DNA of 41,956 nt from a virus: positions 1-41,956 of IMG/VR virus record IMGVR_UViG_3300013093_004796; one strand, written 5' to 3'. The notes beneath the pieces were generated by a model. The model had not been told where the DNA came from and made no database searches. It saw only the letters and a program-made list of their open reading frames with translations. This document shows positions 1 through 41,956 of this stretch, one piece after another. Both the position numbers and the translations under genes were made by a program. The first letter of the stretch is position 1, and each line of letters begins with the position of its first letter.

Positions 1-96
1 TGTTTGTGTTGTGGAATGCAGATGGATGCAGATATCAACGCAGCCATCAATATCCGCAACAGAGGAGTCTATAGTCCCTCTGTTAAAAAAATATAA
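1..96 (+). pseudogene. tnpB: TnpB C-terminal end, cut by window edge
   Basis: The reading frame from base 1 encodes 31 residues and a stop. It contains CLCCG followed by MDADINAAINI, which is the second half of the TnpB zinc ribbon and the RuvC-III motif with its catalytic Asp (D..NAA.N). TnpB is the RNA-guided nuclease of IS200/IS605-type elements. The rest of the gene lies outside the window, so it may be intact there. Its sequence differs from the TnpB at 36939-38177, so this is a second IS family in the same genome. Confidence 0.8.
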
Positions 97-131
97 TGAC
101 ATATACAAAAATATATGTTATGAATAACTAT
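1..131. repeat. Long inverted repeat shared by both window ends
   Basis: Positions 1-123 are the exact reverse complement of 41834-41956. After one mismatch the match continues to 131 (41826 at the other end). The repeat holds the 3' end of a tnpB gene and the hairpin beyond it, so the window is bounded by two inverted copies of the same insertion-sequence end. This may be a real pair of IS copies, or simply where assembly stopped in a repeat. Confidence 0.9.
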
Positions 132-185
132 TATAAATAAAATATAATGACATATACAAAAATATATGTTATAAGTAACTATTAT
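90..185 (+). repeat. Tandemly duplicated IS right-end hairpin
   Basis: A unit of 51 bases (90-140) is repeated from 141 to about 185 with two changes. Each unit contains a stem ACATATA (99-105) / TATATGT (112-118), which can extend to ten pairs with one G-T pair. Subterminal hairpins of this sort mark the ends of IS200/IS605 elements. The second copy runs directly into the ATG of the next gene and supplies a TATAAGTA motif (170-177) 6 bases before it. Confidence 0.7.
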
Positions 186-912
186 GCTAGATACAACCAT
201 CATTACCGGAAAAATCTTTACCGGTCAACCCAGTGCCAGTAATTTAATCAGCAAGCGACTCTATGTAAAAGTATTTCCCGGAGAATTCTGGCATCGGCCA
301 CCTAGATCTAAAAAAGCAAAAGTGTATGGTGGAGAAATATTTGTACGATACAGTGCCAGAGAATGGCCAGAAAAAAAGAATGGCCCCTTACTTGGTGATC
401 AGGGATTACTACAAAGTTTGGGAGATTTATTACGCAGTGTAAATCTTGTAAATATAGAAGAACTTTCATATGCAAAAGTCCAACATGATTTAAAAGAAGT
501 TCTTACTATCAGTGTAGGGCCAAATTTAGCCAAAGAAATCATAGACCGTGGTTGGGCTAAAATAAATCAAGATCCTGAAATGGCTGTATCCAAAGCATTG
601 TTCAAAGCAAAAACAGAAAAATTGGAAGAAACTTCCACAGTTACCACAATAGGCGAAGCACTCATGCTGCCAGTTGAAACTGTTGAGGATGCAAGTCAGC
701 AGGAAGTCGTTCAGGAGTCTGTTGCTGAACCTGTGCAAAAGACAAAATCAGTGCCAGCAAAGAAAATCCCTACAAAGGATAGTTCTACACAAAAAACAGA
801 ACCAAAAAAGAAGAATCCACCACAAAAGAAATCTCCTGTAGAAGAATCCATCACTGAACAAGCAATGGACGAACCTAAAAAAAAGCAGCCACCAGTTAAG
901 AAAAAACAATAA
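184..912 (+). CDS. Hypothetical protein with Lys/Pro-rich tail
   Basis: The 242-residue product is not recognised. Residues 1-150 look folded, with alternating hydrophobic and charged positions. From about residue 165 the chain is low complexity, rich in Lys, Pro, Glu, Gln and Ser (runs such as PKKKNPPQKK), like a disordered nucleic-acid-binding or linker tail. There is no Shine-Dalgarno sequence. The ATG lies 6 bases after a TATAAGTA late-like motif that is part of the IS end, so the IS insertion may have replaced the native promoter or removed an upstream part of the gene. The start is therefore uncertain. Confidence 0.6.
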   Translation: MLDTTIITGKIFTGQPSASNLISKRLYVKVFPGEFWHRPPRSKKAKVYGGEIFVRYSAREWPEKKNGPLLGDQGLLQSLGDLLRSVNLVNIEELSYAKVQHDLKEVLTISVGPNLAKEIIDRGWAKINQDPEMAVSKALFKAKTEKLEETSTVTTIGEALMLPVETVEDASQQEVVQESVAEPVQKTKSVPAKKIPTKDSSTQKTEPKKKNPPQKKSPVEESITEQAMDEPKKKQPPVKKKQ

Positions 913-915
913 ACT

Positions 916-923
916 CCTAAATA
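916..923 (+). promoter_or_regulatory. Late-type promoter motif CCTAAATA
   Basis: CCTAAATA matches six of eight positions of the T4 late motif TATAAATA. The predicted start is near 929, giving a leader of about 19 bases that includes an AGGGG ribosome binding site before the dps ATG at 948. Confidence 0.4.
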
Positions 924-947
924 ATAAAAATTATATAGGGGCTTATC

Positions 948-1388
948 ATGGATCTTGTTCAAGCACTTACTGTTTATTTGAACAGTAATTTTGTTTTATA
1001 TACAAAAACGCATTCGTATCATTGGAATATAACTGGTCCGTTATTCCATGAATTACATCATATGTTTGAAGACCAGTATAACAACCTTTGGGAAAATGTA
1101 GATACTATTGCTGAAAAAGTTCGTCAATTGGATACCCCAGTGAGAATTACCCCAGAATCACAGAAATCTATGTCAATCATTGATTCCACAGTTGAAATAA
1201 TGGAAGAAATGGCATATGTACAGCAGTTATACAAAGACCATAACCGAATGATAATGCTGCTTAACAAGGTTTTTGATGTGGCAGAATCAGTGGACGATCA
1301 GGCTGTTATGAACTACATTGCAGAAAGATTGGATTATCACAACAAAACTCGCTGGTTTTTAAAAGCAACATTGGAATCACACGCATAA
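948..1388 (+). CDS. dps: Dps-like ferritin, DNA protection
   Basis: Dps proteins form 12-subunit shells that oxidise Fe(II) with peroxide, store ferric iron and often bind DNA. This 146-residue protein has the family length and its core signature: HSYHWNITGPLFHELHHMFE (about residues 22-41), then D of NVDTIAEKVRQLD, which give the inter-subunit ferroxidase His, Asp and Glu ligands. There is no basic N-terminal tail, so DNA binding by that route is not indicated. An AGGGG site lies about 8 bases upstream. In a phage it could protect incoming or replicating DNA from oxidative damage, or hold iron released by the heme oxygenase at 7418. Confidence 0.9.
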   Translation: MDLVQALTVYLNSNFVLYTKTHSYHWNITGPLFHELHHMFEDQYNNLWENVDTIAEKVRQLDTPVRITPESQKSMSIIDSTVEIMEEMAYVQQLYKDHNRMIMLLNKVFDVAESVDDQAVMNYIAERLDYHNKTRWFLKATLESHA

Positions 1389-1394
1389 AATAGC

Positions 1395-1402
1395 AATAAA
1401 TA
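1395..1402 (+). promoter_or_regulatory. Late-type promoter AATAAATA before speD
   Basis: AATAAATA is one base from the T4 late consensus. The predicted start near 1408 gives a leader of about 97 bases that holds two hairpins before the gene at 1505. Confidence 0.55.
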
Positions 1403-1416
1403 TGATTTTTAAAAAA

Positions 1417-1498
1417 CGGGTCAAGAGGTTTCCCCGATAATAATTGCCTTCCAACAGGGTGCGAGGCCCCCATTTAGGCTCATACCCTGTTGTTGGAG
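1417..1498 (+). promoter_or_regulatory. Structured 5' leader of speD
   Basis: A small hairpin (CGGG 1427-1430 with CCCG 1433-1436 region) is followed by a strong one: CAACAGGGT (1452-1460) pairs with ACCCTGTTG (1484-1492), with an inner GAG.CC/GGCTC stem. The right arm ends three bases before the GGAG ribosome binding site (1495-1498). Because the right side reads TGTTGTTGG, CCAACA (1451-1456) can alternatively pair with TGTTGG (1491-1496), covering part of the site. This could be a translational switch. No known riboswitch class was recognised. Confidence 0.5.
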
Positions 1499-1504
1499 AA
1501 TATT

Positions 1505-1939
1505 ATGGTTGGTTTTGTAAATGAATCTGGATGTTTATTTGCTGGCAAACATTTATTAATTGATTTTTATGACTGTGAGACAGTTCCTGCACATAACATC
1601 ATTGAGTTGGCTATGGTAGATGCTTGTATTGCCACAGGTGCAACAGTTTTATTCCATCATAGTCACCCTTTTGATGGTGGTGGAAGCAGCGGTGTGGTCA
1701 TTCTAGCAGAAAGTCATGGCACATTCCACAGTTGGCCTGAAGAAAAATTTGTCGCAGTTGATATATTTGTATGCGGCGACTGCCAGCCAGAAATGGCAGT
1801 GGATATATTGAAAACTATTTTTCTCCCAAAAAAGACATTGGTAAAATTGGAAAAACGTGGTGTGATGACTGACCAACAACGACAATTTGAGTTTGACATG
1901 CCTACCACAAAAAACCGTTTGACAGAAACAGCTCTTTAA
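1505..1939 (+). CDS. speD: S-adenosylmethionine decarboxylase proenzyme
   Basis: SpeD removes CO2 from S-adenosylmethionine, giving the aminopropyl donor for spermidine synthesis. It is made as a proenzyme that cleaves itself before a Ser to form a pyruvoyl cofactor. In this 144-residue protein the site is E69-S70 in LAESHGTFHSWPE, with processing His H75 at +5 and catalytic Cys C90 at +20 (VDIFVCGD), the spacing of the short bacterial/archaeal class. The ATG at 1505 has GGAG 6 bases upstream. No spermidine synthase is in the window, so the product would feed the host pathway. A second, divergent homologue lies at 17424-17780. Confidence 0.88.
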   Translation: MVGFVNESGCLFAGKHLLIDFYDCETVPAHNIIELAMVDACIATGATVLFHHSHPFDGGGSSGVVILAESHGTFHSWPEEKFVAVDIFVCGDCQPEMAVDILKTIFLPKKTLVKLEKRGVMTDQQRQFEFDMPTTKNRLTETAL

Positions 1940-1977
1940 TATAAAATTCAATATTAGCAATATAGGATTTTCACGCT

Positions 1978-2307
1978 GTGTCACATCTGCGTTATAATAT
2001 CAAATGGGTTGGTCGCTGCCAATATGGCACTAGCGATAAAATCTGGGGCTGGTTTTATTATAATGATCCTACATCGGCAGAAAGTCCTGCATGGAACAGT
2101 CCGGCGTATGTTTTTTGGGCTGAAAGACAAAAACCTTTACATGTCAAAAAACATGCATCTTTGTTTGGACAAATGGACAAATTAATTCGACAGAAAAAAG
2201 ATCGTAAATATACCGAGATCGAGGTAAAATCTCTGCTGGAAATTTGGCCGTCATTTTACCAAGATCTTGATAACCGTTTTATATTTTTTATGTTGGTAGG
2301 TGACTGA
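1978..2307 (+). CDS. Hypothetical protein, Trp/Tyr rich
   Basis: The 109-residue product, rich in Trp and Tyr, is not recognised. It would start at GTG with a weak AGGA about ten bases upstream, and its TGA overlaps the next ATG (TGATGA), so it is likely cotranslated with the Fe-S carrier at 2307. The start could be slightly different, but the stop and the overlap support a real gene. Confidence 0.6.
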   Translation: MSHLRYNIKWVGRCQYGTSDKIWGWFYYNDPTSAESPAWNSPAYVFWAERQKPLHVKKHASLFGQMDKLIRQKKDRKYTEIEVKSLLEIWPSFYQDLDNRFIFFMLVGD

Positions 2308-2645
2308 TGACGGATGCAATAACAATAACACAACCAGCCAGAGATTATATCAACGATCGCTGTAACAATGGCAAATATCTCATGTCTATCAAAATCAATA
2401 ACAAAGGCTGTAGCGGACACAGTTATGATTATGGACTTGCCAATTCAGACACTGTTGGCAAGTACGACGAAGTAATTGTCTGGGACGGTGGTGGTGTAGT
2501 AATTGCTGCTGACAGTATCATGTATCTTTGTGGAAGCACTTTGGACCTAAAAACTGATTTCATGGAACAATACCTCGTCTGGGAAAATCCACAAGCAACT
2601 GACCATTGTGGTTGCGGAACTAGTTTTGCACTAAAAACTTCATAA
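2307..2645 (+). CDS. iscA: A-type Fe-S carrier (IscA/HesB-like)
   Basis: A-type carriers bind [2Fe-2S]/[4Fe-4S] clusters through three Cys and pass them to apo-proteins. This 112-residue protein has the family layout: KGCSGHSYDYGLA (about residues 33-45) with the first Cys, and CGCG near the C-terminus with the Cys pair. The stretch YLCGSTLDLKTDFMEQ matches the conserved region between them. It is translationally coupled to the preceding gene. HesB/IscA genes are known as auxiliary genes in marine T4-like phages, where they may support Fe-S enzymes during infection. Confidence 0.85.
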   Translation: MTDAITITQPARDYINDRCNNGKYLMSIKINNKGCSGHSYDYGLANSDTVGKYDEVIVWDGGGVVIAADSIMYLCGSTLDLKTDFMEQYLVWENPQATDHCGCGTSFALKTS

Positions 2646-2646
2646 T

Positions 2647-2676
2647 TTGCAGTATAATTTTTTTACCAGTTATAAT
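2647..2676 (+). promoter_or_regulatory. Sigma70-like promoter, leaderless gene
   Basis: TTGCAG (2647-2652), an 18-base spacer and TATAAT (2671-2676). The predicted +1 falls on the A of the ATG at 2683, and there is no ribosome binding site, so the mRNA may be leaderless. Confidence 0.45.
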
Positions 2677-2682
2677 GACTAA

Positions 2683-3285
2683 ATGGAAAAGTTATATACC
2701 TCTAAATTATTTTACAAAAAATATCCTTTTAAAATTCTAATTGTTAGAACATATTGTAAAACAGATCCAGATTATCATACTGGATGGACAGTACAAAATG
2801 CTAAAAATTGGTTAGATGAACAAACTATCAATCATAGAATGTATAATCAAGTAATAAGCAAAAACAAGAAAAAAGGAATAAAAATTATTCGTTCCAGTAT
2901 TTTTGTAAAAAGTCGTGCAGAATTTGAAAAATGTATAGATAAGTGGAAGGCTGACGTTTTTGCGGTAACTTCACCATATAAAGATGAGCACATTCAGTTT
3001 TTAACAGAAAATACAGAAGTCAGCATAAGACAAAAACTGGTTTATAAAAAATTCCGCTATATAATTACTATCAAAAAACACTGGCGAGAAGATATACAAG
3101 ATTTTGAAGATTGGATCAATACAAACTTTACCAGAGATAATGCAAAATATGTTACCAATGGATGGTGGCCAAGATTATATCTAAGAGATGAGAATGATTT
3201 AGTGTTATTAAAACTTGCATATGATGAAAAAATCAGCAAGTTGTGTATTATCTATACATTTGATGAGTTAGAATCAAAACCCTAA
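2683..3285 (+). CDS. Hypothetical protein, Lys/Tyr rich
   Basis: The 200-residue basic product is not recognised. It contains a repeated sense of fold: residues 18-75 (KILIVRTYCKTDPDYHTGW...) and 121-200 (FRYIITIKKHWREDIQDFEDW...) both start with a beta-strand followed by a W-rich helix, which suggests an internal duplication. Single-residue W and K content is high, as in phage proteins that bind nucleic acids. No Shine-Dalgarno site is present and the ATG sits at the predicted +1 of the promoter just upstream. Confidence 0.65.
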   Translation: MEKLYTSKLFYKKYPFKILIVRTYCKTDPDYHTGWTVQNAKNWLDEQTINHRMYNQVISKNKKKGIKIIRSSIFVKSRAEFEKCIDKWKADVFAVTSPYKDEHIQFLTENTEVSIRQKLVYKKFRYIITIKKHWREDIQDFEDWINTNFTRDNAKYVTNGWWPRLYLRDENDLVLLKLAYDEKISKLCIIYTFDELESKP

Positions 3286-3290
3286 CATTC

Positions 3291-3326
3291 AATAAATACC
3301 AGGATATTTATTGGGAATCCTGGTAT
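3291..3326 (+). promoter_or_regulatory. Late promoter overlapping a start-site hairpin
   Basis: AATAAATA (3291-3298) is followed by a perfect ten-pair stem, ATACCAGGAT (3296-3305) with ATCCTGGTAT (3317-3326), ending one base before the GTG at 3328. The predicted late +1 (about 3304) removes nearly all of the left arm, so only read-through transcripts could form the hairpin next to the start codon. Confidence 0.6.
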
Positions 3327-3327
3327 A

Positions 3328-5970
3328 GTGACTATAGTATTTCAACCACAATCACAGACATATTATGATTATCCTGTGTGGACGACACCGCAGTATCTTG
3401 GAACATTTGTACAAGATTATTCTTTTGATATCAATCCTATAACTATTGTTTTTGGTGCCAACCCCAATACACAAATTACTGTGTTAAATGGTTCTTTGCC
3501 TAATGGGTTATCGTTTCAACAGATAGACAACACTTTGATTATTTCTGGAAGTGCTGTCGAATCAACTAGCGTGATAGAATCACAAATCACCTTTCGTGCT
3601 ACACAGACTAATGGTGGCATATCAGACCGGACATTTTTTATAAACCTAACTCCAATTATCAGAGCACCAAGTTGGGCACATCAAAAAACTTTTTTAGGCT
3701 ATCAAAGCAATATATCCGTCAGTGAATATCAAATAAATGCGGTATCACAATCAGACAACAGATTGATATATGATCTACCCAACAATCCCGATAATGCAGC
3801 AATAAATGCACGAACAGGGATATTTTCACTGAATGCAACACCATATACGGCCAATCAGCAGGTATCAACTGTTATAAGAGCCACCGATTCAGGCACACAA
3901 GCAGCCAGTAATATCACTGTAAGCGTCGATATAGTCACAGTTCCAGGACCCAACTGGGTGACACCGGCTGGAAGTCTTGGTGTTTTTTATAGCGGGAATT
4001 TTGTAGAATTAAATTTATTAGCAGAAGATCCTTTTGATCCAAATGTAATCTATGTGCTGGATGAACCAAGTCAAACCTTGGTTGGATTTGGACAAGTCTG
4101 GGATGATGACTATGGCTGGGATAATGATTCTTATATTCATCTGCCACTGCAGGTGTCTAGTGATGGATTATTGTATGGACTATTGCCACAAGTTATAACA
4201 AACACCACATATACATTCAAGGTGGTTGCAAACAGCAGTAATATTTCATCAACTGCATATTTTAATTTAACAAATGAACCTGCAATCAATAACAAAATTT
4301 TTTATTGGGAAACAACTGATACCAATCTTGGTACATACAATGAAGGACAGTTGATCAGTATCAGTATAAAAGCCGTGACTACCAGAGGAACAACCGTTAT
4401 ATATAATGTTACTGGTGGATTGCCACCACCTCATCTTATGTTGGGGTCTACATCCGGTGTTATACAAGGATTTCTAGAATATTGTCCCATAAACAAAACC
4501 TATTGGTTTGAGGTCACTGCCACTGATGGATATCAATCTATTATACAGCAATTTAGCCTTACAGTGAACAAAGTGTTTGGCAACCAATTTTTAGATGCAT
4601 ACATACCTCTCACTGGAACCCTTAGAAATGCATGGTCGGCAGATACTGCCAATGTTCGTGTGCGTGAACCAGGACAAATAATTTATGATAGAGTATATAA
4701 TCAACCAGATTATCCATCTCTAGACATTATATCTGGATTAGAAACTGGATATGCCACACCACAAGATATTTTGTCCAAAATAAAACCATGGTTTTATGAG
4801 TTAGACTTACAAATAGGACAAGCATATAACACATCTGTACAATCAGATGGATTATCAGTGATATACAGAAAAATCACTGATAATCAATCAGGTTCTAATA
4901 CTAGCATTAGTTCCTCGTCAGTTGCTGGCGGAGAGATATACCCAATAAGTATCAACAATATTCGCAATGCACTTATTGTAAATTATCCCTGGGTGCTCAG
5001 TGGCAGTGGCAATGGATTTGCATTAATTGCCAATCTTGATTGGAATACTGGTGCTATTCAATCAGTGACAATATTAGATTCAGGAATAGGATACCTTTCT
5101 CCACCACAACTTGTAGTGAGTGGAGCAGGAACTGGTGCCGAATTACAGGCAATTTTAGGCCTGGTTGATGTAAAAGTTGCCACTGCTGGCGGTGGGTGGT
5201 ATCTTGGACAGATATTTTCAATATCTGGCAATGATGCTGTAGATTTGGCAATCTTACAAGTTACTGAAGTAACTCCAACCGGAGGTATTATAAATCTTGC
5301 AATAGTTTCACCAGGAAATTATCGCAATGTTGGTACATCTAATATTTTTCAGGTTATAATTGGTTCTGCATACACAAGTATATCAGTTTCCTGGGGTATA
5401 GTTGATGTCCAAGTAATCAAAGGTGGCGAAAATTACCAATGCGGCATTACAATAAACACAAGTGGTGGGGAATTGTTACCAAGTTGGCAAGATCAATATA
5501 CACCTATTATAGAAGTCGGAGAGATTAATCCTGTTACAGCCAATCTTGCATCCACACTGCTAAATGAAGAACCCAATAGTTTATATGGGCAGGTATGGAA
5601 GCCAACTTATCTGGTTCTACAATGGCAAGGACTACTTTATATAGGATCTACAATTTTTGAAGAAAACACCACAACATTTGATGGGATGACAACAAGATTT
5701 GAAGACACAGAAAGTCCATGGCTTACAGTTTTTGACGAAAATCAAATGACTTTTGACAACTCAGATACAATTTTTGATTACCAAGATCCACTTGAATATG
5801 ACTTGGAAGTTGTCTGGGGTGGAACATTAATTGATGCTGGCACCACTGTATTTGATCTTTATAGTACAATTCTAGATGGTGTTTCGCCCAGAACTTATAG
5901 CAACACCAGAATACGCAGATGGTATAATACACAAAACAAAATATATTCTGCCAATAATGCAGTTACTTAA
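3328..5970 (+). CDS. Large virion protein with Ig-like repeats
   Basis: The 880-residue protein has no signal peptide or membrane segment. Its first half is a chain of beta-rich modules of roughly 95-110 residues that share the putative-Ig (He_PIG/cadherin-like) pattern: NGSLPNGLSFQ...LIISGSA (about residues 50-75), NAAINARTGIFSLNATP (near 160), and GGLPPPHLMLGSTSGVIQGF (near 360). The second half is Gly/Ile/Thr-rich beta sequence with repeats such as TTFDGMTTRFEDTESPW. This architecture fits a tail fibre, baseplate or capsid decoration protein. The start is GTG just after a hairpin. A late promoter fits a structural role. Confidence 0.7.
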   Translation: MTIVFQPQSQTYYDYPVWTTPQYLGTFVQDYSFDINPITIVFGANPNTQITVLNGSLPNGLSFQQIDNTLIISGSAVESTSVIESQITFRATQTNGGISDRTFFINLTPIIRAPSWAHQKTFLGYQSNISVSEYQINAVSQSDNRLIYDLPNNPDNAAINARTGIFSLNATPYTANQQVSTVIRATDSGTQAASNITVSVDIVTVPGPNWVTPAGSLGVFYSGNFVELNLLAEDPFDPNVIYVLDEPSQTLVGFGQVWDDDYGWDNDSYIHLPLQVSSDGLLYGLLPQVITNTTYTFKVVANSSNISSTAYFNLTNEPAINNKIFYWETTDTNLGTYNEGQLISISIKAVTTRGTTVIYNVTGGLPPPHLMLGSTSGVIQGFLEYCPINKTYWFEVTATDGYQSIIQQFSLTVNKVFGNQFLDAYIPLTGTLRNAWSADTANVRVREPGQIIYDRVYNQPDYPSLDIISGLETGYATPQDILSKIKPWFYELDLQIGQAYNTSVQSDGLSVIYRKITDNQSGSNTSISSSSVAGGEIYPISINNIRNALIVNYPWVLSGSGNGFALIANLDWNTGAIQSVTILDSGIGYLSPPQLVVSGAGTGAELQAILGLVDVKVATAGGGWYLGQIFSISGNDAVDLAILQVTEVTPTGGIINLAIVSPGNYRNVGTSNIFQVIIGSAYTSISVSWGIVDVQVIKGGENYQCGITINTSGGELLPSWQDQYTPIIEVGEINPVTANLASTLLNEEPNSLYGQVWKPTYLVLQWQGLLYIGSTIFEENTTTFDGMTTRFEDTESPWLTVFDENQMTFDNSDTIFDYQDPLEYDLEVVWGGTLIDAGTTVFDLYSTILDGVSPRTYSNTRIRRWYNTQNKIYSANNAVT

Positions 5971-5994
5971 CAAAAATATTCTTTGCACGAATTA

Positions 5995-6002
5995 ACTAAA
6001 TA
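5995..6002 (+). promoter_or_regulatory. Late-type promoter ACTAAATA
   Basis: ACTAAATA with predicted start near 6008, 23 bases before the ATG of the GYSG-repeat protein. The leader carries only a weak GGATAAG ribosome binding site. Confidence 0.5.
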
Positions 6003-6030
6003 ATTCATAAAATTTAGGCTGGATAAGTTT

Positions 6031-6816
6031 ATGTCTTCATATATTGACACATCAAGCATCAATGTGAATTTCCCTGTTTCTTTTGTGAACAACTGTTCAC
6101 AGGGGTTTAGAAACAATTGGCAAGCCATTACCAATCAGTTGAACAACACCAATACAGCAATAACAGCCATCAACGCCAACTTTGGCTTGATGTATAACCT
6201 GGTTTCAGGATTGAGTGGTATTACTGGACCTACCGGTGCTATAGGTCCAACAGGCTATAATGGCACACAAGGAACATCAGGGTATAGTGGATTTTCAGGA
6301 TTAAATGGACTGGCAACTCAATCAGGTTACAGTGGATACAGTGGCTATAGTGGCTATAGCAGTTATAGTGGCTACAGTGGCCACAGTGGCTATAGCAGTT
6401 ATAGTGGTTATAGTGGCTACAGTGGCACGGGAGGTGCTTATTCCAGACAGTCTATATCAACAACCACTGTAACATTATCAGCAGGTGCAAGCACTAGCAT
6501 TTCCTTGACTGGGTTTAAAGGCTATGCACTTTATAGCATACAAGTATCCGCCGCAGCATGGGTGGTTGTGTACAGCAGTAGTGCAGCCGCAAGTGCCGAT
6601 TCTGGTCGTTCCATCAATACAGATCCTACACCAGGAAGTGGCGTAATAGCAGAAACTATTACATCAGGTTCAACAACAACATATTTTAGTCCAGCCGTGA
6701 TAGGCTACAGCAGTGAATCTCCTGCAAATACTTATATACCCATCAAAGTTTACAACAATGGTGCATCTAGCACAGCAATCACAGTTACAATAAACTTGTT
6801 ACAACTTGAATCATAA
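6031..6816 (+). CDS. Collagen-like/GYSG-repeat virion protein
   Basis: The 261-residue protein has three parts. Residues 1-62 are an Asn-rich helical start (NNWQAITNQLNNTNTAITAIN) typical of a trimerising virion anchor. Residues 63-135 are a collagen-like run (GPTGAIGPTG) turning into near-perfect Ser-Gly-Tyr triplets. Residues 136-261 form a beta-rich C-terminal domain. Gly-X-Y repeats in phages form trimeric rods in fibres. Repeats of the SGYSG kind recur in virion proteins of marine T4-like phages. A late promoter precedes the gene. Confidence 0.75.
   Translation: MSSYIDTSSINVNFPVSFVNNCSQGFRNNWQAITNQLNNTNTAITAINANFGLMYNLVSGLSGITGPTGAIGPTGYNGTQGTSGYSGFSGLNGLATQSGYSGYSGYSGYSSYSGYSGHSGYSSYSGYSGYSGTGGAYSRQSISTTTVTLSAGASTSISLTGFKGYALYSIQVSAAAWVVVYSSSAAASADSGRSINTDPTPGSGVIAETITSGSTTTYFSPAVIGYSSESPANTYIPIKVYNNGASSTAITVTINLLQLES
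6322..6426 (+). repeat. Coding repeat, SGY triplets
   Basis: About a dozen 9-base units of the form TCA/AGT-GGY-TAY in tandem, some replaced by AGCAGTTAT or GGCCAC. The tract is inside the fibre-like gene at 6031 and keeps frame throughout, so it can change length by slippage without losing the gene. Confidence 0.85.
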
Positions 6817-6826
6817 TTCTACAAAC

Positions 6827-6834
6827 AATAAATA
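6827..6834 (+). promoter_or_regulatory. Late promoter giving a leaderless mRNA
   Basis: AATAAATA with predicted +1 at 6840, which is the A of the next ATG. No ribosome binding site is present. Confidence 0.5.
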
Positions 6835-6839
6835 ATTCT

Positions 6840-7409
6840 ATGTTTAATCATCCCTATATATGTCTCAGCACCAAACCAGATCTAGATGATCAAAAACTTC
6901 TAAAATGGTTTGGTGTTGTTTCAGAATCTGCCCCCAGCGGAGTCATATCCGCTGTTGAACTTCGTGCAGATAATAAACCACAGAGATTTTATCACCGAAA
7001 GATTGACGGCATGAACAGATATTGTGTTGTGTTAAGCAGAGATTTGGAAGGTGAGGAAGTAAACAAAATTGCACAGGCTGCAAACCAAGAAATTCCTGAG
7101 GGCGATTGGGAAATATCCTGGAGTCAGCATCCACAAACATCTCCAATTTTTGAAGAAGTCAGGGAAGATATTCTAAAAACTATAATTCTTGAAGCCGCAA
7201 AACGCAATCATGGCAAATGGTTGAACAGAAAAATCAACGAAGGGTGGCGATATGCTCAGTCCTTCAATAGCAGAAAAAAAGTTAGTCCCATGTGTCGTGA
7301 ATGGGATGCATTAAGTGAAAGATATCAAAGAGCAGAATATCATCGTATGAAAACTCTTTTGGAAGTCTTAGACGAAATGAAATTGCATTTAGCAACAAAA
7401 AAAGTTTAA
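6840..7409 (+). CDS. RyR-domain-like protein
   Basis: The 189-residue protein has an N-terminal part of unknown fold and a C-terminal part (about residues 115-185) resembling the RyR domain: the signature NRKINEGWRYAQSF, a Pro-containing turn (KKVSPMCREWDALSERYQ), then a long helix. RyR domains, first named from ryanodine receptors, occur in many phage and bacterial proteins and have been proposed to recognise nucleotide-derived ligands. Its role here is unknown. No ribosome binding site is present. The ATG coincides with the predicted late start. Confidence 0.5.
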   Translation: MFNHPYICLSTKPDLDDQKLLKWFGVVSESAPSGVISAVELRADNKPQRFYHRKIDGMNRYCVVLSRDLEGEEVNKIAQAANQEIPEGDWEISWSQHPQTSPIFEEVREDILKTIILEAAKRNHGKWLNRKINEGWRYAQSFNSRKKVSPMCREWDALSERYQRAEYHRMKTLLEVLDEMKLHLATKKV

Positions 7410-7417
7410 TATTTTGA

Positions 7418-7966
7418 ATGGCAAACATAACACAACAAGAATTACGATCAATCATTCAAGATTTACACAGCGAAGCAGAAACTACTCAACTTTCGCAAGA
7501 TTTAATTTCAGGAACCATAGATGCACAAATTTATAAAAATATGTGCTACCAAATGTATCTAATTACAGATGCTATAGAACATAAGATAGAAAAAATTGAC
7601 TCAAGGATTTTTAGAAGACATCAGTTTGTACAAGATATTATTGAATCTCCTGGAGGTTCAGTAAAAATATGCAATAGTACCAGAGAATATATCGAGTATA
7701 TCAACAATATGGTGTTACCCGACATGACTGAACTACTAAAAGGTGCAATTTATGTATTTTATATGGGCTGGTTATATGGTGGGCAAATGATTGCTAAAAA
7801 ACTTACACTGCCCGTTAATCATCTACAGTTTGACAATGTAAAATCCTGCATAGATTATATCAGAACTGTGATATTAAAGGACCTCACAGATCAAGATGCC
7901 ATTGAAGCACGCAGGGCATTTGCTGCTGTTATTGCAATTTATAGAGAATTATATGAACTGCATTGA
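7418..7966 (+). CDS. ho: Heme oxygenase-like protein
   Basis: Heme oxygenases open heme to biliverdin, CO and Fe(II) using a reductant such as ferredoxin. This all-helical 182-residue protein aligns with the family by a proximal-His region (QDLHSEAET, H17), a helix LITDAIEHKIEKI, and the distal helix YVFYMGWLYGGQMIAKKL, which corresponds to YLGDLSGGQ. The distal Asp of that motif is Trp here, an unusual change that could alter oxygen activation. The gene overlaps the next one by 14 bases, and that gene is a bilin reductase, which strongly supports the assignment. Confidence 0.8.
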   Translation: MANITQQELRSIIQDLHSEAETTQLSQDLISGTIDAQIYKNMCYQMYLITDAIEHKIEKIDSRIFRRHQFVQDIIESPGGSVKICNSTREYIEYINNMVLPDMTELLKGAIYVFYMGWLYGGQMIAKKLTLPVNHLQFDNVKSCIDYIRTVILKDLTDQDAIEARRAFAAVIAIYRELYELH

Positions 7967-8567
7967 TCTTGTTATAAACATAGCCAACAGGCTAAATGAT
8001 AAAATAAAACAACATCATGGATCACACTTTATACCAACAGAAGAATTTGGCTGGCAAAATTACAGATATCGCAGTCCTAAATTTAGGCTGGCACACATTG
8101 AGATTTTTAATCAGGATAAGTTCTGTGTAATTCATTGTTGTGTGTTCCCGCATAGCACTGATCCATCACCAATTTATGGATTTGACGTTATTGCAGGTGA
8201 AAACAAAATCACAGGATTGTTTTTAGATTTAAGTCCCACTGTGTTGCCAAGCACGCCATTTACAAATATTGTTGTGGAAACAGAACGCAACCGTCCAGAA
8301 TGGGGGGATATTTTTTCACCGTATTGGGTTGCCTGTAGACCATCCTATGAAGAAATGGTTGGAATCGGTGACGAAGCACTTAAAGTTCTGACCGTTTATC
8401 TAAGTCAATTGGGTGATATTGGAGATCAAAACAAGATCAGGATTGCTCAAAACCATTACTGTTTACAGCAACAGAAAAACCCACACACTCGCAAAGCCCT
8501 GATCAATTTGATAGGCACAGAACGAGCAGATTATTTTATGAAAAAAATCTTGTTTCCAACTATTTGA
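7953..8567 (+). CDS. pcyX: Ferredoxin-dependent bilin reductase (PcyX/PebS-like)
   Basis: These enzymes reduce biliverdin to phycobilins with electrons from ferredoxin. The 204-residue protein has the family core KFRLAHIEIF (E50), HCCVFPHSTDP (H61), IYGFDVIAGENKITG (D78) and LDLSP. The spacing of E50, H61 and D78 fits Glu76, His88 and Asp105 of PcyA. The C-terminal QKNPHTRKAL and KKILFPTI also match. The start at 7953 lies inside the heme oxygenase gene, so the two are coupled. PcyX enzymes, described from marine viral sequences beside a heme oxygenase gene, make phycoerythrobilin. Whether this one is PcyX, PebS or another branch cannot be settled by eye. Confidence 0.87.
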   Translation: MNCIDLVINIANRLNDKIKQHHGSHFIPTEEFGWQNYRYRSPKFRLAHIEIFNQDKFCVIHCCVFPHSTDPSPIYGFDVIAGENKITGLFLDLSPTVLPSTPFTNIVVETERNRPEWGDIFSPYWVACRPSYEEMVGIGDEALKVLTVYLSQLGDIGDQNKIRIAQNHYCLQQQKNPHTRKALINLIGTERADYFMKKILFPTI

Positions 8568-8670
8568 TTTTCTGTTAAGTTGGCAATTACAACTTTAAGG
8601 TGTAGAAAGCCAAGTTTTTCTTCAATAGATGGAATTTCAATAAAAAATGATACTAATTTGACACAATGGC

Positions 8671-8874
8671 ATGCTACCTGTCACACTTAAGACTATGATA
8701 TGGAACGACATGATTACAAGATTGGCAGAGTTGAAAAACGATGTTACAAATAGTGTAAGAAGTATTTCTTCTATGTCAGTAAATGCTGTAAATACATCAG
8801 ACATCAGTGCAGATGATCACACAGTATTGAATTTATTCATTCATATTGCAAGTGATTGTATAGATTTAATATAA
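8671..8874 (+). CDS. Small hypothetical protein (doubtful)
   Basis: A 67-residue frame lies in an otherwise non-coding stretch. The sequence is plausible for a small helical protein (MITRLAELKNDVTNSVRSI). A start at 8695 (ATGATATGG) is also possible. No clear ribosome binding site was found and no family is recognised, so it may be non-coding. Confidence 0.3.
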   Translation: MLPVTLKTMIWNDMITRLAELKNDVTNSVRSISSMSVNAVNTSDISADDHTVLNLFIHIASDCIDLI

Positions 8875-8962
8875 TACAATAAATCAAGACCTACAACTGC
8901 ATACATGATATATCTGCAAAAAGCAACAAATTATTGGTTTTTTGGTTATCCAAGCAATAAAA

Positions 8963-8992
8963 TTGCAAAACCCGTGTAAAATAACATATAAT
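8963..8992 (+). promoter_or_regulatory. Sigma70-like promoter in the intergenic region
   Basis: TTGCAA (8963-8968), an 18-base spacer and TATAAT (8987-8992), overlapped by the hairpin ATAACAT/ATGTTAT. It points towards the structured RNA region and ligase gene. The predicted +1 is near 8999. Confidence 0.4.
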
Positions 8993-8997
8993 GTTAT

Positions 8998-9192
8998 ATG
9001 CGTCAAGCAATTACTGGAAAATCAATTGATTGGCACATTAACCAGGCTCACGATATTAGATTCAATATTTCTCAACCAAACATACTCATTAACCTATCTC
9101 ATAATACAGCCAAAAATTTAAAGAAAATGGAAATCAGGCTCAAAACTACACACAATACATTTCTTCAAGCAAATATATTTCCAACATTTTAG
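8998..9192 (+). CDS. Small hypothetical protein (doubtful)
   Basis: A 64-residue frame opens at the predicted start of the promoter just upstream and would be leaderless. The product is unremarkable (many Asn, Ile, Thr), has no recognised motif, and codes in a stretch with low protein-like character. It may only be the 5' part of a non-coding transcript. Confidence 0.25.
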   Translation: MRQAITGKSIDWHINQAHDIRFNISQPNILINLSHNTAKNLKKMEIRLKTTHNTFLQANIFPTF

Positions 9193-9319
9193 TATGTGTC
9201 CAACATTACATAGTTGACGACCATAATAAAACAAATATCTCTTTTATAATGCTATCTGTAAATTGCATTCTCAAAATTGGCTCATTAATATTTCCTCAAC
9301 AAACCAAAAGATGATCTAA

Positions 9320-9750
9320 TATGGTGGTAAATGGCAACCACTTGCGGAAGGGACGGTCTTCGTCAGGAACGCAAACAAACAAGCGTATCATCCGCTTGAC
9401 CGGGAAGTATCGGCTGTCCTTTCGGTGAGAATATCTCCAGCCCGAACCCGGAATAAGTCTGCCAAGTTAAGGAAAAGGCAGCAGAAAATTCTCGCATTAT
9501 GTGAAGCATAGTCTACAAATGGGTCGCTCTATCTACCGTTGATAACGACCAAGAACTCACAGGGTTGATCAGTAATCCGTGTGAGTTATCCCGCTGTTGG
9601 ATTAACAATCCAAGATGTGCATGTGATTCTGGTACAGGACAACCGCCAGAGATTTTGAAAAAAATCAAGCATGAAAACTGATCTGTGGAAACTGCCTGTA
9701 CGCAGCAATTTCCCATACACTCTCCTCTGTATTATCTACAGAGGAGATAT
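9320..9750 (+). ncRNA. Large structured non-coding RNA candidate
   Basis: No convincing frame exists here, yet hairpins follow one another: GTGGT/ACCAC (9324-9341), TTGCG/CGCAA (9342-9374) enclosing GACG/CGTC, AAGCG/CGCTT (9381-9397), CCGGG/CCCGG (9400-9451) enclosing GGCTG/CAGCC and GAGA/TCTC, CTGCC/GGCAG (9459-9481), GGTCG/CGACC (9522-9550), AACTCACA/TGTGAGTT with GGGTT/AATCC inside (9554-9587), TTGGATT/AATCCAA (9597-9613) and TCTCCTCTGT/ACAGAGGAGA (9721-9747). The stretch is visibly richer in G and C than its surroundings. It could be one RNA of about 430 bases or two. The strand is assumed from the neighbours. tmRNA, RNase P and group I or II core motifs were not found. A HEARO/omega-type or phage giant RNA is possible. 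Confidence 0.65.
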
Positions 9751-9807
9751 GGACTGTGAACCCAACCAACCGCAACCATTTAGAAGAGAGCAGAATAAAA
9801 ATAGGTG

Positions 9808-9835
9808 TTGACAACTCTGAAAAATAATATAAACT
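9808..9835 (+). promoter_or_regulatory. Sigma70-like promoter of the ligase gene
   Basis: TTGACA (9808-9813) with a 16-base spacer to TAAACT (9830-9835). An AAGG ribosome binding site lies at 9850-9853, before the ATG at 9861. The -10 element is weak. Confidence 0.4.
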
Positions 9836-9860
9836 AGACAGGAAAATTGAAGGTAAAATT

Positions 9861-11210
9861 ATGAAATCCGCTTCTGATGTAATTGCCAAACTTGAGGCAA
9901 CCAACGCGCGCAAAGAAAAAGAGGAAATTATCCAGCAGGCCTGGGATATTGGCCTAGTAGAGTTCTTTGAAGGCGCACACATGACCTATGATGTACTCAG
10001 GACCTACGGAGTGAAAAAAGTACCACTTATTGAAGGTGAAGATGACCCTAACTTTCAATCCTCACTTGATTGGACTCGCTTTAAATCAATCGCGCATAAA
10101 CTTGAAACAAGAGAACTAACAGGCAATGCTGCACGAGATGTTCTTCGCAACGCTGCCTCTATATCTAGTGCCAAGGACTGGAATGGGTTTTATCGTAGAG
10201 TGTTGCTCAAGGATCTCAAATGTGGAATCACAGAAACCACTATCAATAAAATTTTGGAAAAAAATGGTGACACTGCTGCAAAATATTTGATTCCAGTTTT
10301 TGCCTGTCAGTTGGCCAAAAATGGCGAAGATCATCCTAAAAAGATGATGGGAATGAAATTGCTGGATGTCAAACTTGATGGAATTCGTTCTATTACCATA
10401 TTAGACAAAGACAAAAACACTGTGACTCAATACAGCAGAGACGGACGACTCAATGAAAATTTTCCTCAGATCACTGCTATTTTAGAGAAACTGTTGCCAG
10501 TTATCACAGAGTCGATGGTGTTTGATGGAGAAATGGTCAGCAGAAACTTTCAATCACTGATGAAACAATTCAACCGCAAGGAAGATGTTGACACAGGTGA
10601 TGCCAAATTGGCATTGTTTGATTGTTTGCCTTTGAATGATTTTTTGGCAGGTGAATGTAGTTTGACACAAACACAGCGTCATGCAGCACTGACAGAATTT
10701 CAGCCTTTGTTGGCCACTATTAGTGACGGTTCTGTGTATGTAGTTCCTAAACAACAGGTAAATTTAGACACACCTGAAGGACAACAGACTTTTCGTGAGT
10801 TCAATCGCGATACTATTGCTGCTGGATATGAAGGCATTATGGTCAAAGATCCAGCAGCAACCTATAAAACCAAACGCACAGATGCATGGTTGAAAATCAA
10901 ACCATTTATCACAGTGGATTTGGAATTAAAAGAAGTAATTGTGGGTACACCTGGTAGCAAATATGAAAACACCATGGGTGCTTGTATATTTGCAGGCGAG
11001 GAAGATGGCAAAATAATTCAAACCAGTGTGGGCAGTGGTTACAGTGATGAATTGCGAGATGCAATTTGGCAAAATCGTCACAGTGTAAAAGGTCGCATAT
11101 GCGAAATCAAAGGTGATGCATTTACTCAGGCTCAGGACAGCGATACTTGGAGCCTGAGATTTCCAGTATTCTTGCAGTTTCGCGGGTTCCAGCCAGGAGA
11201 AAAGATTTGA
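9861..11210 (+). CDS. 30: ATP-dependent DNA ligase (T4 gp30-like)
   Basis: The ligase seals nicks during replication and repair using ATP. In this 449-residue protein the adenylated Lys is K171 in motif I (VKLDGIR). Motif III is VFDGEM, motif IV is YEGIMVK and motif V is AWLKIKP, followed by an OB-fold region (KGRICEIKGDAF). Residues 1-150 form the helical DNA-binding domain seen in T4-type ligases. It is slightly shorter than T4 gp30. The stop TGA overlaps the TTG start of the next small gene. Confidence 0.93.
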   Translation: MKSASDVIAKLEATNARKEKEEIIQQAWDIGLVEFFEGAHMTYDVLRTYGVKKVPLIEGEDDPNFQSSLDWTRFKSIAHKLETRELTGNAARDVLRNAASISSAKDWNGFYRRVLLKDLKCGITETTINKILEKNGDTAAKYLIPVFACQLAKNGEDHPKKMMGMKLLDVKLDGIRSITILDKDKNTVTQYSRDGRLNENFPQITAILEKLLPVITESMVFDGEMVSRNFQSLMKQFNRKEDVDTGDAKLALFDCLPLNDFLAGECSLTQTQRHAALTEFQPLLATISDGSVYVVPKQQVNLDTPEGQQTFREFNRDTIAAGYEGIMVKDPAATYKTKRTDAWLKIKPFITVDLELKEVIVGTPGSKYENTMGACIFAGEEDGKIIQTSVGSGYSDELRDAIWQNRHSVKGRICEIKGDAFTQAQDSDTWSLRFPVFLQFRGFQPGEKI

Positions 11211-11464
11211 CAACCTACGACAGTTATCGTGATGCTTATGTGAAAGAATGGCAGCAATTGGTATCAAAATATGATTCTGGCCATGAATCTGGCTGGCCCC
11301 ATGGCGTATATATACGCGATAGTCAGTTGTTCTGGGAACAACTAGTACGTTGGTTGGAACAGAATGTAACGCGACCAAATGAACAAACTTGGGCATTTGG
11401 GCGGTTTGAATTGCTTTTCAAATATCAAGAAGATTGTGCTCAGTTTATTTTGACATGGATGTGA
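11207..11464 (+). CDS. Small hypothetical protein, TTG start
   Basis: The 85-residue acidic, Trp-rich protein (WEQLVRWLEQNV; WAFGRFELLFKYQED) is not recognised. TTG at 11207 is favoured because AGGAG lies about 9 bases upstream, at the end of the ligase gene, and the TTG overlaps the ligase stop (TTTGA), a coupling arrangement. An in-frame start at 11147 would lie deep inside the ligase gene and has no such site. Confidence 0.6.
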   Translation: MTTYDSYRDAYVKEWQQLVSKYDSGHESGWPHGVYIRDSQLFWEQLVRWLEQNVTRPNEQTWAFGRFELLFKYQEDCAQFILTWM

Positions 11465-11471
11465 GATTTCA

Positions 11472-11648
11472 ATGACAGATTTTGTTTTTATTGCCATGTT
11501 GTTTCTCATTCCCATTGCTGGCATGGCTCTGGGTGTGTTGTGGCTATTGTATAAATTAATTGCTGAAACTGTGAGAAACATAAAACTTTGGTGGTATTTT
11601 CGCCGCCACAAAACAGAGTTTCAATCCAAGATTGAGCCAAAATTTTGA
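11472..11648 (+). CDS. Small single-span membrane protein
   Basis: A 58-residue frame starts 8 bases after the preceding stop. Residues 4-30 are one hydrophobic span (FVFIAMLFLIPIAGMALGVL), followed by a basic, Trp-rich cytoplasmic-type tail (KLWWYFRRHK), so it should sit in the inner membrane with the C-terminus inside. Small membrane proteins of this kind in phages include holins, anti-holins and exclusion proteins. Nothing distinguishes among these here. The ribosome binding site is weak (TGAGA). Confidence 0.55.
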   Translation: MTDFVFIAMLFLIPIAGMALGVLWLLYKLIAETVRNIKLWWYFRRHKTEFQSKIEPKF

Positions 11649-11652
11649 TTTT

Positions 11653-12030
11653 ATGTCTAGACAAAATTGCAATATCGTGTTAGATTCTCACATGGGAAGA
11701 TTTATAGTTTTACAAGAATTAACAGGCGACGAAATTTGGGTGTTACCAAAGGAATTGCAGCGGTGGGATCGTCGTTATCAGCCAGAACCATGGCCAAATG
11801 ATCTGTTTCCATACTATGTAGATTGGTATTGGGGTAACGACAGATGGAGTTGGAAAACAAAAACTGTCAAAATACATCTTCGCAGATTTGTAGAACAAAA
11901 ATGCCTGGGCGATGTAGCTGTAGGACCTGTGTCAGCAGATAACACCGATAATACCAGTAGACTTTGGTTTGAGCATGAAGGAGATCAAGTGTTGACAAAA
12001 CTTACCTGGAGCGAGTATGTATTACCATGA
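11653..12030 (+). CDS. Hypothetical protein, Trp-rich
   Basis: The 125-residue product is not recognised. It is rich in Trp, Arg and Asp (YYVDWYWGNDRWSWKTK) and appears to be a small beta-rich protein. Its stop overlaps the ATG of uvdE (ATGA), so the two are translationally coupled. The start is uncertain: ATG 11653 avoids overlap with the preceding small gene, but a TTG at 11632 is also in frame. Confidence 0.55.
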   Translation: MSRQNCNIVLDSHMGRFIVLQELTGDEIWVLPKELQRWDRRYQPEPWPNDLFPYYVDWYWGNDRWSWKTKTVKIHLRRFVEQKCLGDVAVGPVSADNTDNTSRLWFEHEGDQVLTKLTWSEYVLP

Positions 12031-13064
12031 CAATACATCGCATAGGATTTTGCTGTAAATTTCTTGAAACAGCGGATGTTAAAAAATCCAAACAAATAAA
12101 AGAGTTGGAAAGACTGCTCAATACCAGCAGTACCACTGTGGCATGGCTGAATCGTCAGCCTCGTGATGTTGCCGAGGTAAAACTTTGGTCAATAATGGAG
12201 CATAACTTGGCCAGTGTACAACGCATGTTGACACGAGTCAGTCAATTTCCCAAGCAAATGCGTATGGTGAGGCTCAGCAGTGATTTGCTGCCCATGTACA
12301 CTGAGCCTACCTATGGTTATTTTTGGCAACAAGATGCTGTGCAAAAATATTGTACCCGCGAGTTTGCCAAAATTGGTGAATTTGCTCGTGCCAATGACAT
12401 TAGATTGAGTTTTCATCCTGGGCAATTTGTAGTACTCAGTTCCATTGACGACGACATAGTGTGTCGCAGTATTGCTGAGTTTGAATATCATGTTGATATG
12501 GCACGAATGATGGGTTACGGTCAGTCATGGCATGATCATGGATTCAAGATCAACGTGCACATAAGCGGTCGTAGAGGTCCACAAGGCATTATAGATGTGC
12601 TGGCACGCCTAACACCTGAAGCACGCAATCTTATAACCATTGAAAATGATGAAAACAGCTGGGGATTAGAGGACAGCTTGGTGCTGGCCAAGCATGTAGC
12701 ATTGGTGTTGGATGTTCATCACCATCTAATAAACAGTGGCGGTGAGTATATTCAGCCAAATGATGCTCGTTGTGAGAGAATTTGGAAAAGTTGGCGAGGA
12801 ACCAGACCAGTGATTCACTATAGCCTCAGTCGTGAGGATGTATTGACCGGTCATGATCCTGAGGTTCTACCAGATGTTCGTCAATTGCTAGACAATAAAA
12901 TTATGAACAAAACAAAACTGCGTGCTCACAGTGATGATGCGTGGAATATCGCCAGTAATCGCTGGGTTCTACAATTTCTGCCACATGCTGATATTCAGGT
13001 TGAAAGCAAATGGAAGAACATCAGCAGCCACAGGCTTTGGCAACAGATGCAGGCTGGTGCATAA
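12027..13064 (+). CDS. uvdE: UV damage endonuclease UvdE
   Basis: UvdE nicks DNA 5' to UV photoproducts and some other lesions. It is a TIM-barrel metal-dependent enzyme related to endonuclease IV. This 345-residue protein shows the family motifs in order: IGFCCKF (residues 6-12), RLSSDLLPMY, RLSFHPGQFVVLSS with a metal His, INVHISGRRGP, TIENDENSWG with a metal Glu, LVLDVHHH with metal Asp/His, and PVIHYSLSR. T4 uses the unrelated DenV glycosylase for the same task. The gene is coupled to the preceding small gene by ATGA. Confidence 0.92.
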   Translation: MTIHRIGFCCKFLETADVKKSKQIKELERLLNTSSTTVAWLNRQPRDVAEVKLWSIMEHNLASVQRMLTRVSQFPKQMRMVRLSSDLLPMYTEPTYGYFWQQDAVQKYCTREFAKIGEFARANDIRLSFHPGQFVVLSSIDDDIVCRSIAEFEYHVDMARMMGYGQSWHDHGFKINVHISGRRGPQGIIDVLARLTPEARNLITIENDENSWGLEDSLVLAKHVALVLDVHHHLINSGGEYIQPNDARCERIWKSWRGTRPVIHYSLSREDVLTGHDPEVLPDVRQLLDNKIMNKTKLRAHSDDAWNIASNRWVLQFLPHADIQVESKWKNISSHRLWQQMQAGA

Positions 13065-13067
13065 ATA
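13060..13067 (+). promoter_or_regulatory. Late-type promoter CATAAATA
   Basis: CATAAATA overlaps the uvdE stop. The predicted start near 13073 leaves a short leader with an AGGAG site (13079-13083) before the ATG at 13089. Confidence 0.5.
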
Positions 13068-13088
13068 TCATCTATATAGGAGTAAAAG

Positions 13089-13949
13089 ATGAACTTTGCA
13101 CAGATTCAGCCACATGTTGTAGCAGTAGTAACAGCGGAACCAAAAATAGACATGGATGCGTTCTCTACAGTTGGTCCACAGATTGCTAGAAATCTAGCAG
13201 AACTACAACGGCTGACAGCAGCCATTCCAAACAACCAAACTCTACAGGATAAAATTACTGAATTAAGTTCGTTATTCCAAACATATATTCCCATGCAAAG
13301 CAATATGCTAGAACGAGACAGAGTACAAACGCATGGTTATGTTGAAAGCCAACGATTGGCAGCCGCTAGACAGGCAGCCGTACTGGCAGATAATTTAAGT
13401 GTTGCAAACCCAGATTGGCAGACTATTTCGCATACTGCTGCAGAATTCCATGAGAGTATTTGGAATCTACAACCTATAATTGAACATATTCAGCAAACTA
13501 TCACAGAACAACAGGTAAAACATCATGCTCTACGAGCAGTTGGAATGTTGCGTGATGAGTTGGTAAATTATGGCAGAACTGGAAAACCGCTAAATGATAC
13601 CAGTGTCAATCGTATCATTGATGATGTTTTGTTACACACAGGAAATACTGATAAAAATAGTCTGCTGCAAACCTGGAAGAGCAGCAAGGCTGGTTTAACA
13701 CCTTTGCAGTGGGCGCGACAAAGTCCTGACATTCATGATAAAAACATACATAATACACAACTAAACTCGCCTATTGACGAATCTATTAAAGACTTGTGTG
13801 TTATGGAAATGTATGAAACCCTGCGTGTAGGTCTGGGTGAAAAAGCCTGGGTTGCAATTTCCAAGCGTCTCAAGGCTGAAGGACACGATCCTCAGTTGAT
13901 AGAAGCAGTTATAGATCGTGCAATTGTGCTGTCAGGTTCTGTTTTATAA
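13089..13949 (+). CDS. Hypothetical helical protein
   Basis: The 286-residue protein is mostly alpha-helical, rich in Ala, Gln and Leu, with amphipathic stretches (LAELQRLTAAIPNNQTLQDK; HHALRAVGMLRDELVNYG) that could form coiled coils. It has no membrane segment or signal peptide and no recognised family. With a late-type promoter and a good AGGAG site it is likely a well-expressed late protein, perhaps virion-associated. That role is inference only. Confidence 0.65.
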   Translation: MNFAQIQPHVVAVVTAEPKIDMDAFSTVGPQIARNLAELQRLTAAIPNNQTLQDKITELSSLFQTYIPMQSNMLERDRVQTHGYVESQRLAAARQAAVLADNLSVANPDWQTISHTAAEFHESIWNLQPIIEHIQQTITEQQVKHHALRAVGMLRDELVNYGRTGKPLNDTSVNRIIDDVLLHTGNTDKNSLLQTWKSSKAGLTPLQWARQSPDIHDKNIHNTQLNSPIDESIKDLCVMEMYETLRVGLGEKAWVAISKRLKAEGHDPQLIEAVIDRAIVLSGSVL

Positions 13950-13974
13950 CCTGCTGTTGATTCTGTTGCAGGTT
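13948..13974 (+). other. Hairpin after the stop codon
   Basis: AACCTGC (13948-13954) pairs perfectly with GCAGGTT (13968-13974). It starts inside the stop codon and is followed by AAAATC, not a T-run, so it is not a standard intrinsic terminator on this strand. It may act as an mRNA 3'-end barrier. Confidence 0.35.
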
Positions 13975-13991
13975 AAAATCGCTGATATATC

Positions 13992-14023
13992 AATAAATAC
14001 TCTTATGCCACAGGCGTGAGAGG
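13992..14023 (+). promoter_or_regulatory. Late promoter with RBS-sequestering hairpin
   Basis: AATAAATA (13992-13999) is followed by a ten-pair stem, CTCTTATGCC (14000-14009) with GGCGTGAGAG (14013-14022), two of the pairs being G-T. The right arm carries the AGAGG ribosome binding site (14019-14023). The predicted late +1 near 14005 removes half the left arm, leaving the binding site free. Confidence 0.6.
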
Positions 14024-14031
14024 ATATTGAT

Positions 14032-14382
14032 ATGCGAGCTAGAGAACTTTTTGAAAAGGTACAAAAAGGTGCTGATTTACCCATCAGCTCTAGAGAATCT
14101 ATGCCTCCATCAATGGTTGTTCCAGATTTGGAACCAAACTACGAATATTACAGGTTATTGGTGGCATTGGCAGGATTGCCTGATAATGATGACATACCAC
14201 TCAACAGTGTGCTCAAAGATAAACCTCTTATCATTCCGTATAGTAAAATTGAGCATGACCATGTTATGAAAATGTTGGCAAAAATGGAAAAAAATCCAGA
14301 ACCGCTCACCAAGGCTCCCAGCATAGAAACTGATGATGTGCATAAAGTCAGTCCTGTTAGAACATTCAAGGATTATGAATAA
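14032..14382 (+). CDS. Small paralogous protein A
   Basis: The 116-residue protein is a paralogue of the next gene. Both open with M-R-x-R-E-L-[FL]-E, contain [ST]MPP[ST]..[VI]P[DE]L near residue 25-32, continue with a helix after Y..YR.L, and end with S.VR.FKD. The stop overlaps the next start (ATAATG). The short N-terminal motif resembles the capsid-targeting peptides of T4 internal proteins, which are cut by the head protease after an L/I-x-E. That would make it an injected head protein. Function is otherwise unknown. Confidence 0.65.
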   Translation: MRARELFEKVQKGADLPISSRESMPPSMVVPDLEPNYEYYRLLVALAGLPDNDDIPLNSVLKDKPLIIPYSKIEHDHVMKMLAKMEKNPEPLTKAPSIETDDVHKVSPVRTFKDYE

Positions 14383-14750
14383 TGCGTATTAGAGAACTTT
14401 TAGAAGGTTATACAACTCCGCCACTGCGTAGAGACATAAAAGATACCATGCCACCTACTCTAACCATTCCTGAACTTCCCAACAGCAATGGTTATGATCA
14501 ATATAGATATTTGCTAAACATGGGAGCAGCATTGGCAGTTGCACGCGGCGAAGTTGAAGTGGATCAAGAAAGCTCCTTCAACCAATCGGTTACAGTTGTT
14601 TGTTACACACCAGAAGAAATTGAAATTGTCAAACAAACTGACAAACTCATGGGAGTTGACCACCAAGTTATGGTTGCGACAAAAAGCCGCGAACCATCGT
14701 GGGTCAATAGCAAAAGTACAGTGCGGGCCTTTAAAGATATAGGCGATTAA
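14382..14750 (+). CDS. Small paralogous protein B
   Basis: The 122-residue protein is the tandem paralogue of the gene before it, sharing the start MRIRELLE, the MPP..TIPELP segment and the C-terminal STVRAFKD. The middle regions differ, with a helical VCYTPEEIEIVKQTDKLMG stretch here. The duplication has diverged well beyond recent tandem copying. The genes overlap by one base and are likely cotranslated. See the note on capsid targeting under the preceding gene. Confidence 0.65.
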   Translation: MRIRELLEGYTTPPLRRDIKDTMPPTLTIPELPNSNGYDQYRYLLNMGAALAVARGEVEVDQESSFNQSVTVVCYTPEEIEIVKQTDKLMGVDHQVMVATKSREPSWVNSKSTVRAFKDIGD

Positions 14751-14788
14751 TTGTTGCCGCTATAAATTTATACAATCACATTGCTGGT

Positions 14789-14796
14789 AATAAATA
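14789..14796 (+). promoter_or_regulatory. Late-type promoter AATAAATA
   Basis: Predicted start near 14802, 26 bases before the ATG at 14828. The leader carries a GGAAAG ribosome binding site six bases from the start. Confidence 0.5.
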
Positions 14797-14827
14797 CAGA
14801 TTATTCGTGAAAACTGGAAAGTATCTA

Positions 14828-15829
14828 ATGAAAATATCTGATTTATTACAATATAATTTCCCCATGAACACAAGACAGCCGATCAATGAAGGTGGTAATG
14901 TTTTTGCAGGAAAAACTGCTTCAATTAAATTGGCAGATATTACACCCACGCTTAACGCCTATTTTTCTGAATTACAAAAAGTGTTTCCCAATAAAGCAGG
15001 TATTTTCAATGAAGAACATTTCCATCCTGTTGGATCAGTGCGTAAAAAAGAAGAATCTGGAGATATTGATTTGGCTGTAAGTGCCGATGAATTATTGGAT
15101 GAACAAATGAGTGACGAGTCTATTTCTGCCTGGGGTATAGATCCTGCGGCAGTTGCAGATGAGGCGACTGCTTTACAGAAAAGAGCAAGAACATCTACTC
15201 CAGCACAAAGTCGTATGAAGGCATTTTTAAAATTACTGGCAGTTCAGATTAATAAAAATGCACCAAATCTTCATTGTGATGAGAAAAAGGTAACAGATGG
15301 CAACCTATTTGGACTATATCCACAAATTAACCCTCAAGGAGAGAAACTTGGTATAGGAGTTCAAATTGATTGGATGGTGGGCAATCTTAAATGGTTGAAA
15401 TTTTCTTATTATTCGGCTGCTATGCCAAAGGGTTCAAATGTAAAGGGTCTGCATCGTACGCAATTGATGCTGGCTGCATTCCAAGTTGCCAATCTATCGT
15501 TTAATCATGTAACAGGTGTCAAAGACAAAGACACTGGTGAAGTCGTTAGCCGGGATCCAGATGAAGCTTTGCAAATATTAAGTGATAGACTGGGATTCCG
15601 TATAACTCAAGAAGATGCTGAAAATTATTACAAATTGCATGATCTATTCAAAGAAAAAATGCGTCCAGAAGATTATTCACGTTTGCTGGATATCTATTTT
15701 AAAATACTTGATTCTACACGAGCTGACATTCCAGACAATTTGCAGGACGAGTGGCGTGATAGAAAAGAAAAGTTGGGTTTGACAGGTAAATTCTTACCTG
15801 ATAATAGCAAATTAAAGGATCTGGTATGA
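14828..15829 (+). CDS. Nucleotidyltransferase-fold protein
   Basis: The 333-residue protein has the nucleotidyltransferase signature GS (HPVGSVRKK) followed by DIDL (GDIDLAVSADEL) and a third carboxylate in GVQIDWMVGN. These match the Gly-Ser and three-Asp active site of the Pol beta/tRNA nucleotidyltransferase superfamily. It begins MKISDLLQ, like the two preceding proteins. The start at 14828 is chosen for its GGAAAG site. Its stop overlaps the next start, and that gene has a related domain, so the two probably work together. Substrate (a nucleotide, tRNA, protein or cofactor) is unknown. Confidence 0.7.
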   Translation: MKISDLLQYNFPMNTRQPINEGGNVFAGKTASIKLADITPTLNAYFSELQKVFPNKAGIFNEEHFHPVGSVRKKEESGDIDLAVSADELLDEQMSDESISAWGIDPAAVADEATALQKRARTSTPAQSRMKAFLKLLAVQINKNAPNLHCDEKKVTDGNLFGLYPQINPQGEKLGIGVQIDWMVGNLKWLKFSYYSAAMPKGSNVKGLHRTQLMLAAFQVANLSFNHVTGVKDKDTGEVVSRDPDEALQILSDRLGFRITQEDAENYYKLHDLFKEKMRPEDYSRLLDIYFKILDSTRADIPDNLQDEWRDRKEKLGLTGKFLPDNSKLKDLV

Positions 15830-17370
15830 TTAATGAATCTGGTGTAGCTGGTGCAGAACGGGTCAAAAGTAGAGCCGATTTCAAACATTTTTTAGATGAT
15901 TATCGTAAGCTAATCAGTCAATATCCTGGATTTGAAAGTATGAATCCCAGTGGAAGTTACAACAGCGACCTTTCCAAGCAAGATTTTGGAGATATTGATC
16001 TTATTGTTCATATTAAATCAGACAAAACTAAACCTGAATTAAAAAAGGATTTGCAGAACTGGTTTCATAAACAACCAGACACTGTAATTGTGCCGTTTTC
16101 ATCACCAAAATATGTAGGGAAACGCAGTTATAATTCTGGTGAAATAGTCACAGTGCGTTATCATGATGATGAATTGGGTTACTCTGCACAAATTGACAAT
16201 ATTATTGCACTTGATTCGGAGGAAGCAGAATTTAAACAAAAGTTTCTAGACTATCCTGCTGCCAAACAAGGATTGATTTTAGGATTGGTTAAAATTGCAA
16301 CAATTGAAACTGATCCCAATAAATTGTTCAAGATGCTGAATATAAACATCAAAAAACTTGATCCAGCGGGCATAGGTGCTGACCAAGAATATGAATTTAA
16401 CTTAAGTAGCAATGAATTACAACTGCGTAAGGTTGTCTATGAACCTGGGACATTTAAACAGGCTGATAGAACTATTCTGTGGACCACTCGAAACATGGCA
16501 GATGTTTCTAAACTGCTTTATCAATACAACCTTGATGACAATTTCGCAGGACTATTGAAACAAGCCAAAGAAAAAATACATAATCCACGCAGCAAAAATC
16601 GTATTGAAGGTGTTTTTACCAGTATGGTCAGTGTAAAATCTGGCGAAGTTGGCACAAAAAAAGGCGAGGATAAAATATCAGATATAAATGCTGTCAAAGC
16701 AGCATTTTCTGGAGATGCCAAACCAACTCTCACTGAGTATTTTGCCTGGGTTTCATTTGGGCGTGATATGGTTTTCGAGGCTGAAACTGCTAAAACTGTA
16801 GTTATATTTGCAGGAAGGTTTCAACCATTTCACCGAGGTCATGCACAGACCTATCATGCATTACAAGAACAATTTCCTGGTGCAGATGTTTGGGTAGCAA
16901 CCAGTGGCAAAACTGGACCTGATAGCCCGTTTGATTTTTCCGAACGCAAACAACTTGCTGAACTTATGGGTATTCCTGGTAATAGAATAGCCGAGGTAAA
17001 ACAGCCTTATATGGCTACAGAAATACTGAACCACTATAATCCAGAAAAGGATCATGTGATATATGCTATAAGTGCAAAAGATGCTGACCGAATAAAGTTT
17101 GGTATCAAAAAAGATGGGTCCCCGACTTATCTACAGCCGTATAAATCAAATGAAGAAATGCTGCCATTTGATCTGAAAACTGGACACGGGTATGTGACAA
17201 TAGCACCTGTTGTTAACTTTAAAGTTGCTGGTGAAACCATCACTGGTGCAACAAGCATACGAGATATGCTGGCACAACATGATTCAGCACTTAACACAAG
17301 AGTTTTACAAGATTTATATGGAAAAAATGCAGATAAGGCTGCAGCAATAATATTACCGCATTTTAAATAA
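15826..17370 (+). CDS. Nucleotidyltransferase fused to NMNAT-like domain
   Basis: The 514-residue protein joins two adenylyl/nucleotidyl-transfer domains. Residues 1-190 repeat the fold of the preceding gene, with NPSGSYNSD, FGDIDLIVHI and the third Asp in AQIDNII. Residues 325-514 are an HxGH cytidylyl/adenylyltransferase domain: VVIFAGRFQPFHRGHAQ and, near the end, TGATSIRDML, matching the ISGTxIR-type ATP-binding motif of NMN adenylyltransferases. The middle linker is unassigned. NMNAT makes NAD+ from NMN and ATP. The specificity could also be phosphopantetheine or a lipid headgroup. It overlaps the preceding gene by four bases and ends at a two-way terminator. Confidence 0.75.
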   Translation: MINESGVAGAERVKSRADFKHFLDDYRKLISQYPGFESMNPSGSYNSDLSKQDFGDIDLIVHIKSDKTKPELKKDLQNWFHKQPDTVIVPFSSPKYVGKRSYNSGEIVTVRYHDDELGYSAQIDNIIALDSEEAEFKQKFLDYPAAKQGLILGLVKIATIETDPNKLFKMLNINIKKLDPAGIGADQEYEFNLSSNELQLRKVVYEPGTFKQADRTILWTTRNMADVSKLLYQYNLDDNFAGLLKQAKEKIHNPRSKNRIEGVFTSMVSVKSGEVGTKKGEDKISDINAVKAAFSGDAKPTLTEYFAWVSFGRDMVFEAETAKTVVIFAGRFQPFHRGHAQTYHALQEQFPGADVWVATSGKTGPDSPFDFSERKQLAELMGIPGNRIAEVKQPYMATEILNHYNPEKDHVIYAISAKDADRIKFGIKKDGSPTYLQPYKSNEEMLPFDLKTGHGYVTIAPVVNFKVAGETITGATSIRDMLAQHDSALNTRVLQDLYGKNADKAAAIILPHFK

Positions 17371-17392
17371 TTTACAAATTTTGATAGAAAAT

Positions 17393-17418
17393 GAGTGCAG
17401 GAATGACCTGCACTCTTT
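17393..17418. terminator. Bidirectional intrinsic terminator
   Basis: GAGTGCAGG (17393-17401) pairs perfectly with CCTGCACTC (17407-17415), followed by TTTC on the plus strand and ATTTTCT on the minus strand. It lies between convergent genes and can stop both. Confidence 0.75.
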
Positions 17419-17423
17419 CAACA

Positions 17424-17780
17424 CTATGCTTGGCGTGTCAGATAATTGACACGAATGCGTTGTGGATTGAAATATTTGCGAAAAACATCTTCTACAATAT
17501 TGATATCATATGGCTTACAGGAAAATACATCGAGATAGCAGTCGCCGCTGTCGTCACAAAAATGTGCCATTATATTGCTTGTTTCAATTAACTGACACAG
17601 GGTATGTCCTGCTTTATTATCCTCGCCAAAATGAACAACAATTGGTTCACCATACGCAACCATATCAATAGATTTTACTAAACTTCGTGAAAAATCCTTG
17701 ATATAATCTGGATTAGTAATAGCAGCCCGATCACAGTCGGCTGCGTCAATTATAGTATGATAACCCCAGTAATTGCTCAT
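17424..17780 (-). CDS. speD: Second SpeD homologue (AdoMetDC family)
   Basis: The 118-residue protein belongs to the pyruvoyl-dependent SpeD family but to a different branch from the gene at 1505. The processing Ser is S68 in ETSNIMAHF, with His at +5 (H73) and Cys at +20 (C88 in VFSCKPYD), the same spacing as the other protein. The residue before the Ser is Thr, not Glu. Some phage and bacterial SpeD relatives have become ornithine or arginine decarboxylases, so its substrate should not be assumed. It is one of only three reverse-strand genes that I support over their full length here. Confidence 0.82.
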   Translation of the reverse strand: MSNYWGYHTIIDAADCDRAAITNPDYIKDFSRSLVKSIDMVAYGEPIVVHFGEDNKAGHTLCQLIETSNIMAHFCDDSGDCYLDVFSCKPYDINIVEDVFRKYFNPQRIRVNYLTRQA

Positions 17781-17818
17781 GTCATGATTTCTCCTTTATA
17801 TACAGACATAACAGAACC

Positions 17819-17852
17819 TATTTATTATTACACTATATTGTTGAGCCGTCAA
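17819..17852 (-). promoter_or_regulatory. Overlapping early- and late-type promoters
   Basis: On the minus strand TTGACG (17852-17847), a 16-base spacer and TAATAA (17830-17825) overlap a late-type AATAAATA (17826-17819). The leader carries AAAGGAG. An ATG-ACA-TGA mini-frame lies between that site and the real ATG and overlaps it. Confidence 0.45.
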
Positions 17853-17853
17853 G

Positions 17854-17880
17854 TATAAATATATTCACTATTAGTGGAAT
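17854..17880 (+). promoter_or_regulatory. Late promoter TATAAATA with hairpin
   Basis: A perfect TATAAATA (17854-17861) is followed by ATTCACT (17863-17869), which pairs with AGTGGAAT (17873-17880) with one bulged G. The right arm contains the GTGGA ribosome binding site. The predicted +1 near 17867 removes most of the left arm. Confidence 0.65.
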
Positions 17881-17888
17881 TTTTTAAC

Positions 17889-18701
17889 ATGAACGTTTTT
17901 GATATTATTGATGATGATATTACCTTGGAAAACTGGCCAAATCCCAGCAGTGGTAAACTCAAAAAGTATATAAAAAGAAACTACAACAGAGAACCTAGTT
18001 GTTCATCAATAGGGCAACTGCTCAATGATCCAAGTGTGGGAAATTTTTATAAAAAGCGTGCTATTTGGTATAAAAATTTATATTGCAAGCGTCGTCGCAA
18101 GGTTAAAGAAGCAGATGGTGTTGGTGCCTGCTTGACAATTTTTGACATTGATGATACTTTAATGAAAACCACTGCCACAGTAAAGGTTGTAAGACCAGAT
18201 GGCAGTGAACAAAATTTAACCGCTGAGGAATTTAATACCTACAAACTAAAGCCTGGTGAGCAATTTGATTTTGGTGAATTTAAAGACGCCAAACTTTTCC
18301 GTGCTACCAGTCAGCCAATAAAAACTCTTTGGAGAACTGCTCAGACAACTCTCAGTAATATTGGTAAACGTCCTGGTTCAAGAGTGGTAATTGTCACTGC
18401 AAGAAGTGATATGGATGACAAAAATGAGTTTATACATACATTTCAAGATCATGGTCTTGACATGAGCAAAGTTCATGTATATCGTGCAGGCAATGTTGGT
18501 GCTGGAAGTTCTGCAGCAAATAAAAAAATAATTATAAGAAAACTATTAGAATCTGGTGACTATACAGAAACAAGATTATTCGATGACCATATTGGTAATC
18601 TAGAATCTTTTCTTGAGTTAAAAACAGAATTTCCAGATATAATTTTTAAAGCATATCCAGTTGGAAAGTCTGGTAATATCGGTCGTCCCATTATTGTTTA
18701 A
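17889..18701 (+). CDS. HAD-superfamily phosphatase
   Basis: The 270-residue protein has a helical N-terminal extension of about 75 residues with a basic cluster (KRRRKVKEADG), then a HAD phosphatase domain. Motif I is LTIFDIDDTLMKT with the nucleophile and acid Asp, motif II is VVIVTARSDMDDK, and motif IV is RLFDDHIGNLESF. Proteins of this branch include phage polynucleotide 3'-phosphatases (the T4 Pnk C-terminal domain) and nucleotidases. There is no kinase P-loop, so it is not a full Pnk. The start at 17889 is chosen over TTG 17874 because it fits the leader. Confidence 0.72.
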   Translation: MNVFDIIDDDITLENWPNPSSGKLKKYIKRNYNREPSCSSIGQLLNDPSVGNFYKKRAIWYKNLYCKRRRKVKEADGVGACLTIFDIDDTLMKTTATVKVVRPDGSEQNLTAEEFNTYKLKPGEQFDFGEFKDAKLFRATSQPIKTLWRTAQTTLSNIGKRPGSRVVIVTARSDMDDKNEFIHTFQDHGLDMSKVHVYRAGNVGAGSSAANKKIIIRKLLESGDYTETRLFDDHIGNLESFLELKTEFPDIIFKAYPVGKSGNIGRPIIV

Positions 18702-18718
18702 TTGTGATAATTTAGATA

Positions 18719-19094
18719 TTCGCATCGCAAGCCTGTTGTGTCTTTAGACCAACAGATAGAGGAGGCGATTTTGTCTTGATTATATTGTTTTTTGTACCTG
18801 TTTAATATAAACTACTAAATATATTTATGATGATGATTGCCTACAAATACCGCATTTATCCAACAACAGAGCAAGAAACAACTCTTGTGGGTTGGATGGG
18901 GCAATTGCGATTTGTATGGAACAAATTGGGAGAATTAAAGAAATCAATACCGCAGGAACTGCGGAAATTTACGCCTGTGGAGATACCTCTGTCGGGGGTG
19001 ATACGGCTGTATCATCTAGACATGCATCGTTTGAAGCAGGAATCATTCCTTCGTTGGAAGGAATCTGTTGGTCTTTAGACCAACGGTAGTTCAC
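18719..19094 (+). mobile_element. Internally deleted IS605-type element
   Basis: The left end (TTCGCATCGCAA from 18719, with the GTCTTTAGAC hairpin) and the right end (GTTGGTCTTTAGACCAAC at 19067-19084, then GTAGTTCAC) match those of the full element at 36926-38298. Most of tnpB is missing. The deletion joins AACAAATT of the 5' part to AATTGGG of the 3' part, so four bases of microhomology lie at the join. The 3' segment that would encode the guide-RNA scaffold and the right end is kept. Confidence 0.85.
18827..19078 (+). pseudogene. tnpB: tnpB remnant with large internal deletion
   Basis: The frame of 83 residues begins with the first 33 residues of TnpB (MIAYKYRIYPTTEQET...) and then continues, out of frame with the TnpB C-terminus, through the 3' region. 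All three RuvC motifs and the zinc ribbon are lost, so no nuclease is made. The predicted +1 of an ACTAAATA late motif (18814-18821) falls on the ATG. Confidence 0.85.
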
Positions 19095-19126
19095 ATTACA
19101 ATTGATGCTATTATGTGGAGAATATT

Positions 19127-19618
19127 ATGGCACTTTTAATTGCACATCGAGGACTTGTGGATGGACCTGATAAAGCCAAAGAGAACACGTTGTCTTCCAT
19201 CATTTCTGCCAGAACACAGGGTTATGATGTGGAAATTGATGTTTGGTTTGAAGATGGCAGTTGGTGGTTGGGACATGATGCACCGCAAACAAAAATTGAT
19301 TATGACTGGTTGCGTGTAATTGATAGAGCAGACTATTTGGATACTCATCATGCATGGATTCATGCAAAATCCATAGAAACTCTATATCAATTACAAAAAA
19401 ACAAATATGCCGGACATATATTTTTTCACGAAGAAGACCCCTGTGTTCTTACAACTAGTGGATATATTTGGACCTATCCTGGAAAAACTCTCACACCTCT
19501 AAGTATCTGTGTTATGCCAGAATACACTGACGCTATATTAAGGGTAAAAGAACTAAAAGTTTTTGGATTCTGCTCAGATTGGATAAACAGAATTGCCACC
19601 GAGTTGCAGTGCAATTGA
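19127..19618 (+). CDS. GDPD-like phosphodiesterase, short form
   Basis: The 163-residue protein begins LIAHRGLVDGPDKAKENTLSSI and continues GYDVEIDVWFEDGSWWLGHD, which are the N-terminal catalytic motifs of glycerophosphodiester phosphodiesterases (HRG, the EN pair, ExD and the second His). It is shorter than the usual 230-250 residues and ends in a TIM-barrel-like part with HAKSIETLYQL and IFFHEEDP. Similar short GDPD-like proteins occur in viruses, with unknown substrates. GGAGAAT precedes ATG 19127, so I use that start, not the upstream in-frame GTG at 19115. Confidence 0.75.
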   Translation: MALLIAHRGLVDGPDKAKENTLSSIISARTQGYDVEIDVWFEDGSWWLGHDAPQTKIDYDWLRVIDRADYLDTHHAWIHAKSIETLYQLQKNKYAGHIFFHEEDPCVLTTSGYIWTYPGKTLTPLSICVMPEYTDAILRVKELKVFGFCSDWINRIATELQCN

Positions 19619-19619
19619 C

Positions 19620-19644
19620 AATAAATACCTGCATATAGTGCAGG
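19620..19644 (+). promoter_or_regulatory. Late promoter with overlapping hairpin
   Basis: AATAAATA (19620-19627) runs directly into CCTGCA (19628-19633), which pairs with TGCAGG (19639-19644). The right arm contains the AGG ribosome binding site and is followed by ATTTTTT and the ATG at 19652. The predicted +1 (about 19633) removes the left arm. In read-through RNA the hairpin plus T-run could also act as a weak terminator. Confidence 0.6.
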
Positions 19645-19651
19645 ATTTTTT

Positions 19652-20632
19652 ATGCCAACAATTTTAGTAGCGGGAACAAAAAATCAGCCATTTGGCAGTT
19701 TTTCACAGGTGAGTAAAAGCCAAGATGGTGTTAATTGGAGTACAGCAAGTGCTCCTTTTGGTAGCAATGATTTCTGCACAGGCATTACCACAAATGGCAC
19801 ACTATATCTTGTTAGCAATCCTCGTGGATATATCTCTGCAACAAGTGATTTGATCTCTTATAACCAAGTGCCTGTTCTAGATGGGTTTGGCACTACCTGT
19901 TTGGGATATCAAAATTCTCATTGGCTAGTTGCGGGGGTGCAGAACTATATAAATGGGTTTGGTCCTTATCCGCCATTCACAGAAGTGGCACAGATTTTTT
20001 ATAGTTTATATGGTAATACTGGCTGGCAAATGACATGGACTCACCCAAACAATGGCAGTTATATATATCAACTAAAATTTTTTCAGGGTGCTCCAATTGA
20101 ATCAGGAATCAATGCAGATGTGTGGGTGGCAGTTGGCAACAATGGATATGCTGCAGGTGATATTTGGTATAGTCTAGATTATGGTATATCCTGGACTCAG
20201 GCTGTAGTTCCCAGCGGTGTAGGAGTTATATACAGTGTTGCCTTGTATAATTTAGCCGGACAACCGACGTGGTATTGGGGATGCAGAGGTAAAATATATC
20301 TGTCAACTCTCTTGCAATATTCATCATGGAATGAACTATCACTGGCAAGTGAAGATACCGCTGTTGGTTTTGCACAAAATGACACCGGCAGCATTCTTGT
20401 CAATGGTACCAACACTCTGTATACAAGTTTAGATGGGTTGGTTTTTAATACCTTTCAATATCCAGGTTATGTTTGGGGCAATGTAAATGTTTTGCCTATG
20501 GCTTCAGGCTCTAGATGGTTGGCTTTTGCCAGAAGTAATCTTACTCAATATACATATTGGTACAGCGACGATTTTATAACATGGACACCTTTATCAAATG
20601 GTATCACTGTGCAGACATCAATCGTGTTTTGA
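19652..20632 (+). CDS. Beta-propeller-like virion protein
   Basis: The 326-residue protein is made of repeated beta units with Asp-box-like motifs: SKSQDGVNWS (about residue 23), YSLDYGISWTQ (near 175), TSLDGLVFNTF (near 255) and YSDDFITWTPL (near 305). Such S-x-D-G-x-x-W repeats occur in sialidase/BNR beta-propellers. It has no signal peptide. In a T4-like phage with a late promoter a tail-fibre or surface-binding role is likely, perhaps sugar binding. Catalytic sialidase residues are not evident. Confidence 0.6.
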   Translation: MPTILVAGTKNQPFGSFSQVSKSQDGVNWSTASAPFGSNDFCTGITTNGTLYLVSNPRGYISATSDLISYNQVPVLDGFGTTCLGYQNSHWLVAGVQNYINGFGPYPPFTEVAQIFYSLYGNTGWQMTWTHPNNGSYIYQLKFFQGAPIESGINADVWVAVGNNGYAAGDIWYSLDYGISWTQAVVPSGVGVIYSVALYNLAGQPTWYWGCRGKIYLSTLLQYSSWNELSLASEDTAVGFAQNDTGSILVNGTNTLYTSLDGLVFNTFQYPGYVWGNVNVLPMASGSRWLAFARSNLTQYTYWYSDDFITWTPLSNGITVQTSIVF

Positions 20633-20635
20633 TAA

Positions 20636-20664
20636 TTGCAATCCTGTAGATTAGACACTATGAT
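20636..20664 (+). promoter_or_regulatory. Sigma70-like promoter of dsbA
   Basis: TTGCAA (20636-20641), a 17-base spacer and TATGAT (20659-20664). GATTAG (20649-20654) in the spacer can pair with CTAATC (20676-20681) next to the AAGGAG ribosome binding site (20682-20687). The predicted +1 (about 20671) leaves out the left arm. Confidence 0.5.
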
Positions 20665-20696
20665 TGGGCTACAACCTAATCAAGGAGCAAATGAAA

Positions 20697-20969
20697 ATGT
20701 CTATTGGAGTTCTATCAAGTGGTGACAAGGCCAGACTACAGAGTCTTATCAACGAGGGTATTCAGGTCATGGGCGATATCGCCGCTATGAAAGAAGGTCT
20801 CAAGGAAACTGTTGAAAATATTGCAGAAGAACTTGATATCAAGAAGACTGTTCTGTCAAAAGCAATTACCATCGCTTATAAGAACAGCCAAAACAAAGAT
20901 AAACTTACAGAAAGCCGTGAAGAATTAGATGAAGTTGAACAGGTTCTCATGGCAGCAGGGAGAGCATAA
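20697..20969 (+). CDS. dsbA: DsbA-like double-stranded DNA-binding protein
   Basis: The 90-residue protein resembles T4 DsbA, a small protein that binds DNA near late promoters. Shared features are LINEGIQVMGDIAAMKEGLKE, a central AEELDIK, and KAITIAYKN near the end, all helical. ATG 20697 is chosen over 20691 because its distance from AAGGAG is nine bases. It lies in the same direction as galE, six bases upstream of it. Confidence 0.75.
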   Translation: MSIGVLSSGDKARLQSLINEGIQVMGDIAAMKEGLKETVENIAEELDIKKTVLSKAITIAYKNSQNKDKLTESREELDEVEQVLMAAGRA

Positions 20970-20975
20970 TATACA

Positions 20976-21983
20976 ATGGCTAAATGGATATTCATCACTG
21001 GTGGTTGCGGATATATTGGCAGTCATCTAGCAGCACATATAAAAGACAACACTGATTACAGTGTGATGTTGATTGATAAACGTGCTAGAGAACTATCATA
21101 CACTGCCAAATACTGTGATGTTTTTGCTGATGAAGATTTTACCAGTATAGTTGTTCAACAGGCTATTCAGGAATATCAACCAGAGGCAATTGTGCATTTA
21201 GCCGCAGATAGTACTGTTGGTCCAAGTATGGTTAATCCCAGTAGAACTTGGACCAACAATGTTGTCAATACTCAGAAATTATTGGATTTTTCTAGATTAT
21301 ATAATGTAAAAAATGTTATTTTTGCCAGTTCAAGTTCTGTCTATGCAGATCAGAATTATGCTGTTGATGAACACAGTCCTGTTGCAACATATAGTCCATA
21401 TGCTACAACTAAACGAGTAGGTGAAATGATGCTGAAGGACTGGTATGGAGCACATGGGATACGCAGTGTTTCATTTAGATTCTTTAATGTTGCTGGTGCT
21501 CACTCAACACATGATCTGGGTGAGTTACATGGCTGCAGTCATTTACTGGCAAAAGTTATGGAAGCGGCAGTTCACAACACAGCATTTACTGTGTTTGGCA
21601 GAGATTGGACAACTCCTGATCGCACTGCTATACGTGATTATACCCATGTAATGGATATATGTGAGGCAATATTGAAATCTATTAGATGGTTGCCAGAAAA
21701 TCCCGGTGCACACATTATAAATCTTGGTGGAGGTCAGGGATATAGTGTCCAGCAGGTAATCGATACCACAGAAATGTTGTTGAGTAAAGAATTGCCTTAT
21801 AGATATGGTGATCGCAGAGATGGTGACAGTGCTATGCGGTTTTCAAATAACGAACTGGCATTTAAACTATTGAATTGGAAACCAACAAAAAATCTAAATG
21901 ATATGATTTTAGACAGCGTTAAATGGTATAATAGTGAAGTATATAAACAGTTGACACGTGCTGGAATAACCTGTCAACACTGA
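20976..21983 (+). CDS. galE: UDP-glucose 4-epimerase-like
   Basis: GalE interconverts UDP-glucose and UDP-galactose using bound NAD. The 335-residue protein has the Rossmann motif TGGCGYIGSH at residues 8-17, a Ser-Ser-Ser region (FASSSSVY), the catalytic Tyr-x3-Lys in YSPYATTKR, FRFFNVAGA, and RDYTHVMD. The length matches the family. Sugar nucleotides made here could supply the glycosyltransferases at 30071 and 32597, but none of them is adjacent. It follows dsbA by six bases. Confidence 0.9.
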   Translation: MAKWIFITGGCGYIGSHLAAHIKDNTDYSVMLIDKRARELSYTAKYCDVFADEDFTSIVVQQAIQEYQPEAIVHLAADSTVGPSMVNPSRTWTNNVVNTQKLLDFSRLYNVKNVIFASSSSVYADQNYAVDEHSPVATYSPYATTKRVGEMMLKDWYGAHGIRSVSFRFFNVAGAHSTHDLGELHGCSHLLAKVMEAAVHNTAFTVFGRDWTTPDRTAIRDYTHVMDICEAILKSIRWLPENPGAHIINLGGGQGYSVQQVIDTTEMLLSKELPYRYGDRRDGDSAMRFSNNELAFKLLNWKPTKNLNDMILDSVKWYNSEVYKQLTRAGITCQH

Positions 21984-21994
21984 GGTATTAATAT

Positions 21995-23674
21995 ATGTAT
22001 ATAGATGCTTTTTATGAACGTGAAAAAAATAAAATTTTAGTTGTTGAAAGAGACAAAACACATAAACGACGTTATACGGAGTATCCTACAAAATATGTAG
22101 CATATTGGACAGGTGCGAGAGGCAAAGTTCCAAATATCTTTGGAGAATTATGCGATAAATTTTCTACTACAAGAATCAAAGAATTTACTCGTGAAATTAA
22201 TATGCTGCCCAAGGACAGACTTCACGAGACAGATATTAATCCAATTTTCCGTTGTTTGTATGAGAATTATAAGGATGTAGCACCTCCGCCTCTACATGTT
22301 GGGTTCTTTGATATTGAGGTGTCGTTTGACCCAGAACGTGGATTCTCAAGTCCAGAAGATGCATTCTCACCTATTACTGCTATTTCTCTATATCTCAATT
22401 GGCTAAACAGAAACTTCACTATGGTTATTAAGCCAAACGATATGAATTGGGATACTGCACAGGAAATTGTAGATCGGTTCGAAGACACTATCTTGTGTGA
22501 AACAGAAAAAGAACTCTTGGAAATTTTTCTATCATTGATTGATGATGTTGATATTTTAAGTGGGTGGAACTCAGAAGGCTTTGATATTCCCTATATCCAT
22601 AACAGAATTGTTCAGATATTGGGCAAAGAGGAAACACGTAAACTCTGTCTCTGGGGTAAGTTTCCGAAACGCCGAGAATACGAGATGTATGGCAAGAGCA
22701 TGGTGACATTTGATCTTGTTGGTAAAATTCACATGGACTATCTGCAATTATATCGCAAAAACACCTATCATGAAATGCACAGTTATCGTTTAGATTTCGT
22801 GGGTGAATATGAAGTTGGTGAAAAGAAAATACATTATGAAGGCAGTCTAGACAGTCTCTATAACAATGATTTTGAAAAGTTCATTGAATATAACAGACAG
22901 GACGTGATGTTGCTGGTAAAGATTGATGCCAAAAATAAATTCATTGAATTGAGCAACAATCTGGCTCATGAAAATTGTGTGTTATTTCAAAATACCCTGG
23001 GTTCTGTGGGGCTGATTGATCAGGCTATTGTAAACGAATGTTGGAACCTGGGGTTTGTTGTTCCAAATAGAAAGCGTGACAACTATCACAACAAAACACA
23101 AGAAGAATCTGATGAAGATGAAATCAGCATCAGTGGTGTTGTCGGTGCCTATGTTGCTGATCCCAAAGAGGGCATGCATGATTGGATTGGTGGAGTTGAT
23201 ATCAATTCACTATATCCTTCTGCAATTCGTTCTCTCAATATGAGTCCTGAAACAATCGTTGGACATATTCGTCCAGAAGCCACTGACAAACTTATCATGA
23301 AGCGTATGCGAGACGAGAAACGAAGTTTTGCAGATGCATGGAATGGTATGTTTGGCACTCTTGAATATAACTGGGTGATGAATCGTGAGATGAATCCAGT
23401 TACAGTAGATTTTGAAGATGGCTCCACTGTAACTTTAAGTGCCAATGAATTGTATGATCTGATATTCAAGAGTGGTAAAAATCTTATTTTAAGTGCTAAT
23501 GGAACTATTTTTACTGGAGATAAAAGGGGAATCATCCCTGGGCTTCTGGAAAGATGGTATCAAGAGAGGTTAGAATTAAAGCATAAACAAAAAATGGTTG
23601 GAAAATTGTCATCTGGTATATCTATACCAGATGACATGATGGACGATGTTATGAAGCATTTGTCATTTGATTAA
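21995..23674 (+). CDS. 43: DNA polymerase B, N-terminal part (gp43A)
   Basis: The 559-residue product contains the T4 gp43-like N-terminal and exonuclease domains and the first part of the palm. Exo I is VGFFDIEVSFD (D106, E108), Exo II is SGWNSEGFDIPY (D197), Exo III is YNRQDVMLL (Y299, D303), and motif A is VDINSLYPSA (D402). It stops before motif B. The remaining polymerase is a separate gene at 25081. The last eight codons overlap the 3' end of the reverse-strand endonuclease gene, so they may come from the insertion and not from the ancestral polymerase. GAGG lies upstream of the start. Confidence 0.93.
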   Translation: MYIDAFYEREKNKILVVERDKTHKRRYTEYPTKYVAYWTGARGKVPNIFGELCDKFSTTRIKEFTREINMLPKDRLHETDINPIFRCLYENYKDVAPPPLHVGFFDIEVSFDPERGFSSPEDAFSPITAISLYLNWLNRNFTMVIKPNDMNWDTAQEIVDRFEDTILCETEKELLEIFLSLIDDVDILSGWNSEGFDIPYIHNRIVQILGKEETRKLCLWGKFPKRREYEMYGKSMVTFDLVGKIHMDYLQLYRKNTYHEMHSYRLDFVGEYEVGEKKIHYEGSLDSLYNNDFEKFIEYNRQDVMLLVKIDAKNKFIELSNNLAHENCVLFQNTLGSVGLIDQAIVNECWNLGFVVPNRKRDNYHNKTQEESDEDEISISGVVGAYVADPKEGMHDWIGGVDINSLYPSAIRSLNMSPETIVGHIRPEATDKLIMKRMRDEKRSFADAWNGMFGTLEYNWVMNREMNPVTVDFEDGSTVTLSANELYDLIFKSGKNLILSANGTIFTGDKRGIIPGLLERWYQERLELKHKQKMVGKLSSGISIPDDMMDDVMKHLSFD

Positions 23675-24908
23675 TCCAATCAGATTCCCATATAGAAATA
23701 ACTGTGTAACCAAGGTTTTCTAATATTTTTTTCTTTTCTACAGTTGCTGTGTATAATTCGCCAAAAGAGGTTTTGGTTACCCTGTTTATACATGTAGGTT
23801 TGTATTTTTCTGGGTTGCCATGCCAAAAATCTCCATTGAACTCATAAACAGTGTTAATTGTTGGGTTAAATCCATCTACTAAAAACCATTTTTTATTATC
23901 AATTTTTATTTTGTATCCCCGTATTGGAACAGATAGGCTGTCTAACCACATTATTTCCAATTTTGATTGTTTATGTGAACACCTTGGACAACCGCTTCCT
24001 CGTAGATGAACACACGGCGACTGATGAAACCTCCCATGTTGCCTACAAATTATTACTATAGGTGTTTTATTATTCTTATAGATAATTTCTGAATAATCAT
24101 AAGTGGAGCCATGAACATATCTTGCTTCGTTTATAAAGTCATTAGACTTTTTTCTAATTTTGTCGTAGGCACATTTAGCACAACCACTTTTGCGTAATGT
24201 CGTTGCGAATGCTTCAAAGTGTCCATGTTTTTTGCAAAAGAAAGAAATTTTTTCATTTGTGGTTTTATATTCAGAAACTAAAGTAATATCATCCCCGTGT
24301 CTAGATAAAGTGTTTTCATAAAAATTTTTTGTTCTTTTTTCTAATTCACATTTTTTACAATCGCCGCCGCCGGTAATATGCCTTCTCGCAAGGGGTGAAA
24401 ACTCCCCATGTGTTTTGCAAATTACTATAACTCTTTTGTGATGCCCCGCATAAACTGTTTTACTATAATCATATATATCACCGTGTTTTTCTATAGATTG
24501 ATTAATAAAACTTTCTGTATGCATATGCATACACTCTGGACATCCATTGCTACAATATAAATGTGCGTCTGGCGTATAATAATAAACAATATCGTGTTTT
24601 TTACAGCGTATTTTTATAATTTTCCTACTGTGAATATAAACAGACTCTGTGTAATCATACACATCATCCCACTTTTCTTTTGCCTGTGATTTCCATTTTT
24701 CTTCTCTTTCACATAATATACAACCACGACGCTTATTAAGAAAAATACTAGGCCACACAGAAAATTCTCCATGACGACAACATATAATTTTAACATTTTT
24801 TCTACTACTTTGGTATTTCACCAGAGAGTAGTTATATTTGTCTCCATATACCTGACTGGACCACTCTATAAATTGTTGTGTATCTATATCTCTTAAATTG
24901 AAAAACAT
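23649..24908 (-). CDS. Homing endonuclease, Vsr-like, splits polymerase
   Basis: The 419-residue protein has five Cys/His repeats of about 50 residues, each with Y-[DN]-Y, a V.I.C..HG.F strand and a C-terminal C..C pair, probably zinc-binding DNA-recognition modules. The final 95 residues are a nuclease domain with DGFNPTINTVYEFNGDFWHGNP and ISIWESDW, which resembles Vsr/EDxHD-type phage homing endonucleases. It shares all these features with the gene at 27165. It lies antisense between the two parts of the polymerase gene. The ATG at 24908 is preceded by GAGG. The frame also has a GTG at 24926. Confidence 0.8.
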   Translation of the reverse strand: MFFNLRDIDTQQFIEWSSQVYGDKYNYSLVKYQSSRKNVKIICCRHGEFSVWPSIFLNKRRGCILCEREEKWKSQAKEKWDDVYDYTESVYIHSRKIIKIRCKKHDIVYYYTPDAHLYCSNGCPECMHMHTESFINQSIEKHGDIYDYSKTVYAGHHKRVIVICKTHGEFSPLARRHITGGGDCKKCELEKRTKNFYENTLSRHGDDITLVSEYKTTNEKISFFCKKHGHFEAFATTLRKSGCAKCAYDKIRKKSNDFINEARYVHGSTYDYSEIIYKNNKTPIVIICRQHGRFHQSPCVHLRGSGCPRCSHKQSKLEIMWLDSLSVPIRGYKIKIDNKKWFLVDGFNPTINTVYEFNGDFWHGNPEKYKPTCINRVTKTSFGELYTATVEKKKILENLGYTVISIWESDWINQMTNAS

Positions 24909-24973
24909 TTTGTGCCTCACTTTCACATTTTTTGGTAAATATTTCCCATGCTGGGTTACCTCATTTACCTAGA

Positions 24974-25016
24974 ATGGTTGGGTCTGCCAGGACCGCGAAC
25001 CATAAACCTATTTACA
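24974..25016 (-). promoter_or_regulatory. Promoter and 5' hairpin of endonuclease gene 1
   Basis: On the minus strand TGTAAATA (25016-25009) is followed by a stem: ATGGTT (25003-24998) with AACCAT (24979-24974), a GCG/CGC bulge and an inner GGTC/GACC stem. The predicted +1 is at the first base of the stem. The element matches, with compensating changes, the one before the second endonuclease gene (27056-27098). Confidence 0.6.
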
Positions 25017-25080
25017 AACGATGTAATATTTTATATAATCAATATATGAAACTGCTCACACATTCTTGAAGAGGTGAATA

Positions 25081-27057
25081 ATGATAGACGTGGATGAAAT
25101 AAATGCAGCCATAACAGCAAGAGATTCAAAAAAAGTTGCTAGTCTAATAAAAAAACATGGATTAAAAATAGAAAATAACAAGATAACTGCTGATGTAGAA
25201 ACAGTTAAAGCAAGTGACTCATTTTGGGATCAACGCCAATTGATTAAGAAAATCCTCCTTAACTCGTAAAATATTGCGACATAAACGGGTAACTGTTTAA
25301 TGAAAACCGCTCTAATTGCTGGAAACTCCTTGTCAAGGACAATCAGCAGCCAAGCATCGAAAGATGAAGGTTCAACGACTAGATCGAAAGATCGTAGATC
25401 CAAGTGGATCGAAACGGGCGGCATCCATTTCCTGGATGGTGATATAGTCTCCTCTGTGTGGCAACATACAGCAGCACGTAATGGTGCGGAATATGGCTTA
25501 ACGAGCATATTTGAAGATTTGGTATATGGGGCACTGGGCAATCCTGGATCAAGGTTCTTCGATGCAAGAGTAGCACAAAGCACTACTCTCAGTGGTAGAT
25601 GTATTGTGAAGCATATGGGATCTAAAATAAATGAAATAATTACAGGTGACTATAATCATACTGGACTTGCTTGTATCTATGGTGATAGTGTAACTGGTGA
25701 TACTTTAATAAGAACTGATTCCGGTGAAATAACCATCGAACAACTGTACAACGAATGTGTTGAGCATTGTATTGCTCACGGCAAGGAATATGGTCTATGG
25801 TCACAGGCAAAGGTAATTGGATTCAACTCTCACGAAATGGAATCTGTGCCAAGTTCTATTGAATATGTTATGCGGCATAAAACAAAAAAGAAATTGTATC
25901 GTATTACTACTGAGAACGGAAAACAAGTTACTGTTACCGAAGACCACAGTGTTATGGTTGATAGAGATGGGTTTTTGATAGAAGTAAAACCAAATGACAT
26001 TCTTGCAGGGGATAATATAATTACTTTGACAAACAATATGGATACAGAATACACACGGGTAAAATCTATAGAATGTCTTGGTGAAATAGATGATTATGTC
26101 TATGACCTATCCATAAAAAATGGTGACCCAATATTTTTTGGTAATGATATCCTATTAAAAAATACCGACAGCATTTATTTCTCAGCATATCCCGTGATGA
26201 AAGATCTGCCAGATTTTAAAGATTTTGAATGGACTAAAGAAAACGTCACAGATTTATATGACAAAATAGGTGAAATTACCAACCAAAGTTTTCCAGAGTT
26301 TATGAAACAAGCATTTAATTGTCCTGAAAAAAGTGGTGCCATTATCCGTGCTGCACGAGAACTTTGTGCCATTAAGGGTTTGTTTATCACCAAGAAACGC
26401 TATGCTGTGTTAATTTATGACAAAGAAGGCAAACGCAAGGATGTAAATGGCAAGCGTGGTGAAATCAAAGCCATGGGACTAGACCTGAAGAGGAGTGATA
26501 CAAGTAAATTTATATCCGATTTTTTATCCTTGGTTCTTACAGACGTTCTAAGCGATGTTTCTCGCGAAGACATTTTCGGTAAGATACAAGATTTTCGTAA
26601 ACAATTTTCCCTACAACCAAGTTGGGAAAAGGGGTCACCAAAGAGAGTTAATAATTTAACTAAGTATGCTAATATCAAACAAAACCAAGAAACTGGTGAT
26701 GTTTTTAGTAAAAATTCGGATAAGAAAAAAACTATTCCTGGGCATGTGGTAGCGTCACTTAATTATAACAAATTAAAATCAATTTTTAATGATAATGAAA
26801 GCATGACGATACAAGATGGATTTAAAATTATTGTATGTAAATTAAAACCTAATAATAGATTTGGGATGAATTCGGTAGCATATCCAGTTGATTTAATACA
26901 TATTCCAGATTGGTTTAAACAATTGCCATTCGATGACACATTAATGGAAGAAACATCAATAGATCGTAAATTAGAGAATTTATTAGGGGTCCTAAAGTGG
27001 GATTTGGCTAAGACTAAATCAGAAAATCAAGCATTTTCTGATTTATTTGAATTTTGA
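25081..27057 (+). CDS. 43: DNA polymerase B, C-terminal part (gp43B)
   Basis: The coding sequence is 25081-25267 joined to 25523-27057. GAGG before the ATG shows it is translated separately from the N-terminal part. Residues 1-62 end in IKKILLNS; splicing restores motif B as KILLNS-LYGALGN. Exon 2 reaches ACIYGD and, after a 159-residue intein, TDSIYF, restoring motif C (YGDTDS). The thumb domain follows, with KKRYAVLIYDKEGK and GLDLKRSDTS. The spliced product is 573 residues, 414 after intein removal, so the two parts total about 970 residues, compared with 898 in T4 gp43. Activity requires association of the two polypeptides. Confidence 0.85.
25268..25522 (+). other. Group I intron without ORF in polymerase motif B
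   Basis: The upstream exon ends AACTCGT (last T 25267) and the intron ends with G at 25522, joining TCG-T|TA-TAT (Ser-Leu-Tyr). Core elements are visible in order: P, AATTGCTGGAAACTCC (from 25316); Q, AATCAGCAGCCAAGC (from 25342); R, GTTCAACGACTAGA (from 25372); S, GATATAGTCTCC (25441-25452). The R and S sequences match subgroup IA introns of T4-like phages. P1 can form by TCGT (25264-25267) pairing with GCGA in the intron, with a U-G at the splice site. No endonuclease is encoded. Any open frame in it is a side effect. Confidence 0.9.
25687..26163 (+). other. Mini-intein at polymerase motif C
   Basis: A 159-residue in-frame insertion splits the catalytic YGDTDS as YGD|intein|TDS. Block A is SVTGDTLI with Ser1, block B is TEDHSVMVDRDGF (TxxH), block F is DDYVYDLSI, block G is FGNDILLKN followed by Thr+1. 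There is no room for a homing endonuclease domain (no LAGLIDADG blocks). The penultimate residue is Lys in place of the usual His, which some active inteins tolerate. The Ser/Thr nucleophile pair fits an active intein. Confidence 0.88.
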
Positions 27058-27098
27058 TAAATAGATGTGGTCCGCGAGTCTCTAACCTCTCCGACCAC
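27056..27098 (+). promoter_or_regulatory. Promoter and 5' hairpin of endonuclease gene 2
   Basis: GATAAATA (27056-27063) overlaps the polymerase stop codon. It is followed by GTGGTC (27067-27072) paired with GACCAC (27093-27098), a CGC bulge and an inner GAG/CTC stem. Compared with the element before gene 1, the first and last pairs differ by compensating changes (A-T to G-C; T-A to C-G), and TCTA follows the stem in both. Confidence 0.6.
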
Positions 27099-27164
27099 TC
27101 TAAACTATCAAGGAATATAGTTCAGCATTATCTGTATTTACTTGATTAAATCAAGGAAAAACAA

Positions 27165-28226
27165 ATGACTAAAACTGAAATTTTTATTAAAAAAGCGAAA
27201 TTAATTCATGGCGACAGATACATTTATACAAAAACTCATTATATCAACGCGACATCCCCAGTAGTTATACAGTGTAAGCATGGTGATTTTTTACAATCAC
27301 CAACGCAGCATTTGCGTGGACGAGGATGTAAACAATGTGGTTTTGAAAAACATAGCCTATCAACTGATGAATTTATAAAATTGGCTAAAGAAAAACACGG
27401 AAACTTTTTTGATTATTCTAAAACAAATTATGTAAACAGTTACACACCTGTGACTATTATTTGTCCAACTCACGGGGATTTTTTGATGATCCCAAACAAT
27501 CATCTAAGATATAATTGTCAAAAATGTTATCATGAAACATTAAAATATAATGCAGAAGATTTTTTACGCTTGGCTAACGAAAAACATGGCGAACATTATG
27601 ATTATAGTTGTGTTATTTACAATAACTCTCGTCAAAAAATAAAAATAATCTGTCCAGACCATGGTCCGTTTTATCAGCAACCAAGATTACATTTGGCAGG
27701 ACAACAGTGCAGAACATGCGTCAGAACTCTAACTACGGAACAATTTATTCAAAAAGCAAACATTATACATAATGATAGATATGATTATTCATGTTCTGTT
27801 TATAATTCTGCCAGGTCAAAAATTAATATAAAATGTCATATTCATGGAATTTTTGAACAAAATGCAAGTTCTCATTTATGCGGGGTGGGGTGCCCAGCGT
27901 GTCATGGAAATATCAGCAGGGGAGAAACCACATGGTTAGATAGTATTGGGGTTACTGTGCGTAATAAAGTTTTAACTATGATATGTGGTAGAAAATTCAA
28001 AGTTGATGGATATAATCCAGATACAAAAACAATATATGAATTTAACGGGGATTATTGGCATGGTAATCCCAAATATTTTGACCCTGGTGACATCCATCCT
28101 AAAAGAAAAATTACTTTTGGCGAACTATATCAACAGACTTTATTGAAAAAACAAATATTAGAAGAAAACGGATACAAAGTTGTGTCAATCTGGGAATCAG
28201 AATTTAATAGTAGTCCGATTGATTAA
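27165..28226 (+). CDS. Homing endonuclease, Vsr-like, after polymerase
   Basis: The 353-residue protein is a paralogue of the gene at 23649, with four Cys/His repeats in place of five (HGDRYIYTKTHY..., HGNFFDYSKTNY..., HGEHYDYSCVIY..., HNDRYDYSCSVY...) and the same nuclease domain (VDGYNPDTKTIYEFNGDYWH; VSIWESEF). AAGGA precedes the ATG. It sits between the polymerase and the clamp genes without splitting either, as free-standing homing genes in T4-like phages do. Confidence 0.8.
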   Translation: MTKTEIFIKKAKLIHGDRYIYTKTHYINATSPVVIQCKHGDFLQSPTQHLRGRGCKQCGFEKHSLSTDEFIKLAKEKHGNFFDYSKTNYVNSYTPVTIICPTHGDFLMIPNNHLRYNCQKCYHETLKYNAEDFLRLANEKHGEHYDYSCVIYNNSRQKIKIICPDHGPFYQQPRLHLAGQQCRTCVRTLTTEQFIQKANIIHNDRYDYSCSVYNSARSKINIKCHIHGIFEQNASSHLCGVGCPACHGNISRGETTWLDSIGVTVRNKVLTMICGRKFKVDGYNPDTKTIYEFNGDYWHGNPKYFDPGDIHPKRKITFGELYQQTLLKKQILEENGYKVVSIWESEFNSSPID

Positions 28227-28288
28227 ATCGTTATAATAGAAATAACTTCACAGAACTGTTTAGTTTTTAACACAAAAAAGGAAATACA

Positions 28289-28498
28289 ATGGCTACCAAA
28301 ACCACCATCGGTAAAATTTACGAACCAGAAGAACTGAAAATATTAGTTGACGCATTAAATGGTGCTCCTTCATACTTAAGTAAGCGATTTATATTAAAAC
28401 ACCTGTGTGGGTGGAGTGATGAGATGATTGCAGAAAACATGAGAATGAAACAAGAGGAAGAACAACAAATGAGAATTGGAGAAAAGACATGGCGTTAA
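28289..28498 (+). CDS. Small protein before sliding clamp
   Basis: The 69-residue protein is helical, with a hydrophilic C-terminus (MRMKQEEEQQMRIGEKTWR). The segment YLSKRFILKHLCGWSDEMIAEN recalls the C-terminal region of T4-like portal proteins (SKKWIRKN.L..SD.EI), but the similarity is short and a portal fragment is not otherwise expected here. AAGGAA lies 8 bases upstream of ATG. It overlaps the clamp gene by ten bases. Confidence 0.55.
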   Translation: MATKTTIGKIYEPEELKILVDALNGAPSYLSKRFILKHLCGWSDEMIAENMRMKQEEEQQMRIGEKTWR

Positions 28499-29232
28499 AA
28501 GACTATATCAAGGATTTGACTACCTATGTCACCCCGACTGGTTTCTTTGAAAAAATCAAAGTAACTGCCACTAAAAAAGATATCATTATTGAAAGCATGG
28601 AGAAAGAAAAAGAAGTTATCCTAAAGGGTAAATTCACCAAGCCACTTGATGATCTTGATGGAGAATTTGGTTTGAGCAATCTTGGATTGCTGTATACAAT
28701 TTCTCATGATCCAGAATTCAACAGCCCAGATAGTAAAATAACTATCACTTATGAAACCAAGGCTGGTGAAAAGGTTCCAACAGAACTTGCCTATCAGAAC
28801 AAAAGCAAAAGTCATATCAATTATCGTTTTATGTCAAAGCAACTATTGCCAGATCAGCCAAAGTTTATCGAGCCAAAGTGGGATGTGGTTATCACACCCA
28901 GCAAGGCTAATATTCAACAGTTTGCCTGGGCCGCTGCTGGACTTTCAGCATATGAACAATATTTTATTCCTCGTATTCAAGATGGTAATATGAAGTTTTT
29001 TATCGGTGAAGCAGATGCTGCTACACAACGTGGTGGTGTAGTATTTGCCACAGACAGAACTGAAACTTTTGCCAGTGATCACAAATGGAAGATTGCACAG
29101 GTTCTTGGTATTCTCAAAATTGCCGATACCTGTGATTGTGAAATGGCTTTTTCCATCAAGGGTGCTATTCAAATTACACTAAACACTGGTGTTGGAAATT
29201 ATCGTTATATTTTTCCAGCAAAAGTTCGGTAG
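28489..29232 (+). CDS. 45: Sliding clamp (gp45-like)
   Basis: The clamp tethers DNA polymerase to the template and, in T4, also activates late transcription. The 247-residue protein fits the T4 gp45 family in length (228 in T4) and in its pattern of two beta-alpha-beta domains, each ending in a long beta strand, with an N-terminal helix (LKDYIKDLTTYVTPTGFFEKIKV). ATG lies inside the preceding small gene with GGAG upstream. Position right after the polymerase gene supports the call. Three gp62/44 loader genes are not in the window. Confidence 0.8.
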   Translation: MALKDYIKDLTTYVTPTGFFEKIKVTATKKDIIIESMEKEKEVILKGKFTKPLDDLDGEFGLSNLGLLYTISHDPEFNSPDSKITITYETKAGEKVPTELAYQNKSKSHINYRFMSKQLLPDQPKFIEPKWDVVITPSKANIQQFAWAAAGLSAYEQYFIPRIQDGNMKFFIGEADAATQRGGVVFATDRTETFASDHKWKIAQVLGILKIADTCDCEMAFSIKGAIQITLNTGVGNYRYIFPAKVR

Positions 29233-29240
29233 TTATCAAG

Positions 29241-29269
29241 ATTGGGCAATTAGTTTGCCCAATTTTTTT
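29241..29269 (+). terminator. Intrinsic terminator after clamp gene
   Basis: ATTGGGCAA (29241-29249) pairs with TTGCCCAAT (29255-29263), a nine-pair stem with a five-base loop, followed by six T residues. Confidence 0.85.
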
Positions 29270-29270
29270 C

Positions 29271-29278
29271 ACTAAATA
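29271..29278 (+). promoter_or_regulatory. Late-type promoter ACTAAATA
   Basis: The predicted start at 29284 is two bases before the ATG at 29286, so the mRNA would be leaderless. No ribosome binding site is present. Confidence 0.5.
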
Positions 29279-29285
29279 ATCACAT

Positions 29286-30074
29286 ATGACTAGTGCAAAA
29301 ACACATTATAGAACCATAGTAATCAGTGATTTACACATGGGCAGCAAAGGTTGTAAAGCAAGATTGCTCAACGACTTTCTTAAAAATAATTCATCAGATT
29401 ATCTATATCTCAATGGGGATATTTTTGACTGCTGGAAAATACAACAGAATAAATGGTATTTTAACAAAACACAAAGTAAAGTATTACGCCGCTTGTTAAA
29501 AATTAGCATGTCAAAAACACAGGTAATTTATATTCTGGGTAATCATGATGATTTTTTTAGAAATTTTATACCATACAAAATAAATCTTGGAAAAATCAAA
29601 GTTTTGAACGAGTGCGTTCATGTTGGAGTTGATGGTGCAAGATATCTTGTAACACATGGAGATTTATTCGACACTGTTACAAGAGTACATAGATGGGTTT
29701 CATTTTTGGGTGATAAAGCCTATGATTACCTATTAACACTGAATGGTGTTGTAAATTCTTGCAGAAGGCTGTTTAGATTAAAATATTGGAGTCTCAGCCA
29801 TTATCTCAAAACCCGAGTGAAAAAAGCGGTTAATTTTATTTTTGAATTTGAAGCAACATTGTCAAATTATGCCAAGTCAAAATCGTATGATGGGGTGATA
29901 TGTGGGCACATACATGTTGCAGAAATTAAAAACATAGATGGCATCATTTACATGAACTCTGGGGATTTTGTTGAAAGTTGTACAGCACTAGTAGAAACTG
30001 TAGATGGCGAGTGGAAGATTGTTCACTGGCATCTGGACAAGGAATCTGATCATAACCTTGATGTTGTGTCATGA
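29286..30074 (+). CDS. LpxH-like metallophosphoesterase
   Basis: The 262-residue protein is a calcineurin-type phosphoesterase close to UDP-2,3-diacylglucosamine hydrolases. Metal motifs are ISDLHMGS (D15, H17), LNGDIFDCW, YILGNHDD, LVTHGDLFD and VICGHIHVA. LpxH removes UMP in lipid A synthesis; related proteins act on other UDP-lipids. Its stop overlaps the start of a glycosyltransferase (ATGA). The same pairing occurs on bacterial chromosomes. I infer a role in lipid or surface-sugar change during infection, but the substrate is unproven. Confidence 0.82.
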   Translation: MTSAKTHYRTIVISDLHMGSKGCKARLLNDFLKNNSSDYLYLNGDIFDCWKIQQNKWYFNKTQSKVLRRLLKISMSKTQVIYILGNHDDFFRNFIPYKINLGKIKVLNECVHVGVDGARYLVTHGDLFDTVTRVHRWVSFLGDKAYDYLLTLNGVVNSCRRLFRLKYWSLSHYLKTRVKKAVNFIFEFEATLSNYAKSKSYDGVICGHIHVAEIKNIDGIIYMNSGDFVESCTALVETVDGEWKIVHWHLDKESDHNLDVVS

Positions 30075-31069
30075 AAATATTAATTGTAACAGATACATGG
30101 TCTAATGTTAATGGTGTGGTCACAACATTGCGTGCCACAGTATCTGAATTAACCAACCGTGGACACACTGTTACGGTGATTCATCCAGGACTGTTCAAAA
30201 ATATTCCCATGCCTGGGTATCCAGAAATTCCAATAAGTTGGAACATTTGGCGAATGGGTTCCATGATTGCAGCATCGAAGCCAGATGCTATACACATAGC
30301 CACCGAGGGTCCCTTGGGAATCGCAGCCAGATGGTATTGCAAGGTCAGACAGCGTTCTATACCACACAACACCAGTTATCACACCAAATATCCAGAATAC
30401 ATGAATATACATTATAAAATACCAGTAAGTTTTGGATATTGGTTGTTGAGGTTATTTCACAAGTTTAGTCATCGAGTTTTGGTTACTACACCATCTCTTA
30501 AACAAGAACTATCTGCATATGGTTTTCAAAATCTAGTAGTGTGGAGTCGTGGCGTTGATAACACAATATTCAATCCATCATCAAGAAAGAAAAATCTAGC
30601 AACAAAGCCAGTGCTGGTATGTGTCAGCAGAGTCAGCAAAGAAAAAAATCTAGATGCTTTTTGTGAATTAAAAACCACAGGTACAAAAATACTGGTGGGT
30701 GATGGACCATATCTCGAAGAACTAAAGAAAAAATATCCTGATGTCATTTACACAGGCTATAAATCTGGTGAGAGTCTTGCTCACTATTATGCCAATGCTG
30801 ATGTGTTTGTTTTTCCCAGTAAAAGTGATACATTTGGTGTGGTAATGCTGGAAGCCATCGCCTGTGGAACTCCAGTTGCTGCATATCCAGTAACTGGTCC
30901 AATTGATGTTATCACTGATGGTGTTAATGGATATTTAAATACAGATTTAACCGTGGCCATTGAACAATGCCTAAAACTTGACAGACATATTGTAGAACAA
31001 TCCAGCAATAATTTTACCTGGTCTGCTGCCACGGATGTATTTGAAAATAATTTGATCTTGATCAATTAA
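30071..31069 (+). CDS. Glycosyltransferase family 4 (GT-B)
   Basis: The 332-residue protein begins ILIVTDTWSNVNGVVTTL, the start typical of GT4 mannosyl- and sulfoquinovosyl-type transferases, and has the C-terminal donor-binding motif SKSDTFGVVMLEAIACGTPV (E-x7-E) and GDGPYLEELKK. The family moves a nucleotide-activated sugar onto a lipid or glycan. Translational coupling with the LpxH-like gene implies one pathway, perhaps glycosylating a membrane lipid. That could block superinfection by changing receptors, which is inference. Confidence 0.85.
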   Translation: MKILIVTDTWSNVNGVVTTLRATVSELTNRGHTVTVIHPGLFKNIPMPGYPEIPISWNIWRMGSMIAASKPDAIHIATEGPLGIAARWYCKVRQRSIPHNTSYHTKYPEYMNIHYKIPVSFGYWLLRLFHKFSHRVLVTTPSLKQELSAYGFQNLVVWSRGVDNTIFNPSSRKKNLATKPVLVCVSRVSKEKNLDAFCELKTTGTKILVGDGPYLEELKKKYPDVIYTGYKSGESLAHYYANADVFVFPSKSDTFGVVMLEAIACGTPVAAYPVTGPIDVITDGVNGYLNTDLTVAIEQCLKLDRHIVEQSSNNFTWSAATDVFENNLILIN

Positions 31070-31185
31070 CAGTTTATTTTCGATATTAATTGGCAACTTT
31101 GTCATGGATTTGTGTAAAATCTAAACAACAGATTTATTTTGAGTTTATAGCAGATATGGCACGCATTAGGAAAGGTAAGAAAAAT

Positions 31186-31698
31186 ATGACACATACTATA
31201 TTAGATTATTTTGCAGAATACAGACAAAAGATTGCTGAATCAAACAATCTGATAGAAAAAGAACGCGAACTTTATCGAGAAGCGGAACAAGTTCGAACAA
31301 TGAAAAATCAGTTACAACTAGAATTAACCGGCATGGAAAAACTGATCACAATAATGATAACAAATGACTGGGACCCAGTTGAGGCCAAGTTAAAAACTAC
31401 AAGTGATGAACTCCACACATCATTTTGGAATACAGGCAACGAAGCAGAAACACTAAAATACGCCAATTCTCTAGTCAATACTGCATATGGAATCACAGGT
31501 GCAACAGGTTCTATCAGTAATATGGGTGCGATATCAGCACACGGTGGTGCATATACCTGTGCCAACTACAATTACAATTATAATTTTGCTGGTTTAACTG
31601 TTAGTAGTCCCACTGTTAGCCTATCTGGTGCAATGGGAAGTTCTTATCAGCCTACGGCTGCAACAGGTGCCAATGGTGGCACTGGCAGCAGTTATTAA
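31186..31698 (+). CDS. Hypothetical protein, Gly/Asn-rich C-terminus
   Basis: The 170-residue protein has a coiled-coil N-terminal half (EKERELYREAEQVRTMKNQLQL) and a Gly, Ser, Ala, Asn, Tyr-rich C-terminal half (ANYNYNYNFAG; TGANGGTGSS) of low complexity. This fits a small virion or assembly protein. I start it at ATG 31186, which has AGGAAAGGTAAG upstream, although the frame extends to TTG 31090. Confidence 0.6.
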   Translation: MTHTILDYFAEYRQKIAESNNLIEKERELYREAEQVRTMKNQLQLELTGMEKLITIMITNDWDPVEAKLKTTSDELHTSFWNTGNEAETLKYANSLVNTAYGITGATGSISNMGAISAHGGAYTCANYNYNYNFAGLTVSSPTVSLSGAMGSSYQPTAATGANGGTGSSY

Positions 31699-31713
31699 CC
31701 TAGAGAGATCAAG

Positions 31714-31884
31714 ATGTCTGATATACAAACATATACTGGAAAAGTAGCACAGGAAAACGGCGAATTGGTTTTGGTTTTTGATTTACAAATGCTGGTTGAT
31801 TTGGGTTGGAAAGATGGAGACACTATAATCTGGGACATTCGTGATGATGCTGTTGTAATAAAAAAACAAACAGAAGAGATATGA
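31714..31884 (+). CDS. Small AbrB-like protein
   Basis: The 56-residue protein ends in LGWKDGDTIIWDIRDDAVVIKKQ, which resembles the swapped-hairpin (AbrB/SpoVT) pattern G-[WL]-x-x-GD-x-[IL]-x-[WF] seen in small DNA-binding proteins and in conserved proteins of marine T4-like phages. AGAGATCAAG lies upstream of the ATG. Its short length is typical of that group. DNA binding is possible but not shown. Confidence 0.55.
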   Translation: MSDIQTYTGKVAQENGELVLVFDLQMLVDLGWKDGDTIIWDIRDDAVVIKKQTEEI

Positions 31885-31926
31885 TTGTTTTGAAATATTA
31901 TCTCTGAGAAGAGAAGGAAATTAAAA

Positions 31927-32334
31927 ATGACTGTAACAAATACAGGTGTAATCTATCTTGGTAATTTAAGTCAAAATTCAACAGGTGTGTCATCATTATA
32001 CTCAATTGGTGGGTTGAATCAGATGAATTCATTTATAATATCAGGTGATAGTTGGGAATTGACTATTTCATCCGATGGAAATGTTACTTGGTGTGGTCCG
32101 CTGTCCAAGAATGTGGAAAAATTTCTTGCATCGATAAGTGCCAACATAGATTTGCAAACTGCTGGAAAACATGCACTCGCCAAAAATTATCTGACAGTAT
32201 TGAAACGGTGTTTAACTCAGATAAAAAGCATGGAACGCGAGGAATTTATCGAGTTGCTTGAACGCGAAATTTTCTCGCGTCAAAGCAAACAAGTCTGGAA
32301 TACTCTCAGAGAAAGTGATGAATACAGTGAGTGA
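31927..32334 (+). CDS. Hypothetical protein
   Basis: The 135-residue protein has a Ser/Gly-rich N-terminal third (YLGNLSQNSTGVSSLYSIGG), a beta-turn-beta segment (WELTISSDGNVTWCGPL), and a helical end with many acidic and basic residues (REEFIELLEREIFSRQ). No family is recognised. It has a good AAGGAA site. It overlaps the next gene by 17 bases. Confidence 0.6.
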   Translation: MTVTNTGVIYLGNLSQNSTGVSSLYSIGGLNQMNSFIISGDSWELTISSDGNVTWCGPLSKNVEKFLASISANIDLQTAGKHALAKNYLTVLKRCLTQIKSMEREEFIELLEREIFSRQSKQVWNTLRESDEYSE

Positions 32335-32590
32335 AAACACTGATAATCAAGTGTTACTACTACAGTGGGATTATCTCAACTGTGATGAAATGCAGGAAAG
32401 AATTGACTGGTGCAGAGATAACTTGATATCTGGTCAAGATTGGGGGTTTTGTGCAGAACATAAGATCTGTGTCATAATGAATCAAACCGCAGCAATTCTT
32501 TATAACCTACGATGGTTTGAAGCAGGCAAGACTCAACCTGGATATGCATCAGGGCTATTTTTGGATAACATGGATACACATCTAGGATAG
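32318..32590 (+). CDS. Hypothetical protein, Trp-rich
   Basis: The 90-residue protein is not recognised. It is acidic and has several Trp and Cys residues (LQWDYLNCDEMQERIDWCRD; WGFCAEHKICVIM). The ATG at 32318 lies inside the previous gene, a translational-coupling arrangement. The frame also extends upstream to 32258, but the shorter start keeps a compact overlap. Confidence 0.5.
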   Translation: MNTVSENTDNQVLLLQWDYLNCDEMQERIDWCRDNLISGQDWGFCAEHKICVIMNQTAAILYNLRWFEAGKTQPGYASGLFLDNMDTHLG

Positions 32591-32596
32591 CATGAA

Positions 32597-33295
32597 ATGA
32601 ATGATTATAGTCTTTGGCTGATTTCTAATAAACCACAGGTTTTTTCTGAAATACAAACTGGATTACAGCCTGAAATTCTTAATTTTTTTGATGGCACAGG
32701 TGTAAAAAATTTCAGCACACTGGTTAATAACTGTGTGGTCCAGTCACCTAGCGAAACTGTGATTCTTATGAGTGATAAGGTTCGTCCAACACAGCAACAT
32801 ATTCAAAAGACACTTGAACTTTTGAACCAAGGATATGCCTTTGTTGGACTACAACTATTTAGATTTTTTGGATTTCGCAAAGAACTATTCAGACAGATTG
32901 GATTTTTTGATGAAAGATTCACAGGAACAGGTTACGAGGATTATGATCTTGTTGTGAGAATGATAGAACACAATCTGTCGTTTTACACTGATGAAACTGT
33001 GCCTTGGAATCATGCACCTAGTCAATGGACTGTCAATGGACATTATCCAGGTTACGAACACTGGTGTAAAAAATGGTTACACCATTGGAATCCACCAAAT
33101 CCAGTTCCAATAAAACTTGAAAGAACTGTTGCAGAAGAACGATACCAGCACTATCAGGATAAGATAGGACCAAGCACAGGCTGGAAATTTCTCACTGGCA
33201 GAGAAAATACATATAATACAAACTACCCGCATGTAGGTGCATTTTATGACATGGCAATTGTGTCAAGTGCCCAGATGCGATATTCACGAATATAA
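32597..33295 (+). CDS. Glycosyltransferase-like protein (GT2/GT7 type)
   Basis: The 232-residue protein has a GT-A-like layout. An ILMSDKVRPTQQH stretch may be the donor-binding site, and the galactosyltransferase C-terminal signature follows: FRKELFRQIGFFDERFTGTGYEDYDLVVRM (residues about 92-121). The C-terminal His/Trp-rich part (HWCKKWLHHWNPP) is unusual. It could glycosylate phage or host surface components. It is smaller than most GT2 enzymes. Confidence 0.7.
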   Translation: MNDYSLWLISNKPQVFSEIQTGLQPEILNFFDGTGVKNFSTLVNNCVVQSPSETVILMSDKVRPTQQHIQKTLELLNQGYAFVGLQLFRFFGFRKELFRQIGFFDERFTGTGYEDYDLVVRMIEHNLSFYTDETVPWNHAPSQWTVNGHYPGYEHWCKKWLHHWNPPNPVPIKLERTVAEERYQHYQDKIGPSTGWKFLTGRENTYNTNYPHVGAFYDMAIVSSAQMRYSRI

Positions 33296-33324
33296 AACAC
33301 TAACAACAGGGAAACATAAAGCAT

Positions 33325-33591
33325 ATGAGCATTCCAGTTCGATTCAATTGGTACAACAAATCAGGTGATCTACTGGCAGCCAATCGTGGTTGTTTTACCA
33401 TAAGTTATGGGCAAGAATCTGGTGATCTCAGATTGTTGAGCCAGCGGTTACAGGAATGTTCGCTGGAATATCACAGAAAGCACATACACCCTGATGTCAG
33501 GTATATGGTGCCACTCGCTGCACCTGACTACATGTTTGATCTGGAAGACCTTGCAGCAATAATACCCAACAAATACAAGGATAAATCATGA
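33325..33591 (+). CDS. Hypothetical protein
   Basis: The 88-residue protein is not recognised and has no obvious motif beyond a basic, His-containing middle (RLQECSLEYHRKHIHPD) and an aromatic beta start (VRFNWYNKSGDLL). Its stop overlaps the next ATG by four bases (ATGA), so the pair is likely coupled. Confidence 0.5.
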   Translation: MSIPVRFNWYNKSGDLLAANRGCFTISYGQESGDLRLLSQRLQECSLEYHRKHIHPDVRYMVPLAAPDYMFDLEDLAAIIPNKYKDKS

Positions 33592-34178
33592 CAAAACCCA
33601 TTATACCATTTGGTTGGCTACCAGGACACTGGGGACTAAAAGGTAAAACTCGCCTTATCGCAAAGGCAGAATACGAACTCTCAGGCGACGAATTGGAAAT
33701 ACGCCTGCTGGAAATAGAATACAACACTGATCCCTCGATGCTTGAACTAAAAAAACTTTCTATAGAGTTCAAGAATTCAAAAATTGACAGTTATACCTAT
33801 GAACGCAGATGTGCCGAACTCTCGGACTATACAGATGATGTTCAAAAAAATCTAGCATTGCTTGAAGTAGAAAAAAAACACGGCAAAATCACACAAACTC
33901 AATATGAAAGACAGCGTGCTGATCTGTTAAAACAGCCATGGGTAAGCATGCCTGTGATTAACTGGGATCCAAATATCAGCAACAGAACATTTTTTGAATT
34001 AGATTATAATGAACATTTTCTTCAGCATTTACGCAATAATGGCTATGATGGCGATGATGATACTGTTATCAATCGCTGGCTAAATGACATCTGTATATCA
34101 ATTGCCGAAGACATAAACGGCATGGAAGCAGAATTAATCACACCAACCCGTAGAATAGACTCAGACGATACGCAGTAG
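33588..34178 (+). CDS. Hypothetical helical protein
   Basis: The 196-residue protein is mainly helical and highly charged (AEYELSGDELEIRLLEIEYN; LEVEKKHGKITQTQYERQRADLL). The segment KITQTQYERQRADLLKQPW resembles the SHOCT-type short helix that follows oligomerising domains, but the similarity is weak. No catalytic motif is visible. It is coupled to the preceding gene and followed by the promoter of the 5'-nuclease gene. Confidence 0.55.
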   Translation: MTKPIIPFGWLPGHWGLKGKTRLIAKAEYELSGDELEIRLLEIEYNTDPSMLELKKLSIEFKNSKIDSYTYERRCAELSDYTDDVQKNLALLEVEKKHGKITQTQYERQRADLLKQPWVSMPVINWDPNISNRTFFELDYNEHFLQHLRNNGYDGDDDTVINRWLNDICISIAEDINGMEAELITPTRRIDSDDTQ

Positions 34179-34180
34179 TC

Positions 34181-34234
34181 TTGACACCAGTTTGCGTTGC
34201 TCTATAATTAATGATATATTGGAGCAACGCAAAC
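34181..34234 (+). promoter_or_regulatory. Promoter with 13-bp inverted repeat hiding the RBS
   Basis: TTGACA (34181-34186), a 16-base spacer, TATAAT (34203-34208). GTTTGCGTTGCTC (34190-34202), in the spacer, is perfectly complementary to GAGCAACGCAAAC (34222-34234), which contains the GGAG site (34221-34224). Transcripts from this promoter (+1 about 34215) lack the left arm; read-through transcripts would close the site in a 13-pair stem. Confidence 0.8.
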
Positions 34235-34235
34235 A

Positions 34236-35246
34236 ATGGCACAGACTTATATTATCATTGATAATCAAAACCTCTTCATGCGAGTAAGGCATGGCGTCAA
34301 GGCCCCTGATGCAGAGCAACAACTGGCACTGGCTTTGCATATTATTTTTTCCAGTATTAAAAAAGTCTGGACACAGTTTGATGCAGACCATACAGTTTTT
34401 TGTTTAGAAGGCCGGAGTTGGCGTAAGGATATCTATACTCCCTACAAAGCCAATAGAAAAATTGCTGCCATCAAAAGAACTGCCAGAGAAATTGAAGAAG
34501 ACGAAGTTTTTTTTGAAATCATGGATGATTTTGTAAAATTCATTGGTGGCAACACAAATTGTACTGTTCTCAGACACCCAGAAGCCGAGGCAGATGATAT
34601 GATTTCACGATGGATTGCACTGCATCCAGATGATTCACATATTATTATCAGCAGCGACAGTGACTTTCAACAGTTGATTGCTCGTAATGTCATGATTTAC
34701 AATGGCATCACTGGGTTGCTTTATAGTCATGAGGGCGTTTTTGACAAAGATGGTAATATAGCCAAAAACAAATATGGTATAGATTTGCCAGTGCCTGATC
34801 CTGAGTGGATTCTTTTTGAAAAATGTATCCGTGGCGATGATGGTGATAACATCATGAGTGCATATCCAGGTGTTCGCACTAAAAAACTACAAGAAGCCTA
34901 CGCCGACAGAATGAATAAAGGGTTTGCGTGGAACAATCTTATGTTGAGCAAGTGGACAGACCATGACAGTGCAGAACACAGAGTCAAAGATGACTATGAC
35001 AGAAATCGGCTGTTGATTGATTTAAGTATGCAGCCAGCAGACCTTGTGGAAAAATTTGACAATAACATTGCAGCAAGTATCATCACCAAGCCACGGAAAC
35101 AGGTCGGTCTAGCGTTGATGAAATTCTGCAATCGGCATGGACTGGTAAAAATTGAAAAAAGCAGCAGTGAATACAGCAGTTGCTTTAGTAGTGCCTATAA
35201 TGGTAAATTGCTAGAACGCATCACAGAGCAGGAGATTATCGAATGA
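34236..35246 (+). CDS. rnh: 5'-3' exonuclease, RNase H/FEN-like
   Basis: The 336-residue protein is a flap-endonuclease-type nuclease, like T4 RNase H, which removes RNA primers from lagging strands. Active-site motifs are YIIIDNQNLFMR (first Asp), YTPYKANRK, EAEADDMISRW, IISSDSDFQQL and KCIRGDDGDNIM (second metal site). Length is close to T4 RNase H (305). It is under tight leader control by the hairpin just upstream. Its stop overlaps the next ATG. Confidence 0.87.
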   Translation: MAQTYIIIDNQNLFMRVRHGVKAPDAEQQLALALHIIFSSIKKVWTQFDADHTVFCLEGRSWRKDIYTPYKANRKIAAIKRTAREIEEDEVFFEIMDDFVKFIGGNTNCTVLRHPEAEADDMISRWIALHPDDSHIIISSDSDFQQLIARNVMIYNGITGLLYSHEGVFDKDGNIAKNKYGIDLPVPDPEWILFEKCIRGDDGDNIMSAYPGVRTKKLQEAYADRMNKGFAWNNLMLSKWTDHDSAEHRVKDDYDRNRLLIDLSMQPADLVEKFDNNIAASIITKPRKQVGLALMKFCNRHGLVKIEKSSSEYSSCFSSAYNGKLLERITEQEIIE

Positions 35247-35716
35247 AATATGTTTTACGACCTCTAACAGACAACAGTTGGATTTTGTTAGGTGATGGTA
35301 GCCGTATTGGCTTAGTAAATTCTATTGACAACAAAATCTCTGTTATTGGAAATATTACACCGAAAACCTATGATAGTATAGGTGATTTACAAAAACGCCT
35401 TGGTGGAAAAATTCACATTGAAAAAAATACACCATCTGTCAAAGAAGTGGAATTGGGAGAAGTGTTTGGATTTCCCGTCAAACACAAATCTGTTCATGAT
35501 CTAGAACAAGAACCAGTTCCCAACTATCTCAGGTCAGCAAAAAGCAAAGACAGATATGCTGCTGGATACTATGCTATAAAATTCACCAATGGTTGGACAC
35601 CGTGGTTTTGTCCGCGATTGACAACAATTGCAGAGCATGAATTTCTTGGACCATTTAAAACCAAGATTGAAATGAATCATCAAATATCAGCAAAGAACAA
35701 GGAAAAAACTATATGA
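35243..35716 (+). CDS. Hypothetical protein
   Basis: The 157-residue protein begins with a beta-rich part (YVLRPLTDNSWILLGDGSRIGLV) and has a conserved-looking centre (GEVFGFPVKHKSVHDLEQEP). Its four-base overlap with the 5'-nuclease gene and with the next small gene suggests one operon. No family is recognised. Confidence 0.6.
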   Translation: MKYVLRPLTDNSWILLGDGSRIGLVNSIDNKISVIGNITPKTYDSIGDLQKRLGGKIHIEKNTPSVKEVELGEVFGFPVKHKSVHDLEQEPVPNYLRSAKSKDRYAAGYYAIKFTNGWTPWFCPRLTTIAEHEFLGPFKTKIEMNHQISAKNKEKTI

Positions 35717-35946
35717 GCACCAGTGCCCTTGAAAATTTTGTAAAAAAATACCAAACTGCTAAAAGTTATAATAGCAAAGAAATTCGGCTGACTCTACATG
35801 ATGCCGAAGAACTCAGCACTGCAATTGCTTTAATTCTCGCCAATGTGAATACACTGAGTGAAAAAATTATTCAACTACAGGATCAACTACTGCAGACATC
35901 TGACATAACTGCACAAAACCTCATAGTATCAGGAGGAAAATTCTGA
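35713..35946 (+). CDS. Small helical protein
   Basis: The 77-residue protein has a long C-terminal amphipathic helix with leucines and isoleucines (LSTAIALILANVNTLSEKIIQLQDQLL), so a coiled coil is likely. Its start overlaps the previous stop. AGGAGGAA near its end serves the next gene. No function is recognised. Confidence 0.55.
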   Translation: MSTSALENFVKKYQTAKSYNSKEIRLTLHDAEELSTAIALILANVNTLSEKIIQLQDQLLQTSDITAQNLIVSGGKF

Positions 35947-35947
35947 T

Positions 35948-36529
35948 ATGGTACAATGGCCAACAAAACCAGCAGAAGATGTGACTGTTACTTGGCTAGG
36001 TGCTCAGTTAGGCTGTGATATACAAACAGGACCATGGATTGCCGGAGGTACGCCAAGACTTTTATGGTTTGCCGAAGACCAGACTGGACATGATATTGAT
36101 GTGTTTTTTCCAAATATACACTGTTTAGAAAATGCTCATGTTATTATGAAAACAATAACTCAGTCCACAGGTTATCAAACTATGAATGCCTGTACTTATA
36201 CAGTTGTGCATAATGGCAAAACTATAGAAGTTCAATTGATTAGCAAACACTTTTACAAGTCACTGGATGCACTATTCAACGATTTTGACTTTACAGTATG
36301 TAAATTTGCCACAGATGGTAAAATTTTAGTCGGTGACAGTGAAGGTGTTGAACATTGTAAAAATAAACAACTATCGTGGAACGAAAAAAGTAATCAGACT
36401 ATATCTCCATATAGGGTAATAAAATACAGCACCTACGGATTTGATATTGATAATCATATATTGCACAGCCTTGTGAAAAAATACAACAACAATCCAACTA
36501 CTTTTAGTCAGGATCCAGAATATGAATAA
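35948..36529 (+). CDS. Nucleotidyltransferase-like protein
   Basis: The 193-residue protein has the nucleotidyltransferase pattern AGGTPRLLW (about residue 32) followed by DIDVFFPN (two Asp), then VQLISKHFY and DFDFTVCKFA, matching a family of phage and giant-virus proteins with a Pol beta-type NTase core. It has no clear third carboxylate. It is a third NTase-type protein in the window besides those at 14828 and 15826, but is more distant. AGGAGG lies 10 bases upstream of the ATG. Confidence 0.6.
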   Translation: MVQWPTKPAEDVTVTWLGAQLGCDIQTGPWIAGGTPRLLWFAEDQTGHDIDVFFPNIHCLENAHVIMKTITQSTGYQTMNACTYTVVHNGKTIEVQLISKHFYKSLDALFNDFDFTVCKFATDGKILVGDSEGVEHCKNKQLSWNEKSNQTISPYRVIKYSTYGFDIDNHILHSLVKKYNNNPTTFSQDPEYE

Positions 36530-36908
36530 TACTATTGAACATTATAGAGTTTTTAGCAAACTGTCAGGGCTTTGTTATTTTAAAGAATTTGACAACAAAA
36601 AATATATGATTGTAGCAGGCATTTGTTTGCCTTGCCATGTGGGAATTTGCCTTGTACTTTATGTTATGACAGGCAGCGGGGCATACAAGGAATCTTTGGG
36701 ACAACAATTGGACCTGAGCATACTTGAAAAATTGAATCCTGGTGATACTATGATTGAAAATCTCAAAACATGTTTGCCATGGAAAATTGTAGATAGTCTT
36801 TATGAACGAATGGGTTTTATAATGCGAGAGTGGACATCTGGTGATTTTGAGCAGATTGTCTGTGAACACGGAAATGCCTTCTATGATGAACCATTTGTAG
36901 AAGAGTGA
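36522..36908 (+). CDS. Hypothetical protein with hydrophobic segment
   Basis: The 128-residue protein has one hydrophobic stretch with many Cys (MIVAGICLPCHVGICLVLYVM, residues 29-49), which could be buried or a membrane span, and an acidic, aromatic C-terminus. It overlaps the preceding NTase gene by eight bases, suggesting coupling. No family is recognised. Confidence 0.5.
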   Translation: MNNTIEHYRVFSKLSGLCYFKEFDNKKYMIVAGICLPCHVGICLVLYVMTGSGAYKESLGQQLDLSILEKLNPGDTMIENLKTCLPWKIVDSLYERMGFIMREWTSGDFEQIVCEHGNAFYDEPFVEE

Positions 36909-36925
36909 ATGCAAAATCCATACTT

Positions 36926-38298
36926 TGGTGAACTACTGTTAGTCTAAAGGCCAACAGATTCCTTCCAACGAAGGAATGATTCCTGCTTCAAACGATACAT
37001 GTCTAGATGATACGGCCGTATCACCCCCGACAGAGGTATCTCCACAGGCGTGAATTTCCGCAGTTCCTGCGGTATTGATTTCTTTAATTCCCCAATTGAG
37101 TATGTTGATGGCTGCATTGAGATCTCTATCCATGACATTATCACAATTGGAACACACATATGTTCGTTCAGATAAAGTCATGGCTTTTTTAGATCCACAG
37201 CAACTACAGGTCTTGGTGCTAGATGCCCACCTGTTGATCTTGTGCAGCAAGCCATTATTCCACTCTAACTTGTAATCCAGTTGAGTGATGAATTGGTACC
37301 AGCCTTGATCCTGAATGGCTTTGGCCAAATTCCTGTTTTTAATCATACCTGCGATATTGAGGTCTTCCACTATCACCACTTGATAGTTCTTGGCTATCGA
37401 ACTGCTCAATTTGTGATGCCAGTCTAATCTTGTGTTGCGTATTTTACGATGCAACTGTGCCACTTTGATTCTGGCTTTGTGCCGGTTTTTGCTGGTTTTT
37501 TGTTTGCGAGCCAATTTACGCTGGCGTTGTTTCAGTTTTTCTTGTTTGCTTCTGTATATGCGTGGTGTTTCTGCCACTTCTCCATCACTGGATACAAAAA
37601 ACTCTTTGAGACCAAGATCAAGACCAACACAATCGTTTGTTGATATATGACCTGGCACCTGACCCAGTTGTTCTTGATCTTGTTTTGCCAAACAACAAAC
37701 ATACCACTGATCAACATCCAGTTTGATTGTAATAGACAGCAATCTACCCTTGATTTTGCGATGATATACCCACTTGACTTTGCCCAGCTTGGGTATTGAA
37801 ATTTTATCTTGCCACCACTTGATGTGTTTTGTATTGGTTTGACTTATTTCAATCCCTGTTTTATCTGTGTGTTTGGATTTGAATTTGGGGAATCCACGCT
37901 TGTGTCTGAAGCAGTTTTTCATTGCTGTGTCCAGATCAAACACCTTATTTTGTAGGGCATGTGCTGGTGCATCCATCCACTCGTGATCTTTTTTCATTTG
38001 TGGTAGTTTGCGCTTCATCTCAAATCCAAAGGTGAATTTCTTTTCCCGTTGATATTGTTCTATGTTGGCAGCGAGTAATTTGTTCCATACAAATCGCAAT
38101 TGCCCCATCCAACCAACAAGAGTTGTTTCTTGCTCTGTTGTTGGATAAATGCGATATTTGTATGCAATCATCGTCATAAATATATTTAGTAGTTTATATT
38201 AAAAAGGTACTAATATGTATCAAAAAAAACAATATAATCAAGGCAAAGTCGCCTCTCCTATCTGTTGGTCTAAAGACAACACAGATTTGCGATGCGAA
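36926..38298 (-). mobile_element. IS605-type element with tnpB only
   Basis: Bounded by the right-end hairpin (36938-36955, GTTAGTC...GGCCAAC) and the left end (TTGCGATGCGAA, 38287-38298) with a GTCTTTAGAC hairpin. It matches the short copy at 18719-19094. No TnpA transposase is present, so movement would need one in trans. The element faces opposite to its neighbours, between genes at 36908 and 38324, without breaking either. Confidence 0.85.
36939..38177 (-). CDS. tnpB: TnpB RNA-guided nuclease
   Basis: TnpB cuts DNA using a guide from the element's right end and the omega RNA it encodes. The 412-residue protein has all three RuvC residues: D187 (GLDLGLKEF), E271 (VEDLNIAGM) and D352 (MDRDLNAAIN). 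The zinc ribbon C324-x2-C327 and C342-x2-C345 is complete, so it appears active. The N-terminal YKYRIYPTTEQE wedge domain and a Lys/Arg-rich region are present. The last 60 codons overlap the likely omega RNA scaffold. ATG lies at the predicted +1 of an ACTAAATA late motif. Confidence 0.92.
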   Translation of the reverse strand: MTMIAYKYRIYPTTEQETTLVGWMGQLRFVWNKLLAANIEQYQREKKFTFGFEMKRKLPQMKKDHEWMDAPAHALQNKVFDLDTAMKNCFRHKRGFPKFKSKHTDKTGIEISQTNTKHIKWWQDKISIPKLGKVKWVYHRKIKGRLLSITIKLDVDQWYVCCLAKQDQEQLGQVPGHISTNDCVGLDLGLKEFFVSSDGEVAETPRIYRSKQEKLKQRQRKLARKQKTSKNRHKARIKVAQLHRKIRNTRLDWHHKLSSSIAKNYQVVIVEDLNIAGMIKNRNLAKAIQDQGWYQFITQLDYKLEWNNGLLHKINRWASSTKTCSCCGSKKAMTLSERTYVCSNCDNVMDRDLNAAINILNWGIKEINTAGTAEIHACGDTSVGGDTAVSSRHVSFEAGIIPSLEGICWPLD

Positions 38299-38300
38299 AG

Positions 38301-38308
38301 ACTAAATA
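38301..38308 (+). promoter_or_regulatory. Late-type promoter ACTAAATA beside the IS
   Basis: The predicted start near 38314 leaves GGAGAAACAC and ATG at 38324. The promoter lies just outside the IS left end. Confidence 0.5.
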
Positions 38309-38323
38309 AGTATGGAGAAACAC

Positions 38324-38617
38324 ATGAGTCGTCCAAAACCTACAGTTTTATTAGACAGCACTGATCCTGAAACCTACAAGAGCGAACAAGTTCTGCAGGC
38401 AGATGGGATTTATGCTGTTTTTCTAGACGATCAGCCCATTAATCTTCGCAGTCTTAACAAACTATTAGATTATCCAGGACCAAAATATCGCAAGGTTTCA
38501 TTTTCTAATAGCGGACATGCTTTCAATCTTGCTGAAAAATTAAACAAACTTTTTCGAACTGACCGCTTTTGTGTGGTTTTGCTAAAAAATGGCGAGACTA
38601 TCACGGAAAAACATTGA
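38324..38617 (+). CDS. Hypothetical protein
   Basis: The 97-residue protein is not recognised. It has a beta-rich start (YAVFLDDQPIN) and a helix with basic residues (FNLAEKLNKLFRTDRF). The ATG at 38324 follows GGAG by 6 bases; an upstream in-frame ATG at 38312 lies before that site. The gene overlaps the next by 29 bases. Confidence 0.55.
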   Translation: MSRPKPTVLLDSTDPETYKSEQVLQADGIYAVFLDDQPINLRSLNKLLDYPGPKYRKVSFSNSGHAFNLAEKLNKLFRTDRFCVVLLKNGETITEKH

Positions 38618-39014
38618 AAACCTACCTGTTCTACCAGTTGGTTATGTCACTGCCAGTGAATTAATCTCAGGCTTATTAGACAATCCTGCAGTATATACTG
38701 CATGGACTCAGCAATATCCCACTATTCCAGTGGATATTGCTGGTGTTGTGCGTGTTATGTTTATGAAAAACAGTTGGCAGTTGACAACTTTTGGAGCAAC
38801 TTGTTTTTCACAGACTTTTGCAAGTTGGGAATTAGAGCATGATGACAATGCACTTATGACTGGCAGAATCTTGATAAGCATGAGTCATATAGCAAAAAGT
38901 CCCTGGTATAATCGTGGCAGACATGTTTATGTTTGGAGCGAGAGTGTTAATTTTGAAATGTGGATGTTTGATGGTAGTTTAAAATCATATATTGATTTTT
39001 ATTTGGTAAAATAA
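38589..39014 (+). CDS. Hypothetical protein
   Basis: The 141-residue protein is not recognised. It has a helical N-terminus (VTASELISGLLDNPAVYTAW) and a beta-rich, aromatic C-terminus (HVYVWSESVNFEMWMFDG). The 29-base overlap with the preceding gene suggests coupling. An upstream SD is GGCGAG-poor, so translation may depend on that gene. Confidence 0.5.
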   Translation: MARLSRKNIENLPVLPVGYVTASELISGLLDNPAVYTAWTQQYPTIPVDIAGVVRVMFMKNSWQLTTFGATCFSQTFASWELEHDDNALMTGRILISMSHIAKSPWYNRGRHVYVWSESVNFEMWMFDGSLKSYIDFYLVK

Positions 39015-39019
39015 TGCTT

Positions 39020-39048
39020 GACAGGGTTATATAACCGTTCTATACTCA
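39020..39048 (+). promoter_or_regulatory. Sigma70-like promoter of the MoxR gene
   Basis: TTGACA (39020-39025), a 17-base spacer and TATACT (39043-39048), close to the bacterial consensus. The spacer contains the perfect palindrome GGTTATATAACC (39027-39038). Confidence 0.75.
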
Positions 39049-39077
39049 GCCTATCAACATCAAGGAGTGAAAACACG

Positions 39078-40283
39078 GTGGCTACTACACGCAATAAGAT
39101 TTTGGAAACTAGTTCAATTAATCCCAGTGGTTTAAAGTTGGCAATTCGTCACAGTATTGCTCGCAAGCGGCCAATGTTTATTTGGGGACAGCCAGGAATT
39201 GGTAAAAGTGAGATCGTAGCAGAAGTTGCTCGCGAACAGAACCGTCCGCTGATTGATATTCGTCTTCCACTGATGGAACCAACTGATATTCGTGGTATTC
39301 CTTATCTGGCAGAAATCAAGGTTTATGATAAGGAAGGTAATCTGCTTCGTGACGAGACTGGTGTGCCTATCACTGATAAGGAGTTCCGGTGGAGCACACC
39401 AAGTGATCTTCCAACTGACGAGGCGAGCCGCGCACTGGTATTCTTTGACGAAATGAGTGCTGCACCTCCATCAGTGCAGGCTGCTACCTATCAGATTATC
39501 CTCAATCGTCGTATCGGCAATTATGTAATGCCTGAGAATGTTGCTATTATTGCTGCTGGAAATCGTGTCAAGGACAAGGGTGTTGCTTACAATATGCCTA
39601 TGCCGCTGGCCAATCGTTTTGCACCTCACCTTACACTAGAAGTAGATGTAGAAGACTGGAAGGAATGGGCAACTCTCAACCGTATTCACAAAGATATTGT
39701 TGGCTACATTAACTTCCAGCCTGGTGATCTAAACTCTTTTAATCCCAGCGTTGATGGATATGCCTTTGCTACGCCACGCAGTTGGTATTTCTGTTCAGAG
39801 TTGTTGCAAGAGATGGATGCTGAAGGCAACCTGGCAGATACTACACTTCCTGCAAACGTTCTTGGTGAAATGATCAAGGGTACTATCGGTGAAAGTATTG
39901 GTATCAAGTTCTTGGCTTATCGCAAGCAATCTGCCAATCTTCCTTCAGCCAAGGATGTTTTATCAGGCAAAGTCAAGACCCTTGCCAGTAAGCAAATTGA
40001 TGTGATGTATGCACTGAGCACCGCTCTATGCTACGAACTGCGTGATGTTGCTGAACGGTGTAAGAAACAGGAACGGGAAGGTGACAAGAAAGCCATGGAT
40101 ACATTCCATAATCAGGTTAATACCTTTTTCTGTTTTATCATGGATAACTTTGAGGATGAACTGGCAATCATGGCTAGCAAGACTATCTTGGGAACTTATA
40201 AGTTGCCAATCATGGGACCTAAAATTTCAAACTGGAATGAGTTTGTAAAACGGTATGGTGATCTGTTACCGCATGTTGGTTGA
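39078..40283 (+). CDS. MoxR-type AAA+ ATPase
   Basis: The 401-residue protein has Walker A GQPGIGKSE (about residues 37-45), Walker B LVFFDEMSAA, and sensor 1 IIAAGN, as in MoxR ATPases. MoxR proteins act as chaperones or unfoldases together with VWA-domain partners. The partner is encoded next, beyond a terminator and with its own promoter. I use GTG 39078, which has AAGGAG ten bases upstream. The pair recurs in large phages and probably serves in assembly or remodelling of a metal-binding target. That target is unknown. Confidence 0.85.
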   Translation: MATTRNKILETSSINPSGLKLAIRHSIARKRPMFIWGQPGIGKSEIVAEVAREQNRPLIDIRLPLMEPTDIRGIPYLAEIKVYDKEGNLLRDETGVPITDKEFRWSTPSDLPTDEASRALVFFDEMSAAPPSVQAATYQIILNRRIGNYVMPENVAIIAAGNRVKDKGVAYNMPMPLANRFAPHLTLEVDVEDWKEWATLNRIHKDIVGYINFQPGDLNSFNPSVDGYAFATPRSWYFCSELLQEMDAEGNLADTTLPANVLGEMIKGTIGESIGIKFLAYRKQSANLPSAKDVLSGKVKTLASKQIDVMYALSTALCYELRDVAERCKKQEREGDKKAMDTFHNQVNTFFCFIMDNFEDELAIMASKTILGTYKLPIMGPKISNWNEFVKRYGDLLPHVG

Positions 40284-40293
40284 GGCATAAAGC

Positions 40294-40324
40294 AAGGCAG
40301 GATGTAAAAAATCCTGCCTTTTTT
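40294..40324 (+). terminator. Intrinsic terminator between MoxR and VWA genes
   Basis: AAGGCAGGAT (40294-40303) pairs perfectly with ATCCTGCCTT (40311-40320), followed by a T-run. Confidence 0.9.
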
Positions 40325-40326
40325 AC

Positions 40327-40354
40327 TTGACCTACCACTGTTATGTGGTAGAAT
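40327..40354 (+). promoter_or_regulatory. Sigma70-like promoter of the VWA gene
   Basis: TTGACC (40327-40332), a 16-base spacer, TAGAAT (40349-40354). CTACCAC (40332-40338) and GTGGTAG (40345-40351) form an inverted repeat across the spacer, overlapping both elements. GGAG precedes the ATG at 40381. Confidence 0.6.
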
Positions 40355-40380
40355 GTTTTATAAACATCTAGGAGAATGTA

Positions 40381-41676
40381 ATGGCTAATGTACCTCTTGC
40401 TACTAAACGCAGTCCTGTTGAGACAAAAATTAAACAATCTAAAATCAAGCTATTGTTCAATCAGCCTTTTTTTGGTACCCTGCTTATGAATTTACCAATG
40501 GTTGATGCCACAGATGCTGGTTGGTGTCCAACTGCTGCAGTAGATGGTCGTTATATTTATTATAATCGAAATTTTTTGGAGAAATTGAGTGTAGATGAAG
40601 TTCAGTTTGTACTCTGTCATGAAATTCTACATGTGGCGTTTGACCATCTAGGTCGTCGCAGTCATCGTGATCCAAGTTGGTGGAACATGGCAAATGACTA
40701 TGTAATCAATGCTGCACTTATCAAAGATAAGATTGGCAAAATGCCAACTGAACGTGTTACTGTTCAAGATACTGATGCAAGTGGTAAAAAAACCACTTCT
40801 CAGCGTGTTGGTCTGTATGATGCCAAATATGAAGGTTGGACTAGTGAAGCTGTCTATGATGATCTTGAAAAACGCAAGGTCAAAAAAGAATTGACTCTTG
40901 ATGTGCATCTGGAACTGGGCAAGGATGGAAAATCAGCCGGAGGACAGAACACAACTAAAGACGGTATACAAATTCCTGGCTTGAGCGAAGAAGAACTTAA
41001 AAATCTACGCGATGAGATCAAATCTAAGATTTTACAAGCTGCCAACGCCGCCGCTGGAAAAATGCCATCTAGCTTACAGCGACTGATTGATGATCTTGTT
41101 GAAAGCAGGGTCAATTGGCGAGATTTGCTACAGCAGAGTATACAAAGTTGTTTGGTGGATGATTTCACCTTTATGCGACCAAATCGCAAGCATATGTATG
41201 GTGGCATTTTTATGCCAACGCTCAAAAAAGACGAGACTATTGATATTCAAATTGCCATTGATATGAGTGGTTCAATTTCAGATGCAATGGCCAAAGATTT
41301 CCTCAGCGAGGTTTGGGGCATGATGCAGATGTACAATGACTTCAAGGTTGGCATTGTGTGCTTTGATACTCAGGTGTATAATTACAAAGAGTTTACCAAA
41401 GACAATGAAGATGAACTGCTGACATATGAATGTAAAGGTGGTGGCGGTACTGACTTTGACGCAGTTTGGAATTTTTGGAAATCTCAAGAGATTGAGCCAA
41501 AATTGGCTGTATGGTTCACAGATGGATTCCCAAATTCCGCATCTTGGGGACCAGAAAATTACTGTGACACCTTGTGGGTGATAACTGAAGGTTATAAAAC
41601 CCGTGTTCGCCCGCCATGGGGACGCTGGGCCTATTTCGAACATGGCAAGGGCGTTGAAGAAACAGGTTCTGCCTGA
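40381..41676 (+). CDS. DUF2201-type metallopeptidase/VWA protein
   Basis: The 431-residue protein has an N-terminal zincin-like domain with HEILHVAFDH (H80, E81, H84, possibly H89) and a C-terminal von Willebrand A domain with the MIDAS motif DMSGS (about residue 303) and GGGGTDFDAVW. These are the two halves of the DUF2201 family. The central acidic, Lys-rich linker (about residues 160-225) includes a helix with Asn/Ala runs. It pairs with the MoxR-type ATPase gene before it. The protein may bind metal or act as an adaptor. Protease activity is unproven. Confidence 0.85.
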   Translation: MANVPLATKRSPVETKIKQSKIKLLFNQPFFGTLLMNLPMVDATDAGWCPTAAVDGRYIYYNRNFLEKLSVDEVQFVLCHEILHVAFDHLGRRSHRDPSWWNMANDYVINAALIKDKIGKMPTERVTVQDTDASGKKTTSQRVGLYDAKYEGWTSEAVYDDLEKRKVKKELTLDVHLELGKDGKSAGGQNTTKDGIQIPGLSEEELKNLRDEIKSKILQAANAAAGKMPSSLQRLIDDLVESRVNWRDLLQQSIQSCLVDDFTFMRPNRKHMYGGIFMPTLKKDETIDIQIAIDMSGSISDAMAKDFLSEVWGMMQMYNDFKVGIVCFDTQVYNYKEFTKDNEDELLTYECKGGGGTDFDAVWNFWKSQEIEPKLAVWFTDGFPNSASWGPENYCDTLWVITEGYKTRVRPPWGRWAYFEHGKGVEETGSA

Positions 41677-41700
41677 TTAGCACCTTCATATAATCGGTAT

Positions 41701-41748
41701 AACTCCTCTATTGTGATGTTTGATTTACATCCTTTGGAGGAGTTTTCT
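41701..41748 (+). terminator. Terminator after the VWA gene
   Basis: AACTCCTC (41701-41708) pairs with GAGGAGTT (41737-41744), with an inner GATGT/ACATC stem, then TTTCTTTT. Confidence 0.75.
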
Positions 41749-41825
41749 TTTCTGCTTATAATTTTTTGAATTCATGGCTATGTTGTTTTAGCATTGAGTT
41801 AAATTCATCAACGGAGTTAATCTGT

Positions 41826-41956
41826 ATAGTTACTCATAACATATATTTTTGTATATGTCATTATATTTTTTTAACAGAGGGACTATAGACTCCTCTGTTG
41901 CGGATATTGATGGCTGCGTTGATATCTGCATCCATCTGCATTCCACAACACAAACA
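41826..41956. repeat. Inverted copy of the IS end at the window edge
   Basis: Reverse complement of 1-131, with one mismatch (the base matching 124). It holds the tail of a second tnpB copy, facing in, and its right-end hairpin. Only one hairpin unit is present here, whereas two are found at the other end. Confidence 0.9.
41861..41956 (-). pseudogene. tnpB: TnpB C-terminal end, cut by window edge
   Basis: Identical in sequence to the 31-residue TnpB end at 1-96, on the other strand. The remainder lies beyond the window, so its completeness is not known. Confidence 0.75.

Follow-up and report, generated by a model that had tools for sequence, protein, structure and literature searches.

In the cultured Aeromonas phages Aes508, Aes512, and Aes517, gene 43, encoding a T4-type family B DNA polymerase, is annotated as gp43A, a GIY-YIG endonuclease gene, gp43B1 with an intron and an N-intein, a VSR endonuclease gene, and a C-intein joined to gp43B2. 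The intron has been confirmed in Aes508 and Aes512. The combination of a break, endonuclease genes, an intron, and an intein in one gene 43 is already known, then. Aeromonas phages 25 and 44RR have the same break between genes 43A and 43B. In phage 25, the break holds a GIY-YIG endonuclease gene, 43B carries a group I intron, and the two products are reported to co-purify and to show activity (PMC2988022). Other phages carry single elements. The PolB proteins of the Pseudomonas jumbo phages MIJ3 and PA5oct and of Salicola phage SCTP-2 have an intein at motif C, with no fingertip break and no intron seen; in MIJ3 and PA5oct, an endonuclease gene divides the intein, which sits at YGDTD|S, while the SCTP-2 mini-intein sits at YGD|TDS and ends in LKN (PMC6892783). 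The polB gene of the Agrobacterium jumbo phage Atu_ph07 is split in the fingers, with a gap lacking an endonuclease gene and with no intron or intein. Finally, in collaborative homing, a free-standing endonuclease is paired with an ORF-less group I intron (PMC3984707, PMC10448857).

How does the present locus compare? It lies in a window of 41,956 nucleotides (IMG/VR record IMGVR_UViG_3300013093_004796), and it shares with Aes508, Aes512, and Aes517 the T4-type polymerase, the position of the fingertip break with an endonuclease gene inside, the group I intron at motif B, the intein at motif C, and the second VSR-type endonuclease. The original prediction called all four insertions in one gene unusual, which is so among the loci surveyed below but not in light of these three phages. 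The differences are several. The break holds a reverse-strand gene for a Vsr-like endonuclease, rather than a GIY-YIG gene; the intein is contiguous at YGD|TDS (as it is not in MIJ3 and PA5oct either), whereas theirs is split and sits at TD|S; the polymerase gene is followed by the second endonuclease gene, which in those phages lies inside the intein; and the intron is a few codons upstream of theirs. The window lineage also belongs to a jumbo-phage-related clade, unlike these Aeromonas phages. From phages 25 and 44RR it differs by its intein, none being annotated there, and by the family of its endonuclease. With SCTP-2, it shares both the intein site and the LKN end; with Atu_ph07, the position of the finger break. 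As in collaborative homing, an ORF-less intron and a nearby free-standing endonuclease gene apparently move together, although here the gene fracture travels along and cleavage at the intron site is putative.

The interrupted polymerase gene

The features of the locus are as follows.

21995 to 23674, plus strand: polymerase N gene (559 aa; exonuclease, palm motif A, and first half of the fingers; Pfam and RB69 gp43 matches)
23649 to 24908, minus strand: endonuclease gene 1, within the break (DUF723-type zinc-binding repeats and a C-terminal Vsr-like nuclease of the EDxHD type; PHROGs 681/559)
25011 to 25039, plus strand: candidate sigma70-like promoter, TTTACA-17-TATAAT, just 5' of the C gene (11/12 consensus; weak evidence)
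25081 to 27057, plus strand: polymerase C gene, whole, carrying the intron and intein
25081 to 25267, plus strand: C gene exon 1 (remaining half of the fingers, to LLNS and base 1 of a Leu codon; homologous to other C-gene starts)
25268 to 25522, plus strand: ORF-less group I intron (255 nt; in the motif B Leu codon, LLNS-L-YG; Rfam RF00028)
25523 to 25686, plus strand: C gene exon 2, to ...IYGD (78-87% protein identity to close relatives)
25687 to 26163, plus strand: mini-intein (159 aa, Ser1 ... LKN, then T; no endonuclease domain; Pfam Intein_splicing, E 6e-14)
26164 to 27057, plus strand: C gene post-intein part, TDSIYF... to the stop codon (DNA_pol_B, E 4.5e-7; 64-69% identity to close relatives)
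27165 to 28226, plus strand: endonuclease gene 2, paralogous to gene 1, with the polymerase gene on one side and a small ORF downstream (PHROGs 559/681)

The gene encodes a T4 gp43-type family B DNA polymerase with exonuclease and polymerase domains. It matches RB69 gp43 in phmmer (E 1e-59), the N gene carries the Pfam domains DNA_pol_B_exo1 (E 5.6e-20) and DNA_pol_B (E 7.6e-10), and motifs A (DINSLYPS), B (KKILLNSLYG), and C (YGDTDS) are all present. The structure model of an intact relative, L131, likewise matches RB69 gp43 (Z 39.5). At the nucleotide level, no relatives of the window were found among phage records. As originally described, the gene is divided between motifs A and B, the N gene ending past motif A and a reverse-strand endonuclease ORF lying in the 1.4-kb gap, and its second part has a new start, ATG 25081, behind the ribosome binding site GAGGTG (AAGAGGTG precedes the ATG). 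The homologous C-gene starts are those of L001, L002, L012, L052, L071, and Atu_ph07. Despite the good promoter match 5' of the C gene, the region overall shows no enrichment over shuffled sequences in a promoter scan.

Endonuclease gene 1 shares 26 bp with the 3' end of the N gene. Its start is taken as ATG 24908, which has the better ribosome binding site, though GTG 24926 is possible. Residues 312-419, as modelled by AlphaFold, are matched by the structures of Vsr (1cw0, Z 8.9) and I-Bth0305I (3r3p, Z 6.9), and the catalytic-type residues are invariant; by this model, the C-terminal domain has a Vsr-like nuclease fold, and the protein is a predicted homing endonuclease. The second endonuclease gene is also where the original prediction placed it, and its product is 37% identical to the first. 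A search for close relatives from which the cassette or the endonuclease genes of the window could have come found none, the best relatives of the endonuclease genes being only about 40% identical, and a near relative of the window with a cassette-free allele was not found either.

The stretch at 25268-25522 is classed as a group I intron by its conserved core and covarying helices, and self-splicing is predicted. It scores 92.9 bits against Rfam Intron_gpI (RF00028; E 9e-23, cut-off 50), and its fold is backed by the introns of six relatives, in which 25 of 80 pairs have changed on both sides. The splice junction is fixed because intronless relatives show the uninterrupted sequence: excision in silico gives ...KKILLNS-LYGALGN, in agreement with them. 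The intron proposed at motif B is thus borne out, except that it does not fall between codons but inside the Leu codon (T|TA).

The break and its occupants

The survey covered 197 deduplicated polymerase loci, 14 broken and 183 unbroken. In all 14, the break lies inside the finger insert and the frames are open. This recurrence, with the 1.4-kb gap, rules out a pseudogene and likewise the sequencing error that had been named as able to undo the original prediction. The same finger-loop break is common to the window, L001, L002, L012, L052, L071, L098, L170, L285-287, Atu_ph07, and Aeromonas phages 25 and 44RR. Ten broken sequences compared have N tails of 23-40 aa and C leads of 43-53 aa. In the L131 model, the corresponding loop (residues 564-576) connects helices 552-563 and 577-596, which belong to the insert between the two finger helices.

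What occupies the break? At least five kinds of endonuclease gene do, unrelated and in either orientation, or none at all, as in L001, L012, Atu_ph07, 44RR, AhMtk13a, and the Aeromonas phage Aes012. By these comparisons, the break is a docking site common to unrelated endonuclease genes. The original prediction held that the endonuclease gene split the polymerase gene. It does lie in the break, but because the same break elsewhere holds unrelated endonuclease genes or none, the present occupant need not have caused it and may be a late arrival. A single origin of the break was considered and rejected, as broken genes fall at no fewer than four positions in trees of the N part and of the C part. 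The break is thus unlikely to reflect vertical descent alone, and these trees do not everywhere separate repeated origin from transfer.

Block transfer and a proposed homing cassette

The relatives also provide signs of movement. L286 is 96.2% and 99.4% identical to the unbroken, intronless L107 on the two flanks; it is 96.8% identical to L285 across a 1.58-kb cassette, on either side of which identity to L285 falls to 76.6% and 83.1%. The edges of the block are the finger start and a point 8-10 nt beyond the intron 3' splice site. L286 thus appears to be an intact-type polymerase gene whose middle was exchanged for a block of break, endonuclease gene, and intron. It is a metagenome contig ending 22 nt past YGD, and chimeric assembly is possible because the unbroken L100, from the same sample, stops there too. 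A second case is L002 and L282, with a cassette 86-99% identical between flanks of about 70%; L283, from another sample, differs from L282 at 1 position in 3608 nt.

From these two pairs, L286/L285 and L002/L282, comes the case for collaborative homing here, in which a single homing cassette appears to carry the break, the endonuclease gene, and the intron together. Simple recombination that needs no endonuclease is another way in which the block could have moved. The whole explanation that we favor, and consider probable, is as follows. The polymerase would be made as two polypeptides, divided at a fingertip loop. The C-gene mRNA would shed its group I intron and the C protein its intein, each by self-splicing, and the mature halves (559 and 414 aa) would associate into one enzyme. 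The endonuclease, including presumably that of the window, probably cuts uninterrupted, intronless alleles near the motif B intron site, and repair would copy the block in full; the recipient would in this way acquire all three at once, endonuclease, intron, and break.

Alternatively, each element may have invaded alone, a pre-existing break serving as a safe landing site, so that the locus is an accumulation and no travelling unit exists. We regard this as possible, though rather unlikely. The different endonuclease kinds at one break and the breaks without any fit it well, as do the Aeromonas phages, in which the break appears fixed while the intron and endonuclease gene vary. In addition, the introns of the window and L001 are 93% identical but the neighboring finger exons just 61%, so the intron can move separately from the rest. 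Accumulation does not readily explain how, in both pairs, break, endonuclease gene, and intron came to move within a single block bounded at the same edges, nor why the intron occurs in 8 of 14 broken but 0 of 183 unbroken survey genes (a count that ignores shared ancestry).

Is the polymerase functional at all? A gene hit by three interruptions and a break at motifs of the active site might be in decay as insertions recur, and since the record is a fragment of just 42 kb, the phage may be replicated by another polymerase encoded elsewhere. We think this very improbable: every piece is open and well conserved with motifs A, B, and C kept, the splice junctions are clean, the C gene is equipped with a start codon and ribosome-binding site of its own, and the same arrangement has lasted in many lineages, and in cultured phages too.

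A 2010 review left undecided whether an endonuclease gene split gene 43 or invaded an already split gene (PMC2988022). The relatives bear directly on this question, with a common docking site and what appears to be single-block acquisition in at least one lineage. A broader proposal is that the gene fracture is itself mobile: in one event, a cassette would make an intact polymerase two-gene and intron-bearing, unrelated endonucleases would alternate in the break, and the window intein would be a re-fused split intein minus its endonuclease gene. On this proposal, we are evenly divided. If confirmed, it would mean that an essential replication enzyme turns multi-subunit in one step, and it would provide polymerases naturally divided into two or three pieces, their split sites already mapped.

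The intein at motif C

The predicted intein at YGD|TDS is upheld by its Pfam match, and its removal restores IYGD+TDSIYF exactly. By sequence criteria, it is a class 1 intein, for which splicing is predicted, with a Ser codon at 25687, TEDHS as block B, a C-terminal Asn, and Thr at +1.

Could an intein or intron mend the break itself, giving one full-length chain? Fractured phage genes are known in which split inteins trans-splice, and the motif C inteins of relatives are split, but the idea is scarcely credible here: the end of the N gene and the start of the C gene have no intein motifs, the C gene starts at an ATG behind a Shine-Dalgarno sequence of its own, the tails correspond to finger sequence in intact relatives, and Rfam finds only the one group I intron in the window. 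The same results dispose of a Dassa-type fractured gene with a split intein at the break, the window intein being contiguous, and of a trans-splicing intron.

With the two-gene polymerase as the preferred reading, where did a contiguous intein come from? It looks like a former split intein, re-fused in frame, chiefly because it retains an internal MDTEYT (MD..YT), the equivalent of the C-intein gene start in relatives, and because the motif C inteins of all four close relatives are split. In the intein tree, it groups among split inteins of the same site, with weak internal support (37-55). A penultimate His is usual in inteins, not universal; the window intein has Lys instead, as does SCTP-2 (LKN), and the split relatives have HN.

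A polymerase encoded in two pieces

The window, a virus record of 41,956 bases listed as a fragment, encodes a T4/RB69 gp43-type family B polymerase whose coding is spread over two genes. All four predicted interruptions are borne out: a break with an endonuclease gene, a group I intron, an intein at YGD/TDS, and a second endonuclease gene 3' of the polymerase.

Features of the polymerase locus
21995-23674, +, polymerase N gene: exonuclease and palm motif A (DINSLYPS), ending within the fingers
23649-24908, -, endonuclease gene within the break: DUF723/Vsr-like, 26-bp overlap with the N gene
25081-27057, +, polymerase C gene: start ATG at 25081, preceded by AAGAGGTG
25687-26163, +, intein of 159 aa interrupting YGD/TDS: Ser1, TEDH block, LKN/T end
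27165-28226, +, second endonuclease gene: paralogue of the first, 37% identity

The intron (Rfam match at 25258-25471, 92.9 bits) has splice sites, set by intronless relatives, at T25267/A25268 and G25522/T25523. Its removal restores ...KKILLNS-L-YGALGN, and the C protein is 414 aa once intron and intein are taken out. Both-sided changes occur in 25 of 80 pairs in the introns of six relatives. Among 197 deduplicated loci, 8 of 14 broken and 0 of 183 unbroken polymerase genes carry the intron, as raw counts uncorrected for shared ancestry.

Where does the break fall? Intact long-finger relatives (Phosso, GAP32, and loci L128/L131) have an insert separating the two finger helices, and on the L131 model the break maps to the finger tip, a loop (564-576) flanked by helices 552-563 and 577-596. 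Loci L001, L002, L012, L052, L071, L098, L170, L282, and L285-287 are broken at this position, as are cultured Atu_ph07 and Aeromonas phages 25 and 44RR. Across the 10 sequences compared, the N tail is 23-40 aa long and the C lead 43-53 aa.

The endonucleases and probable movement of the break

The modeled structure of the window's break endonuclease combines zinc-binding-type repeat units with a C-terminal domain that has matches to Vsr (Z 8.9) and to I-Bth0305I, a homing endonuclease (Z 6.9). The original prediction had this gene splitting the polymerase. It does sit in the break, but it need not have made it, because occupants differ or are absent among relatives.

Occupants of the break in relatives
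L002, L282: HNH-type gene (PHROG 655), forward
L052: NUMOD3/Vsr-like gene, forward
L285-287: NUMOD3/Vsr-like gene, reverse
L098: NUMOD3/Vsr-like gene, itself broken, reverse
L071, L170: DUF4379 gene, reverse
Aeromonas 25, Aes508: GIY-YIG
50AhydR13PP: HNH by annotation
L001, L012, Atu_ph07, 44RR, AhMtk13a: no endonuclease gene

Elsewhere the window carries endonuclease genes of PHROG 8420 (12027-13064, +) and PHROG 1314 (HNH type; 40381-41676, +), and a 412-aa IS605 OrfB/TnpB-like gene (36939-38177; Pfam OrfB_IS605, Cas12f1-like_TNB; PHROG 506), reverse-strand amid forward genes.

What makes the locus worth following is evidence that the break can travel within a homing cassette. The key case is L286. 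Outside a 1.58-kb block, its polymerase matches that of L107, which is unbroken, short-fingered, and intronless (96.2% identity upstream of the block, 99.4% downstream). The block itself is 96.8% identical to L285, whose flanks share just 76.6% and 83.1% identity with those of L286. It comprises the finger tail and stop, reverse endonuclease gene, C gene start, and intron, and is bounded by the start of the fingers on one side and by a point 8-10 nt beyond the intron 3' splice site on the other. The main alternative is that L286 is a chimeric assembly: its contig and that of unbroken L100, which comes from the same sample, share an end point. A second, independent case is L002 versus L282 (cassette 86-99% per 100 nt, flanks ~70%), and the L282 form recurs in L283 from a different sample. 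The likeliest mechanism of block movement is collaborative homing (PMC3984707, PMC10448857): the endonuclease would cut intronless alleles close to motif B, and repair from a cassette-bearing phage would carry the gene break along. By analogy, the window's own cassette may have moved in this way; a search for its close donor found none.

The intein

The window's intein is contiguous and lacks an endonuclease domain. Close relatives L002, L052, L105, and L135 have split inteins at this site, with C-inteins beginning MD..YT or similar, and MDTEYT lies at the matching position inside the window's intein. A tree, though weakly supported internally, places the window's intein among these split inteins. 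The simplest reading of the sequences is that a former split intein lost its endonuclease gene and its halves were re-fused in frame. In L135 (also L136 and L142) the gap in the split intein at YGD/TDS is just 861 nt, and therefore its endonuclease gene is probably shortened or decayed. Unbroken, intronless L091-L093, L298, L299, and L303 share with L002 the start of the N-intein and a gap of 1443 nt, which suggests that the split intein and its endonuclease gene move apart from the fracture cassette. Motif C is YSDTDS rather than YGDTDS in broken, intein-free L001, L098, and L282, YNDTDS in Atu_ph07, and YADTDS in intact Phosso; a changed Gly beside the site might protect against intein homing.

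Known systems and the downstream neighbor

Is the combination unusual, as predicted? It is present, but the window is a variant of a known pile-up, because in the cultured Aeromonas phages Aes508, Aes512, and Aes517 a fractured gene 43 already comes with an endonuclease gene, a group I intron (confirmed in Aes508 and Aes512), an intein, and a second endonuclease; the Aes517 fracture endonuclease is annotated as truncated. The window's version is new in its reverse-strand Vsr-like occupant, its contiguous intein at a different site, and its viral lineage. MIJ3 PolB carries a split intein (PMC6892783), and gp43A and gp43B of phage 25 were reported to co-purify and be active (PMC2988022).

Downstream, a gene at 28489-29232 (+) encodes a 247-aa protein (PHROG 12062, given no function by PHROG). 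It is likely a sliding clamp, because it occupies the place of the Phosso gene annotated as such.
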